Under the pieces are notes generated by a model. That model saw only the letters and a program-made list of their open reading frames with translations. It was not told where the DNA came from and made no database searches. DNA of 40,740 bases from a virus: the IMG/VR virus record IMGVR_UViG_3300043778_000035, positions 1-40,740 of that record; one strand, 5' to 3'. Each line of letters begins with the position of its first letter. Position 1 is the stretch's first letter. Of the stretch, positions 1 through 40,740 are shown piece by piece. A program made the translations under genes and the position numbers.

Positions 1-283
1 GTACGAATGGGGGCTCGAACCTCTTTACAGCCTCACCGGCAAACTCTGACGCGGCGCCTGGTCATGTCCCTTCTGGATCGCCTTTCATTCGGCATCAGCG
101 CCAAACTACCGATGCCCCTGCGGACCGAAGCCTGGTTCTCCGGAACAAACGCAAGGCAGCATCCGATTCATTTCGCAACAAGGTCCAAGGGGATATTGAC
201 GCCGAGATCCGCAACGCGACACGCATCGATCGCGCGACCCGGCCGCACAGGAGCGCGGCCCGCCCCCGCACACCCTCACGCAA
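1..283. other. Chromosomal flank, no supported gene
   Basis: This stretch lies past the stop codon of the truncated gltI fragment. Short open frames exist on both strands, but their translations are rich in arginine and serine, have no ribosome binding site and resemble no family I know. In a gltIJKL operon the permease gene would follow on the minus strand, but I cannot see its start here. Confidence 0.5.
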
Positions 284-877
284 TCAGTACTGCGCCTGAT
301 CAGTCGGATTCCTGAACAACTGTTTCATTTCCGCCGACAGCGGATAGTTGAGACTCATCCCCTTGGGCGGAATCGGCTGCATGAACCAGCGATCATAGAG
401 TTTCTCGGCCTCGCCCGACGTCTGCAGCTGCGCGATCACCGTATCGACCACCTGCTTGAACGCCGGATCGTCCTTGCGCAGCATGCACGCGTAGTTCTCG
501 TGGGCGAGCGGCGTACCCGTCACGGCATAAGCACCGGGGTTGCGATCCTTCGCGATCTCGCCGTACAACAGCGGCTCATCCATCACAAAAGCCACCGCCC
601 GCCCGGACGTCACGTTCAGGAAGGCCTCGGCATGATCCTTCGCGCTGATGATCGTCATGTTCATGCCCTTCTCCTCGTTGAGCTTGCGCAGCAGGCGCTC
701 GTCCGAGGTGCCGGCCGTGGTCGCGACCGTCTTGCCCGCCAGATCCGGGAAGTCCTTCACGCCCGAATCCTTGCGCGTGGTGAAACGGATGCCATAGAGA
801 AAGAGTACCCGAATGACAGTAGGCAATTGATTGTTATAGAGAAACGAATGTTTCCCAGCCCATTCATTCGGAACCAA
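284..877 (-). pseudogene. gltI: Truncated glutamate/aspartate ABC transporter substrate-binding protein
   Basis: The C-terminal two thirds of a periplasmic amino-acid-binding protein (SBP_bac_3 family). Recognisable stretches are FTTRKDSGVKDFPDLAGKTV, TTAGTSDERLLRKLNEEKG and the tail YDRWFMQPIPPKG, all typical of GltI, which binds glutamate and aspartate for the GltJKL importer. The full protein is about 300 residues with a signal peptide. Here only about 185 native residues remain, and the first 20 or so codons of the open frame do not look like GltI. The signal peptide and first lobe are missing, so the fragment cannot work as a transporter component. The break coincides with the start of phage sequence, so I infer disruption by prophage integration; the missing 5' part should lie beyond the right prophage end. 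Confidence 0.85.
785..835. other. Approximate left prophage attachment junction (attL)
   Basis: GltI-like coding sequence is clear up to about position 800 (read leftwards on the minus strand, GIRFTTRKDSG onward) and is lost by about 835, where AT-richer sequence begins. The core cannot be fixed without the matching right end, which is outside the window. Integration inside the body of a transporter gene is unusual for a lambdoid-type phage. Confidence 0.45.
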
Positions 878-933
878 AACCCACCATCAGGCATCAATAA
901 AAACAAATACTTAGCGGAGGGTTTTGGACGCAC

Positions 934-1131
934 TCAGCCGCGCTCAATCAAACTTTCTCTCCAGTTGCCAGCGAATCCGAACCGTGGCGCGGCAACGGGT
1001 TCCGAAAACCAGAAGTCTGTATAGGATGCGACGTTTGGCACGAGGAACCAGTGCGCCTCACCATTGGCGTCAACTGCCCACCAGCGCGCTTGCCTTGGGG
1101 CTTGGCTCCAATCAATCTTCGGCGCTTCCAT
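934..1131 (-). CDS. Small tryptophan-rich phage protein
   Basis: A 65-residue protein starting MEAPKIDWSQAPRQARWWAV. I chose the ATG at 1131 because a longer reading upstream is arginine-rich and overlaps the lipase gene. The motif WWAVDANGEAHWF resembles small hypothetical proteins common in Burkholderia phages ('YAVD..G.A.WF'), whose function is unknown. It is the last gene of the leftward late operon, 57 bases downstream of the lipase gene and next to the prophage end. It has no signal peptide or membrane segment. Confidence 0.6.
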   Translation of the reverse strand: MEAPKIDWSQAPRQARWWAVDANGEAHWFLVPNVASYTDFWFSEPVAAPRFGFAGNWRESLIERG

Positions 1132-1187
1132 ATGGCCTCCTTCGTGATGAAGGAAGTCTAGGCGCACTTCGGTTGGATTGCGTTGCT

Positions 1188-1925
1188 CTATGCGCCGGTT
1201 CCGGACGGCAAGTTCGACATCGAGGCTGCAATCGCTTCGCATCGCGACTGCACGAGGTCGATGTCATGGTCAGAGAAGTCGCCGGCGCCAGGCCACTGAC
1301 TGGTCGGGATCACTTCGAAGCCTGACTCCTTCAGCCACACGTGATCCTGCTGCGGCCGGCTCTGCCAGCGCAGATCGATCCACGGCCACGCGGCCCACGA
1401 ATCGCGGCCGTTGAGCACGCACACCATCCCCGCCAGTTCGCGTGCATATGTCCTGTAGAACTGCACATCGGCGAACTTGGGCGCTTCGAACGAATGGAGC
1501 GCGCCGATCTGCGCCGGCGGGAGGAACAGCGGTGTCAGATGCGTACGCGACGCCCCCAGCGAGTGTCCGGCGACGTTAAACACCGCCCCGGTCGGCGCCG
1601 TCTTCAGCGCCCATGCCCACATCTCGTTCATGTCCGCCAAGACGCCCTCAGTGACCGAGCCGCCCTTAACCGGCACAGACTTGAGCGAGATGTCACGGAA
1701 GACGTCGAGCACATAGCCATCGGATGCCCGCGTACCGGAGATTGACAGGTGCGTAGTGCCGGCCGCGTCGACCGACAACGCAGCCTGAATCGAGTCGGTC
1801 GTGTACAGGTCGACCCACGTATCGCCCAGAGACGAAAAAGCCGCCTTGGAATCGGCGGCTTTCGTTTGGTATGCGGCGTTGGCTCGTTTGGCCGCTTGCG
1901 AGATCGCTGGCCAGTTGAGAGTCAT
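1188..1925 (-). CDS. Class 3 lipase-like alpha/beta hydrolase (lysogenic-conversion candidate)
   Basis: A 245-residue protein with the lipase_3 nucleophile elbow GHSLG (residues 120-124, Ser122) after the strand AVFNVA, then FEAPKFADVQFYRTYA, which fits the conserved 'GxPxxxxxxF' block that follows the elbow. The catalytic His is probably His220 in FSDHDIDLV; the acid residue is not certain. The substrate would be a glyceride or phospholipid ester. There is no signal peptide, so action during lysis or in the cytoplasm is possible. The start at 1925 (MTLNWPAISQ) overlaps the upstream gene by 4 bases; a longer upstream reading is a shadow. A terminator-like hairpin lies within the first 30 codons. 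A phage lipase after the lysis genes is an accessory trait; its role is unknown. Confidence 0.8.
   Translation of the reverse strand: MTLNWPAISQAAKRANAAYQTKAADSKAAFSSLGDTWVDLYTTDSIQAALSVDAAGTTHLSISGTRASDGYVLDVFRDISLKSVPVKGGSVTEGVLADMNEMWAWALKTAPTGAVFNVAGHSLGASRTHLTPLFLPPAQIGALHSFEAPKFADVQFYRTYARELAGMVCVLNGRDSWAAWPWIDLRWQSRPQQDHVWLKESGFEVIPTSQWPGAGDFSDHDIDLVQSRCEAIAASMSNLPSGTGA
1836..1863 (-). terminator. Rho-independent terminator-like hairpin inside the lipase gene
   Basis: On the minus strand AGCCGCC and GGCGGCT pair around a short loop and are followed by five T residues. The arms match the stem of the intergenic terminators in this prophage (at 4600, 15736 and 19427). It lies about 65-90 bases after the lipase start codon, so it would stop untranslated or unmodified transcription early in the gene. 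Confidence 0.6.
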
Positions 1926-2176
1926 ACAGACCTCCATATGCCACGCTCGAGCCAGCCGTGCCATTCCGGCGGCGTCTCGCCTGACTGCGTAACGAGGATC
2001 GAAGGGCTGACCGTGATCGAGCCATCCGGATGCTCGACAACCTGATGAGCGGTCAGGTTCGCGCACTTCCCATCCGGAACGCACGCATACCAGTTGCCCT
2101 TGTCGGCATCCCAACGGCCATAATCGCCCGGCTCAAGTTCGTGCGGAGCCTTGCCATACACGCGGCGCCCGTTCAT
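1922..2176 (-). CDS. Small phage protein, DUF6527-like
   Basis: An 84-residue protein starting MNGRRVYGKAPHELEPGDYG. It contains a WYACVPDGKCANL segment and HPDGSITVSPSI, which resemble small phage proteins of the DUF6527 type; I hold that assignment loosely. The two cysteines are spaced as in small metal- or fold-stabilised domains. It is coupled by 4-base overlaps both to the lipoprotein gene upstream and to the lipase downstream, so the three are probably translated together. No membrane segment is seen and the function is unknown. Confidence 0.65.
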   Translation of the reverse strand: MNGRRVYGKAPHELEPGDYGRWDADKGNWYACVPDGKCANLTAHQVVEHPDGSITVSPSILVTQSGETPPEWHGWLERGIWRSV

Positions 2177-2610
2177 TGCAGCGGCGCGCCCGCGAACGGC
2201 GTCGATGCAGCGGCAGGTGCCATCGTCGTCAGGATCTGGTCGATGAGCGCCTGAACCATCGGGCCGAACGTCTGCAAGCCCAGAAGAACGGCCTGTTGCT
2301 GCGGCAACGAGGGAACGGCCTGGACGATGGTGATCGCGGCCGGCAGCAGCGTATCGTGGAACGCCTTGAGGTCGGTGACATTCAGTTGTGCGCCGGCCTT
2401 GCAGATGGCCTGATTCGCCGGCAGGATCGTCTTCGAGATCGTGGCTTGTTGACCCGCGTTCAGCAGCGGCGATGTGGCGAGGATGGCCAGATCGCCATTG
2501 ACGATCGTGCAGCCGGTCTGGAACTGCTGTTGGACGGTCGGAAGAGAGTTGCAGGCGACGATCGCGACAGATGCGACGATGCCTGCCGCAAGCAGCATGA
2601 GCTTCTTCAT
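2173..2610 (-). CDS. Phage-encoded lipoprotein
   Basis: A 145-residue protein with a classical lipoprotein signal: MKKLMLLAAGIVASVAIVAC, lipobox VAC with Cys20 followed by N-S, which suggests outer-membrane sorting. The mature part is alanine- and glutamine-rich and mostly helical, with a second Cys (TGCTIV) and a third (AICKAG) that could pair. It ends in a low-complexity PAAASTPFAGAP tail. It lies between a small membrane protein and the DUF6527-like gene in the post-lysis cluster. It might be an outer-membrane lysis helper (o-spanin-like), but it is longer than usual and lacks the expected embedded i-spanin partner. Alternatively it is a surface moron. The function is not known. Confidence 0.75.
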   Translation of the reverse strand: MKKLMLLAAGIVASVAIVACNSLPTVQQQFQTGCTIVNGDLAILATSPLLNAGQQATISKTILPANQAICKAGAQLNVTDLKAFHDTLLPAAITIVQAVPSLPQQQAVLLGLQTFGPMVQALIDQILTTMAPAAASTPFAGAPLQ

Positions 2611-2663
2611 GGTGAGAACCTTCGGGAGAGTGCCGCGCTCGCGGCGGAGTTGAAACTGCTCGG

Positions 2664-2882
2664 TTACTGCTGCGCTACCGGCGCGGTTTTCTTTTCAGCG
2701 GCTTGCACAACCAATCTGTTGTAGGCGGCGTGAAGCACGAGCACGATGCCGCCGGCAATCAACGACGATAGATTGCCCGGGGCCGCTCCGTGACAGCCGC
2801 CGAGTATCCATTCGACGGTGGGCACGAGCTGCGCTGCAGTGACGGTAAGGGCGCTGGTTGCGACGGGAGATACGCTGTTCAT
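2664..2882 (-). CDS. Small membrane protein, possible second holin
   Basis: A 72-residue protein. The middle (ALTVTAAQLVPTVEWILGG) and the segment SSLIAGGIVLVLHAAYNRLV give one clear and one weak membrane helix, and the tail is charged and alanine-rich (AAEKKTAPVAQQ). Size and position next to the endolysin cluster fit a holin or antiholin. Its stop lies 53 bases before the lipoprotein start, and its start overlaps the upstream gene's stop by 4 bases. Confidence 0.6.
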   Translation of the reverse strand: MNSVSPVATSALTVTAAQLVPTVEWILGGCHGAAPGNLSSLIAGGIVLVLHAAYNRLVVQAAEKKTAPVAQQ

Positions 2883-3511
2883 ACTTTCTCCTTCTGGACG
2901 ATCTCGTCCGGGGTGAAGACGAACCCGGCTTTGCGCGGGAACGCCTGGAACACGTAAGTCGGAAATGACCGGTGATGAATGCCGTGTGTGGGCGAGCGAT
3001 GAAACTTCGCAGACAGCGGCAGCATGTTCTCCATCGCGTCGACGAAGGTTTCGGGCTTCGTCGGATCGAACGCATGCCAGTCAAAGCCACGCAGCTCGAC
3101 GAGCTTGCAGATGAGCCAGAGGAACGATTCCTCGACCGGGTACAGTTCCTTCGTCGGCTGATCGGTGGTCGGGTCCAGCACGGGAAGCGCTTTGACGTCA
3201 CCCAGCGCGACCCCGCGCACGACTACCCAATCAATTCCGTCGGAATCCGCCCATTCGCAGAACAGGTGGTGATACTCGGGCGCCGGTTGGCCGCTGATCG
3301 AGCAGCGCAGGCCGGCCGCATGCCCCACTTTCTTCGTGCGGCGGAACGTCGCCGATTCAGTACGCGGCGAATGGTCCGGGTAGTATTCGACCTCGACGTC
3401 GGTGACGCGCACTGCATGCTCACCGGCGATCTTCGGCAGATTCGCGAGCCCTTCGGCCGTACACCGTTCGCAACGCTGTTCGAGCGCGACATCATGGCTG
3501 CATCGAGTCAT
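2879..3511 (-). CDS. Phage protein with CxxC and HNH-like cysteine/histidine cluster, function unknown
   Basis: A 210-residue protein. Near its N-terminus are paired cysteines (CERCTAEG), and in the middle LRCSISGQPAPEYHHLFCEWA, a Cys/His arrangement that resembles a treble-clef or HNH-type zinc site (C, HH, C). The second half carries PVEESFLWLICKLVELRGFD and HGIHHRSFPTYVFQAF. I recall similar genes beside lysis genes in other Burkholderia phages but no assigned function. It follows a terminator hairpin (3530-3554), so it needs read-through or its own promoter. Confidence 0.65.
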   Translation of the reverse strand: MTRCSHDVALEQRCERCTAEGLANLPKIAGEHAVRVTDVEVEYYPDHSPRTESATFRRTKKVGHAAGLRCSISGQPAPEYHHLFCEWADSDGIDWVVVRGVALGDVKALPVLDPTTDQPTKELYPVEESFLWLICKLVELRGFDWHAFDPTKPETFVDAMENMLPLSAKFHRSPTHGIHHRSFPTYVFQAFPRKAGFVFTPDEIVQKEKV

Positions 3512-3529
3512 ATCTGGATCCGGAAATGA

Positions 3530-3554
3530 AAAAGCCCGGCGCTCGGCCGGGCAG
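3530..3554 (-). terminator. Rho-independent terminator after the endolysin gene
   Basis: On the minus strand GCCCGGC pairs with GCCGGGC around a 5-base loop, followed by a run of five T residues. It lies between the endolysin stop (3574) and the next start (3511). Confidence 0.8.
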
Positions 3555-3573
3555 GATTGCAGGAATTAACAGG

Positions 3574-4191
3574 TCAAGCGATGCCGAGAGCCTTCTTCGC
3601 GGCGCCATACAGGAACAGACGCTGCGAATAGCCGTTAAGCCCACCGTTGATCACACGAGTGATCTGTTGAAATTGCCCTGCGTCGGCGAGCGCATTCAAG
3701 CCATGCGCATCCCACCACCATGCTGCCGACATCGCCGCATTGACCGGATCGGAAAGTAGATCCGGCTGCTGTTCGAACGGCACTCCAAGTGCGACGGAAC
3801 AGAGCTGATAGTTGCTCCGGAACGTGATCTGAATCAGTCCCCGACCGCGGTACTTCCAACCGTCGCCGCTTGCTTCATCGCCGTTTCCGTACCGGCTCGC
3901 ATAGACGCGATTTGCGATAGCTGGCGGCCGCCGGGCGTACTGTTGCGCATCGGACTCGCCGAAGTACTTCGGGAACGTCGCAAGCAATCCCTCCGCGCTG
4001 TAATTCAGGTTTTCGACAACCGACGACAGACGTGCGCTCTCTACTCCGATTTCGGCAAGAAACGCGGCTGCTCGGAGAGGCGTATTGATCTGATGCGCGT
4101 CGCATGCACTCTGCAATGGAGCGAGCCATTTCAGCGCAATGGCCGCTGATGCTCCGCACCCCGCGGAAACGATTGAAGAAGTCAAATTCAT
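3574..4191 (-). CDS. Endolysin, GH19 chitinase/lysozyme family
   Basis: A 205-residue peptidoglycan-cleaving endolysin of glycoside hydrolase family 19, the form common in phages. Key stretches are FLAEIGVESARLSSVVENLN (residues 44-63), where Glu51 and Glu60 fit the catalytic pair, followed by YSAEGL. Later come KYRGRGLIQITFRSNY, the substrate-groove motif, and RVINGGLNGYSQRL near the C-terminus. The start at 4191 is 3 bases after the upstream holin-like stop, the usual holin-endolysin coupling. The first 20 residues (MNLTSSIVSAGCGASAAIAL) are mildly hydrophobic but carry no clear signal, so release probably depends on a holin. Longer upstream readings are shadows. Confidence 0.92.
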   Translation of the reverse strand: MNLTSSIVSAGCGASAAIALKWLAPLQSACDAHQINTPLRAAAFLAEIGVESARLSSVVENLNYSAEGLLATFPKYFGESDAQQYARRPPAIANRVYASRYGNGDEASGDGWKYRGRGLIQITFRSNYQLCSVALGVPFEQQPDLLSDPVNAAMSAAWWWDAHGLNALADAGQFQQITRVINGGLNGYSQRLFLYGAAKKALGIA

Positions 4192-4193
4192 GA

Positions 4194-4580
4194 TCACCCC
4201 ACGAGTAGCTTGACGACCGCAACCGCCCATTCGGGAATCGATTCGTGTCTGACATAGCGGATAACGATTACGCAGGCAGTTACGAACGCAGCAGAAGGGA
4301 GCGCCACATGTCGAACAAGGAATCGCCAACCATCGGCAATCCGACATAGCACTCGAACGACACGCGCACCTCCTTCCCACGTATCAACCATCGACTGCGT
4401 GTTCGATTGAATTTTCGAGACCGATGCAACGATCGCGTCGATCTTTTGATCCTGTTGATGCAGATGCGCCTTCACCTGCGCATCACTGTCGGCAATGCGC
4501 TGATCAAGCTTAGAAAAACGCCGCTCCCCGGCGCGAAGGCGCTCTTCTACGCCGCTACGCGCTGACGCGTTATCTGCCAT
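4194..4580 (-). CDS. Holin-like membrane protein with coiled-coil N-terminus
   Basis: A 128-residue protein. Residues 1-60 are charged and helical with heptad character (LDQRIADSDAQVKAHLHQQD). They are followed by a hydrophobic segment around 93-110 (LPSAAFVTACVIVIRYV) and a weaker C-terminal one (WAVAVVKLLVG). Its place directly upstream of the endolysin fits a holin or a holin-associated regulator. Topology and length are unlike the classical three-helix holins, so the call rests mostly on context. It follows a terminator hairpin (4595-4618). Confidence 0.6.
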   Translation of the reverse strand: MADNASARSGVEERLRAGERRFSKLDQRIADSDAQVKAHLHQQDQKIDAIVASVSKIQSNTQSMVDTWEGGARVVRVLCRIADGWRFLVRHVALPSAAFVTACVIVIRYVRHESIPEWAVAVVKLLVG

Positions 4581-4594
4581 TCATCCCCCGAAAA

Positions 4595-4618
4595 CAAAAA
4601 GCCGCCCGAAGGCGGCTA
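4595..4618 (-). terminator. Rho-independent terminator upstream of the lysis genes
   Basis: GCCGCC-CGAA-GGCGGC hairpin, followed on the minus strand by five T and then GTTTT. It would end leftward transcription from the tail genes, or antisense transcription of the SGNH gene, before the lysis cassette. Confidence 0.75.
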
Positions 4619-4657
4619 CGAAAAGTTTTTGACGCTCATCCCTGCAAGGAAAACACC

Positions 4658-5446
4658 ATGAAACTCCTTCTCCGCGCGCGTACAGCGTGCACTTACCTCT
4701 ATTCCTATCTAATAGCGATTACCGCGGCGTGCGCTTTGTCGGCTTGCGGCGGAGGGGACGGCGGGTCCTCTCCGCCGACAACACCCGCTCCCTCTCAACC
4801 CATATCAACAAATCCCATTTGGGTGACTGTCACGCTCCGGGGAGACAGCACGCAAGCCGGGCTCGTGCGTCCGAACAACCTCGATGCCGACGCATACTAT
4901 TCTCAGCAGTCGGCCCCCTGGGCGGATCCGGTGTTTCTGAAGAGCATGCTCCCGTCAGCGGGCATCGTGGTTTCAGATGATGCTCAACCTGGCAGCGCAC
5001 TCGGGCTCAACGTGAGCGGACAGGATGCCACCCTCGCGACGATCGCAGCCGAGACGGCAGTCGACACGAACATTTTCAGCGTTGAAAATTGGGGAATCAA
5101 TAACGCTTACTGGATCTCACGCGGCTACGCGGCCGAGGCGCAATTCGAGAGCGATCTGCGTCAGTACGTCACGGTCCAGCGCGCATACGGCAAGACGCCC
5201 ATCCTCGAAGAGCCGAATCCCATCTGTAACGATGCGGCTCAAAGCGCGGTTCTCGATGACCTGGTCGTCATCATCGACCAGGTGTCGATTGATATGCGCG
5301 TGCCACTCGTCAGCCAGTACAAGTACATCAAAGCGCTACCGAACTGGCAATCGATGCTGTCGGACTGCGTTCACCCAAGCGACCAGCTTTACAAGCTCAA
5401 GTCACAACGCCAGGCATATGCGATTGCAATGCTCGCGAGCCGATGA
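4658..5446 (+). CDS. SGNH/GDSL-family hydrolase lipoprotein (moron)
   Basis: A 262-residue protein on the strand opposite to the late genes. The first 30 residues form a lipoprotein signal ending in the lipobox LSAC (Cys30), followed by a flexible Gly/Ser/Pro/Thr linker (to about residue 52). The hydrolase core starts with the GDS block (RGDSTQ, Ser64) and ends with the Asp-x-x-His block DCVHPSD (Asp236, His239); WGINN may be the block III equivalent. SGNH enzymes hydrolyse esters, including acetyl or acyl groups on surface sugars. A good ribosome binding site (AAGGA) precedes the ATG at 4658. Placement between tail-fibre and lysis genes, in antisense, with lipid anchoring, suggests lysogenic conversion of the cell envelope, for example deacylation of surface polysaccharide; this is inference. 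Confidence 0.85.
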   Translation: MKLLLRARTACTYLYSYLIAITAACALSACGGGDGGSSPPTTPAPSQPISTNPIWVTVTLRGDSTQAGLVRPNNLDADAYYSQQSAPWADPVFLKSMLPSAGIVVSDDAQPGSALGLNVSGQDATLATIAAETAVDTNIFSVENWGINNAYWISRGYAAEAQFESDLRQYVTVQRAYGKTPILEEPNPICNDAAQSAVLDDLVVIIDQVSIDMRVPLVSQYKYIKALPNWQSMLSDCVHPSDQLYKLKSQRQAYAIAMLASR

Positions 5447-5453
5447 TTTAAGG

Positions 5454-5987
5454 TCACGCAATGACAGTTGCTTTGCCGGGGAGCGTTTGCGATGTTCCTG
5501 CGAGGACCGACTTGAGGGCATACACGTAATCGCGAACTGCTGCAGCAAAGTCCGAGAAATTGCTTTCAGTGAAAGTGTGCGCTGCACCGGAGACGTCGGG
5601 ATAGTTGAACGTTGTCGCGCCTCCCGGGAATCCTTTGCCTGCGTTGATGCTCGTCTCGATTGCGATGATGTCCATCTGCGACAGCTGATCGCATGCATAC
5701 GTCCCATTGAGCGCGGGAGATGAGGTGCTTGAAATTGCAATCCCAGTCCCGAACATCGACTGTGCCGACAATACCAACTCTTGAGCAGCCATCTCTGCGG
5801 CAGTGGGCGCAACCGGGGGCACCAAGCTCCCATTGCTAACCGTGTACCCGGAACTTCCGAGGCAAGATTGCCACTCCGCATCCGTGATTTCTATAACCGC
5901 AACCCCATTCGGAACCGGACTGTCTTCACTGTCATAGAATGCGATGATCGCACCCGTGGCGCCGAACGCAGCGAATTTTTGCCCCAT
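5454..5987 (-). CDS. Tail fibre assembly/accessory protein, DUF4376-like
   Basis: A 177-residue protein encoded directly after the tail fibre. The N-terminal segment is typical of fibre-assembly proteins: a short strand-rich start (FAAFGATGAIIAFYDSEDSP), the phrase GVAVIEITDAEWQ, then a proline-rich turn VPPVAPTAAEMAAQE. The C-terminal half, with CDQLSQMDIIAIETSINAG and YVYALKSVL, matches the DUF4376 arrangement. It would help fold or trimerise the fibre or be part of the tip. Its stop is 8 bases from the end of the convergent SGNH gene. Confidence 0.75.
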   Translation of the reverse strand: MGQKFAAFGATGAIIAFYDSEDSPVPNGVAVIEITDAEWQSCLGSSGYTVSNGSLVPPVAPTAAEMAAQELVLSAQSMFGTGIAISSTSSPALNGTYACDQLSQMDIIAIETSINAGKGFPGGATTFNYPDVSGAAHTFTESNFSDFAAAVRDYVYALKSVLAGTSQTLPGKATVIA

Positions 5988-5996
5988 GATTTCCCC

Positions 5997-6971
5997 TTAG
6001 TTTCCGATCACGATACATCCAACGGTGATGCCCGAGACACCGCTTCCGCTCGAATTAACCGCATTGACCAACGCGGCAGTTTTGGATGGTGTATTTATTG
6101 CAAGTGAATTCGCCGCACCGCTTGACGAATAAAAAATCGGAACGGCTGCGAGTACCCCATTCGGGAACGCGATCGGATATGTCAGCGTCGCGCCTCCACC
6201 ACTAGTCGTTCCCGAGCACCATTGGATGATCACCCCATTGGGGAGCTTGAAATAGCCGTTCGCTGCTTGGACGGATGCGAACTGTCCGAGATTCACCGCA
6301 TGTGCTGTCAGCGTGGCGGCGGCGACGGAGAAATTCTGCGTTGACAGCCCCGCAAGTGCCGCAAAAAGAGATTGCGCCTGTCCGAACTGCACCGAATGCA
6401 GGCTCTGCGTGGCAGTCGCAACTTGTTGCGCGCCACCGGCACATTCCATCAGCACGCAGATCGAGTTGCCGCTATTCACGCCCGCGATCGTCGTACGCAT
6501 CAAAATGGCGGTTCCACCAACGGCCATTTCTGTGCCTTGCAATGGCTGCAGCCCCAAGCCATAGATCGGGATCGCGGTGAGGCCGTCGGGCGCGTATGTC
6601 GACGCCCCCGTATTCGCATGTGCGATCTTGACCGCCTGAACGACGCCATCGACCCACGTGCCAGCGACAAGCGGCACCGCATTCGTCGCCGTGTATGCAT
6701 TCGCTACGCCGGTATCGGTCAGCACGACGGTATTCTGACCAATGCGGCGGATTGCGGACATCACTTGGGTGTACGTCGTTTTGCTCAACGTCAAACCTGC
6801 CCCTGTCACGACATTGGTCAACTCAAGCATAACCATGTTCATGAAGTCGGCGTCGAGGATCGTCGCGGCGACGCCCGTACTGGGGTTGCCATTCGTAAAG
6901 TACCCGGGCGTGCCAGCCGAGGCCGGCGTCGGCAGCGTGCTCGACGCGGTGGCTATATCAGTTTGGAACAT
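5997..6971 (-). CDS. Tail fibre protein
   Basis: A 324-residue short tail fibre. The N-terminal part (GTPGYFTNGNPSTGVAATIL) is the common baseplate-attachment segment of Mu- and P2-type Burkholderia tail proteins. The middle is alanine- and glycine-rich and likely trimeric. The C-terminal domain begins at LPNGVIIQWCSGTT and continues with TYPIAFPNGVLAAVPIF, the gp53-like receptor-binding fold. It lies directly after the gp48-like gene, in canonical order. It is shorter than Mu gpS and is the only fibre candidate in the window. Confidence 0.88.
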   Translation of the reverse strand: MFQTDIATASSTLPTPASAGTPGYFTNGNPSTGVAATILDADFMNMVMLELTNVVTGAGLTLSKTTYTQVMSAIRRIGQNTVVLTDTGVANAYTATNAVPLVAGTWVDGVVQAVKIAHANTGASTYAPDGLTAIPIYGLGLQPLQGTEMAVGGTAILMRTTIAGVNSGNSICVLMECAGGAQQVATATQSLHSVQFGQAQSLFAALAGLSTQNFSVAAATLTAHAVNLGQFASVQAANGYFKLPNGVIIQWCSGTTSGGGATLTYPIAFPNGVLAAVPIFYSSSGAANSLAINTPSKTAALVNAVNSSGSGVSGITVGCIVIGN

Positions 6972-6980
6972 GCCTATCCT

Positions 6981-7577
6981 TTAGTGGTATGCGAAATTCA
7001 GATACGTGTGCGCAGGCTTGATTGCTGTCAACTCACACTGCAAAACTGCATTGCCCCAGCTTGCGAGAGCTTGGCCGACATAGGACTGTCCTGTCTGGAA
7101 ATAAGCGATCGTGTTCAACGCTGAGTTGATCTGCCACGTGAATGCCCAGTCTTGCGTACCTAGCGGACAGCCCATGCATTGCTGTCCGATTCGAAACGGA
7201 GTGAATTCCGTCACCGTCACCGTATAGCCGAGCGTTTTTGCATACGCGATGAAGTATGGAATCGACTGTCCGCCGCTATTTGTCAGCCGAGCAACTACTT
7301 GCTGCTGTCTGCCTTGCAACGTAGGAGACGCGCCCGCACACGGATCCGGCAGCCCCAGCGTCGCCTCCCATTCCGGGAGTAGTTCAACAGCCGTCGCTGG
7401 GAAAGCATCAACTAACAGGTTGTTATTGGCCTGCGTATGCCTCGCCCACATCGGCGCAAGTCCATTGATCACCTGCGCCATCACTGCAGTCGGATCGCGC
7501 GGCCACACTAGACCGCGGGGCATCAGATTGTGAATCGCCGCTGCGAAGTCGGATGCTTGATAGTTCGGCGCAGTCAT
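6981..7577 (-). CDS. Baseplate/tail protein, Mu gp48 (DUF2313, YmfQ) family
   Basis: A 198-residue protein containing FAAAIHNLMPRGLVWPRDPT at its N-terminus, PEWEATLGLPDPC and GPTLQGRQ-like text, all characteristic of the DUF2313 family that links the baseplate wedge to the fibre in Mu-like tails. Cysteines at QQCMGCPLG near the middle are typical of the family. It follows gp47 with the start 1 base from the gp47 stop and precedes the fibre gene. Confidence 0.9.
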   Translation of the reverse strand: MTAPNYQASDFAAAIHNLMPRGLVWPRDPTAVMAQVINGLAPMWARHTQANNNLLVDAFPATAVELLPEWEATLGLPDPCAGASPTLQGRQQQVVARLTNSGGQSIPYFIAYAKTLGYTVTVTEFTPFRIGQQCMGCPLGTQDWAFTWQINSALNTIAYFQTGQSYVGQALASWGNAVLQCELTAIKPAHTYLNFAYH

Positions 7578-8735
7578 TTATGGAAGCCATGTGATCGTGC
7601 CGAGCACAGGAAGCTGCCCTGTGGTTCCGACGATGTTTGTAGTAGGCGACACGAGAACGAAACCAGTCGTCCCAGCGATAGCCGCGATGGCCGATTCGAT
7701 ATACGACAGATAGATCGTCCCGTTCTGCCCGGCCGTCGAGCTGATCGGCGATCCGTACATCACGAACACCCCGGCGATCGCGGACTGAATCGACACCTTC
7801 GTCGCTGCGCTGAAGTTGGCCGAACCGCTGATCGTAAAGTTCACGATCTGCTGATTCGGAGCACACACATAGACGAGCGCCGTCGCCGGCCGCAATGGAT
7901 AGATGTAGTTCGCGATCGTGAGCTGATCGCCGGTTGCTGCAGCCCCTCGCGTCTCTGCCGTCGCAACGCCATTCGTGCCGACAGGAAAGCCGCCGTTGGC
8001 AGCTTCCGCATAGTCGAGCATCGCATAGACAACGACAGTGCCAGCCCCGAATCCATTCGGGTTGCTCCAGGCGCGCGTAACGCCGCTGACTTGCTTTGCC
8101 CATGTGATGTAATCGTTCACCGCCCCGCCCTGCGGCGAATTCTGATAGGCAAACAACATCCGCGACCGCAAGCTATCATCGGTCTCAATGTCGGCACCGC
8201 CAGTGAATGCCGCGGTCACGGTACCGGACGACGAGATGCCGGCGATTGAGGTCGACAGCGTCATCACCGTGCCAACTGCGCAATTGCCGAACGAACCGGT
8301 TAGACCGGTGGGATCGGCGTTCGCTTCAGCATTCACTGTCACTGAATTGCTGGACACCGTGCCGAGCGACGTTGTCGTGTACTGCACCCCGTCACCGCGC
8401 GTCACAAGCGTGCCGATCGGGATCTGGAAGCCATTCGTTCCGGGGAACGCGATCTGACCGGGAGTGGCCGCGCCGGCCTGCGTCGCAGGATCGCGGTAGA
8501 TGTTCTTCAGCGCTGCCCAGGCTTCGAGATACTCATCAGAGGCGGTGAACGGATTCGACTGCAGTGCAATCCAGTCGGTGTACCCATACTGCGAATTTGC
8601 GAGCCCAGATAGCGCGCGTCCGAGGACATTGAGACTCGAAAAGCGCAGCAGAGGGTCCGAGCCAGCCGGGCTCACCTGCAGATCCGCAGCTACCTGCGCA
8701 CGGATCTGCGTGAGTGTCGGTCGTGCATAAGGCAT
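7578..8735 (-). CDS. Baseplate J-like protein, Mu gp47 family
   Basis: A 385-residue baseplate wedge protein. The N-terminus (YARPTLTQIRAQVAADL) and the block GDSLRSRMLFAYQNSPQGG-like text around residues 190-210 (observed as DDSLRSRMLFAYQNSPQGGA), then DYITWAKQVSGVTRAW, are hallmarks of the baseplate_J family. It forms the wedge that triggers sheath contraction. It is tightly packed between gp46 and gp48. Confidence 0.93.
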   Translation of the reverse strand: MPYARPTLTQIRAQVAADLQVSPAGSDPLLRFSSLNVLGRALSGLANSQYGYTDWIALQSNPFTASDEYLEAWAALKNIYRDPATQAGAATPGQIAFPGTNGFQIPIGTLVTRGDGVQYTTTSLGTVSSNSVTVNAEANADPTGLTGSFGNCAVGTVMTLSTSIAGISSSGTVTAAFTGGADIETDDSLRSRMLFAYQNSPQGGAVNDYITWAKQVSGVTRAWSNPNGFGAGTVVVYAMLDYAEAANGGFPVGTNGVATAETRGAAATGDQLTIANYIYPLRPATALVYVCAPNQQIVNFTISGSANFSAATKVSIQSAIAGVFVMYGSPISSTAGQNGTIYLSYIESAIAAIAGTTGFVLVSPTTNIVGTTGQLPVLGTITWLP

Positions 8736-8736
8736 A

Positions 8737-9180
8737 TCAGTTGATCCCCGCCCAGGCCCATGCGTACTGGCCTTTTGAAAGTAACGTCCCGGTCGGCGAC
8801 CAGGCCACGATCACCGCTCCGAGCATTCCAGTGCTCACCCACTGCGTCGTGATGTCAAAGCGAGCAACCACTCCGTCATCGATCATCCACTGAAGCGATT
8901 CGGCGAGGTAGTCGTATGCGAGCTGCTGCGTCTTAGCCGTCTGCTTCGCACGTCTGAGTAGCCACATCCGCGAACCGATTCGCACATCGTCGTCGGCCCA
9001 CCATCCGCGGGGATCCCCGGTTCCGTCCGGAATAACGTCACCGGGGTTCGCCATACGATCGCTGAAGATGCTGATTAGGATGGCGGTCTCGATGTCGTTG
9101 CCGGTTGCCAGCACCGGGCCGTTCATCGTCCAGTCTCCGCGACTGTTCGCCGAGTCCCACGAAATTGAGACGTCTGCCAT
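8737..9180 (-). CDS. Baseplate protein, Mu gp46 (GP46) family
   Basis: A 147-residue protein with the family signature GNDIETAILISIFSDRMA, then GWWADDD and SRMWLLRRAKQT, all typical of the phage GP46 family (a gp25/gpW-like wedge protein). Its stop is 1 base from the gp47 start. A terminator hairpin separates it from the spike gene upstream. Confidence 0.92.
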   Translation of the reverse strand: MADVSISWDSANSRGDWTMNGPVLATGNDIETAILISIFSDRMANPGDVIPDGTGDPRGWWADDDVRIGSRMWLLRRAKQTAKTQQLAYDYLAESLQWMIDDGVVARFDITTQWVSTGMLGAVIVAWSPTGTLLSKGQYAWAWAGIN

Positions 9181-9192
9181 TGTGCTCGGGCG

Positions 9193-9217
9193 TAAAAAAG
9201 CCCGCGCGCGGCGGGCT
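9193..9217 (-). terminator. Rho-independent terminator between gp45-like and gp46-like genes
   Basis: On the minus strand AGCCCGC pairs with GCGGGCT around CGCGC, followed by six T residues. It lies in the 58-base gap between the spike gene stop (9239) and the gp46-like start (9180). Confidence 0.75.
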
Positions 9218-9238
9218 GTGTTGTTTGCTCGGTAAAAT

Positions 9239-9856
9239 CTAGTTCGCCATCACATTCGAGGTACCAGGCGCCGCAGGAACGTAGTGGTTATGGCTGTTCA
9301 CAGCGCCATTCGGCAGATTGACGTCTGGCGCGGTGATCGGCGCAGTAAATGTCGCCGTTCCGCGGGCTCCGCTCGCGCCGCTTTGCCCGATGTTCCCGTT
9401 GATCTGCACGTTACCGTTTAACACGATGCTCGGTGCGTTGATCGTCAACGTTCCGCTAGCGTTGCAGGTCACATTCGAAGCATCGTTGATGACGACGTTT
9501 TGCCCTTTTGCTTCCACGACGATGCCGCCTGACGCCGTCAGATAGATGCTCTTACCGTCCTGCGAATACAGCATTGTTTCGCCGGATTGAAGCCCGGTGG
9601 GCCGCGACGGCTGATGGTTCGTTCCCAGCACCGCACCGGCGGACCGATCGCCAGCGACGTGTACCGCAATGACGTCAGAATCAACCGGTGGGTTCGACGT
9701 AAAGCCGAATTCAGGAACGCGATAACGATTGTCCGGCGTCTCGATGCCGTTCATCAGAACTTGCATCTTCTGCACGGACCCAGAATCATCCACAAACTTC
9801 ACGCGGCCACGGCCAATGATTGCCCGAACCCTCATCCTCAGGTCTTCGAGATTCAC
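9239..9856 (-). CDS. Baseplate spike/assembly protein, Mu gp45 (gpV-like) family
   Basis: A 205-residue protein with an N-terminal OB-type domain (VKFVDDSGSVQKMQVLMNGIE, PEFGFTSNPPVDSDVIAVHV) and a C-terminal repetitive beta-helix (LNGNVQINGNIGQSG). It ends near VNSHNHYVPAAPG. The SHNH segment fits the HxH iron-binding apex of membrane-piercing spikes such as P2 gpV. It is the needle tip under the tube. Its start overlaps the gp44-like stop by 4 bases. Confidence 0.9.
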   Translation of the reverse strand: MNLEDLRMRVRAIIGRGRVKFVDDSGSVQKMQVLMNGIETPDNRYRVPEFGFTSNPPVDSDVIAVHVAGDRSAGAVLGTNHQPSRPTGLQSGETMLYSQDGKSIYLTASGGIVVEAKGQNVVINDASNVTCNASGTLTINAPSIVLNGNVQINGNIGQSGASGARGTATFTAPITAPDVNLPNGAVNSHNHYVPAAPGTSNVMAN

Positions 9857-11001
9857 GAATTGACCCCTCTCACGGTGGTGTAGTCCGGCGCGACCGGGTA
9901 CAACGTGACCGGCTCCGGATAGAACGCCTGCGGCGGCATGATCACAAGATCAGTGCGCGTGCCCTGCTCGTCACGCACATACGTCACATCGGCGATCAGC
10001 CAGATCCTGGGCGTCAATTTCAAGCCTGGAAGATCGATGTCGACGAGCGTGTTTGGCTCGTATAGCGCGCCGGACGCGTCCCTCCAACTATCGGTCGACA
10101 ATCGGACCTGCATCGAACGGCCCATGCGCGCAGCAAGCTCCCAATTCGCTCGCTGTTGCGCGACCGTCGACCCACCGGCGACGTTCTCCGAGACGATCGC
10201 GCGATAGCGCAGCCGCGGCACACCAGGGTCGCTGACGTGCGCAATCAGGTTGCCGCCATTGCCCGTGTCCTGAAGCGTGTCGAGCCCCTGATATACCGCG
10301 TCATAGTCAGAGAAGCGGCCATCCATGCTATATATCGCACCAGCCGATGCCACATTGACGCCCTCTCTGAAACCACTCGCCGCCTTCCTTGTACCGATGC
10401 CGCCCGGTCCTGCGCCTCCGTTCGCCAGCAGCAAGCTGCCATCCGGTTGGTCGTACAGCAACAAGGCACGGTATCGAGCCAGACGCTCAAGCACGCCGTA
10501 GATGGGCTCGCCGATCATGATGTTCAACTGGGGAATCGGATCACCGACAAGAGTGCCATCAGCAACACTTACATCAATTCCGTATATCGCGCAGAGTTGC
10601 TTCGCTATTTGATCGATCTTGAGGTTGAGAAGCTGCCCTCCCGTCCAGCGCGCGGAGCAATCGACCAGATCCTGGCACTTACTACGGCCAGCGATCCTGA
10701 TCGTATGCTCTCGATCGTTATAGCTCGGCAGGTAGCGGTCAACGAAGCCAGTGAGCACGACGTCGGCGCCGAGAATCACCTGCACCAGATCGCCGGGTTG
10801 AACAATGACCTGTGAGACGCCGGGATATGGCTCCGTGAAAGCGATCTCGAAGTCAGACGGACACCGTTCGATACCGCGCGCGACGCGCACGGAAGTCCAT
10901 CCGGTGATGTCCCTTCCGTTGGACGCGTAATATGTGGGCTCGCCAACCGATGGATTTGGATCGCGCGTGCACGTGGAGACCCGCAGGGTAATTTCGTCCA
11001 T
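9853..11001 (-). CDS. Baseplate hub protein, Mu gp44 (gpP/gpD) family
   Basis: A 382-residue hub protein of the contractile injection machinery. It has RVARGIERCPSDFEIAFTEP in the first domain, VDRYLPSYNDREHTIRIAGR and SKCQDLVDCSARWTGGQ in the second, and the C-terminal VYQGLDTLQ and RYRAIVSEN segments of the Mu P family. It joins tube, spike and baseplate. It is separated from the gp43-like gene by a plus-strand moron (11020-11496), which interrupts the usual tight packing. Confidence 0.9.
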   Translation of the reverse strand: MDEITLRVSTCTRDPNPSVGEPTYYASNGRDITGWTSVRVARGIERCPSDFEIAFTEPYPGVSQVIVQPGDLVQVILGADVVLTGFVDRYLPSYNDREHTIRIAGRSKCQDLVDCSARWTGGQLLNLKIDQIAKQLCAIYGIDVSVADGTLVGDPIPQLNIMIGEPIYGVLERLARYRALLLYDQPDGSLLLANGGAGPGGIGTRKAASGFREGVNVASAGAIYSMDGRFSDYDAVYQGLDTLQDTGNGGNLIAHVSDPGVPRLRYRAIVSENVAGGSTVAQQRANWELAARMGRSMQVRLSTDSWRDASGALYEPNTLVDIDLPGLKLTPRIWLIADVTYVRDEQGTRTDLVIMPPQAFYPEPVTLYPVAPDYTTVRGVNS

Positions 11002-11019
11002 AACAAATGGAGACCAGCA

Positions 11020-11496
11020 ATGTTTTTAAAAAGTATGCTTGGCGCGCTCGCGCTCAGCGTTGTGCCCATCTCATCGCAGGCTGAAGTAACCCACTCACGC
11101 ATAAAGGCTGAGATCGCCGTTGTGTGTCCCACGCCAGGCATGGTCGCGTATCTGGAAAGCCCCTTTTCTCCAACTCGATTCTCTCCATCGTGGAAAGCTG
11201 AAGCCGGCCGGGCGCACTGCCGATCCTTGAAGAGCGATAGACCGCTCATCGTCACTAAACTCGGCTCAACATCTTTCCGTGATCACGAATATTCCGTCGC
11301 GGAGGTCGTGCCGACAGGAGTCATCTTTTCAACCGATGGATTTGCTGGTCCGTACTACATCATTTCGACGCAACTGAGAGCAATTCCAAATTCAGAGGAA
11401 ATTCGCGAAAACGTCAAATCACTTCTCCCAACAAGCGTCAACTATTCGGTTGACGGAATTGACGGCCCTTCTGCGCCAGCACTCGCGCCCCACTAA
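11020..11496 (+). CDS. Small exported protein inserted in the tail operon (moron)
   Basis: A 158-residue protein encoded against the late genes, filling the gap between the gp43- and gp44-like genes with 2-18 bases to spare. The first 22 residues form a signal peptide (MFLKSMLGALALSVVPISSQA, cut near SQA), preceded by the ribosome binding site GGAGA. The mature part has two cysteines 31 residues apart (VVCPTPG, AHCRSL) and two copies of a short motif: VPTGVIFSTDGFAGP and LPTSVNYSVDGIDGP. The latter closely matches the last residues of this phage's tape measure (LPTKVNYRLDGI). The family is unrecognised. Export plus the tape-measure-like motif would fit a superinfection-exclusion or receptor-mimic role; that is speculation. 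It resembles the exported protein at 35983 in size and cysteine layout. Confidence 0.75.
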   Translation: MFLKSMLGALALSVVPISSQAEVTHSRIKAEIAVVCPTPGMVAYLESPFSPTRFSPSWKAEAGRAHCRSLKSDRPLIVTKLGSTSFRDHEYSVAEVVPTGVIFSTDGFAGPYYIISTQLRAIPNSEEIRENVKSLLPTSVNYSVDGIDGPSAPALAPH

Positions 11497-11498
11497 TC

Positions 11499-12926
11499 CT
11501 AACTAGAGAGCGCGGAGAAGGTCGGAGGGCAAAACGCCGGATGGCGAGGGTTGATCTGCTGCACAAGTTGCTGCTCTCGCGTCGGGTCACGGTAAATGCG
11601 ATTTGCCAGCACCAGGGACGGGAGCGACGCATTGAACGAGAACGTCGCGATCGCGGCGAGATCTGCCCCGCGGGCCTGGAGGTCCGCGGCGACAGCCTGA
11701 CGCAATGCTCGCAGTGCCATATACGAATCATCGTCGCCCGCATCACCGGCAATATCGGATTCGGCATCGATCAACTTCACCGCGGCGCCAAGAACCGAAT
11801 TCGCATCCTCTTGAGACGACGGCTGATAGGTTGTCAGCGTCGTCGCAAGCTGTGCGAGTGCGCACCGGCGAAGCAGCGCTGACATAGCCGTCTGCATAGT
11901 GCCCATCGCCGCGCCGACCTGCCCAGTCGGCACGACAGATGACGGCGAATATTGCGCCAGCATGCTCACCAGCCGCACCCCATCGGCCGGAGCTGTCGCG
12001 GCAGCCGCCACGGCGGCGACGTAGGCCTGCGCCGCTGCGCCGAGAGTGGCAGAATCCGATGGATTTTGTGCAGCAGCCTGGAGTGCCGCTCCAGCCGCGA
12101 GAACCGACGTGCGCGCCGCAGAAGAAGCCGAAAGCAGGTCAGATGCGGTTGTGTTTGCCGGTGCCTGCTGATTGCTGCCCGAAATCCCGCTATTGCCGCC
12201 GCCGAACAAGCGCCCGAAATTCCCCGCAAGCGTCGATACGGCTCCGATGATTCGCTTTACGTCGTTGATCGCCGTGACGCCGATCTGATACCAGCCAACG
12301 ACCGTCGAAACCGCCTCCTGCACCACCGCCGCGCCATTCGCGATCGCGGCAGCCGTGCTTCTTACGAAATCCGCAAGTGCCTGGATGCCCGTCAGACTGG
12401 CCGCCGACGTGCTTGCGTCTGCCGTCGACGTACTGGTTGTTGGGAAAAGCCGGCTGCCGGACACGATGAGCGTCATGCGGATCTCGAAGGCACGACCCAA
12501 GTCCCGACGCTCAATCGTTTCCACGCTCAGACAGCAGACGTTCTCCACCGTGCCGAGCGTAGGGTGTACGAGCGTTTGGCCGCCCGCCGTCTCGCAGATG
12601 GAGAGCAGCGTTTTCCGCTGCGAAATAACGTCACCGCCCCCCGTGATCAGATCCCCCTCGACCAGGAAGCCGAGCACCTCGAATTGACGCGGGCGCTTTC
12701 CAAGGTCCTCGACCCACACATCGTCACGGAAGGGATACGAGTGGATTGACGTCTTTCGCCCCGCGGCGGTACGGATGGACTCGACACCGAACCGCAGCTT
12801 ACCGTAGCTGGCTTTATCGAGACGCCCAAACCAATCGCCCGTGATAAGAGTGGCAGCATCCCCGATCGCGGACGCGAGACCGCCGATGCTTCCCGCGACT
12901 TGAACTGCGTCCGTGATGGTGCTCAC
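11499..12926 (-). CDS. DNA circularisation/baseplate protein, Mu gp43 (gpN) family
   Basis: A 475-residue protein. The N-terminal 'DNA circularisation N' domain is clear: YGKLRFGVESIRTAAGRKTS, HSYPFRDDVWVEDLGKRPRQ and FEVLGFLVEGDLI, followed by GRAFEIRMTLIVSGSRLFP. The remainder is an alanine-rich helical region. Despite its name the family is a structural tail/baseplate component in Mu-like phages. It lies between tape measure and hub, as in Mu. Confidence 0.9.
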   Translation of the reverse strand: MSTITDAVQVAGSIGGLASAIGDAATLITGDWFGRLDKASYGKLRFGVESIRTAAGRKTSIHSYPFRDDVWVEDLGKRPRQFEVLGFLVEGDLITGGGDVISQRKTLLSICETAGGQTLVHPTLGTVENVCCLSVETIERRDLGRAFEIRMTLIVSGSRLFPTTSTSTADASTSAASLTGIQALADFVRSTAAAIANGAAVVQEAVSTVVGWYQIGVTAINDVKRIIGAVSTLAGNFGRLFGGGNSGISGSNQQAPANTTASDLLSASSAARTSVLAAGAALQAAAQNPSDSATLGAAAQAYVAAVAAAATAPADGVRLVSMLAQYSPSSVVPTGQVGAAMGTMQTAMSALLRRCALAQLATTLTTYQPSSQEDANSVLGAAVKLIDAESDIAGDAGDDDSYMALRALRQAVAADLQARGADLAAIATFSFNASLPSLVLANRIYRDPTREQQLVQQINPRHPAFCPPTFSALSS

Positions 12927-12934
12927 TCGATCTC

Positions 12935-14854
12935 CTATATCCCGTCAAGGCGGTAGTTCACTTTCGTCGGCAGATAGCTGCCATCTTGTGTTTTCGCTTC
13001 CGGCCGCACACCGGCGGGGACGTTGTCGAACGTGATATGCAGCTTTGCCGCCTGCTGCTGCAACTGAGCGACTCGCTCAGTATGTGCGGCGTCAACCGGC
13101 GATGCGCCATCAGGCGCGGTCAAGTTTGGACGCACACCGGCCTCCTGCATGCCGGAAACGGCGTCCGCCCTTAGACGCACGCCGGCCTCCCGCATGCCGG
13201 AAATGGTGGCCGCCCCCATCTGTAGGGGCGTATAAGGCTGGCGCCCATTCTCTGCTCGAATCATCCCCGTCATGAGAGCTGATACGATCCGAGGATCATC
13301 TAGATCCGGCACCGCTGTCGCCTGCAGCCCCGTCGACGCAGACATGATCTTCGTGTAATTCGCGATCTGCTGAGGCGTGTTTCCGGTGCGCGAACCACCA
13401 GTCCATTTGTCCTGAATCTGCGCGATCGTAAGGCCCCGATAGCCGCGTTCAAGGTTGGCAACCGCAGCTGCAATACCCTCTTCGGGGGTCGCATATGTGC
13501 GCTCCACACCTTTTTGGAGAACATTGAGCGGGTTATTGCTCCGGATGCCGAGCGGCTGGGCATCCTCGTGGCCCATCCACTTATTGACCAGGCTACCAAC
13601 TTTCCCCCATCCGCCCACCGGAGGCTGTTCGACATTCGGTGTCACGGCAGCGCCGGCCATTGCCTCCGCGACTTGCTGATCGTGGTTCGGCCCAGCCGGA
13701 ATTGCTGCGTCTAAAGCGCTTTGTCGCGAGTATTCCGAGATCAGGCCGCCCGCGATCGCTGCGACGAATGGGTTAGAGGCGAAGGCTGCAATCCTGCCCA
13801 GATTAAGCGCCAGGGCGGCCAGGCCGGCGATCGGTGAAGCGAATGTGATGGCGCCAATCGCGAGCAATACTCCCTTTACTCCTCCTAGGTTGTCCCACAG
13901 ATCACTCGCTTTTTTCGAGAGGGCGTCCCAGTCAATTTTCGAGACCCATGTGACGAACTTCTGCACTGCTTCAGCTAGTTTGTCAGCAATCGCCGCGCGG
14001 TTTTGATCCAACCACCGAGAAAGGCCCTTTACGACCGGATCAAGCACTGGGATCAACGACGAGCCGATAGCATTGCCCAGTCCTTCCGCTGAGCCGCGTA
14101 GATCGGCAATATCCTCATTGAATGCCTTCGCCTTTGCGATTTCGGCATCCGTTGGCACAAGCCCCTGGCGAATCGCGCGCGCCTTGTCGGCCTCCCATGT
14201 CCCCTGCTGGATCATCGGCAGCATACCGCCCATGCCGAACGTATTCGCCGCTTCGCGCTGCGCCTGCACTGAGCGCTGCCCCTGAATGGCTTTCATCAGG
14301 CGCATCTGGGTTGAGTAATAATCGACCGTGCCGTCTTTGTTCCGCGCGATCTGTACGCCCATCTTCTGCAGGAGCAGCATCGCGTGGGGATCAGCACCAT
14401 TCGCCGCAGCGCGAATCGCCATCTGCGATCCACTCATCCCCGAGTCCAACTCTTCGGCCGAGACGCCGGCTCGCCGCGCGGCGACGTGCCACGCGGCGAG
14501 ATCCTGAGCGTTCATGCCGAGCAGTTTCGACGTCTTGTTCAGCGTGAATCCGAACGCGCCGAAACGCACGGCAAGCGCCGACAATCCAGCAAGCGACGCC
14601 GCACCACCGATCGCCGTCAGACCGGGAATGACCTCGACAATCTTGTCGACGACCTTGCCCGCAGAATCGGCTGCGTTGCGAAAGCCCTTCTCCAGCTTTC
14701 CCAGACTGCCCGTCCCGAGATCGCCGAGCTTCCCAAGGCGCTTCTGCGCCTTGTCGATCGGCTCGGTGACTTTGCCTAGCGCGGCCTTGATCTTGTTGAC
14801 GGTTGCGGTCGCGGCATCGTCAGCACGGATGCGAATGACGAATTCCTGACTCAC
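12935..14854 (-). CDS. Tape measure protein with embedded RSNNPLN-type muralytic-like domain
   Basis: A 639-residue protein that sets tail length and is ejected with DNA. The N-terminal third is helical with repeated lysine-rich heptads; membrane-like segments occur near residues 75-100 and 325-375 (GVLLAIGAITFASPIAGLAA). Around residues 440-530 is a domain beginning IRSNNPLNVLQ and containing TPEEGIAAAVANLERGYRGL, TIAQIQDKW and NYTKIMSASTG. It resembles the 'RNNNPGNI' domain found in phage virion proteins, often linked to peptidoglycan digestion. A degenerate repeat SGMREAGVR / SGMQEAGVR follows. The start is GTG at 14854, 2 bases after the frameshifted chaperone stop. The C-terminus LPTKVNYRLDGI recurs in the moron at 11020. 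Confidence 0.9.
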   Translation of the reverse strand: MSQEFVIRIRADDAATATVNKIKAALGKVTEPIDKAQKRLGKLGDLGTGSLGKLEKGFRNAADSAGKVVDKIVEVIPGLTAIGGAASLAGLSALAVRFGAFGFTLNKTSKLLGMNAQDLAAWHVAARRAGVSAEELDSGMSGSQMAIRAAANGADPHAMLLLQKMGVQIARNKDGTVDYYSTQMRLMKAIQGQRSVQAQREAANTFGMGGMLPMIQQGTWEADKARAIRQGLVPTDAEIAKAKAFNEDIADLRGSAEGLGNAIGSSLIPVLDPVVKGLSRWLDQNRAAIADKLAEAVQKFVTWVSKIDWDALSKKASDLWDNLGGVKGVLLAIGAITFASPIAGLAALALNLGRIAAFASNPFVAAIAGGLISEYSRQSALDAAIPAGPNHDQQVAEAMAGAAVTPNVEQPPVGGWGKVGSLVNKWMGHEDAQPLGIRSNNPLNVLQKGVERTYATPEEGIAAAVANLERGYRGLTIAQIQDKWTGGSRTGNTPQQIANYTKIMSASTGLQATAVPDLDDPRIVSALMTGMIRAENGRQPYTPLQMGAATISGMREAGVRLRADAVSGMQEAGVRPNLTAPDGASPVDAAHTERVAQLQQQAAKLHITFDNVPAGVRPEAKTQDGSYLPTKVNYRLDGI

Positions 14855-14856
14855 AC

Positions 14857-15332
14857 TCAGTCCTTTTTCAACATGCGCGCCGCGTGGTACGCGTAATTGC
14901 GCACCTCACTCCACGTCATTTTCTTGGTTTCGCTGGGCTGCCAGCGCCAGAAGCGCTCGGTCAGGCGGACGATGTGCTCCCACTCCCCGGGGAGCCCTCC
15001 ACGTTTCCCTCCGGATCATCCTCGTCCGGCGGACTGATGAACTCGGTGAGGTACGTTTGAGCCTTGTAGTAGTCGCGAACACCGATCTTCGCAAGCACCG
15101 CCAGCGGGACCCCCGAAACGGCGGATACGAGCGACTTCATGGCTTCGAGGGCACCGTCTTTGGTCGCCTTCTTGAGGAAAGCGCTGAGCTGTTCGACGTT
15201 CGGCTCGTGAAGATTGATCTCCGTATAGACGGTGTCGTCGCCACCGCCGCCGAGCGTGATCGACTTCGATAGCTCGATCGTCAGCGTATCGGGTACGGGC
15301 GCGTGCCGCGGCTTTTTCTTTTCGTCTTCCAT
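14857..15332 (-). CDS. Tail assembly chaperone, -1 frameshifted long form
   Basis: Reading from the same start, a -1 shift at the heptamer GGGAAAC (15003-15009) joins 110 zero-frame codons to 48 codons in the -1 frame, giving about 158 residues. The extension includes EWEHIVRLTERFWRWQPSE and TWSEVRNYAYHAARMLKKD, which look like genuine folded protein and not an antisense or random frame. It ends 2 bases before the tape measure start. Production of a short and a long chaperone by frameshifting is known for lambda G/GT, P2 E/E' and Mu. The ratio cannot be judged from sequence. Confidence 0.85.
14961..15332 (-). CDS. Tail assembly chaperone, short form (Mu gp41/GpE-like)
   Basis: A 123-residue protein (MEDEKKKPRHAPVPDTLTIE onward) of the phage tail assembly chaperone family that coats the tape measure before tube polymerisation. 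Typical features are the acidic or basic start, the block YTEINLHEPNVEQLSAF and SGVPLAVLAKIGVRDYY. The zero-frame C-terminus after DEDDPEGN is a short Gly/Ser tail, as expected of the unshifted product. It lies between tube and tape measure. Confidence 0.88.
   Translation of the reverse strand: MEDEKKKPRHAPVPDTLTIELSKSITLGGGGDDTVYTEINLHEPNVEQLSAFLKKATKDGALEAMKSLVSAVSGVPLAVLAKIGVRDYYKAQTYLTEFISPPDEDDPEGNVEGSPGSGSTSSA
15003..15009 (-). promoter_or_regulatory. Slippery heptamer for -1 ribosomal frameshift
   Basis: G GGA AAC on the minus strand fits X XXY YYZ in the correct register (gaG GGA AAC gtg). After slipping, the ribosome reads ggg aaa cgt into an open frame. The downstream sequence GGAGGGCTCCCCGGGG can form a stem that would stimulate slipping. 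Confidence 0.85.
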
Positions 15333-15333
15333 A

Positions 15334-15711
15334 TCAGCTCACCGAGACGGTTTGTTCCGAGACCTGCGGACCTTCGAACTTGACGTCGAATTTCGCATCT
15401 TCGGTGTCCACTTCTTGCGCGTCCGTCGTGCCCATATTCCGACCGGTAACGATCTTGCCGTTCGCGAGCGAACCGACGACGGTCGCATTGCGCATCGCAT
15501 TGAATGCGGCTACCGTGAGATCGCCAGCGTCACGGATGGACATCGAAATCCAACCCGTAACCGGCGTCTCTTTCCAGCCATGGAAACCATCTTGCCCGAT
15601 CATGGCTTCGCGCTTGACGCTCGACGGCGAATATTTGAGACTGCCTTCGAGCTGATACGTCACGCCATCAACGGTGATCTGCGCAACGCCTGCAATCAGA
15701 TTGCTGGCCAT
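15334..15711 (-). CDS. Tail tube protein, Mu gpM-like
   Basis: A 125-residue inner-tube subunit (Tail_tube family). Matching segments are IAGVAQITVDGVTYQLEGSL, VKREAMIGQDGFHGWKETP and GRNMGTTDAQEVDTEDAKF, with a C-terminal FDVKFEGPQV strand. I chose the ATG at 15711 (MASNLIAG); upstream codons overlap a terminator hairpin. It is followed immediately by the chaperone gene. As a high-copy structural protein it stands behind a terminator that separates it from the sheath. Confidence 0.92.
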   Translation of the reverse strand: MASNLIAGVAQITVDGVTYQLEGSLKYSPSSVKREAMIGQDGFHGWKETPVTGWISMSIRDAGDLTVAAFNAMRNATVVGSLANGKIVTGRNMGTTDAQEVDTEDAKFDVKFEGPQVSEQTVSVS

Positions 15712-15731
15712 ATCGGCCCTCCTGAAAACGA

Positions 15732-15755
15732 AAAAGCCGCCCGAAGGCGGCTTCA
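15732..15755 (-). terminator. Rho-independent terminator between sheath and tube genes
   Basis: AAGCCGCC-TTCG-GGCGGCTT hairpin, followed on the minus strand by TTTTTCGTTTTC. It lies between the sheath stop (15775) and the tube start (15711). Confidence 0.8.
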
Positions 15756-15774
15756 TTGCTACCGGGTAGATGCT

Positions 15775-17259
15775 TTACTGCAGCCGGAACTGGACCAGGG
15801 TCGCGAATGTCCGCATCTGATTCACCGGCGTGCCGGGCCAGAGAATGTCCAAGCGGTTCGGATTGACCGTGTTCTTCTGAACGACCAGGGCCGCTGCAAA
15901 TTCAGCCGCGTTCTGCGTGAAGCCCGCGTCGGTACGCTCCTGATAGAGTGCGATGATGTCCGCCTTGATCGTGTTCGGCGTCACAAGATTCGAACCCGCA
16001 GCCGGCTTCGAGCCGTTGCCTGCGAGCTTGCAGCGAGCATATTTCGACGTAAGCATTCCCTGCAACGTGCGAATCTCCAGCATTAGCTGGAACATCGTCT
16101 CAACCTCAAGATAGCTGCTGTCGGCAACCCCCTGCGCGTTCGTCTGATAGGTCGTGACGATGTTCTCGGTCTGAACAGTCCCGTCTTGCGTCACAGTAAA
16201 AGTCGACAGGCCGTCATAGAGCAAAGTCTCACGCTGGCTCGGTACGAATTGCGACGCCACGGGCGGAGGCAGCACACCTTGGAGTGGCAGATACTGAAGA
16301 GGCACGCCGGGATCCGCCCGCACGCTGACCGCAGCTTGTCCACAAAGTGCCGAAGCCCAAAGCCAGCTCGGCGTCGGGCTGCCGTTGAACGGCAGAATCG
16401 TCTCATGCTGGTTGTTCCGCGCGAGACCGAGCGTCGTGGACGCCGCGAACGTGCCAGCGAAAGCCCCAAACGAATGACCGTACAACTGTTGCTGCCAGCT
16501 CCAACGCCCCGTCTGATCGTTCAGGAATTGCATGACGGCGTTGAGAGATGTCGAATCCGTATACGGATTTGCGATGAAATCGAAGGTCATGTTGCCGAGG
16601 TTGCCCAAGGCCGTCGTGAGCGTCGGATTCGTCGCGCCCCCCGCCATCGGAGTGATGGTGTACGTCAGCCCAGTAGGCGTGACTTCGCCATTCACTGTCC
16701 CGTAGTAATTGAATCGGATGTCGATTTCGTTTCCGCAGAGCCCTTTGTTATCCGCTGTCAGCGTGACAGTGCTCGTTGATACCGACGCCGTCACAGGCAT
16801 CGCTGCGATCGCGTTGATCGCAGCGGACACGGCCGTAGCGATCGAGGTAGTCGCTTGAGCAGCAGTGACAGGCACCGTCACGACTATGCCCGCGATGTAT
16901 AGCGAAATCGTTCCGTTGGCCGTCGGCGATGCCGTGAACGCGATCGATCCAGTTGCCGCCGTGGCACCCGCTGCGTCCGCAAGCGGCAAATACCAGACTT
17001 CGCCGAAGCTGTCGTTCAGGCGATAGACGCTCACCATGTTCGCAAGCTGCGAACTTGCGCCACCCTGCGTGGCCGCATCTCCGATCCCTCCCGAGATGAT
17101 CGGGGTATTCGGCGTCGCGATGCCGCTTGACGTGATCTGACCGATGATCAGCGCGCGCTGATTCGCCTGGGCGGTATTCGCCTGCGAATTGTCGAGTTCG
17201 AAGAAGGCGCCGGGCAGCCGCAAGTTCGCGGGGATGACTTTAAACGGAACTGTGCTCAT
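15775..17259 (-). CDS. Contractile tail sheath protein, Mu gpL-like
   Basis: A 494-residue sheath subunit. The start VPFKVIPANLRLPGAFFELD is the classical Mu-type sheath N-terminus; QRALIIGQITSSGIATPNTP and RLNDSFGEVWYLPLAD follow. The C-terminal part includes FATLVQFRLQ at the very end, as in the family, and YEERTDAGF-like text (LYQERTDAGF). An Ig-like insertion around residues 100-220 (threonine-rich, VTASVSTSTVTL) is common in Burkholderia relatives. This is the main evidence that the phage has a contractile tail (myovirus morphology). Confidence 0.94.
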   Translation of the reverse strand: MSTVPFKVIPANLRLPGAFFELDNSQANTAQANQRALIIGQITSSGIATPNTPIISGGIGDAATQGGASSQLANMVSVYRLNDSFGEVWYLPLADAAGATAATGSIAFTASPTANGTISLYIAGIVVTVPVTAAQATTSIATAVSAAINAIAAMPVTASVSTSTVTLTADNKGLCGNEIDIRFNYYGTVNGEVTPTGLTYTITPMAGGATNPTLTTALGNLGNMTFDFIANPYTDSTSLNAVMQFLNDQTGRWSWQQQLYGHSFGAFAGTFAASTTLGLARNNQHETILPFNGSPTPSWLWASALCGQAAVSVRADPGVPLQYLPLQGVLPPPVASQFVPSQRETLLYDGLSTFTVTQDGTVQTENIVTTYQTNAQGVADSSYLEVETMFQLMLEIRTLQGMLTSKYARCKLAGNGSKPAAGSNLVTPNTIKADIIALYQERTDAGFTQNAAEFAAALVVQKNTVNPNRLDILWPGTPVNQMRTFATLVQFRLQ

Positions 17260-17450
17260 GCCTTGTCACCTCCCTTTACGGCAGCCGTCGCCACCAAAGC
17301 CTTTGCGGCATCAACGCGCACAACATCGCCGTCATTGAGAATCTTGTTCCAGAGGATGTGGTCGTCGGGCACATCGATGCCATCTTCCGGCAGCAATTGC
17401 TTCGTCTCCGGGTCCCGTACAAACAGGCCCGGTGCAGGTTTGACGCGCAT
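17256..17450 (-). CDS. DUF2635 protein, Mu gp38-like
   Basis: A 64-residue protein starting MRVKPAPGLFVRDPETKQLL and containing the family core PDDHILWNKILNDGDVV. In Mu-like phages this small protein always precedes the sheath; its exact role is unknown. Its stop overlaps the sheath start by 4 bases. Confidence 0.9.
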   Translation of the reverse strand: MRVKPAPGLFVRDPETKQLLPEDGIDVPDDHILWNKILNDGDVVRVDAAKALVATAAVKGGDKA

Positions 17451-17472
17451 TCGGCGCTCCTACGATGTTGAG

Positions 17473-18033
17473 TTAGGGAAAAGTGATCGAGAAGAACGGC
17501 TCGACTGTCCCAGCCGGCTGAACAACGGTGCCTGTGATGGTTTCCAACGGAGTGCCGGGGATCGGATAGAAGTCGTCGGGCCCTTGCGCGAACTGGATTT
17601 CGATCCGCATCTGCAACTCAGCCATCGGCATTTCGCCTTCTGAATTCGTCGTGATTTCCGACTCGACGGATTCGAATTGCTCGATGATTTGGCCGCCGCT
17701 CGAATCGGCCCATAGCGACGTGTTGTTAATCAATGCCACTTCGATCTGTGCTTTCAATTGCTCTGCCGCCGCGAGCGCTTGAGCAGATCCAGCATCGCCC
17801 ACCAGCGCCACCGAGCGCGTGCGGGCAATGATCTCGACCGTCGTCGTCACCGAGAACAGCGGCGCATTCTTGCCGAGAGATTGCTTGCGTTCCCGCGGAG
17901 TACGCACCAGGATGCACGGGAAGGTAGGCGGTGACGTCGGCCAGTCGAACGGCGAGGTCACAGAGGTCCCCGCGCTCGTCGAACCCATCAGGCCACTGAT
18001 CACCAGCCCACGAATATCGGCCGATGTCGTCAT
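17473..18033 (-). CDS. Tail terminator/completion protein (Mu gp37-like position)
   Basis: A 186-residue protein with SPPTFPCILVRTPRERKQSL and a middle of alternating strands (APLFSVTTTVEIIARTRSV), fitting the small alpha/beta fold of tail terminators. The C-terminus is proline- and threonine-rich. Its position between head-tail joining protein and DUF2635/sheath matches the terminator that caps the tube and contacts the head. The family assignment rests on position and fold-like pattern, not a recognised motif. Confidence 0.7.
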   Translation of the reverse strand: MTTSADIRGLVISGLMGSTSAGTSVTSPFDWPTSPPTFPCILVRTPRERKQSLGKNAPLFSVTTTVEIIARTRSVALVGDAGSAQALAAAEQLKAQIEVALINNTSLWADSSGGQIIEQFESVESEITTNSEGEMPMAELQMRIEIQFAQGPDDFYPIPGTPLETITGTVVQPAGTVEPFFSITFP

Positions 18034-18362
18034 GTCGCGCTCGATTTTGTAAGCATCAGCTTGGCGCCGCCCCTGCTGTCAACTCGAACCTCACGCACGA
18101 TGTAGGTCGAACCAGTACGAACGATCTGCAAAGAGTCGTTTTGCGCCGGCGGAATTGCAAACTGGGATAATTGAACGCCAAGTACCGCAGACACGGTCGT
18201 AACGCCCGATGTCGCATCCTCGAACATCACTTCCTTGAGATATGCATCATCGAATACGCCGGAGATCGGCAGTGACCCGCCGGCGAGCGGCATGTATGTC
18301 ACCGGCTCGCCGAATATGCCTTGAAGTGGGCCGATAACAAGGCTATCCCAGTCAATCGACAC
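18030..18362 (-). CDS. Head-tail joining protein, lambda gpFII-like
   Basis: A 110-residue protein starting MSIDWDSLVIGPLQGIFGEP, with ISGVFDDAYLKEVMFEDATS and the C-terminal TYIVREVRVDSRGG, consistent with the gpFII/stopper group of lambda-like heads. It closes the head and bridges to the tail. It begins right after the capsid stop and overlaps the tail terminator gene by 4 bases. Confidence 0.82.
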   Translation of the reverse strand: MSIDWDSLVIGPLQGIFGEPVTYMPLAGGSLPISGVFDDAYLKEVMFEDATSGVTTVSAVLGVQLSQFAIPPAQNDSLQIVRTGSTYIVREVRVDSRGGAKLMLTKSSAT

Positions 18363-19400
18363 TCACGACTCCATGCGGCCAGACTGCAGGACTTCCGGAC
18401 GGGTGCAGATATGGAGCGGGTAGCTCGAGACTTCCATCTTCCACCACTCGTTGCGGTCGCGATCCATGATCGGGACCACGTACACCGGCTTGCCCGGCGT
18501 ATTGACCCACTGGAACGATTCACCCGGGGCGAGTGCACGGCGGAAGATGCCCGGCGCGCCGACTGGGAAGAATTTCACCTTGTCGTTCGGGATCTTGATC
18601 GTCGTGTTGTCGTCCGAACCGCGGTAGTTCAGCCATCGAATGCCCGCGAATTCGAACGCGGTGAACGCGCCGCCAGAATTTCCCCCACGGATCTCGCGCG
18701 CATCGCTCCAGTTGATGAACGTGCGGATGACGTCCGGGTGGTTGACAAACTCGTCATAGAACGTGTCGCCGCAGAGTGCCCAGACCTGCGTGCTCGGCGT
18801 GAACGAGCCCTGCGCTGCGCGCGCCATCGAACGGACAATACCGTTGCAGAGCGGTCGCAGCGAGTTCGGGGTGCCTGCGGCGAGGTTAAAGCCGACCTCG
18901 GTCGCCTGCGTGATGCCGAATTCCTGGAACCAGTTGTATTTGATGGTGCCATCGAAGTCGGTGAACAGCCCCTGAACCGCAGCGAGACGCTGGAATTCCC
19001 AGGTGTACTCGATATTCTTCAGGAGACCCGTCGGACCCGCGAGGCGACGTGCGACTTCGTCCTGCACCTGCATGAGTTCCGACTCCGTACCGAACGCACG
19101 AATGTTCTGCAGTTCGTTCGCGTAGACGGTGTCAGCGTGACGCAGACGCGGAATTTCGAAGTACCGCGCCTGACGCTTCTCGGTCGTACGCTGCGTGCCT
19201 TCTTCGCCGCGCTCGCTCAGCGGAATGACGACGAGCTTGCCCTGGCGTTGCTCGACCACGAGCGCCGTCGTGCGGATGGGATCATCGTCGAAGATGTTGA
19301 GCTCGCCGAGCGCTTGCGGCTGGTACGGATACTTGTCGACCGCGGCCGTCAGCGTGATGGTCGAGAACGGATCCTGATTGAAAATATCAAGCGATGCCAT
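18363..19400 (-). CDS. Major capsid protein, lambda gpE family
   Basis: A 345-residue capsid subunit. Family marks are the start IFNQDPFSTITLTAAVDKYP, YQPQALGELNIFDDDPIRT and TTALVVEQRQG, then LPLxxRG-like text (VIPLSERGEEG). Later come YNWFQEFGITQATEVGFNL and the C-terminal APGESFQWVNTPGKPVYVV. It forms the hexamer/pentamer shell with the gpD-like decoration protein. A terminator separates the two genes. Confidence 0.94.
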   Translation of the reverse strand: MASLDIFNQDPFSTITLTAAVDKYPYQPQALGELNIFDDDPIRTTALVVEQRQGKLVVIPLSERGEEGTQRTTEKRQARYFEIPRLRHADTVYANELQNIRAFGTESELMQVQDEVARRLAGPTGLLKNIEYTWEFQRLAAVQGLFTDFDGTIKYNWFQEFGITQATEVGFNLAAGTPNSLRPLCNGIVRSMARAAQGSFTPSTQVWALCGDTFYDEFVNHPDVIRTFINWSDAREIRGGNSGGAFTAFEFAGIRWLNYRGSDDNTTIKIPNDKVKFFPVGAPGIFRRALAPGESFQWVNTPGKPVYVVPIMDRDRNEWWKMEVSSYPLHICTRPEVLQSGRMES

Positions 19401-19419
19401 TGAACGGCTCCTTCAGAAA

Positions 19420-19444
19420 CGAAAAAGCCGCCCGAAGGCGGCCC
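19420..19444 (-). terminator. Rho-independent terminator between decoration and capsid genes
   Basis: GGCCGCC-TTCG-GGCGGC hairpin with TTTTTCGTTTC on the minus strand. The same core is used at 4600 and 15736. It sits 20 bases upstream of the capsid start. Confidence 0.8.
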
Positions 19445-19465
19445 TGATGTCGTGGATGGGGTGGA

Positions 19466-20395
19466 TTAGCGACCGATGATTCCTTGCGCCTGCAGAAGCA
19501 CGAGAGCAGCGGCCTGATTGGCTGCCGTCATCGACGGATCCCACACGAGCTCGGAGATGTTCACTTCGACCTGACGCGTCACGATTGCCCCGTAGGTATC
19601 GTTCAGCGATGCATCGGTCACGCCGAAGCAGATACCGGCGGCATTTTGCGAGCCATCGACCGCAGTCGAAGTGCATGCCACCCACTTGCCCGTGCCGGCC
19701 GCGACGGTGATCACGAAGCTGTCAGCAGGCACGAATGCCGTGCCGCCCGCAGTGATCGTGAAGTTCAGGCCACCGCCCGAGAAGGCAGTACCCGTGACTC
19801 CATGACCGATCTCGGCGCCGGTCGGATCCGACACGACGAACTGCGTCGCGGAATCAAATTCGACCGTGTAGTTGCCGAGCTTCGGTGCATAGCCCGTCGT
19901 CGTAACTGCGCTGCACGTGCCGTTGCCGGTGTTCGTGCCGCCCGCGACCGCAGCCGCCGTCGGTTTGCCGACCACCGCCGTCGTGGTGATCGCGAACGAG
20001 TCGCCTGCAATGAATGCCGTGCCGCCCGCAGTGATCGTGAAGCCGATGCCGAGAGCGGAGAACGCGACGCCGGTCGTGCCGTTTGCGGTCGCGCCGCTCG
20101 GCGCCGTGACAGTGAACGCAGTCGCCGACGTGAAGACCAGCGAATAGACGCCGATCTGGGTCGGCACCGTGACCGGCGCGATCGCACCGAACGTTCCGTT
20201 TCCGGTATTCGTGCCCAGCGCAGCAGCCACAGCGGTAGCGCCCGTCGTTTGCAGGCCCATCACTGTGCCCGGAAGATACTTCACCGCACCGGTGAAGAGG
20301 CCTCGGTCGATGTGACGGTGGCCGCGCGGTTGCGACACCAAGAACCCACCGGGATGCCAAACTTCATACAGTGGTGCGCGAGAAACGTAGCTCAT
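19466..20395 (-). CDS. Head decoration protein, lambda gpD-like, with duplicated Ig-like insertions
   Basis: A 309-residue protein, almost three times the length of lambda gpD (110). The N-terminal part (PHRHIDRGLFTG-type text, LPGTVMGLQ) and the C-terminal part (GAIVTRQVEVNISELVWDPS, ALVLLQAQGIIGR) are gpD-like. Between them are two tandem copies of an about 75-residue beta-rich domain, each starting GTNTGNGT and ending in FTITAGGTAF-x-x-DSF. The repeats also show in the DNA (for example GCCGTGCCGCCCGCAGTGATC near 19740 and 20010). The domains likely project from the capsid surface. Extra Ig-like domains on phage heads may bind weakly to mucus or cell sugars; that is inference. Confidence 0.88.
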   Translation of the reverse strand: MSYVSRAPLYEVWHPGGFLVSQPRGHRHIDRGLFTGAVKYLPGTVMGLQTTGATAVAAALGTNTGNGTFGAIAPVTVPTQIGVYSLVFTSATAFTVTAPSGATANGTTGVAFSALGIGFTITAGGTAFIAGDSFAITTTAVVGKPTAAAVAGGTNTGNGTCSAVTTTGYAPKLGNYTVEFDSATQFVVSDPTGAEIGHGVTGTAFSGGGLNFTITAGGTAFVPADSFVITVAAGTGKWVACTSTAVDGSQNAAGICFGVTDASLNDTYGAIVTRQVEVNISELVWDPSMTAANQAAALVLLQAQGIIGR

Positions 20396-20438
20396 GATCT
20401 ATGATCCTTGATGTGGATGGGAGAGTTACCCGCGCTGG

Positions 20439-21191
20439 TTATCGCGTCTTCGCGAACGCACGGTCCCAGCCGGCCGAGGCCTTCTGGCCGCTGACCTTCG
20501 AGAATGCGCGGTCCCAGCTCGCGGCCGCAGCGGCAGCAGGGTTACGGTTTGCTTCGCCACCAGCACCGAGGTTGGGATTTCGAGCCTGACGGCCCGAGTT
20601 GGAATTCGAAGCAGCCGGCGTGCTGCTCAGCACTGCGATTGCTTCACGACGACCCATGCGCGTATTGAACGCGAGGTTCGCGGCTAGCACGACGTTACGA
20701 CCGGCAGCCTTGCAGCCCATGATCGCAGCGCATCGTGCCTGCTCACGGCGACGCGCACGAGCAACTGCGCTCTTGCCGCGCATCTCCTCATCCTCATCGT
20801 CATCGTCTTCTTCGGCCTTGGCACGCTTGCCCGACTTTTGACCATCGTCGCCTTGGTCGTCTTCGTCGTCTTCGTCCTCGTCTTCGGCATAGTCCTTCGT
20901 TTCGTCGCCGTCCTCGGCCTTGGCGCGCTTGCCCGACTTTTGGCCGTCGTCACCTTGATCGTCTTCGTCGTCCTCGTCTTCGCCTTCCGCGCGAGCCTTC
21001 GACTTGGCTTTGCCCTTCTTGGCGGCGCCATCATCACGGTTGCGATCGGTGTTGTCTTCCTCGTCGTCGCTATCGCCTTCGGCGCGCGCGTCCTTCTTGT
21101 CTTCCTCATCTTCAGCTTTCGAAGCACGGGACGACAGGCCGGCGAGATGGGCGAACGACAGCCCGCGCGCCGCAAGGGAACGAATGTTCAT
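20439..21191 (-). CDS. Acidic capsid scaffold-like protein (lambda Nu3 analogue)
   Basis: A 250-residue protein. Residues 20-160 are extremely acidic/basic low complexity with a perfect internal repeat (DDQGDDGQKSGKRAKAE occurs twice). The C-terminal half is alanine- and arginine-rich (FNTRMGRREAIAVLSS) and ends with a duplicated WDRAF motif (SWDRAFSKVSG, GWDRAFAKTR). In lambda the scaffold Nu3 overlaps protease C; here it is a separate gene 25 bases after the protease, as in related Burkholderia prophages. It probably binds capsid subunits through the C-terminal WDRAF elements. I chose ATG 21191 (MNIRSLAARG); the longer reading runs into the protease gene. Confidence 0.75.
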   Translation of the reverse strand: MNIRSLAARGLSFAHLAGLSSRASKAEDEEDKKDARAEGDSDDEEDNTDRNRDDGAAKKGKAKSKARAEGEDEDDEDDQGDDGQKSGKRAKAEDGDETKDYAEDEDEDDEDDQGDDGQKSGKRAKAEEDDDDEDEEMRGKSAVARARRREQARCAAIMGCKAAGRNVVLAANLAFNTRMGRREAIAVLSSTPAASNSNSGRQARNPNLGAGGEANRNPAAAAAASWDRAFSKVSGQKASAGWDRAFAKTR

Positions 21192-21216
21192 AGATACTCC
21201 ATGGGGTTGGGGAATG

Positions 21217-22095
21217 TCAGCCCAGCTCAGCGAGCAGGGATTCGAACGCTTCATCGGGCGCCATCACGGCATCGGCGAAGCCTATTTCGACGCCGGCTGC
21301 GCCGAGGAATGTCGTTGCCTGAGTCTTCCTGACGACATTCACAGACAGATTTCGATTGCGCGCGACCGTCTTGACGAACAGTTCACCCATCTCGTCGACG
21401 TCGGCCTGGAATTTCGAGAGCGCCTCTTTCGAAAGGGGGTTGAACTGATTTCCGTCGGCCTTGCGGTCGCCATACTTGATGATCGTGACCGCCATCCCGG
21501 CGTTGGCGATGGCCTTACTCTGGTCGATATGCATACAAATCACGCCCACCGATCCTGTTCCGCCGGTGCGCGGCACGGTTATCTGCTCACATGCACTAGC
21601 GAGCGCATATGCCGCGCTATATGCACATTCGCTGAGAATGGCTAGCGTCGGCTTGATGGCGCGCGATTCATAGATCAAGTCAGCGAGATCGAAGCACCCC
21701 GCGACTTCACCGCCCGGCGAATCTATCGACAGCACGACTGCTTTGACCGCCTTATCATCGAGTGCCGCGAGAAAGTTGTGACGGATCGCGTTGTATCCGA
21801 GCATGCCCGAATATGGGCGCAGGTAGCTGCTCTTTTGGACCAGCGTCCCCGATACATCGATAACAGCGACGCCGCGGTCCATGTCATATGGCGTTTCCTG
21901 CACAACAGCCGACGGCCCATCATCCCAGTCGTCATACGCCATCGGCTTGATGACGACCGGATCGGATCCAGCGAAAGAAACCTCGCCGATACCGAACCGT
22001 CCCGCTAAAACCTTGGCGATCACCTGGCCTTTTGCTGGATGAATAGCTAGCGGAGTATCGAACACGCGTGCCGCTGCGAATGGATAGCTTTTCAT
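21217..22095 (-). CDS. Prohead protease, S49/SppA family (lambda gpC-like)
   Basis: A 292-residue protease if it starts at ATG 22095 (MKSYPFAAARVFDTPLAIHP), which aligns with the lambda gpC start. A GTG at 22155 would add 20 residues. Motifs are VVLSIDSPGGEVAGCFDLA (oxyanion glycine region), LSECAYSAAYALASACEQI with the nucleophile Ser in YSAAYAL, and GTGSVGVICMHID. It cleaves scaffold and portal during head maturation. About 90 bases of non-coding sequence separate it from the portal stop. Confidence 0.9.
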   Translation of the reverse strand: MKSYPFAAARVFDTPLAIHPAKGQVIAKVLAGRFGIGEVSFAGSDPVVIKPMAYDDWDDGPSAVVQETPYDMDRGVAVIDVSGTLVQKSSYLRPYSGMLGYNAIRHNFLAALDDKAVKAVVLSIDSPGGEVAGCFDLADLIYESRAIKPTLAILSECAYSAAYALASACEQITVPRTGGTGSVGVICMHIDQSKAIANAGMAVTIIKYGDRKADGNQFNPLSKEALSKFQADVDEMGELFVKTVARNRNLSVNVVRKTQATTFLGAAGVEIGFADAVMAPDEAFESLLAELG

Positions 22096-22185
22096 TGAGC
22101 CTGTAGTTCTTCGTCCGGTTTGGGATCCAGAAAGACTTAGATCTTGGTATCGCACTTCATGAGGTTTCAGAGGAGTAAAAGCCTT

Positions 22186-23868
22186 TCACCTGGGCTGAGG
22201 GGTTTCTTCCGGCTTTCCCGCCTCTGCAACAGCAACGTCTCCAGCCCAATCAGGCAGCGCGAGACCCGCCTTCCGGAACGCAGCAACCTCGATCTTCCGT
22301 TGAGCGATGACCTCTTCCCAATCGAGCCCTTGTTCGCTGCACTCCTTCTTAAGCGTCGACAGTCCGCCATCCATGCGCATAACGCTGCCGGCGGCCTCCT
22401 TCGTTGGATCAATCCAACCCCGTGCAACGCCGAGCCATTCGGACCGCGAATACGCCGTACGGGCTTCGACGTAGTCCGGCGTCATGCCACCGAATGGCAA
22501 AACGTCGTCGAGGTCGCCCCGCTCCATCGCCTCCTCTAGCCAGGAGGAATAGACTGGCGTGGCCGTACCGGTCTTGAATTCACTGCTGCGGCGCGTAAGC
22601 GTCTTCCAGCTCTCGAGTAGCGCAGCACGCGCACTCGAGTAGTTCGTCTTGCTCCAGTCCTGCGTAATCTGTTCTGCAGACACGCCGAGCTGCGCCGCCA
22701 TCGAGCGCAACATCTCATGTGCAAAGTCTTCGAAGCCAGTATGCGGATGCGCCGCGTTGACTTGCTTGATCTCTTCGCCAGGCGCCAGCGTTGGCACTCG
22801 GACGCCGTTGAGCATGGCCGGCCGATCCTTCGCCCAGTCGGCTCGCATCTCCTGGTAATAGCCCATCTCCTGCTCACCGCCCGACGTATCCATCGCGGCT
22901 TCGATCATTGCCGGATCGTATGGGCTTGTGACATACGTGCCGAAGATCGTCGCGACGGTGGCCGCCTGCAGCTCGACGCCGTAGTAGCGCGCGAGCATCT
23001 TCGCGTGCGCAAGCACGGGTGTGAACACGCCGATGCCGCGGTTCTGGCCCGCGCGATCGCGCTCGAAATCGTGAATCACGCGGCGCCAGCCGTCTTCATC
23101 CTCGCGCTCTACGCGCTCCCACTCCATCGATTCGACAGCGTTATACCAGTCGTTCTGATGGGCCTTGCGGATGTGGTATGCGATCGGCACGCCGTCGTCA
23201 TCGATCTCGACGCCGCCGCGCAGATACTTCGTATCGACCATCTGATACGGGTTCGACAATCGATCAGGATCGACCACGAGAAACGCGGTCGCATATTGCG
23301 CCGCACCACGGCCAACACGCCCAGGAAGCCAGTGAGCGACGAGCAAATCCTCGCCGTCGATCAGCTTGTGCCGGAGAGCGAGGCGCAGTTGCTGGGACAC
23401 GGTCAACTGACGCGAGACGTCGTTGTACCGACCCATGTCTTCCGAGTAGCCGCGCCATAGCGCCTCGACGGCCTTCCGGAATTCATCGGCCCACACCGCA
23501 TCGAAGCGCTTGTTGAAGCGCCTCAAATACTGCCAGTCCGGATTTGCCGAAAGGCGCAGATGCGCGCCGACGGTGTTGTCGAGAATGCGCGTGATCGCGC
23601 CACTCGCCCATCCATCATTTCGCGCGAGGTCGCGTGAACGCGACACCATCCGGTCGCGCGAGAAATTGATCTCCGAATCCGGCGAGCGAATCCATGGAAA
23701 CCAACTGCCCATCTCCTGCGTCTGGACGCTTGCAGCCTCGTATGGAAAGAGGCTCGAGTACGGAGGTTGGGTAATCCCAGGGCCGCCCCACCCAGAATCT
23801 GCGCGCGCACGCCCTCCGGCCGGCAGGTCCGAGAACGGCTTGCCGGTGGAATCGACGATCAGTGACAT
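22186..23868 (-). CDS. Portal protein, lambda gpB family
   Basis: A 560-residue portal subunit. Conserved blocks are RDMVSRSRDLARNDGWASGA near residue 75, IVGAHLRLSANPDW-type text (NTVGAHLRL), HKLIDGEDLLVAHWLPG and IEFDPDRL-like text (LVVDPDRLSNPYQ). Further on are DRAGQNRGIGVFTPVLAHAK and YSSARAALLESWK. It forms the dodecameric ring for DNA entry and docks the terminase. It starts directly at the gpW stop (TGATG overlap). Confidence 0.94.
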   Translation of the reverse strand: MSLIVDSTGKPFSDLPAGGRARADSGWGGPGITQPPYSSLFPYEAASVQTQEMGSWFPWIRSPDSEINFSRDRMVSRSRDLARNDGWASGAITRILDNTVGAHLRLSANPDWQYLRRFNKRFDAVWADEFRKAVEALWRGYSEDMGRYNDVSRQLTVSQQLRLALRHKLIDGEDLLVAHWLPGRVGRGAAQYATAFLVVDPDRLSNPYQMVDTKYLRGGVEIDDDGVPIAYHIRKAHQNDWYNAVESMEWERVEREDEDGWRRVIHDFERDRAGQNRGIGVFTPVLAHAKMLARYYGVELQAATVATIFGTYVTSPYDPAMIEAAMDTSGGEQEMGYYQEMRADWAKDRPAMLNGVRVPTLAPGEEIKQVNAAHPHTGFEDFAHEMLRSMAAQLGVSAEQITQDWSKTNYSSARAALLESWKTLTRRSSEFKTGTATPVYSSWLEEAMERGDLDDVLPFGGMTPDYVEARTAYSRSEWLGVARGWIDPTKEAAGSVMRMDGGLSTLKKECSEQGLDWEEVIAQRKIEVAAFRKAGLALPDWAGDVAVAEAGKPEETPQPR

Positions 23869-24113
23869 CAGAAAATAGCTCTGCGTGCGCGTGGATAGTG
23901 AGTGATGATCCCGAGTGCCTTTTGCAGCATTAGAATGCCGCGCTGGATCTGCATGATGTCGGTCGTTTGATATGTAACCGATTTCGTTCCGTCACCCTGG
24001 TTATATGTGGCCGTCACAACCTTCTGTCCCGCGGACAAGTCGAAGAGAGCCGCTTGTAGAGCGGCCAACCTCGACTGCATGTCCGCAGTACTCATTCCGT
24101 CCGTGATAGCCAT
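23868..24113 (-). CDS. Head-tail joining protein, gpW family
   Basis: An 81-residue protein: LQSRLAALQAALFDLSAGQK-like text (SRLAALQAALFDLSAGQKV), VTYQTTDIMQIQRGI and a basic end (YPRARRAIF), matching the gpW fold of a short hairpin and two helices. It stabilises DNA in the filled head and connects to gpFII. It sits between terminase and portal, as in lambda. Confidence 0.9.
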   Translation of the reverse strand: MAITDGMSTADMQSRLAALQAALFDLSAGQKVVTATYNQGDGTKSVTYQTTDIMQIQRGILMLQKALGIITHYPRARRAIF

Positions 24114-24120
24114 TGCTTTC

Positions 24121-26280
24121 CTATGCGAGGCGGTTCGTCAACTTCTTTCTGACGGGTTTGGCTTCTGACGTCGGTACAATCGGTGCGGGCATCACGTCGT
24201 TATGCGCTGCTCGCGCAGGCACATATGACTGCTGCGAGGCGTCATATCCAACCGGATTGGCGGCGATGTCCGCCCTCTTGTTCAGCTTGAGCCCCAGGTG
24301 AGTCAGTCCACATAGGGCGGCATATGCATAAACGCGGCAGTCCAACGCCTCATTTGCGCGCCCTGGCGGCAATTCCCACACCCGATACTTCTGGCCGCCC
24401 GAAACCTTCACGGCGGATCGCTCCGACGTCAGCTGCTCGAAGTAGCCGATGTCACGATCGCTCGGGAAATGCATGTAGCCAGGTCCCGTGTCGGTGACGT
24501 GAAGCCGGTTGCGAATGGTGTCTTTCGCCGTGTTGACGCCGATGATCACCGGTCGGAACGACGCTTTTGTGCGTCGCGACGGTTTCTTCACCGGCCACAC
24601 CGGGTTGCGCTTCCCTCTGACAGCCGAATCGCCCTTGATCGCCCATATCTTCCGACCTAGGCGCGCCTTCGAAAAGTCGTACACCTTCTGCGTGTGGTGG
24701 CCGCCCGAATCGATGCAAACTGCCATTGCCTCAAACGGCCGACCATCCGAACGGCGCCAGACCTGGTCGAGGAACGCGTCGAGCCGCTCCCACGGCTCCG
24801 GCGTTTCCATATCGCCTTCGATGACCTCGTAGTCGATCGACCAGCTTTCCTCGTTGCGCCCCCAGCCGACGACCTCCAGCTCGAAGCGATAATCCTGCAC
24901 GTCGACGCCGACAGTAACGACGGCGACGCCATCGGGAACCTGCGCCGCCCACTTCTCGCCGCGCGCAACGAGCGCCTCGAGGCTCAGCACCTTTCCGGAG
25001 TTCGGCCGATAAGGCAGGCCGGCCTGCGTGTTCCACCAGGTCTGCTTCTTCTCTTCATCGCTGCCCGCGTCAAGCCACTTCTTAGCGATGTCGGACGGCT
25101 TGTCCTTCTGCCATGGGCTGTAAAGCTTGCTCGCCTGGAAGCCGGCATGCTCGTTGTCGACCTTCCATTCGCCGCACTCCGGGCACTTGGCGCGATATAC
25201 CGCGTGACGGTCACTCTTCCACCAGTCCCAGACGGCGCCTATCGCGGCCTCGGTCGTCGCCTCGCGCGAGTCTTCCGGACCTCGCCAAGCGCGCTCATAG
25301 TCGTCAAGCGGAGAATGTCTAGCGCCGCAGCATTCGAATGGGCGCGTCTGATGCCAGCGCGAGGTCTGCAATGCGCGCAGTCGATCACCTTCGGACCAGA
25401 TCTCTCCGCACGATTCGCACGAGATACGCGCGGTTTTAGGGAAGTGCTCGACAACGTTTCCGCTGTCATCGCGACGCTTATCCCAGTCGACGTGCTTGAA
25501 GAAATCCGGGAACATGCGATGCCCGCAGTGCGGGCACGCGATTGACGCACGACGTTGATCCGAATCCTTGTAGCTGCCCTCGATCCGACTTTCATCTTCA
25601 ACCGTTGGCGAGCATGCACGAATCGACAGCCAGTTGGTGTCGAACGAAGCCGTCCGCTCCTCGGCCAGCCCGATCGGTTCACCTTCGCGCGTCACGGGAT
25701 ATTTATCGACCTCGTCCGCAAGAATGACGCGCACTGGACGACGTGCAAGGTTGTCAGGGCTACCAGCCCCCGCAAGCGCCAGAAAGCCGCCCGGGAACGC
25801 TTTGAATAATAGTGTCTCATCGGCGTTGCGCGTCTTGCTCGTGCCGACAAGCTCACGCAACACCGGCGTGACGCGGACCATCGGACTGATCCGCTCTTTG
25901 CTAAATTGCTCGGCCGCGGCTTCCTTCGGCTGAAGGAGCAACATCGGGCACGGGTCGAGATGGGCGAAGTAGCCGAATGTGTTCTCAAGGAACGCGGTCT
26001 TCATCATCTGGGTGCTCACCATCATCGTGATGACGTGCACACCCGATTCCGTCACAGCCATCATAGGGCCGCGCGCGATCTCAACCGTGGAGGTCGACCA
26101 GTTCCCGGAAATGCGGCCCGCCTCAGGGGCAAGCTTCCGAAATTGATCAGCCCAGTCCGGTACACTGATCCGAGGAGGTGGCGTCCATGCCTTCCGGATC
26201 GCCGCACGTAGCCAGTCAACCTTCTCGCTCCGAGAAGTTGGCTTCTGGCTCGCCAAGTTGGGCGATCTGTTTGTAGACAT
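24121..26280 (-). CDS. Terminase large subunit, lambda GpA family
   Basis: A 719-residue packaging motor and nuclease. The ATPase half has a GpA-type phosphate-binding region near STQMMKTAFLENTFGY (residues 89-104), the MLLLQPKEAAAEQFSKERI block and the Walker B-like VILADEVDKYP (Asp189-Glu190). Four Cys pairs (CPHCGHRM, CESCGEIW, CCGARH, CPECGEW) are typical zinc-like knuckles of this family. The nuclease half begins at VVTVGVDVQDYRFELEV. The C-terminus (after WELPPGRANEALDCRVYAYA) carries a short tail. GpA-type motors cut at cos sites. It overlaps the small subunit gene by 65 bases. Confidence 0.95.
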   Translation of the reverse strand: MSTNRSPNLASQKPTSRSEKVDWLRAAIRKAWTPPPRISVPDWADQFRKLAPEAGRISGNWSTSTVEIARGPMMAVTESGVHVITMMVSTQMMKTAFLENTFGYFAHLDPCPMLLLQPKEAAAEQFSKERISPMVRVTPVLRELVGTSKTRNADETLLFKAFPGGFLALAGAGSPDNLARRPVRVILADEVDKYPVTREGEPIGLAEERTASFDTNWLSIRACSPTVEDESRIEGSYKDSDQRRASIACPHCGHRMFPDFFKHVDWDKRRDDSGNVVEHFPKTARISCESCGEIWSEGDRLRALQTSRWHQTRPFECCGARHSPLDDYERAWRGPEDSREATTEAAIGAVWDWWKSDRHAVYRAKCPECGEWKVDNEHAGFQASKLYSPWQKDKPSDIAKKWLDAGSDEEKKQTWWNTQAGLPYRPNSGKVLSLEALVARGEKWAAQVPDGVAVVTVGVDVQDYRFELEVVGWGRNEESWSIDYEVIEGDMETPEPWERLDAFLDQVWRRSDGRPFEAMAVCIDSGGHHTQKVYDFSKARLGRKIWAIKGDSAVRGKRNPVWPVKKPSRRTKASFRPVIIGVNTAKDTIRNRLHVTDTGPGYMHFPSDRDIGYFEQLTSERSAVKVSGGQKYRVWELPPGRANEALDCRVYAYAALCGLTHLGLKLNKRADIAANPVGYDASQQSYVPARAAHNDVMPAPIVPTSEAKPVRKKLTNRLA

Positions 26281-26809
26281 GCGCGGTCAAGACCTCAGTT
26301 ACACGATCGGCCTCCAGACCGAGCTCAGCAGCCAGGATCGGCCCGACCCTTGACGGCCAATTGAGCCACGCATCGCGCTGAGCCCGGAACTCCTCGAAGA
26401 GAATGGCTGTTGCGGTATCCAGCTCAACGAGCGACCCGGACTTGCGCTCATATTCGAGCTGAGCCATCAGCCCGAGATAGTTTTCTTTCAGGCACCGCGC
26501 CTGATCGAAATTCAACAACTCGACGCCGCTCGACAGAATTTGATTTGCTATCTCGCCAGCGCTTTCGCCGGCTTCAAGCGTTACCCCTTTCGCGGCCTGG
26601 GTAACAGACTGCCTCTTGTTACCCTTGCCGGTTTTTGCTGCTGGCTGGGTAACATCAGGAAGGCCGTCGCGGCGGTATCTCTTTAGATTCGCATTCGACG
26701 CCTTGACGTCGATCGCATCGCCCGCAAACACAAGCCAGCCGCGCTCCTTCCACTTCGTCACAGTCTTTCGACTGACGCCGTGGAGTGCCGCGAACTCGCT
26801 TTGATTCAT
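26216..26809 (-). CDS. Terminase small subunit, Nu1-like
   Basis: A 197-residue DNA-recognition subunit. The first 30 residues form a winged helix-turn-helix (FAALHGVSRKTVTKWKERGW) like Nu1 of lambda, which binds cos. The middle is charged (TGKGNKRQSVTQAAKG). The helical second half, with LNFDQARCLKENYLGLMAQL and AQRDAWLNWPSRVGPILAAEL, matches the Nu1-type C-terminal region that binds the large subunit. Confidence 0.85.
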   Translation of the reverse strand: MNQSEFAALHGVSRKTVTKWKERGWLVFAGDAIDVKASNANLKRYRRDGLPDVTQPAAKTGKGNKRQSVTQAAKGVTLEAGESAGEIANQILSSGVELLNFDQARCLKENYLGLMAQLEYERKSGSLVELDTATAILFEEFRAQRDAWLNWPSRVGPILAAELGLEADRVTEVLTAHVYKQIAQLGEPEANFSEREG

Positions 26810-26941
26810 CCCGTGATCTGTTACCTGTTACCCAAATTTGGAATCTCAGCGCTGGGCGAAATTCGCGCGTCTTCGCTCCCGCCCTGTTGCAATTTCGAGG
26901 GAAGGACCCGCAGCAAAAGTGCACCAAAGAGGTGCCTAAAC

Positions 26942-27523
26942 TCATCGCTTCCCGGCAATCGCGAATGCCAGTTCATGCCGCAGGATCTGCGGAAACTTCT
27001 CTCGTATCTTCGCCGTGATCGCCTTCTCAACTACATCATTCGCAAGCGACTGCGGGATAGATGGGCCGTAGAGTTCTTTTATCGGTAGGCCGGTTCGCAC
27101 CATCTTGCCATTTCGCTTGACCGTCTTGTGCCCAGTCCCTACGCGCTGGAAAACGCCACGATGACCATTTCGCATTGTCGCGATAAAGGCATGCCGCAGG
27201 ACTTGCCTGCCCGCTTTAACTTGCACCGAGACACCACCCTTATTCTGGCGCGCGCCGTAATTGATCAGCGCAATCGGTAACCCTGTCGCCTTAAGCATCA
27301 CCACTAATCGCACAGGCCGCGCTTTATCGATGACGAAGCGACCCTTGATTGCGCTTGCCTTGATGTTGTATCCGGCAGAACGTACCGCTTTCGGCGCGGC
27401 CGCCCGCGCCTGAATCGCCGTCTTGTTGAGCGCGCGCACTAGCGCCTTTTGCTGTTCGCCGACGTAACGTTGCAGCCCCGCCGAAATTCCCTTGACATCC
27501 GCATTGACGCTGAGCTTCAACAT
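26942..27523 (-). CDS. Prophage minor tail protein Z (GPZ) family
   Basis: A 193-residue protein with the family marks VGEQQKALVRALNKTAIQAR, AAPKAVRSAGYNIKASAIKG, and a basic middle (RNGHRGVFQRVGTGHKTVKR) followed by LPIKELYGPSIPQSLANDVV. GPZ proteins are tail or head-tail completion factors in lambda-like phages. Its place upstream of the terminase, far from the other tail genes, is unusual. It ends 132 bases before the small terminase start. Confidence 0.85.
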   Translation of the reverse strand: MLKLSVNADVKGISAGLQRYVGEQQKALVRALNKTAIQARAAAPKAVRSAGYNIKASAIKGRFVIDKARPVRLVVMLKATGLPIALINYGARQNKGGVSVQVKAGRQVLRHAFIATMRNGHRGVFQRVGTGHKTVKRNGKMVRTGLPIKELYGPSIPQSLANDVVEKAITAKIREKFPQILRHELAFAIAGKR

Positions 27524-27524
27524 T

Positions 27525-27806
27525 TCAAGCGCGCAACGGCTTCAACCACACGGCCGGAAGAGCACTTTCATCCCGTGGCGCGGCATAGAGTGGAACGTCG
27601 CGCATGAAGCGCGACGGCATGCCCGCCGGAAAGGCAGTCAAAGAGACCAGCGCAATCGCGTCGCGCGGCACGAGAGCCGGGTCGTTCGTAGCTTCTGTAA
27701 TGAGAGCTGCGACGATCGCGCGGCCGTTCTGCCAGATCGCCGCGCGAACGAGCACGCATTCCCCGATCAGCGCAGCTGCGTCGATCTTCTTGATCGGTCG
27801 TGCCAT
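27525..27806 (-). CDS. Small phage protein of unknown function, first late gene
   Basis: A 93-residue protein starting MARPIKKIDAAALIGECVLV. It has mixed alpha/beta character with two hydrophobic strands (AIVAALITEA, AIALVSLTAF) and no membrane helix or signal peptide. It is the first gene downstream of the candidate late promoter and terminator and is followed 1 base later by the GPZ gene. I do not recognise a family. Its placement with the head genes suggests a structural or assembly role. Confidence 0.65.
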   Translation of the reverse strand: MARPIKKIDAAALIGECVLVRAAIWQNGRAIVAALITEATNDPALVPRDAIALVSLTAFPAGMPSRFMRDVPLYAAPRDESALPAVWLKPLRA

Positions 27807-27824
27807 TCTCGCTCCCAAAAAGCA

Positions 27825-27857
27825 AAAGCCCGATGATCGAGTGATCACCGGGCTTTC
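27825..27857 (-). terminator. Strong Rho-independent terminator at the early/late boundary
   Basis: On the minus strand AAGCCCGGTGATC pairs with GATCATCGGGCTT (one mismatch), followed by TTGCTTTTTGGG. It lies 27 bases past the candidate late promoter's -10, the arrangement of lambda PR'-tR', where Q allows read-through. Confidence 0.85.
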
Positions 27858-27883
27858 CCAGGACGTACCTGTCCGTGAGGAGA

Positions 27884-27912
27884 ACTATACGCAGAACTTT
27901 TCGGGTTTACAA
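27884..27912 (-). promoter_or_regulatory. Candidate late promoter
   Basis: On the minus strand TTGTAA (27907-27912) and TATAGT (27884-27889) are 17 bases apart, close to sigma-70 consensus. It lies between the last early gene and the terminator that precedes the late genes. Confidence 0.6.
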
Positions 27913-27941
27913 CCCCTCTGTCGAAATATTTTCGACCTCTT

Positions 27942-28151
27942 CTAATCGTTTTTCGGCGGTGGCGGGAAGAATGTCCAGTTCCGCTCCACCAGGTCGAGCA
28001 GGTCGCGAAACGTGGCATCGCGCCAACCCTCGACCCAAGGCCACGTATCCGGGTGACCTTGGGTCGGTCGGCGTTGCCATTCCGACACTTCAAGAATCAC
28101 CTTCCCGAACCACCCAAGACGATAGCGAGTGTTTCCTGTCAACTGGGTCAT
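27942..28151 (-). CDS. Small phage protein of unknown function
   Basis: A 69-residue protein starting MTQLTGNTRYRLGWFGKVIL. It is rich in tryptophan (WQRRP, WPWVEGWRDATF, RNWTFFPPPP) and resembles small proteins found near nin-region genes in Burkholderia phages, with no known role. I chose the ATG at 28151 because it overlaps the upstream stop by 4 bases; an earlier in-frame methionine would run deep into the upstream gene. It is the last gene before the candidate late promoter. Confidence 0.7.
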   Translation of the reverse strand: MTQLTGNTRYRLGWFGKVILEVSEWQRRPTQGHPDTWPWVEGWRDATFRDLLDLVERNWTFFPPPPKND

Positions 28152-28543
28152 GCAACCTCCCCGACCTTTATAAGATGCCTCGAAATCAACATCGGCAGAA
28201 GGGACTCCTTCGCCGCCTGGTATGTCGTATGCTGATCGCCAGCCCGGCAACTGCTCCATACGTTGCGACCGCATACCTTGTTTCGCATGCTCACCGAGAT
28301 CGCTGCGCGCTGCTCGATCGGGAGCAAATCAATACAAAGCTGCACCTGCTCGGACTGCCGGCTGTCCGCCCATTGATATACGATCTCCTCGTCGTCATCT
28401 GCGCCCGCAGGTGTCACGTATTCACGACATGTTCGACTCTCGTGTGAACGATGCCGCTCGACCTCCGCGAGAGACTGGCGGATTTGCCAGTCGTACCAGG
28501 TCAACAAGAGTTCTTCGATTTGTTTGCTCTGACCGTCCGTCAT
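28148..28543 (-). CDS. Candidate late antiterminator (Q-like position)
   Basis: A 131-residue protein starting MTDGQSKQIEELLLTWYDWQ. The second half, EQRAAISVSMRNKVCGRNVW and a long helix ending in PMLISRHLIKVG, resembles small antiterminator-like proteins that end the early operon of Burkholderia and lambda-like phages. There is one CxxxxxxC pair (CGRNVWSSC) but no clear zinc finger. The main support is context: it is followed by a 17-spaced promoter and a strong terminator, as Q is followed by PR' and tR'. It could also be a phage protein unrelated to transcription. Confidence 0.5.
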   Translation of the reverse strand: MTDGQSKQIEELLLTWYDWQIRQSLAEVERHRSHESRTCREYVTPAGADDDEEIVYQWADSRQSEQVQLCIDLLPIEQRAAISVSMRNKVCGRNVWSSCRAGDQHTTYQAAKESLLPMLISRHLIKVGEVA

Positions 28544-28569
28544 GATCTTCCTGTCCTGGTAAATAGAAT

Positions 28570-28833
28570 TCAGCGCAATCCTGCCGCAGCGCGGTACTTT
28601 GAGTAGGGGCCTCGGATGTACTTCTCGAATCTGGCCTTTGCGGCGCTGTCGTGATCGAGCAGCGCCCGGCTCTCAATGCAGCAGCGCGCGCGTATGAATT
28701 CGGCTGCGTCGCGGGTGTTGTTTGCCGGCTGTCCGATCGAGCACATCCATTCCAGGAATGCCGACTCGTTCGCCCATAGCCCGGAAAGCCTAGCGAGCGG
28801 GCCACCCTTCGGATGGGGTGCCGTCGCTGTCAC
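28570..28833 (-). CDS. Small early phage protein, function unknown
   Basis: An 87-residue protein if it starts at GTG 28833, which overlaps the upstream stop (ATGTGA). It contains LARLSGLWANESAFLEWMCS, then NTRDAAEFIRARCCIESRAL, and ends KARFEKYIRGPYSKYRAAAG. The pattern resembles small nin-region proteins of Burkholderia phages. It has no membrane segment. Predicted to be helical and basic, it might bind nucleic acid, but I assign no function. Confidence 0.7.
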   Translation of the reverse strand: MTATAPHPKGGPLARLSGLWANESAFLEWMCSIGQPANNTRDAAEFIRARCCIESRALLDHDSAAKARFEKYIRGPYSKYRAAAGLR

Positions 28834-29078
28834 ATGACCACCGTGAAGTTGATTCCGTGGTGCGTAAGCCAGTCGCTCAGCGAGGAGCGAAGGACCTGGT
28901 TGTGCGGCCATGGAAATTCGATTAGAGCACCGCGCTCAGTCTGGGAAAACTCGCCACTGAAGGGACATTCGTCGAATGCGATAAGGTCGGCGCCTGTCAC
29001 GGCGTCGTAATGCCGGAGAGCCGAATCGACAAGCCTTTCGGGTACGTCGACATAGAGTATGTATGCATGTGCACTCAT
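28830..29078 (-). CDS. Small early phage protein, function unknown
   Basis: An 82-residue protein starting MSAHAYILYVDVPERLVDSA, with FDECPFSGEFSQTERGALIE and a hydrophobic C-terminal strand NFTVVM. ATG 29078 overlaps the upstream stop by 4 bases, which decides the start. The alternation of strands and helices suggests a compact alpha/beta fold. No family is recognised. Confidence 0.7.
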   Translation of the reverse strand: MSAHAYILYVDVPERLVDSALRHYDAVTGADLIAFDECPFSGEFSQTERGALIEFPWPHNQVLRSSLSDWLTHHGINFTVVM

Positions 29079-29386
29079 TCTTGACCTCTCACATCCCATT
29101 CGAGATCCCCGCTAGCAAGGAATGGGGTCAGCGATTTCAAGTTGTGGTTGATTACGACCTCTACCGGATATGTGCCGTCTTGGTTCCACGCGCCCTCGCG
29201 CGCGTACTCCCTGTATTGCTCCGGCAAGATCGCGTCGGCGTAGATCCAATCCGGGCGCGAATGTGTATTGCGGCCGCGCCATGACCTGACTGGGCCACGC
29301 AATCGAACAACTCTGCACTCGAACGTCTCGTAATTCTCGCGGTAGAAGCGGCCGCTGAACGTTCCCGGTAATGTGATTCGAACCAT
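29075..29386 (-). CDS. Small early phage protein, function unknown
   Basis: A 103-residue protein starting MVRITLPGTFSGRFYRENYE at ATG 29386, which overlaps the DUF1364 stop (TGATG). The middle, VVRLRGPVRSWRGRNTHSRP, is basic, and the C-terminal half (YPVEVVINHNLKSLTPFLAS) is strand-rich. No motif is recognised. A GTG at 29395 would add three residues. Confidence 0.7.
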   Translation of the reverse strand: MVRITLPGTFSGRFYRENYETFECRVVRLRGPVRSWRGRNTHSRPDWIYADAILPEQYREYAREGAWNQDGTYPVEVVINHNLKSLTPFLASGDLEWDVRGQE

Positions 29387-29847
29387 CAGTCGCACACCAC
29401 CTCCGTCATTCCCAATTTTCTAGCCCGGACGGGCTCCCATTCCTCGAATGCTCGATCCCAAACGTCGAATTTGATCTGTCGCGGCGTGCCCACCTGGTTC
29501 TGATCGATCCATGCGTGACACGGGTTGCATCCAGGAACCGTAAATTCGTTTTTCGCTTTCAGGCCGCCCGCTTTCCCATGACGCGACTGGTTGGAATGAC
29601 ACGGCACTACCGTGTCGTCGACTGGATTGAGCCGACAGAGGCCAGGCACGCGCAGATAGCATGGCTCGCCCCTGCAAGCCGCTAGATATTTCGCGCCCTC
29701 AGCAACTGTTGGCTTCTTAATCCGGCTCTTGAGCGTCTTTCGCCGCTCGATCGTCGCCCGATCTGCGATGGAGAAAGGTGAGGATTTGCGGGACCATGAG
29801 CCCCGGGCCATTGGTGCCTTCCTCGGACCGAACCCCGATCGTTTCAT
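29386..29847 (-). CDS. DUF1364 protein, NinB-region nuclease-like
   Basis: A 153-residue protein. The DUF1364 core is clear: YLAACRGEPCYLRVPGLC, then VVPCHSNQSRHGKAGGLKAK and PGCNPCHAWIDQN. The cysteines and histidines (PCY, LC, PCH, GCNPCH) form an HNH-like zinc site. The family is found in phage nin regions and is thought to act on DNA or RNA in recombination. The basic N-terminus begins MKRSGFGPRK at ATG 29847, overlapping the upstream stop by 4 bases. Confidence 0.88.
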   Translation of the reverse strand: MKRSGFGPRKAPMARGSWSRKSSPFSIADRATIERRKTLKSRIKKPTVAEGAKYLAACRGEPCYLRVPGLCRLNPVDDTVVPCHSNQSRHGKAGGLKAKNEFTVPGCNPCHAWIDQNQVGTPRQIKFDVWDRAFEEWEPVRARKLGMTEVVCD

Positions 29848-30428
29848 GCTGCAGCTTCCCCAAATAAAGCCTGAGCGGCGATGTCTCGCATGGCTTTGCG
29901 CCCGGCCCGACGCTGAGCATTCGCGCGACGGCGAGTCAATAGTCGGGCATATTCGTCGGGGCGATTTTTTTTGAGGTCTTCCATCCTGTCGCGCCACTTC
30001 TGGCCCGGCGAACGTGCAGTTGGTCGGGGAGCATCCCTCCGGCTCCCGATGGCAAACAAGCGCGCGGGATAGCCGCTCACGCCAAATCGCTCCCAGCGCT
30101 CGATATAGATCGAACCGTTTGCATGCAGCACGTTGAGGTGCTTCATCACCACGCGGCGCGATAGGCCTGTTTTTGCTGCGATTTCCGTAGAATCCATGGC
30201 TGCCCCAGCCAATACCCTCAGAATCGCGGACATACTGGGTCGACCGACGAATGAATTTCGATTTGGACGGGTGCCGAGCCCACGCGCATATCCATACGAA
30301 AGCACCGACTCGACGCTCCGCCCATTAAAGAGGTGCACATACAATTTCATTGGGCCAGGAGCCGTCCAAACGCGCTCAAGATCCACATCCTCGCTCTCGG
30401 TCCACTTATGCCAAGGGCGCTTATTCAT
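29844..30428 (-). CDS. Winged-helix DNA-binding protein
   Basis: A 194-residue protein. Residues 1-50 resemble a DNA-binding start (RPWHKWTESEDVDLERVW, SANT- or Myb-like). Residues 62-130 contain a winged helix (LAGAAMDSTEIAAKTGLSRR, VVMKHLNVLHANGSIYIERW). The C-terminus is very basic (RRRANAQRRAGRKAMRD). Two DNA-binding elements in one protein suggest a regulator of early genes. It is coupled by 4-base overlaps on both sides. Confidence 0.75.
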   Translation of the reverse strand: MNKRPWHKWTESEDVDLERVWTAPGPMKLYVHLFNGRSVESVLSYGYARGLGTRPNRNSFVGRPSMSAILRVLAGAAMDSTEIAAKTGLSRRVVMKHLNVLHANGSIYIERWERFGVSGYPARLFAIGSRRDAPRPTARSPGQKWRDRMEDLKKNRPDEYARLLTRRRANAQRRAGRKAMRDIAAQALFGEAAA

Positions 30429-30982
30429 TTGACCTCCGTGATCTGTAGCCCACGAGCAGCCATCAGATGCCTCTTGATTCGGTAGCCTGCGGTAACAACT
30501 CCCTTCACGTCCTCGATCACCGTCTGACCAGCGCGCTCATAGACAAAGTCGGCGATGTAACGAAGCGGCGGCTTCCTGCGCCCATCGATCATGACCGGAT
30601 CGGCGAGGACAAATACAACTTGACGCTCCAAATCCGAAATGTCGCCCGCCGCTTCGAGACGGCTCAGCTCGATCCAGCGATCACGCTCTCGGAGGCTGTC
30701 GAACTTGATTCCCTCGTGCTCGCATCGAGTGTTTCGATATTTCGGCGGCTTCTTCGCCGCGATGGCCGGTACTTGAGGTTGCTGGATCACTGGCTTTGCC
30801 GTGAATGGGTCGAGCGGATCCACGTCATCCAGGGCGCTAGCTTGCGGCGGATTGCCCGTCGCCTTATAGATCGCGCGCTGCGCAGCAGTCATCGCCGGGA
30901 TCAACTCATCACGCACACGTGCAGTTCCGACAGTCTTCGTACCGGAGTCGATGCGCATCGGCCAAGGCGTCCGCTTCGTCAT
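30425..30982 (-). CDS. DUF1064 endonuclease-like protein
   Basis: A 185-residue protein. The C-terminal 100 residues match DUF1064: KYRNTRCEHEGIKFDSLRER, DRWIELSRLEAAGDISDLER, then RYIADFVYERAGQTVIEDVK-G and RIKRHLM. The D-x(n)-E-x-K pattern (ADFVYE, IEDVKG) is typical of PD-(D/E)xK nucleases and resembles T7 endonuclease I-like resolvases. The N-terminal 80 residues are a variable linker. It probably acts in DNA processing alongside the replication genes. Confidence 0.88.
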   Translation of the reverse strand: MTKRTPWPMRIDSGTKTVGTARVRDELIPAMTAAQRAIYKATGNPPQASALDDVDPLDPFTAKPVIQQPQVPAIAAKKPPKYRNTRCEHEGIKFDSLRERDRWIELSRLEAAGDISDLERQVVFVLADPVMIDGRRKPPLRYIADFVYERAGQTVIEDVKGVVTAGYRIKRHLMAARGLQITEVK

Positions 30983-31962
30983 GCCGGCGCCGCTTCCGTG
31001 ACCAGGTCACGCGGAATGTCGTTGAAGTATGCGAAAAGCGCTGCGTAACGTTCCGGGCTCTCGCGATTGACCGTGCTGAGCATGTCTTCCATCCACTCAC
31101 CTGGGCCAGCCGCCCTAAACACGCGCGCCTTGAATTGCTCGAATACCTGATTGGGCCTCTCCTCGACGCCAAGCTGCTTGCCGCGCTCACGAATCCCAGG
31201 CGCCGTCTTCCACCAATCGAACGGCACGGCCTGCGTGCCCCCCGAGTCTTGCGATTCGGGCTTGAGCGGGAACAATCCCGTCCATCCGCGCAGCACCGAT
31301 GCCTCGATCACAGCGGCCGGATCATGCCCCTTCTCGCGCAATCTCGTCAGGCAATTGATCGATGCCTTGGCAGCGCCCGCGGTCCATGGCGCAAGCTTGT
31401 CGCCAGCCTTCGCTTCGCGGTGCTCACACCAATCGAGCCATGCGTCCTCAGGCAGCCAGGAGGGTCGAGTCGTTGCACGCAGTTCGCCAAGCAACGCAAC
31501 TCGCGGCGGCCGCCGCGCGGGTTGATGGTTCAATGACGGTTCTTCTGACGGTTCTTTACGGTTAGACGGCACATGGTGCGGGGGTGTGGTGCACGCCGTG
31601 CGGGGGTCCCCCGCATCTCCTGCGGGGGTGTGGTGCACGCCGTGCGGGGGTGCATCTCCTGCGGGGGTGCATTTGGTGCTGGGGTGAATATGCTGCGGGG
31701 GTGAATATGCTGCGGGGGTGATTGTGTAGCTGGTGTGGCGGCCATTGCTGCGATTTGCAGTTACGATCCTCGCGTCTTCCAGCCATTTCACTGCATTCTG
31801 AACAGCCCGTTCGGATGCGCAGACACGCTTCGCGATCGTCGGGATCGACGGCCAGCAAACGCCCTGGTCATTAGCGTTGTCGGCGAGCGAAATCAGCACT
31901 GCCTTCTGCGCGATGGACATTCCATCGAGCGGCCAGCACTGCGACATGATCATCGTGCTCAT
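30979..31962 (-). CDS. Replication initiator, lambda O-like, with helix-turn-helix N-terminus
   Basis: A 327-residue protein. Residues 1-75 form a helix-turn-helix domain (SIAQKAVLISLADNANDQGV, WPSIPTIAKRVCASERAVQN, AVKWLEDARIV), the fold used by phage O-type initiators. Residues 80-130 are a proline/histidine-rich repeat (PPQHIHPSTKCTPAGD, PPHGVHHTPAGD) encoded by the DNA iterons. The C-terminal region after residue 150 (WLPEDAWLDWCEHREAKAGD, RLREKGHDPAAVIEASVLRG) is the usual RepO-type C-domain. It would bind the iterons within its own gene and recruit host helicase. It overlaps both neighbours by 4 bases. Confidence 0.88.
   Translation of the reverse strand: MSTMIMSQCWPLDGMSIAQKAVLISLADNANDQGVCWPSIPTIAKRVCASERAVQNAVKWLEDARIVTANRSNGRHTSYTITPAAYSPPQHIHPSTKCTPAGDAPPHGVHHTPAGDAGDPRTACTTPPHHVPSNRKEPSEEPSLNHQPARRPPRVALLGELRATTRPSWLPEDAWLDWCEHREAKAGDKLAPWTAGAAKASINCLTRLREKGHDPAAVIEASVLRGWTGLFPLKPESQDSGGTQAVPFDWWKTAPGIRERGKQLGVEERPNQVFEQFKARVFRAAGPGEWMEDMLSTVNRESPERYAALFAYFNDIPRDLVTEAAPA
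31577..31720. repeat. Array of eight phased iterons, candidate replication origin
   Basis: TGCGGGGGTG or a one-base variant occurs at 31577, 31599, 31621, 31643, 31660, 31677, 31694 and 31711. The first steps are exactly 22 bases and the rest exactly 17. Six copies are perfect; 31599 ends in C and 31677 has T for G at position 4. At 31599-31615 the sequence is a perfect palindrome (TGCGGGGGTCCCCCGCA). The array lies in the linker-coding part of the O-like gene, as lambda ori lies in gene O. The flank at 31525-31570 has repeated CGGTTCTT units and is less GC-rich, a possible melting region. Confidence 0.8.
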
Positions 31963-32798
31963 TGCGCCTCGATGATTGTCAATTGCCGCGGATCAACCTC
32001 GGGCGCTGTATCGTCCTCATCCAACCCAAGCACCCACCGGAGCGCTGCCGCGCGCTCGCCCGTGCAGATCGCCAACTCACGCTTGATTTCAGCCTTCGTC
32101 TTGGACTTGAACCCATCGCCGGCAAGCGCCGCCCTTTGAGCCCTGGACTTCGCGTGACCGGTTTTCCCTTCCGCAGCCGCGCGCAACTCAGCCACCTTCA
32201 AACGCTGCAGGGCTGGTTCGAGCTTGGACAGGCGCAACGCGTGTGTCACGGTGATCTCGTCGCGCTCCAGCGCGTCACGCACGTCTGCGCAGCACTCCAG
32301 CAAGCGGAATTGTCCGTCGATCGACGACGGTTCCATGCCGAACGACAGCGCGATCTCCTCGTTCGTTCTGCCCTGCGAACGCATCACCGCCATTTTCTCC
32401 GCGCGGTTCATCGGCGAATCGGCCCGGCGAATTTCGTTCGTGCTGACCATCACACTCGTCAGCGCTGCGATGCCGTCGCGCCGCGGGATCGCCGGAACGC
32501 GACGCACATCCTTCCCAGCTTCACGCAGGCGCCGATTTGCCTCACGTGCATTGATGACGCGGCGCCGACCGTCAACTACGATCGTCTGGCCCGTCTCCAC
32601 GTCCTTCGTCACCGTGATCGACTGATGAACACCTTCGACCATGATGTTGAGCACCATCGGTTCTTCGAACGGCACGAGTGCACGACGATCGAACAACGCA
32701 TGATTCGGGTCCGTGACGATGACCAAATCATCGGGATCGAAGAACAGCGCGGCACACTTCCCCGTCGCGCGATAGGCTTCTACTGAATCCTTCGCCAT
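31959..32798 (-). CDS. ParB-like nuclease/partition-domain protein
   Basis: A 279-residue protein. The ParB N-domain shows IVVDGRRRVINAREANRRLR and the RxxR segment; DIVIVTDPNHALF-type text precedes it. A helix-turn-helix follows at about residues 150-190 (RTNEEIALSFGMEPSSIDGQ, FRLLECCADVRDALERDEI). No ParA partner is seen, so it is an orphan. ParB-like proteins in phages have been linked to replication, DNA binding or nicking. It is the gene just upstream of the O-like initiator and overlaps it by 4 bases. Confidence 0.85.
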   Translation of the reverse strand: MAKDSVEAYRATGKCAALFFDPDDLVIVTDPNHALFDRRALVPFEEPMVLNIMVEGVHQSITVTKDVETGQTIVVDGRRRVINAREANRRLREAGKDVRRVPAIPRRDGIAALTSVMVSTNEIRRADSPMNRAEKMAVMRSQGRTNEEIALSFGMEPSSIDGQFRLLECCADVRDALERDEITVTHALRLSKLEPALQRLKVAELRAAAEGKTGHAKSRAQRAALAGDGFKSKTKAEIKRELAICTGERAAALRWVLGLDEDDTAPEVDPRQLTIIEAQ

Positions 32799-32807
32799 AC
32801 ATTTCTC

Positions 32808-33167
32808 CTATGCGGCCGCGAGTTGCGGCACGAGATTTTCTTGTCCGCACGCCCGGTGCTGAGCAACAAGCGCGTCATGCTGCTCTTGCGTCATGTCGCG
32901 GTCCCAAAAATCAGGATCGCCAGGCAGTCGATCGCTCCCATCTGCGCGATGCTGGCAGTAGAAGCAACCCATGCGATGAGGGAACCAATAACCCGGGCAG
33001 TCGCATCGCGTTGCGCCGGTGTCGCGGCGCATCATGTGTTTGTCGATGCGCCAGTTCTTTGAGCCACACGCGCATGCCGGATACGCCGCTTGCTCGAGCA
33101 CGTCAGGCTTATCGACGAGCACTCGACGGCGGCCACAGTTGCGACAGCGGCAGTGATAGCGCGCCAT
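32808..33167 (-). CDS. Small cysteine-rich (zinc-finger-like) protein
   Basis: A 119-residue protein starting MARYHCRCRNCGRRRVLVDK. It has many cysteines in pairs (CRCRNC, CACGSK, CDCPGYWF, CFYCQH), suggesting two or more zinc sites, then an acidic helix DRDMTQEQHDALVAQHRACG. The start at 33167 directly follows the upstream stop; upstream methionines lie in the neighbouring gene. It is probably a nucleic-acid-binding accessory of the replication module. The family is not recognised. Confidence 0.75.
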   Translation of the reverse strand: MARYHCRCRNCGRRRVLVDKPDVLEQAAYPACACGSKNWRIDKHMMRRDTGATRCDCPGYWFPHRMGCFYCQHRADGSDRLPGDPDFWDRDMTQEQHDALVAQHRACGQENLVPQLAAA

Positions 33168-33168
33168 A

Positions 33169-33468
33169 TCAGGCGACCGGAAGACCCAACAGCTCCTGGG
33201 ATTTGCCCGTCGCGGCGCAATCGCGGCGCCCACGCTTCACCAGGCGCCCGGCATCGAGCAGTTCACGTGCGCGACCGCACACGCTCGAAAGTTTGAGGTT
33301 CGTGCGCGCTGAGATGTCCTCGCGCGTCAACAGCAGATCGCGCGATCCGAAGCAATCCATCACCATCTGTTGCGTCGCGCAAAGCTGGCGCACCGGGATC
33401 GAGTGAAATGAATCCTGCTGCGTCTCCGCGACGCGATGGCCGCTCCGCGGACTGTAGAAATCGGACAT
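33169..33468 (-). CDS. Small winged-helix protein
   Basis: A 99-residue protein. The middle, VMDCFGSRDLLLTREDISAR, NLKLSSVCGRARELLDAGRL and VKRGRRDCAATGKSQELL, fits a MarR- or phage-type winged helix with a basic wing. It is encoded just before the zinc-finger protein in the early operon. Likely a DNA-binding regulator or replication accessory. Confidence 0.75.
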   Translation of the reverse strand: MSDFYSPRSGHRVAETQQDSFHSIPVRQLCATQQMVMDCFGSRDLLLTREDISARTNLKLSSVCGRARELLDAGRLVKRGRRDCAATGKSQELLGLPVA

Positions 33469-33564
33469 GCGGTATCTCCTCGCGGCATAACCGCTTAGGA
33501 CTACGAAATCAAGACATAAACACTTTCAGCGAAAATGCTTGTGACGTGACTCCTACCGCCTACT

Positions 33565-33864
33565 TCACCAACGGCCGCCGCACTCCCCGAGCCCCTCGCG
33601 CGCGCAACGGCAGTTCACACCCACCTTGCTCATCGTCGACAACCCGTCCAGGTACTCACGCGAAACGACGCGAAGCTCAAGAGCAGCGATCGCCGCGTCG
33701 ATCTTGTTGATGGGAATACCCAACTGCCCTGACTGGAACCGGCTGACCTGCGAGTCGTCCCAGCCGAGTGCCTCGGCTATCGGGCCACGCGTGCGCGGGT
33801 CACTCAACCCCTCACGAAACGCCCGCTCAATGCTGGGCCTTCGAACCACTTCAATCGTGCTCAT
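33565..33864 (-). CDS. CII-like transcriptional activator
   Basis: A 99-residue protein, the length of lambda CII (97). The helix-turn-helix region (RGPIAEALGWDDSQVSRFQS) and the following GQLGIPINKIDAAIAALEL match phage CII family proteins. The C-terminal end is cysteine- and arginine-rich (NCRCAREGLGECGG), unlike lambda. CII proteins activate repressor and integrase promoters on infection. It lies downstream of cro, but two plus-strand genes separate them. Confidence 0.82.
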   Translation of the reverse strand: MSTIEVVRRPSIERAFREGLSDPRTRGPIAEALGWDDSQVSRFQSGQLGIPINKIDAAIAALELRVVSREYLDGLSTMSKVGVNCRCAREGLGECGGRW

Positions 33865-34010
33865 TCAATCCCCATACGAATCAAAAATGCCTGAGTGCTA
33901 TTGCAGATCAAGCTGCGTAATCTGAAGTCACCTACCAACCTGGATGCGAACCACCACCATGAGAAAATCGAAGCCTCTGACCTCTTCAACCATCACACAA
34001 CGGGGTTCGC

Positions 34011-34274
34011 ATGACCGAACAACCTACACGCGATGCAACAATGCTTACCGTCATGGCGCTAATACGAGCGCTTCACGACCATGGAATCCTGCCGGCTCAA
34101 GCTACGGCCGACGTGCTGGACCGACGCGCAATAAACGCATCGCTGCGCGGACAAAACGGTGCCGACGAACAACTTGTCCAACAACTTGCGGTCGCTCTTC
34201 AGCAATGGGCGGATCTTGCAGAGAGCCAACATCCCTTTGCGCCCAGAGATCCGGGCACGCCAACTCGCTCGTAA
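34011..34274 (+). CDS. Small protein of unknown function, opposite strand between cro and cII
   Basis: An 87-residue protein starting MTEQPTRDATMLTVMALIRA, helical in the first 60 residues (HDHGILPAQATADVLDRRAI, DEQLVQQLAVALQQWADLAE) with an extended proline-rich C-terminus. It is encoded against the early genes. The start region is part of a 9-base inverted repeat (33944-33952 with 34004-34012), which might sequester the ATG. No family is recognised. The ORF is well formed and in a conserved-looking position, so I regard it as real. Confidence 0.65.
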   Translation: MTEQPTRDATMLTVMALIRALHDHGILPAQATADVLDRRAINASLRGQNGADEQLVQQLAVALQQWADLAESQHPFAPRDPGTPTRS

Positions 34275-34437
34275 GCGTAGTGAGCCCAGATCGTGAAGCC
34301 CTGATGGGAACCGTCATCAGCGAGCCCCCTTGCCGGCGAGTTCCGGGCCGATCTTTGGGGCGAAGGCCTCAGCTTTCGTCACAGAATCAATGGTTCTCAC
34401 ACCAAGCTTTTCAGTTCCACTCACGGAAGAAACCCTC

Positions 34438-34809
34438 ATGAAAACTTCTGAATCGAAACTAAAAATCAACGAAGATGGAACGCTGTCAATTCCGAGCGGA
34501 ACCTTTTCGGCGAATGAGGTTGATGAGTTGCTTCGTCAGCTCGCGCAAGCGCGTCACGAAATGAACCCGCCTATTCCAGCGACTTGCCCCGAAGTTCCTT
34601 GGACTGCAGCAGGCGGCGTGAGAATCGGCCTTGGTGAACAACTGACGCCAGATGGATTTGTAACGCTTGCCCTTCGCCACCCCGGATTCGGCTGGCTTGC
34701 CTACGAAATCGCCCCTCGTGACGCACGTACGATTGCAACCGAAATCACCTCGCTGATCAGAAATGTTTCGTTTCTCGATCCCAACCGAGGGAATGGCGCC
34801 GTCAACTAA
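34438..34809 (+). CDS. Protein of unknown function, opposite strand between cro and cII
   Basis: A 123-residue protein if it starts at ATG 34438 (MKTSESKLKINEDGTLSIPS), which has GGAAG in the upstream stretch. It is strand-rich: LKINEDGTLSIPSGTFSANE, GGVRIGLGEQLTPDGFVTLA, then GWLAYEIAPRDARTIATEIT. No signal peptide or membrane helix is seen. It may be expressed from the prophage with its neighbour at 34011 and could be a lysogen-expressed accessory gene. The tail end overlaps a minus-strand terminase remnant (34796-34920). Confidence 0.7.
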   Translation: MKTSESKLKINEDGTLSIPSGTFSANEVDELLRQLAQARHEMNPPIPATCPEVPWTAAGGVRIGLGEQLTPDGFVTLALRHPGFGWLAYEIAPRDARTIATEITSLIRNVSFLDPNRGNGAVN

Positions 34810-34920
34810 CATGACCACCTTGACCGAGCGATATACGAGGTTGTCTGGCGCCCCGCTTCCCGGAAGCGCAACGATGCCTCCGGGAAGTGATTTCCGCACA
34901 AAGTTGCCGGTGTCATTCAT
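34796..34920 (-). pseudogene. Remnant of a GpA-type terminase gene
   Basis: On the minus strand the first 42 codons read NDTGNFVRKSLPGGIVALPG and SGAPDNLVYRSVKVVMLVDG, which align with this phage's own terminase around residues 155-192 (KAFPGGFLALAGAGSPDNL, RRPVRVILADEVD). Outside this stretch the frame has no terminase similarity and stop codons lie close by. It is not a copy of the local gene (DNA clearly diverged), so it comes from another GpA-type phage. It overlaps the end of the plus-strand gene at 34438-34809. Confidence 0.65.
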
Positions 34921-34983
34921 GCCTCATCCCTCTGTTGAGCAAGCTCCGCCAGGTCCAGCGCTCGACGGCCGCAATCAAACGCC

Positions 34984-35235
34984 TCATGCTCCCTCCATTC
35001 GATCTGCCGTTCCGGTCGGCGGTTGGACGTCGTCGGATGCCTCAATTGCGCCCCCATGCTTCGTCAAGCGCTCGCGCAACTCGATGAGTTTTCGGCCAGG
35101 CTCATATAAGAACCCCCGTTGGTTCCCCTTCACGACGTGGCTGATTGCCGACTGCGTCACCCCAATCTGGCGAGCGATGTCGGCTTGGCTAAGTCCCGTG
35201 GCGAGGCAGTCGGCGATGATGGTTTTCCAGTCCAT
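34984..35235 (-). CDS. Cro-like repressor
   Basis: An 83-residue protein with a clear helix-turn-helix (CLATGLSQADIARQIGVTQS, AISHVVKGNQRG), followed by a positively charged helix and a disordered C-terminus (EASDDVQPPTGTADRMEG). It is divergent from the S24-type repressor and starts directly at its promoter: the -10 (TAATAT) ends 6 bases before the ATG, so its message is leaderless or nearly so. It probably shuts off the repressor promoter during lytic growth by binding the same ATTAG-N4-CTAAT operator. Confidence 0.85.
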   Translation of the reverse strand: MDWKTIIADCLATGLSQADIARQIGVTQSAISHVVKGNQRGFLYEPGRKLIELRERLTKHGGAIEASDDVQPPTGTADRMEGA

Positions 35236-35241
35236 TGCTGA

Positions 35242-35269
35242 ATATTAGCAGGCTAATGGATCAAGTCAA
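35242..35269 (-). promoter_or_regulatory. Early leftward promoter with repressor operator
   Basis: On the minus strand TTGACT (35264-35269) and TAATAT (35242-35247) are 16 bases apart; the palindrome ATTAGCAGGCTAAT (35244-35257) overlaps the -10. The same operator core and flank (CTAATATTCA) recurs at the rightward promoter 37705-37733. Upstream, TATTAGTTTTCT is also shared. It drives cro and the early operon. Confidence 0.75.
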
Positions 35270-35307
35270 TAGCTATCTCATTGAGAAAACTAATAATCTT
35301 CGCAGCT

Positions 35308-35970
35308 ATGAGCATCGGAACCCGAATCCGTGAGGTCCGCACGGAACTCAAACTGTCGCAGCCCGCGCTCGCGGCAAGGGCTGGCATATCTCAAGGTACT
35401 ATCAGCCAGTTAGAGAACAATCCCTTACAATCGTCCAAGTACTTACCTGCTATTGCACGAGCCCTCGGCGTTTCCGTCGATTGGCTAGGCACCGGCATTG
35501 GCGAACGCGGCCGCATAAAAAACCCCGCCGTCTTGCCTGGTGAGACAGGCGACTTCATTGCAATCCGCAAGGTGAATTTTAGAATTAGCGCTGGGGTCTC
35601 GGGGTTCGCTATCGAGTTTCTGGACGACGGCGACGGCGCGCCACTCTTTTTCCAGTCTCGATGGTTCAGCCAAAGGGGTTTCGATCCCGACTTGCTTTAT
35701 GCTGCGAAAGTTGCGGGAGACAGCATGGAGCCAACCCTTAAAGATGGTGACGTGATTGTGGTCAATACGGGGGATGTCGAACCAAGAGACGGCGAAGCGT
35801 TTGCCGTGAACTACGAGGGAGAGTTCGTCGTAAAGCGCCTCATCCGCGACAGCGGTGAGTGGTGGCTTTCGTCGGACAACATAGATTCTCGCCGCTTCCC
35901 GAGGAAGCGGTGCCATGAAAACACATTCATCCTTGGACGCATTGTCCACGCACAAACTGAGCGCATATAA
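35308..35970 (+). CDS. Lysogeny repressor, S24/LexA-type CI
   Basis: A 220-residue repressor. An N-terminal helix-turn-helix (LKLSQPALAARAGISQGTIS, QLENNPLQSSKY) is joined to a peptidase S24 domain. It contains a self-cleavage Ala-Gly (RISAGVSG), the nucleophile serine in AGDSMEPTLKDGDV and the lysine in EFVVKRLI. RecA-stimulated self-cleavage would allow SOS induction. I chose ATG 35308; an in-frame TTG at 35281 gives an odd start. No clear Shine-Dalgarno precedes the ATG, so a leaderless message is possible. It lies between the two operator-promoters it should control. Confidence 0.93.
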   Translation: MSIGTRIREVRTELKLSQPALAARAGISQGTISQLENNPLQSSKYLPAIARALGVSVDWLGTGIGERGRIKNPAVLPGETGDFIAIRKVNFRISAGVSGFAIEFLDDGDGAPLFFQSRWFSQRGFDPDLLYAAKVAGDSMEPTLKDGDVIVVNTGDVEPRDGEAFAVNYEGEFVVKRLIRDSGEWWLSSDNIDSRRFPRKRCHENTFILGRIVHAQTERI

Positions 35971-35982
35971 ACGGGGAAGAAC

Positions 35983-36441
35983 ATGACAAAGCAGCTGCGG
36001 AACACGATTTTCCGCGTGGGCGTCTTGGGCGCTCTCGCCTCGACATGCCTTCTTGCTATGCCGCCCGCATCGGCCGAGTGCCACGTAGCCGCTTCCACCA
36101 TCATCCTCTGCCAAGACGCCAAGAGCGCTGCGTATGCATATAAGGCATTCGGGCTCAATACGGCAAAGATGAATGAGTCATATAACAAGCAGATTCTTCA
36201 CGAATCGGGATGTTCCCTTATGACTGACCCAAAGCGGGGCTTCACGTTCAAGCGGCGGCGGGCTGGTGAAATCGCGACGCCAGATGGCTGGGTTGGCGTC
36301 ATGTTTCTTGATTTTGCACATGACGGCACTAGCGATGCGAGGTATGTAGCGTCTCGATACATCTCTGGATCGTGCCCCGACTTCAAGAAGTCCGACATCC
36401 CGACCTTCACCCCCGAAGTTCCGAAATCTCTCATACCATAG
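35983..36441 (+). CDS. Exported small protein downstream of the repressor (moron)
   Basis: A 152-residue protein with a signal peptide (FRVGVLGALASTCLLAMPPA, cut near ASA-EC at residue 32), 12 bases after the repressor stop and so probably co-transcribed from the prophage. The mature part has four cysteines (ECHVAA, ILCQD, SGCSLM, SGSCPD). Two of them, followed by SL and a basic segment, resemble the exported moron at 11020 (C-x30-C-RSL versus C-x33-C-SL). Expression in the lysogen fits superinfection exclusion or conversion of the envelope. No family is recognised. Confidence 0.75.
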   Translation: MTKQLRNTIFRVGVLGALASTCLLAMPPASAECHVAASTIILCQDAKSAAYAYKAFGLNTAKMNESYNKQILHESGCSLMTDPKRGFTFKRRRAGEIATPDGWVGVMFLDFAHDGTSDARYVASRYISGSCPDFKKSDIPTFTPEVPKSLIP

Positions 36442-36470
36442 GTTCTTCACCTCCTCGGATCGCCTCGCTA

Positions 36471-36650
36471 TCACCCGATGAGACATATGTTCAGATCGAA
36501 CTGAACGTATATGACAAGAGTGGCGCGCAAATCGGAAGTGATATAGTAAATATCAACAACCTAGAGGCGCACGGGCATTGGAAGTTCAAGTCACCGTTGT
36601 TGCAGCAGGACGTTGACACAGTCAAAGTCAAGAACGTGACTGCGTTCTAA
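36471..36650 (+). pseudogene. C-terminal remnant of an FxLYD-domain protein
   Basis: The reading frame ends ETYVQIELNVYDKSGAQIGS, DIVNINNLEAHGHWKFKSPL and VDTVKVKNVTAF, which is the second half of an FxLYD domain. The first half, signal peptide and start codon are missing; the only upstream start (GTG 36372) reads through the previous gene in another frame. It is probably the end of a gene replaced by recombination with the exported moron. Confidence 0.7.
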
Positions 36651-36693
36651 CGTCGCCGGAAATGAAAAACCCCGCGACGGCTGCCCTGGACGT

Positions 36694-37069
36694 CTAGGCT
36701 TGGGCCGGTTGCGCAAGCGACGAGAAGATGTTCGCGAGGTCGAGATAGTTGAGTTTCCCCTCGGCGACGTCGACCATGATTTCTTCGAGGGCTTGGGTGC
36801 GGGCGATCCCATATCCCTCGATGAAGAGATAAGCGAGCGCGCAAACGAGGGCAGTTCGCTTGTTCGCGTCCGAGAAAGCATGCCCACGGGCGATCGCTTC
36901 CGCATACATGCCAGCGATTTCGAACACGTCGCCAAGGCCTTCGTAATAGATTCTCAATACGACCAAGGGCGCCCTCTAAGGCGCCCCTGTTCGTGTGGCC
37001 GGTCAGGCCTGGCTCGCGAGAAAGGATGTAGTCGTGTACCAATACGACCATATCCGCTTCTAGGTTCAT
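36694..37069 (-). pseudogene. doc: Doc-like toxin (Fic family) with a one-base frameshift
   Basis: The N-terminal half is read from ATG 37069 (ADMVVLVHDYILSREPGLTG, then RGALEGALGRIEN). The rest is in a second frame (YYEGLGDVFEIAGMYAEAIA, then RGHAFSDANKRTALVCALAY). Joining them at about 36949 by deleting one base gives 124 residues, the length of P1 Doc (126). The Fic motif HAFSDANKR is intact and is the Doc form (HxFx[DN]ANKR), which phosphorylates EF-Tu and stops translation. As it stands the toxin is broken. The ATG overlaps the antitoxin stop by 4 bases. Sequencing error is the main alternative. Confidence 0.82.
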
Positions 37070-37248
37070 CGATTGGCGAGAGCCTGGATGACCGAGTGGT
37101 GTTGTTCGTACACGGTCTTAGCGGCGTTGAGGATCGCTTTCCGGCCGGCCGGCGACTGAGTGGTCACCTTCACGGTCGGTTGTTGGACGGACTGGCGCGC
37201 CCGAACCTCCACTCCGTGGATGGTCCCGGTCTTACCCTTGATGCTCAT
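37066..37248 (-). CDS. Doc antitoxin-like protein
   Basis: A 60-residue protein starting MSIKGKTGTIHGVEVRARQS at ATG 37248. The C-terminal helix AKTVYEQHHSVIQALANR fits a Doc-neutralising tail. The N-terminal part does not look like the Phd DNA-binding domain, so the family is uncertain. It overlaps the toxin start by 4 bases. A perfect 12-bp palindrome CTGCACGTGCAG (37321-37332) upstream may be its operator. Confidence 0.65.
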   Translation of the reverse strand: MSIKGKTGTIHGVEVRARQSVQQPTVKVTTQSPAGRKAILNAAKTVYEQHHSVIQALANR

Positions 37249-37320
37249 ATGGACTCTCCAAGAGGCGCAACGGGATTGTTGCATTGCGAAACTGTGTCGG
37301 CGAATTGTACCCGCGAATTT

Positions 37321-37332
37321 CTGCACGTGCAG
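37321..37332. promoter_or_regulatory. 12-bp palindrome upstream of the Doc antitoxin
   Basis: CTGCACGTGCAG is a perfect palindrome. On the minus strand a possible -10 (TACAAT, near 37301-37306) lies downstream of it, so the palindrome covers the -35 region of a candidate antitoxin/toxin promoter. Autoregulation of this kind is typical of toxin-antitoxin operons. Confidence 0.4.
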
Positions 37333-37704
37333 GCGAGGCACCGAAATTTCAGAGCCTGCGAGTCAATTATCGGCATCACAGGCGCGATTTCAAGGGGGTA
37401 ACGGCACCTATGTCGAAATTGCTGTGACAAATTCACGCTGCGAATTTCACGCTGCAGAGCGTATGCCTATCGCCGTCACCGGTGTGCCGCCGCTCAAACC
37501 GGAGCAAGCGACCTCAGACCCTAACACCGGTCAGAGGCCAATCATTCGTTAGACAAATTAAGCAGCCGCATAACCTGTTGCTCAGGTACTTCATTCTTGG
37601 CAAACTACTGTACGCGCATACAGTGTTTGGCCTGGGAGACGGGGGATGCATGTACGAGAAATCAAAGACAGCAGTTTCGTTCGTCCTCATCTATTAGTTT
37701 TCTA
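37333..37704. other. Intergenic region with a short tandem repeat, no supported gene
   Basis: Between the antitoxin promoter region and the rightward promoter I see no convincing gene. A 14-base unit (AATTCACGCTGCG / AATTTCACGCTGCA) is tandemly duplicated around 37429-37456. Near 37690-37702 TATTAGTTTTCT repeats the upstream element of the cro promoter. A 71-codon frame (37482-37697) has no ribosome binding site or family resemblance. Confidence 0.5.
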
Positions 37705-37733
37705 TTGACATGGAAAAATTAGCAGCCTAATAT
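37705..37733 (+). promoter_or_regulatory. Rightward repressor-controlled promoter
   Basis: TTGACA (37705-37710, perfect -35) and TAATAT (37728-37733) are 17 bases apart, and the operator ATTAGCAGCCTAAT (37718-37731) overlaps the -10. The element matches the cro promoter in -35, operator, -10 and the trailing TTCA. It probably is the second main early promoter (lambda PL equivalent), driving the leader, small genes and DUF1566 genes to the right. Confidence 0.75.
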
Positions 37734-37739
37734 TCAACT

Positions 37740-38185
37740 CAACGCAGCACACAACGAGCTGCGCCACCGCCCCGGCGGGGGTTCTCCCGGGGAAGTCTCA
37801 GAAGTAATGCGCATGGCCGCGCAGAACAAATCGCCCGTGAAGCCTGCCCGCGTGAGAAGGGAATGCCTAGCCCAGGCTGAAACTGGGTGGACCGGATGAG
37901 CCGGCGAAGGAGCCGGGGACGCGACAGAGCCGATCAGGGCGCCGCACCAAAACGTGGCGCCCTGCAGTTTTGACCGGTGGCGTTTCGATCCTCCGAGGCG
38001 TCACCGGTGAAAACTGCGTTGATCGAATGGCGTTGGAAACAGCGCCATTCCTTGAGTGCAGTTCGCCCGGCCGGCGGTGGCGCAAAACACCGGCAGATGA
38101 AGCGCTTCGCTCCGCATGTTCTCCGTTAGCGTGATTCATCGGACACCCCGGAAAGACGGGGATTAATTTAGTACTCCTTTTCTAT
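37740..38185 (+). ncRNA. Hairpin-rich leader of the rightward operon (candidate structured RNA)
   Basis: About 450 bases without a convincing gene directly downstream of a strong promoter hold seven possible hairpins. They are 37770-37792 (CCCCGG/CCGGGG), 37871-37887 (CCCAG/CTGGG), 37901-37916 (CCGGC/GCCGG), 37936-37963 (AGGGCGCC/GGCGCCCT), 37964-38017 (about 16 paired bases, GCAGTTTT/AAAACTGC and ACCGGT/ACCGGT), 38026-38049 (AATGGCG/CGCCATT) and 38146-38161 (CCCCG/CGGGG). I cannot match it to a known RNA family. By position it could be a put-like antitermination leader or a regulatory RNA. A 30-codon frame at 37807 is a weak coding alternative. Confidence 0.5.
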
Positions 38186-38211
38186 ATACGCAATCACGAA
38201 GGGGATCGACG

Positions 38212-38355
38212 ATGCAAACCGCATACACGCTGATGGGCTACACAGTCACAAACGCAGAGCAGGCGCGCACTGTGCTGCTCATCGCAAAACTCGCGGGGCG
38301 GGACGCAGTTGCACGGCAAGCGCTCGCAGTGATCGCGAAGTACGAAGCGGCCTGA
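38212..38355 (+). CDS. Very small protein of unknown function
   Basis: A 47-residue protein starting MQTAYTLMGYTVTNAEQART and ending LAVIAKYEAA, helical. It is preceded by the leader CAATCACGAAGGGGATCGACG (about 38190-38211), which recurs with two changes before the next gene, so the same ribosome binding context is duplicated. The AAGGGG is a good Shine-Dalgarno. Function unknown; it is the first gene of the rightward operon. Confidence 0.6.
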   Translation: MQTAYTLMGYTVTNAEQARTVLLIAKLAGRDAVARQALAVIAKYEAA

Positions 38356-38382
38356 CCAGCGCAATCGCGAAGGGGAACGACG

Positions 38383-38550
38383 ATGGACTGGTCGCTAATT
38401 ATCTCCATGCAGCGCGCAAAAGTGACGAACCTTTTCGATCGGCTCGGTGAGCGTTCGATGAGGAGCTACAACGCATTGAAAGCCGAATGGGAGCAAGAAC
38501 GCGCTTGTCTGCGTGCAATGGGCACCCTGCTCATTGCGGGCGACTACTGA
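38383..38550 (+). CDS. Very small protein of unknown function
   Basis: A 55-residue protein starting MDWSLIISMQRAKVTNLFDR and ending MGTLLIAGDY, largely helical with arginine and leucine repeats. It has the same leader (GCGAAGGGGAACGACG) as the gene before, with good spacing to the ATG. Function unknown; proteins of this size in early phage operons are often regulators or recombination accessories. Confidence 0.6.
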   Translation: MDWSLIISMQRAKVTNLFDRLGERSMRSYNALKAEWEQERACLRAMGTLLIAGDY

Positions 38551-38591
38551 CCAACCGCGCCCGCTACGGCGGGCATCACATGGGGCACATC

Positions 38592-38741
38592 ATGAGCCAA
38601 GCAGCACGCGATTTGCTGGACCTGCTGTCGATGCCGCGCAATGACGACGGCAAGCTCGGCGGTCTTGTCGAACTTCTCCTGCGCGAATACGCGCTCAACA
38701 TCATCGCGCCCGGCGTCGCAAGCCTGCTCGGCGGGATCTGA
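38592..38741 (+). CDS. Very small protein of unknown function
   Basis: A 49-residue protein starting MSQAARDLLDLLSMPRNDDG and ending IAPGVASLLGGI. GGGG at 38582-38585 is a suitable ribosome binding site. ATG 38580 (MGHIM) would add four residues. The sequence alternates helical and hydrophobic residues. Function unknown. Confidence 0.6.
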   Translation: MSQAARDLLDLLSMPRNDDGKLGGLVELLLREYALNIIAPGVASLLGGI

Positions 38742-38758
38742 GTTTGGATCATGACAAC

Positions 38759-38932
38759 ATGAAGCCGCTCAAGCATGCTCCGCGTGACAACCCCCTGCTC
38801 GCATCCTGTGGCCCTACTCGCAGTTATGTCCCGATCGGAGCTGCGGCCGCCGCGGCTTACGGCGCAGCTGTCGGGGTGCTCTGGTTTTTATGCGTCGCTT
38901 ATCGCGCTGGAGCGCTGACATGGTCATTCTGA
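38759..38932 (+). CDS. Small membrane protein, function unknown
   Basis: A 57-residue protein starting MKPLKHAPRDNPLLASCGPT. A membrane helix runs from about residue 28 to 50 (GAAAAAAYGAAVGVLWFLCV). A TTG at 38744 would extend it by five residues. It overlaps the next small gene by 13 bases. Such small membrane proteins may serve exclusion of other phages or act in lysis; no family is recognised. Confidence 0.55.
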   Translation: MKPLKHAPRDNPLLASCGPTRSYVPIGAAAAAAYGAAVGVLWFLCVAYRAGALTWSF

Positions 38933-39042
38933 AAATCTGGCTCGGGGCGTTCGTTGCACTCGTCATCTTCCTTTGCCTCCAAGGCGTCATTCAGCACCAC
39001 TCTGAACAGATTGAGCGCGCAGCGTCCGTAAAACGGGCATAG
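38920..39042 (+). CDS. Small membrane protein, function unknown
   Basis: A 40-residue protein starting MVILKIWLGAFVALVIFLCL. The first 22 residues are one membrane helix; the rest (HHSEQIERAASVKRA) is charged and would face the cytoplasm. It overlaps the upstream gene by 13 bases, so the pair may be translationally coupled. Function unknown. Confidence 0.55.
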   Translation: MVILKIWLGAFVALVIFLCLQGVIQHHSEQIERAASVKRA

Positions 39043-39152
39043 AGCGCGCTGATCCCGAACATGTCTCCACTGCCGCGCAAATTTCACCCTCGGATAGCGC
39101 GGCTTCTTCTGCTGGTACCTGTATGGGCCAGCGATTTTTTTGGGAAATCGAC

Positions 39153-39512
39153 ATGCAACAGATCCAGCTTCCCCCGATCGCCGAAGGGCAGACATACCTA
39201 CGTGGCAGCTCCAACAGGAATGGAGACATCGAGCACACCGTGATCATCGCTGTGAACGATGAATGTTTGCCGCGCGATTTGCAGCGCAAGTGGGCAAAGA
39301 GCGTCGGTGGCGTGCTCTACAACCGTATCGATGCCCTCTATGTCTACAACGAGCATCGCGATCTCGTGAAGCCCGAATTGTATTGGACAGACGACGACGT
39401 TGAGTGGAATTCCGCTTACGCCTGGTGTCAGAACTACTACCACGGCCGCCAGTACAACGGCCCCAAGAGCGTCGCGATCCGCGGCGTCGCCGTCAGCAGA
39501 TTCATTCTTTGA
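39153..39512 (+). CDS. DUF1566-like (C-type-lectin fold) protein, diverged member
   Basis: A 119-residue protein starting MQQIQLPPIAEGQTYLRGSS. The C-terminal third (ELYWTDDDVEWNSAYAWCQN, then HGRQ and RGVAVSR) follows the DUF1566/Lcl layout: an YW pair, AW-x-Q, G-x-Q and a final basic strand. The N-terminal half is short compared with the next two proteins. I chose ATG 39153; one at 39123 adds ten residues without homologous pattern. It is the first of three tandem DUF1566-type genes and may be the ancestor or a non-variable partner. Confidence 0.7.
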   Translation: MQQIQLPPIAEGQTYLRGSSNRNGDIEHTVIIAVNDECLPRDLQRKWAKSVGGVLYNRIDALYVYNEHRDLVKPELYWTDDDVEWNSAYAWCQNYYHGRQYNGPKSVAIRGVAVSRFIL

Positions 39513-39577
39513 TTTATTCATCTATTCCGACAACGCAATAGTCCGATCGAGAGATCACATCACAAGGAAAAGCTGAA

Positions 39578-40201
39578 ATGAGCACGCTCACCAATGCATC
39601 AGCAATCAGCAATGACATCCCCACCGCATTCGGTACGCCCTGGGAAGGCGGCCACTACATTGGCCTGATCAGTTACAACGGCGACGTATACGCCCAAGTG
39701 GTCGCACCAAAGGCTGCCGGCCAGCTGCCCGGCCGTCATCAGTGGGGCAAGTACGGCACCGAGATCGCGGGCGCAGCCAGCTTCTTCGATGGTCACTCGA
39801 ACACGAAGGCAATGGCCGAAGCTGGGCTCGTGATCGCCGAACTGGTGCTCGACTTGCGCATCGGTGGCTTCAATGACTGGTTCATCCCCGCTCGCGATCA
39901 ACTCGAACTTGCATATCGGGGTTTCAAACCGACCGACGAAGAGAACTGGGTTTATCGCAGCGGCGACAACCCGAGCAGTCTGCCGCCCGGCTACCCGTAC
40001 ACGATCCATTTGCCCGGCCAGACGTCCGTCGAACTCTTCCGGAAAGATGGCGCCGAAGCGTTTGATGACGATCGCTACTGGACCAGCACGCAGTACTCGG
40101 CCTACTTCGCCTGGGGCCAGCACTTCGATGATGGCTACCAGGGCCTCACGGACAAGGACGGCAACGGTCGGGTTCGCGCCTTCCGCAGCATCAAACTTTA
40201 A
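39578..40201 (+). CDS. DUF1566 protein, candidate DGR variable protein
   Basis: A 207-residue protein with ribosome binding site AAGGAAA. The N-terminal part includes GGHYIGLISYNGDVYAQVVA and GRHQWGKYGTEI; the core has GGFNDWFIPARDQLELAYRG. The C-terminal 35 residues match the hypervariable DUF1566 segment of diversity-generating retroelements: YWTSTQYSA, then AWGQHFDDGYQ, then GRVRAFRSI. In such proteins adenine-templated mutagenesis varies surface positions of a C-type-lectin-like fold while the YW, AW-x-Q, G-x-Q and RVRA-x-R positions stay fixed. Function: likely ligand or surface binding. Confidence 0.82.
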   Translation: MSTLTNASAISNDIPTAFGTPWEGGHYIGLISYNGDVYAQVVAPKAAGQLPGRHQWGKYGTEIAGAASFFDGHSNTKAMAEAGLVIAELVLDLRIGGFNDWFIPARDQLELAYRGFKPTDEENWVYRSGDNPSSLPPGYPYTIHLPGQTSVELFRKDGAEAFDDDRYWTSTQYSAYFAWGQHFDDGYQGLTDKDGNGRVRAFRSIKL

Positions 40202-40254
40202 TCATTCAATCATTTCGACGGCATCGACCCACCGATCACATCCAAGAGAATCAG

Positions 40255-40740
40255 ATGAGCGAAATCACCATTCCGTTTCACGGCGGCAAACTGGTTGTGC
40301 CGCAAGAAGAAGCTGCGCGCGCATGGCTCGATAAAGTGCTTGCGCCGCAGGGGCAATCCATCGCGTCGGCGAATCTGCCGGTGCAATTCGGCGAGTACTG
40401 GCCCGGCCAAGGCGGCATCTATGTGGGTCCGATTCCGGATGAGAAGAACGGCGGTGTGCATCATCTGATCGCATCGATCGATGAAGCCGAAGATCTCTCG
40501 TGGGGTGCATACGGCACATGCGTTGATGGTGCCGACGACAAGCTCGACGGCCGCGCAAACACGCTCGCTCTGCTGGCGGCCAGCACGTCGCATCCGGCGG
40601 CCGAGTGGGCGTCAGCATACACGAAGGACGGCCATCGCGATTTCTTCCTGCCGGCGCAACGCGAATTGGCCCTCGCGGGGGCCACGTGTGCACGCAAGTT
40701 CGCATCTGCCTGGTATTGGTCGAGCACGCAGTACTCGGCC
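40255..40740 (+). CDS. DUF1566 protein, second paralogue, cut by window edge
   Basis: 162 open codons from ATG 40255 (MSEITIPFHGGKLVVPQEEA) to the window edge. Segments QGGIYVGPIPDEKNGGVHHL, SWGAYGTC and RDFFLPAQRELALAGATCAR align with the previous protein. The last visible residues are WYWSSTQYSA, the beginning of the C-terminal region. The last 18 bases (40723-40740) are identical to 40085-40102 in the previous gene, while the bases just upstream differ. The missing part is expected to be about 30-40 residues. Confidence 0.82.
   Translation, partial: MSEITIPFHGGKLVVPQEEAARAWLDKVLAPQGQSIASANLPVQFGEYWPGQGGIYVGPIPDEKNGGVHHLIASIDEAEDLSWGAYGTCVDGADDKLDGRANTLALLAASTSHPAAEWASAYTKDGHRDFFLPAQRELALAGATCARKFASAWYWSSTQYSA

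Follow-up and report, generated by a model that had tools for sequence, protein, structure and literature searches.

The right end of record IMGVR_UViG_3300043778_000035, a linear virus-collection fragment of 40,740 bases that was analysed at its full length (the window), carries two tandem genes on the plus strand. Gene 1, the 'long' gene (39578-40201, +), encodes a DUF1566/Lcl_C-like protein of 207 amino acids with a predicted C-type-lectin fold (from its ORF, Pfam and AlphaFold2). Gene 2, the 'short' gene (40255-40740, +), is a DUF1566-like reading frame of 162 codons, assigned from its open ORF and from phrog_4245, and the record ends inside it. The ORFs confirmed the coordinates of both genes as given in an initial annotation of this DNA, while the DUF1566 identity proposed there held in part. 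Both genes match phrog_4245 (4.9e-30 for gene 1 and 9.6e-23 for gene 2), but gene 1 matches Pfam Lcl_C/PF07603 (DUF1566) with E=2.8e-6 and 28 bits, under the curated cut-off of 34.9, and gene 2 had no hit in Pfam because it is cut before its C-terminus. Owing to the same truncation, the C-terminal pattern 'RVRA-x-R', attributed to both proteins, was found in gene 1 and not in gene 2. Gene 2 was aligned with the short-type partners of complete phage diversity-generating retroelements (DGRs).

We observed that the 18 bases AGCACGCAGTACTCGGCC sit exactly at 40085-40102 and at 40723-40740, and that the codons directly upstream of them differ between the two genes, both as described in the initial annotation. 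This is the longest word that genes 1 and 2 have in common, the next being of 9 bases. Among 60 codon shuffles the longest common word had a mean of 9.4 and a maximum of 13, on which basis we rejected chance as the source of the similarity between them. The shared bases encode the conserved motif STQYSA, and the two genes are paralogues. VR1, the variable region (VR) at the 3' end of gene 1, spans 40088-40188 (+), with its 3' boundary placed by homology to the VRs and template repeats (TRs) of relatives. VR2 is visible for its first ~15-18 bases only; in the register of VR2 in the loci L008, L038, L043 and L044 these are 40726-40740 (+; ACGCAGTACTCGGCC), within the 18-mer, and the rest lies beyond the record.

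A further variable region just upstream of the pair, at 39411-39502 (+), had been missed. It was located by its match to a template in the Burkholderia genome G061 and falls in a third gene, for a short protein of 119 amino acids (39153-39512, +; a longer ORF over it starts at 39123), which was recognised from 71% identity to relatives, AlphaFold2 and PDB folds. The AlphaFold2 models of gene 1 and of the third gene had pLDDT values of 94 and 93, respectively, and C-type-lectin folds are predicted for both. The top Foldseek hit of each model was the C-terminal domain of Legionella pneumophila Lcl (Lcl-C, 8q4e), and the third gene also matched C-type lectins in the PDB. Among solved folds, Lcl-C comes nearest to gene 1 (Z 12.4, 3.6 A over 126 residues), so that gene 1, although below the PF07603 cut-off, is a distant relative of Lcl_C; Lcl itself, however, is part of a cell-surface adhesin and not a phage protein, and shares ~20% sequence identity with gene 1. 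In the model, the variable residues map to the C-terminal strands and loops of the lectin fold. From this fold and from known DGR targets we infer that the proteins may bind variable ligands, for example host-surface structures.

The window is a prophage fragment of a temperate Burkholderia myophage. It encodes a Gp53-like tail fibre, baseplate J, sheath and capsid E proteins of a contractile-tailed prophage, as well as a lambda-type portal, a GpA terminase and a cI-type repressor. The left end of the record is host DNA: bases 1-804, which look like part of an amino-acid ABC transporter substrate-binding gene, are 100% identical to G056, a genome of the same genus as B. singularis (Burkholderia). 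The host-prophage junction lies at about 804, and the uninterrupted site is present in G056. A search of G056 for the target genes, bAvd and the reverse transcriptase (RT) gave no match, and G056 is therefore without this prophage. The lectin genes lie beyond the cI repressor, at least 20 kb from the tail genes; being on the cI side and not with the tail genes, they may have a role other than that of a classical tail fibre. Elsewhere in the window, a Doc-like toxin (phrog_577, 7.1e-22) is encoded at 36694-36966 (-), on the strand opposite to the surrounding genes, and the small ORF adjoining it (37066-37341, -) may be an antitoxin.

RT, bAvd, RT-15 RNA and a template repeat were looked for in the 40,740-base window and none was found, which bears out the initial annotation as to the RT and the template; an Rfam scan of the window detected no known RNA. 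No viral contig contained an exact pattern taken from the VR1 3' end, and plasmids yielded nothing either, so these searches revealed no continuation of the record. The checks for an RT, a template and adenine-specific changes that had been suggested for the sequence to the right were run on the loci of relatives. Single-sequence searches of genomes and viral contigs with gene 1 or gene 2 yielded no confirmed relative; relatives were recovered only with an alignment of phage relatives as the query, which fetched 30 genome and 80 viral loci with the long gene. The long/short pair occurs in more than 100 Burkholderia, Ralstonia, Pseudomonas and phage loci, and the closest relatives of gene 1 are in B. 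singularis (L008, 74%) and in two IMG/VR loci (L038, 75%; L039, 73%).

Using HMMs built from three phage DGRs, we found an RT match downstream of the pair, mostly together with bAvd, in 84 of the 93 loci whose sequence extends downstream for 3.5 kb or more. At least five of these 84 matches are relics (L022, L031, L045, L090 and L101), and in about one-seventh of the relatives the genes are without an intact RT. Downstream of orthologous pairs in the Burkholderiaceae (63-75% protein identity) lie bAvd, a template repeat of ~100 bases and a DGR-type RT. The gene order of the window is that of L038, L039, L043, L044 and Pseudomonas phage LPPA56, where bAvd, TR and RT come after gene 2; in LPPA56 and Cruim01 the pair is followed by bAvd, the RT-15 RNA (RF03018), the template and the RT. 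The DGR-type RT and ~100-base template expected to the right of the pair are thus present in relatives.

In the 100 loci with a template repeat, TR and VRs differed at 3050 of 6552 template adenines and at 85 of 11288 other bases, a count that favours the adenine pattern, since some loci are near-copies and the finder admits only few non-adenine mismatches. Related variable regions are therefore mutated almost only at template adenines, as had been anticipated. Two VRs were present in 65 of these loci, three in 29 and one in 6; one template feeding two VRs, the arrangement first suggested for the window, is the rule among its relatives.

VR1 played no part in finding the templates and hence provides an independent test. 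It was changed at 17 of 31 adenines and 2 of 49 other bases relative to the Ralstonia L009 template (p=2.8e-7), and at 15 of 30 adenines and 2 of 50 other bases relative to that of L143 (p=1.9e-6), these two being its best matches among many templates. Six unselected Burkholderiaceae templates gave p values from 4.9e-6 to 8e-4. Random stretches of the window, taken as a control, had at least 21 non-adenine mismatches. In comparison with species that share ~75% identity over the gene body, VR1 is ~96% conserved at its non-adenine positions. VR1 is thus a 3' variable region that differs at adenines from templates, in this case those of relatives, as the variable-region reading in the initial annotation implied. 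It is almost certain that genes 1 and 2 are DGR targets, and the original DGR interpretation is supported through the cassettes of the relatives together with the adenine pattern of VR1.

The third gene answers to a different template. It is 71% identical to its copy in L008 and to a DGR target in G061 (locus L147, on contig C4), a genome with a complete DGR whose template is unlike that of the pair (class A). The orthologue of the third gene is one of the two targets of that DGR, and the TR differs from its two VRs at 10 and 11 positions, all of them template adenines. Relative to this class-B template, the third VR was changed at 10 of 26 adenines and 3 of 55 other bases (p=4e-4), with 3-5 non-adenine mismatches to the class-B template of G061, whereas the remainder of the gene is only 76% identical to the G061 gene. 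Feeding of the third gene by the class-A template of the pair was rejected, as it has at least 15 non-adenine mismatches to class-A templates. By these template matches, the target cluster of the window combines two template classes. The G061 locus differs from the window in that the DUF1566 pair is not among its targets, and the window is without a class-B cassette. The third gene may consequently have been left behind by an earlier or second DGR, or it may be fed by an unseen second template; its foreign template class suggests that targets can outlive their cassette.

Several relatives have retained their targets and lost the machinery. L008 has all three target genes in an order unlike that of the window: its third gene is downstream of the pair, at the place of bAvd and RT, whereas that of the window is upstream and the place is open. 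No RT gene or bAvd was detected in a search of the L008 genome, the bAvd model being not fully sensitive (the bAvd of G061:C4 escaped the family search). Both targets are still present in phages Medea1 and Aurca01, whose VRs have 0/50 non-adenine mismatches to the Cruim01 template; of the RT, a C-terminal stump alone is left, directly after the intact DUF1566 targets (L005 6985-7056 in Medea1 and L006 7140-7226 in Aurca01; record positions W01 48455-48688 and W02 32100-32333, respectively). These stumps mark recent losses of the DGR machinery by phages that have retained its targets. Aurca01 is 99.6% identical to Cruim01 across the 1342 bases next after the stump, and the two phages, one deleted and the other complete, were recorded from one host strain and soil type. 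Intact targets accompanied by RT or Avd relics were also observed in L022, L031, L045, L052, L066, L072, L090, L101 and L116. A text search of the literature for targets retained after RT loss returned nothing relevant, a weak negative. The two template classes in one cluster and the RT stumps of relatives point to cassette turnover, and we suggest, tentatively and with some doubt, that DGR cassettes are swapped or deleted while the diversified targets are kept, which would turn hypermutation off and leave the repertoire frozen.

We propose that the three genes at 39.1-40.74 kb are targets of bAvd/RT-type DGRs in a temperate Burkholderia myophage. A complete element would have, after gene 2, bAvd, a structured RNA that carries the template repeat, and the RT, as in the close relatives. 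While copying the template RNA, the RT would insert random bases at adenines; the resulting cDNA would then take the place of the corresponding 3' segment in genes 1 and 2, so that mainly AAC codons would be altered, in exposed C-terminal hairpins of the C-type-lectin domain. Such mutagenic retrohoming is what the established mechanism of DGRs would entail. By analogy with the relatives, the RT, Avd and template probably lie just beyond base 40740, and the DGR machinery of this prophage would be active.

A prophage that was diversified by a DGR in the past and is now without RT, Avd and template, its present repertoire being frozen, would present the same targets. L008, which shares the three targets and in which no RT was detected, would be a precedent, as would Medea1 and Aurca01 with both VRs beside an RT stump and the nine further loci with RT or Avd relics, and the foreign template class of the third gene is what a target outliving its cassette would look like. 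However, an RT match follows the pair in 84 of 93 relatives, even if at least five are relics, and the place downstream of the pair is free in the window, unlike in L008, where the third gene occupies it; we therefore regard such a loss here as unlikely. Far less probable still is that the locus has no DGR history and that genes 1 and 2 are lectin paralogues sharing STQYSA by descent or gene conversion. Their paralogy and the coding of a conserved motif by the shared bases would fit, but their longest common word outside the 18-mer is only 9 bases, the changes in VR1 fall at template adenines with its other positions conserved, and all RT-bearing relatives display the same adenine pattern.

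The reading we favour is that of targets with the machinery probably just beyond the record, and several known systems come close to it. The DGR of Bordetella phage BPP-1 is the prototype, and its target Mtd is a tail-fibre protein. As here, adenine-templated diversification in BPP-1 (Mtd/Avd/Brt) acts on a phage protein of C-type-lectin fold (PMC6642488), but the window targets, two or three in number, are small proteins encoded on the cI side and at a distance from the tail genes. Pseudomonas phages LPPA56, Cruim01 and SC_8_H2H8_2017 (bAvd - RT-15 RNA - TR - RT) carry an orthologous long and short pair, with ~50% identity in the long gene, and share with the window the lectin VR motif and the adenine-only TR/VR difference; the window, in contrast, ends before any bAvd, TR or RT and contains an upstream third target of another class. 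Closer are L038, L039, L040, L043, L044 and Ralstonia L009, in which gene 1 is 63-75% identical and the target order is that of the window. VR1 matches their templates except at adenines, and they differ from the window in having complete cassettes.

Published descriptions exist of DGRs that combine several VRs and DUF1566 targets, including how frequent they are in Pseudomonas and Burkholderia (PMC6642488), of phage DGRs at large scale (PMC8144416) and of phage DGRs with two lectin targets (PMC10743442). DGRs with DUF1566 targets were thus already known; the window adds a Burkholderia temperate myophage with hypermutation targets, located on the lysogeny (cI) side rather than among tail genes. 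Recurrent loss of the RT with intact, signature-bearing targets provides natural pairs, such as Cruim01 and Aurca01, with which to study under what conditions phages retain or abandon targeted hypermutation.

Remote third VRs were observed 6.5-7.5 kb upstream of the adjacent pair in three of the relatives (L038:3646, L040:2155 and L044:1962). They match the same template except at adenines, with one other difference in L044, whereas the third VR of the window is of the other class. Contigs ending at or near a VR or the 3' end of the long gene were seen in L042, L035, L037, L057, L105, L019 and L106; the right end was at most 200 bases from the end of the long gene in 6 of 65 contigs, and L042 ends inside VR2. 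Diversified or repeated sequence may have broken the assembly at these ends, although the pattern is suggestive only. Finally, two more tandem bAvd/RT-like gene sets, 36-41% identical to the RT studied here, are present at G061:C95:6872-10088.
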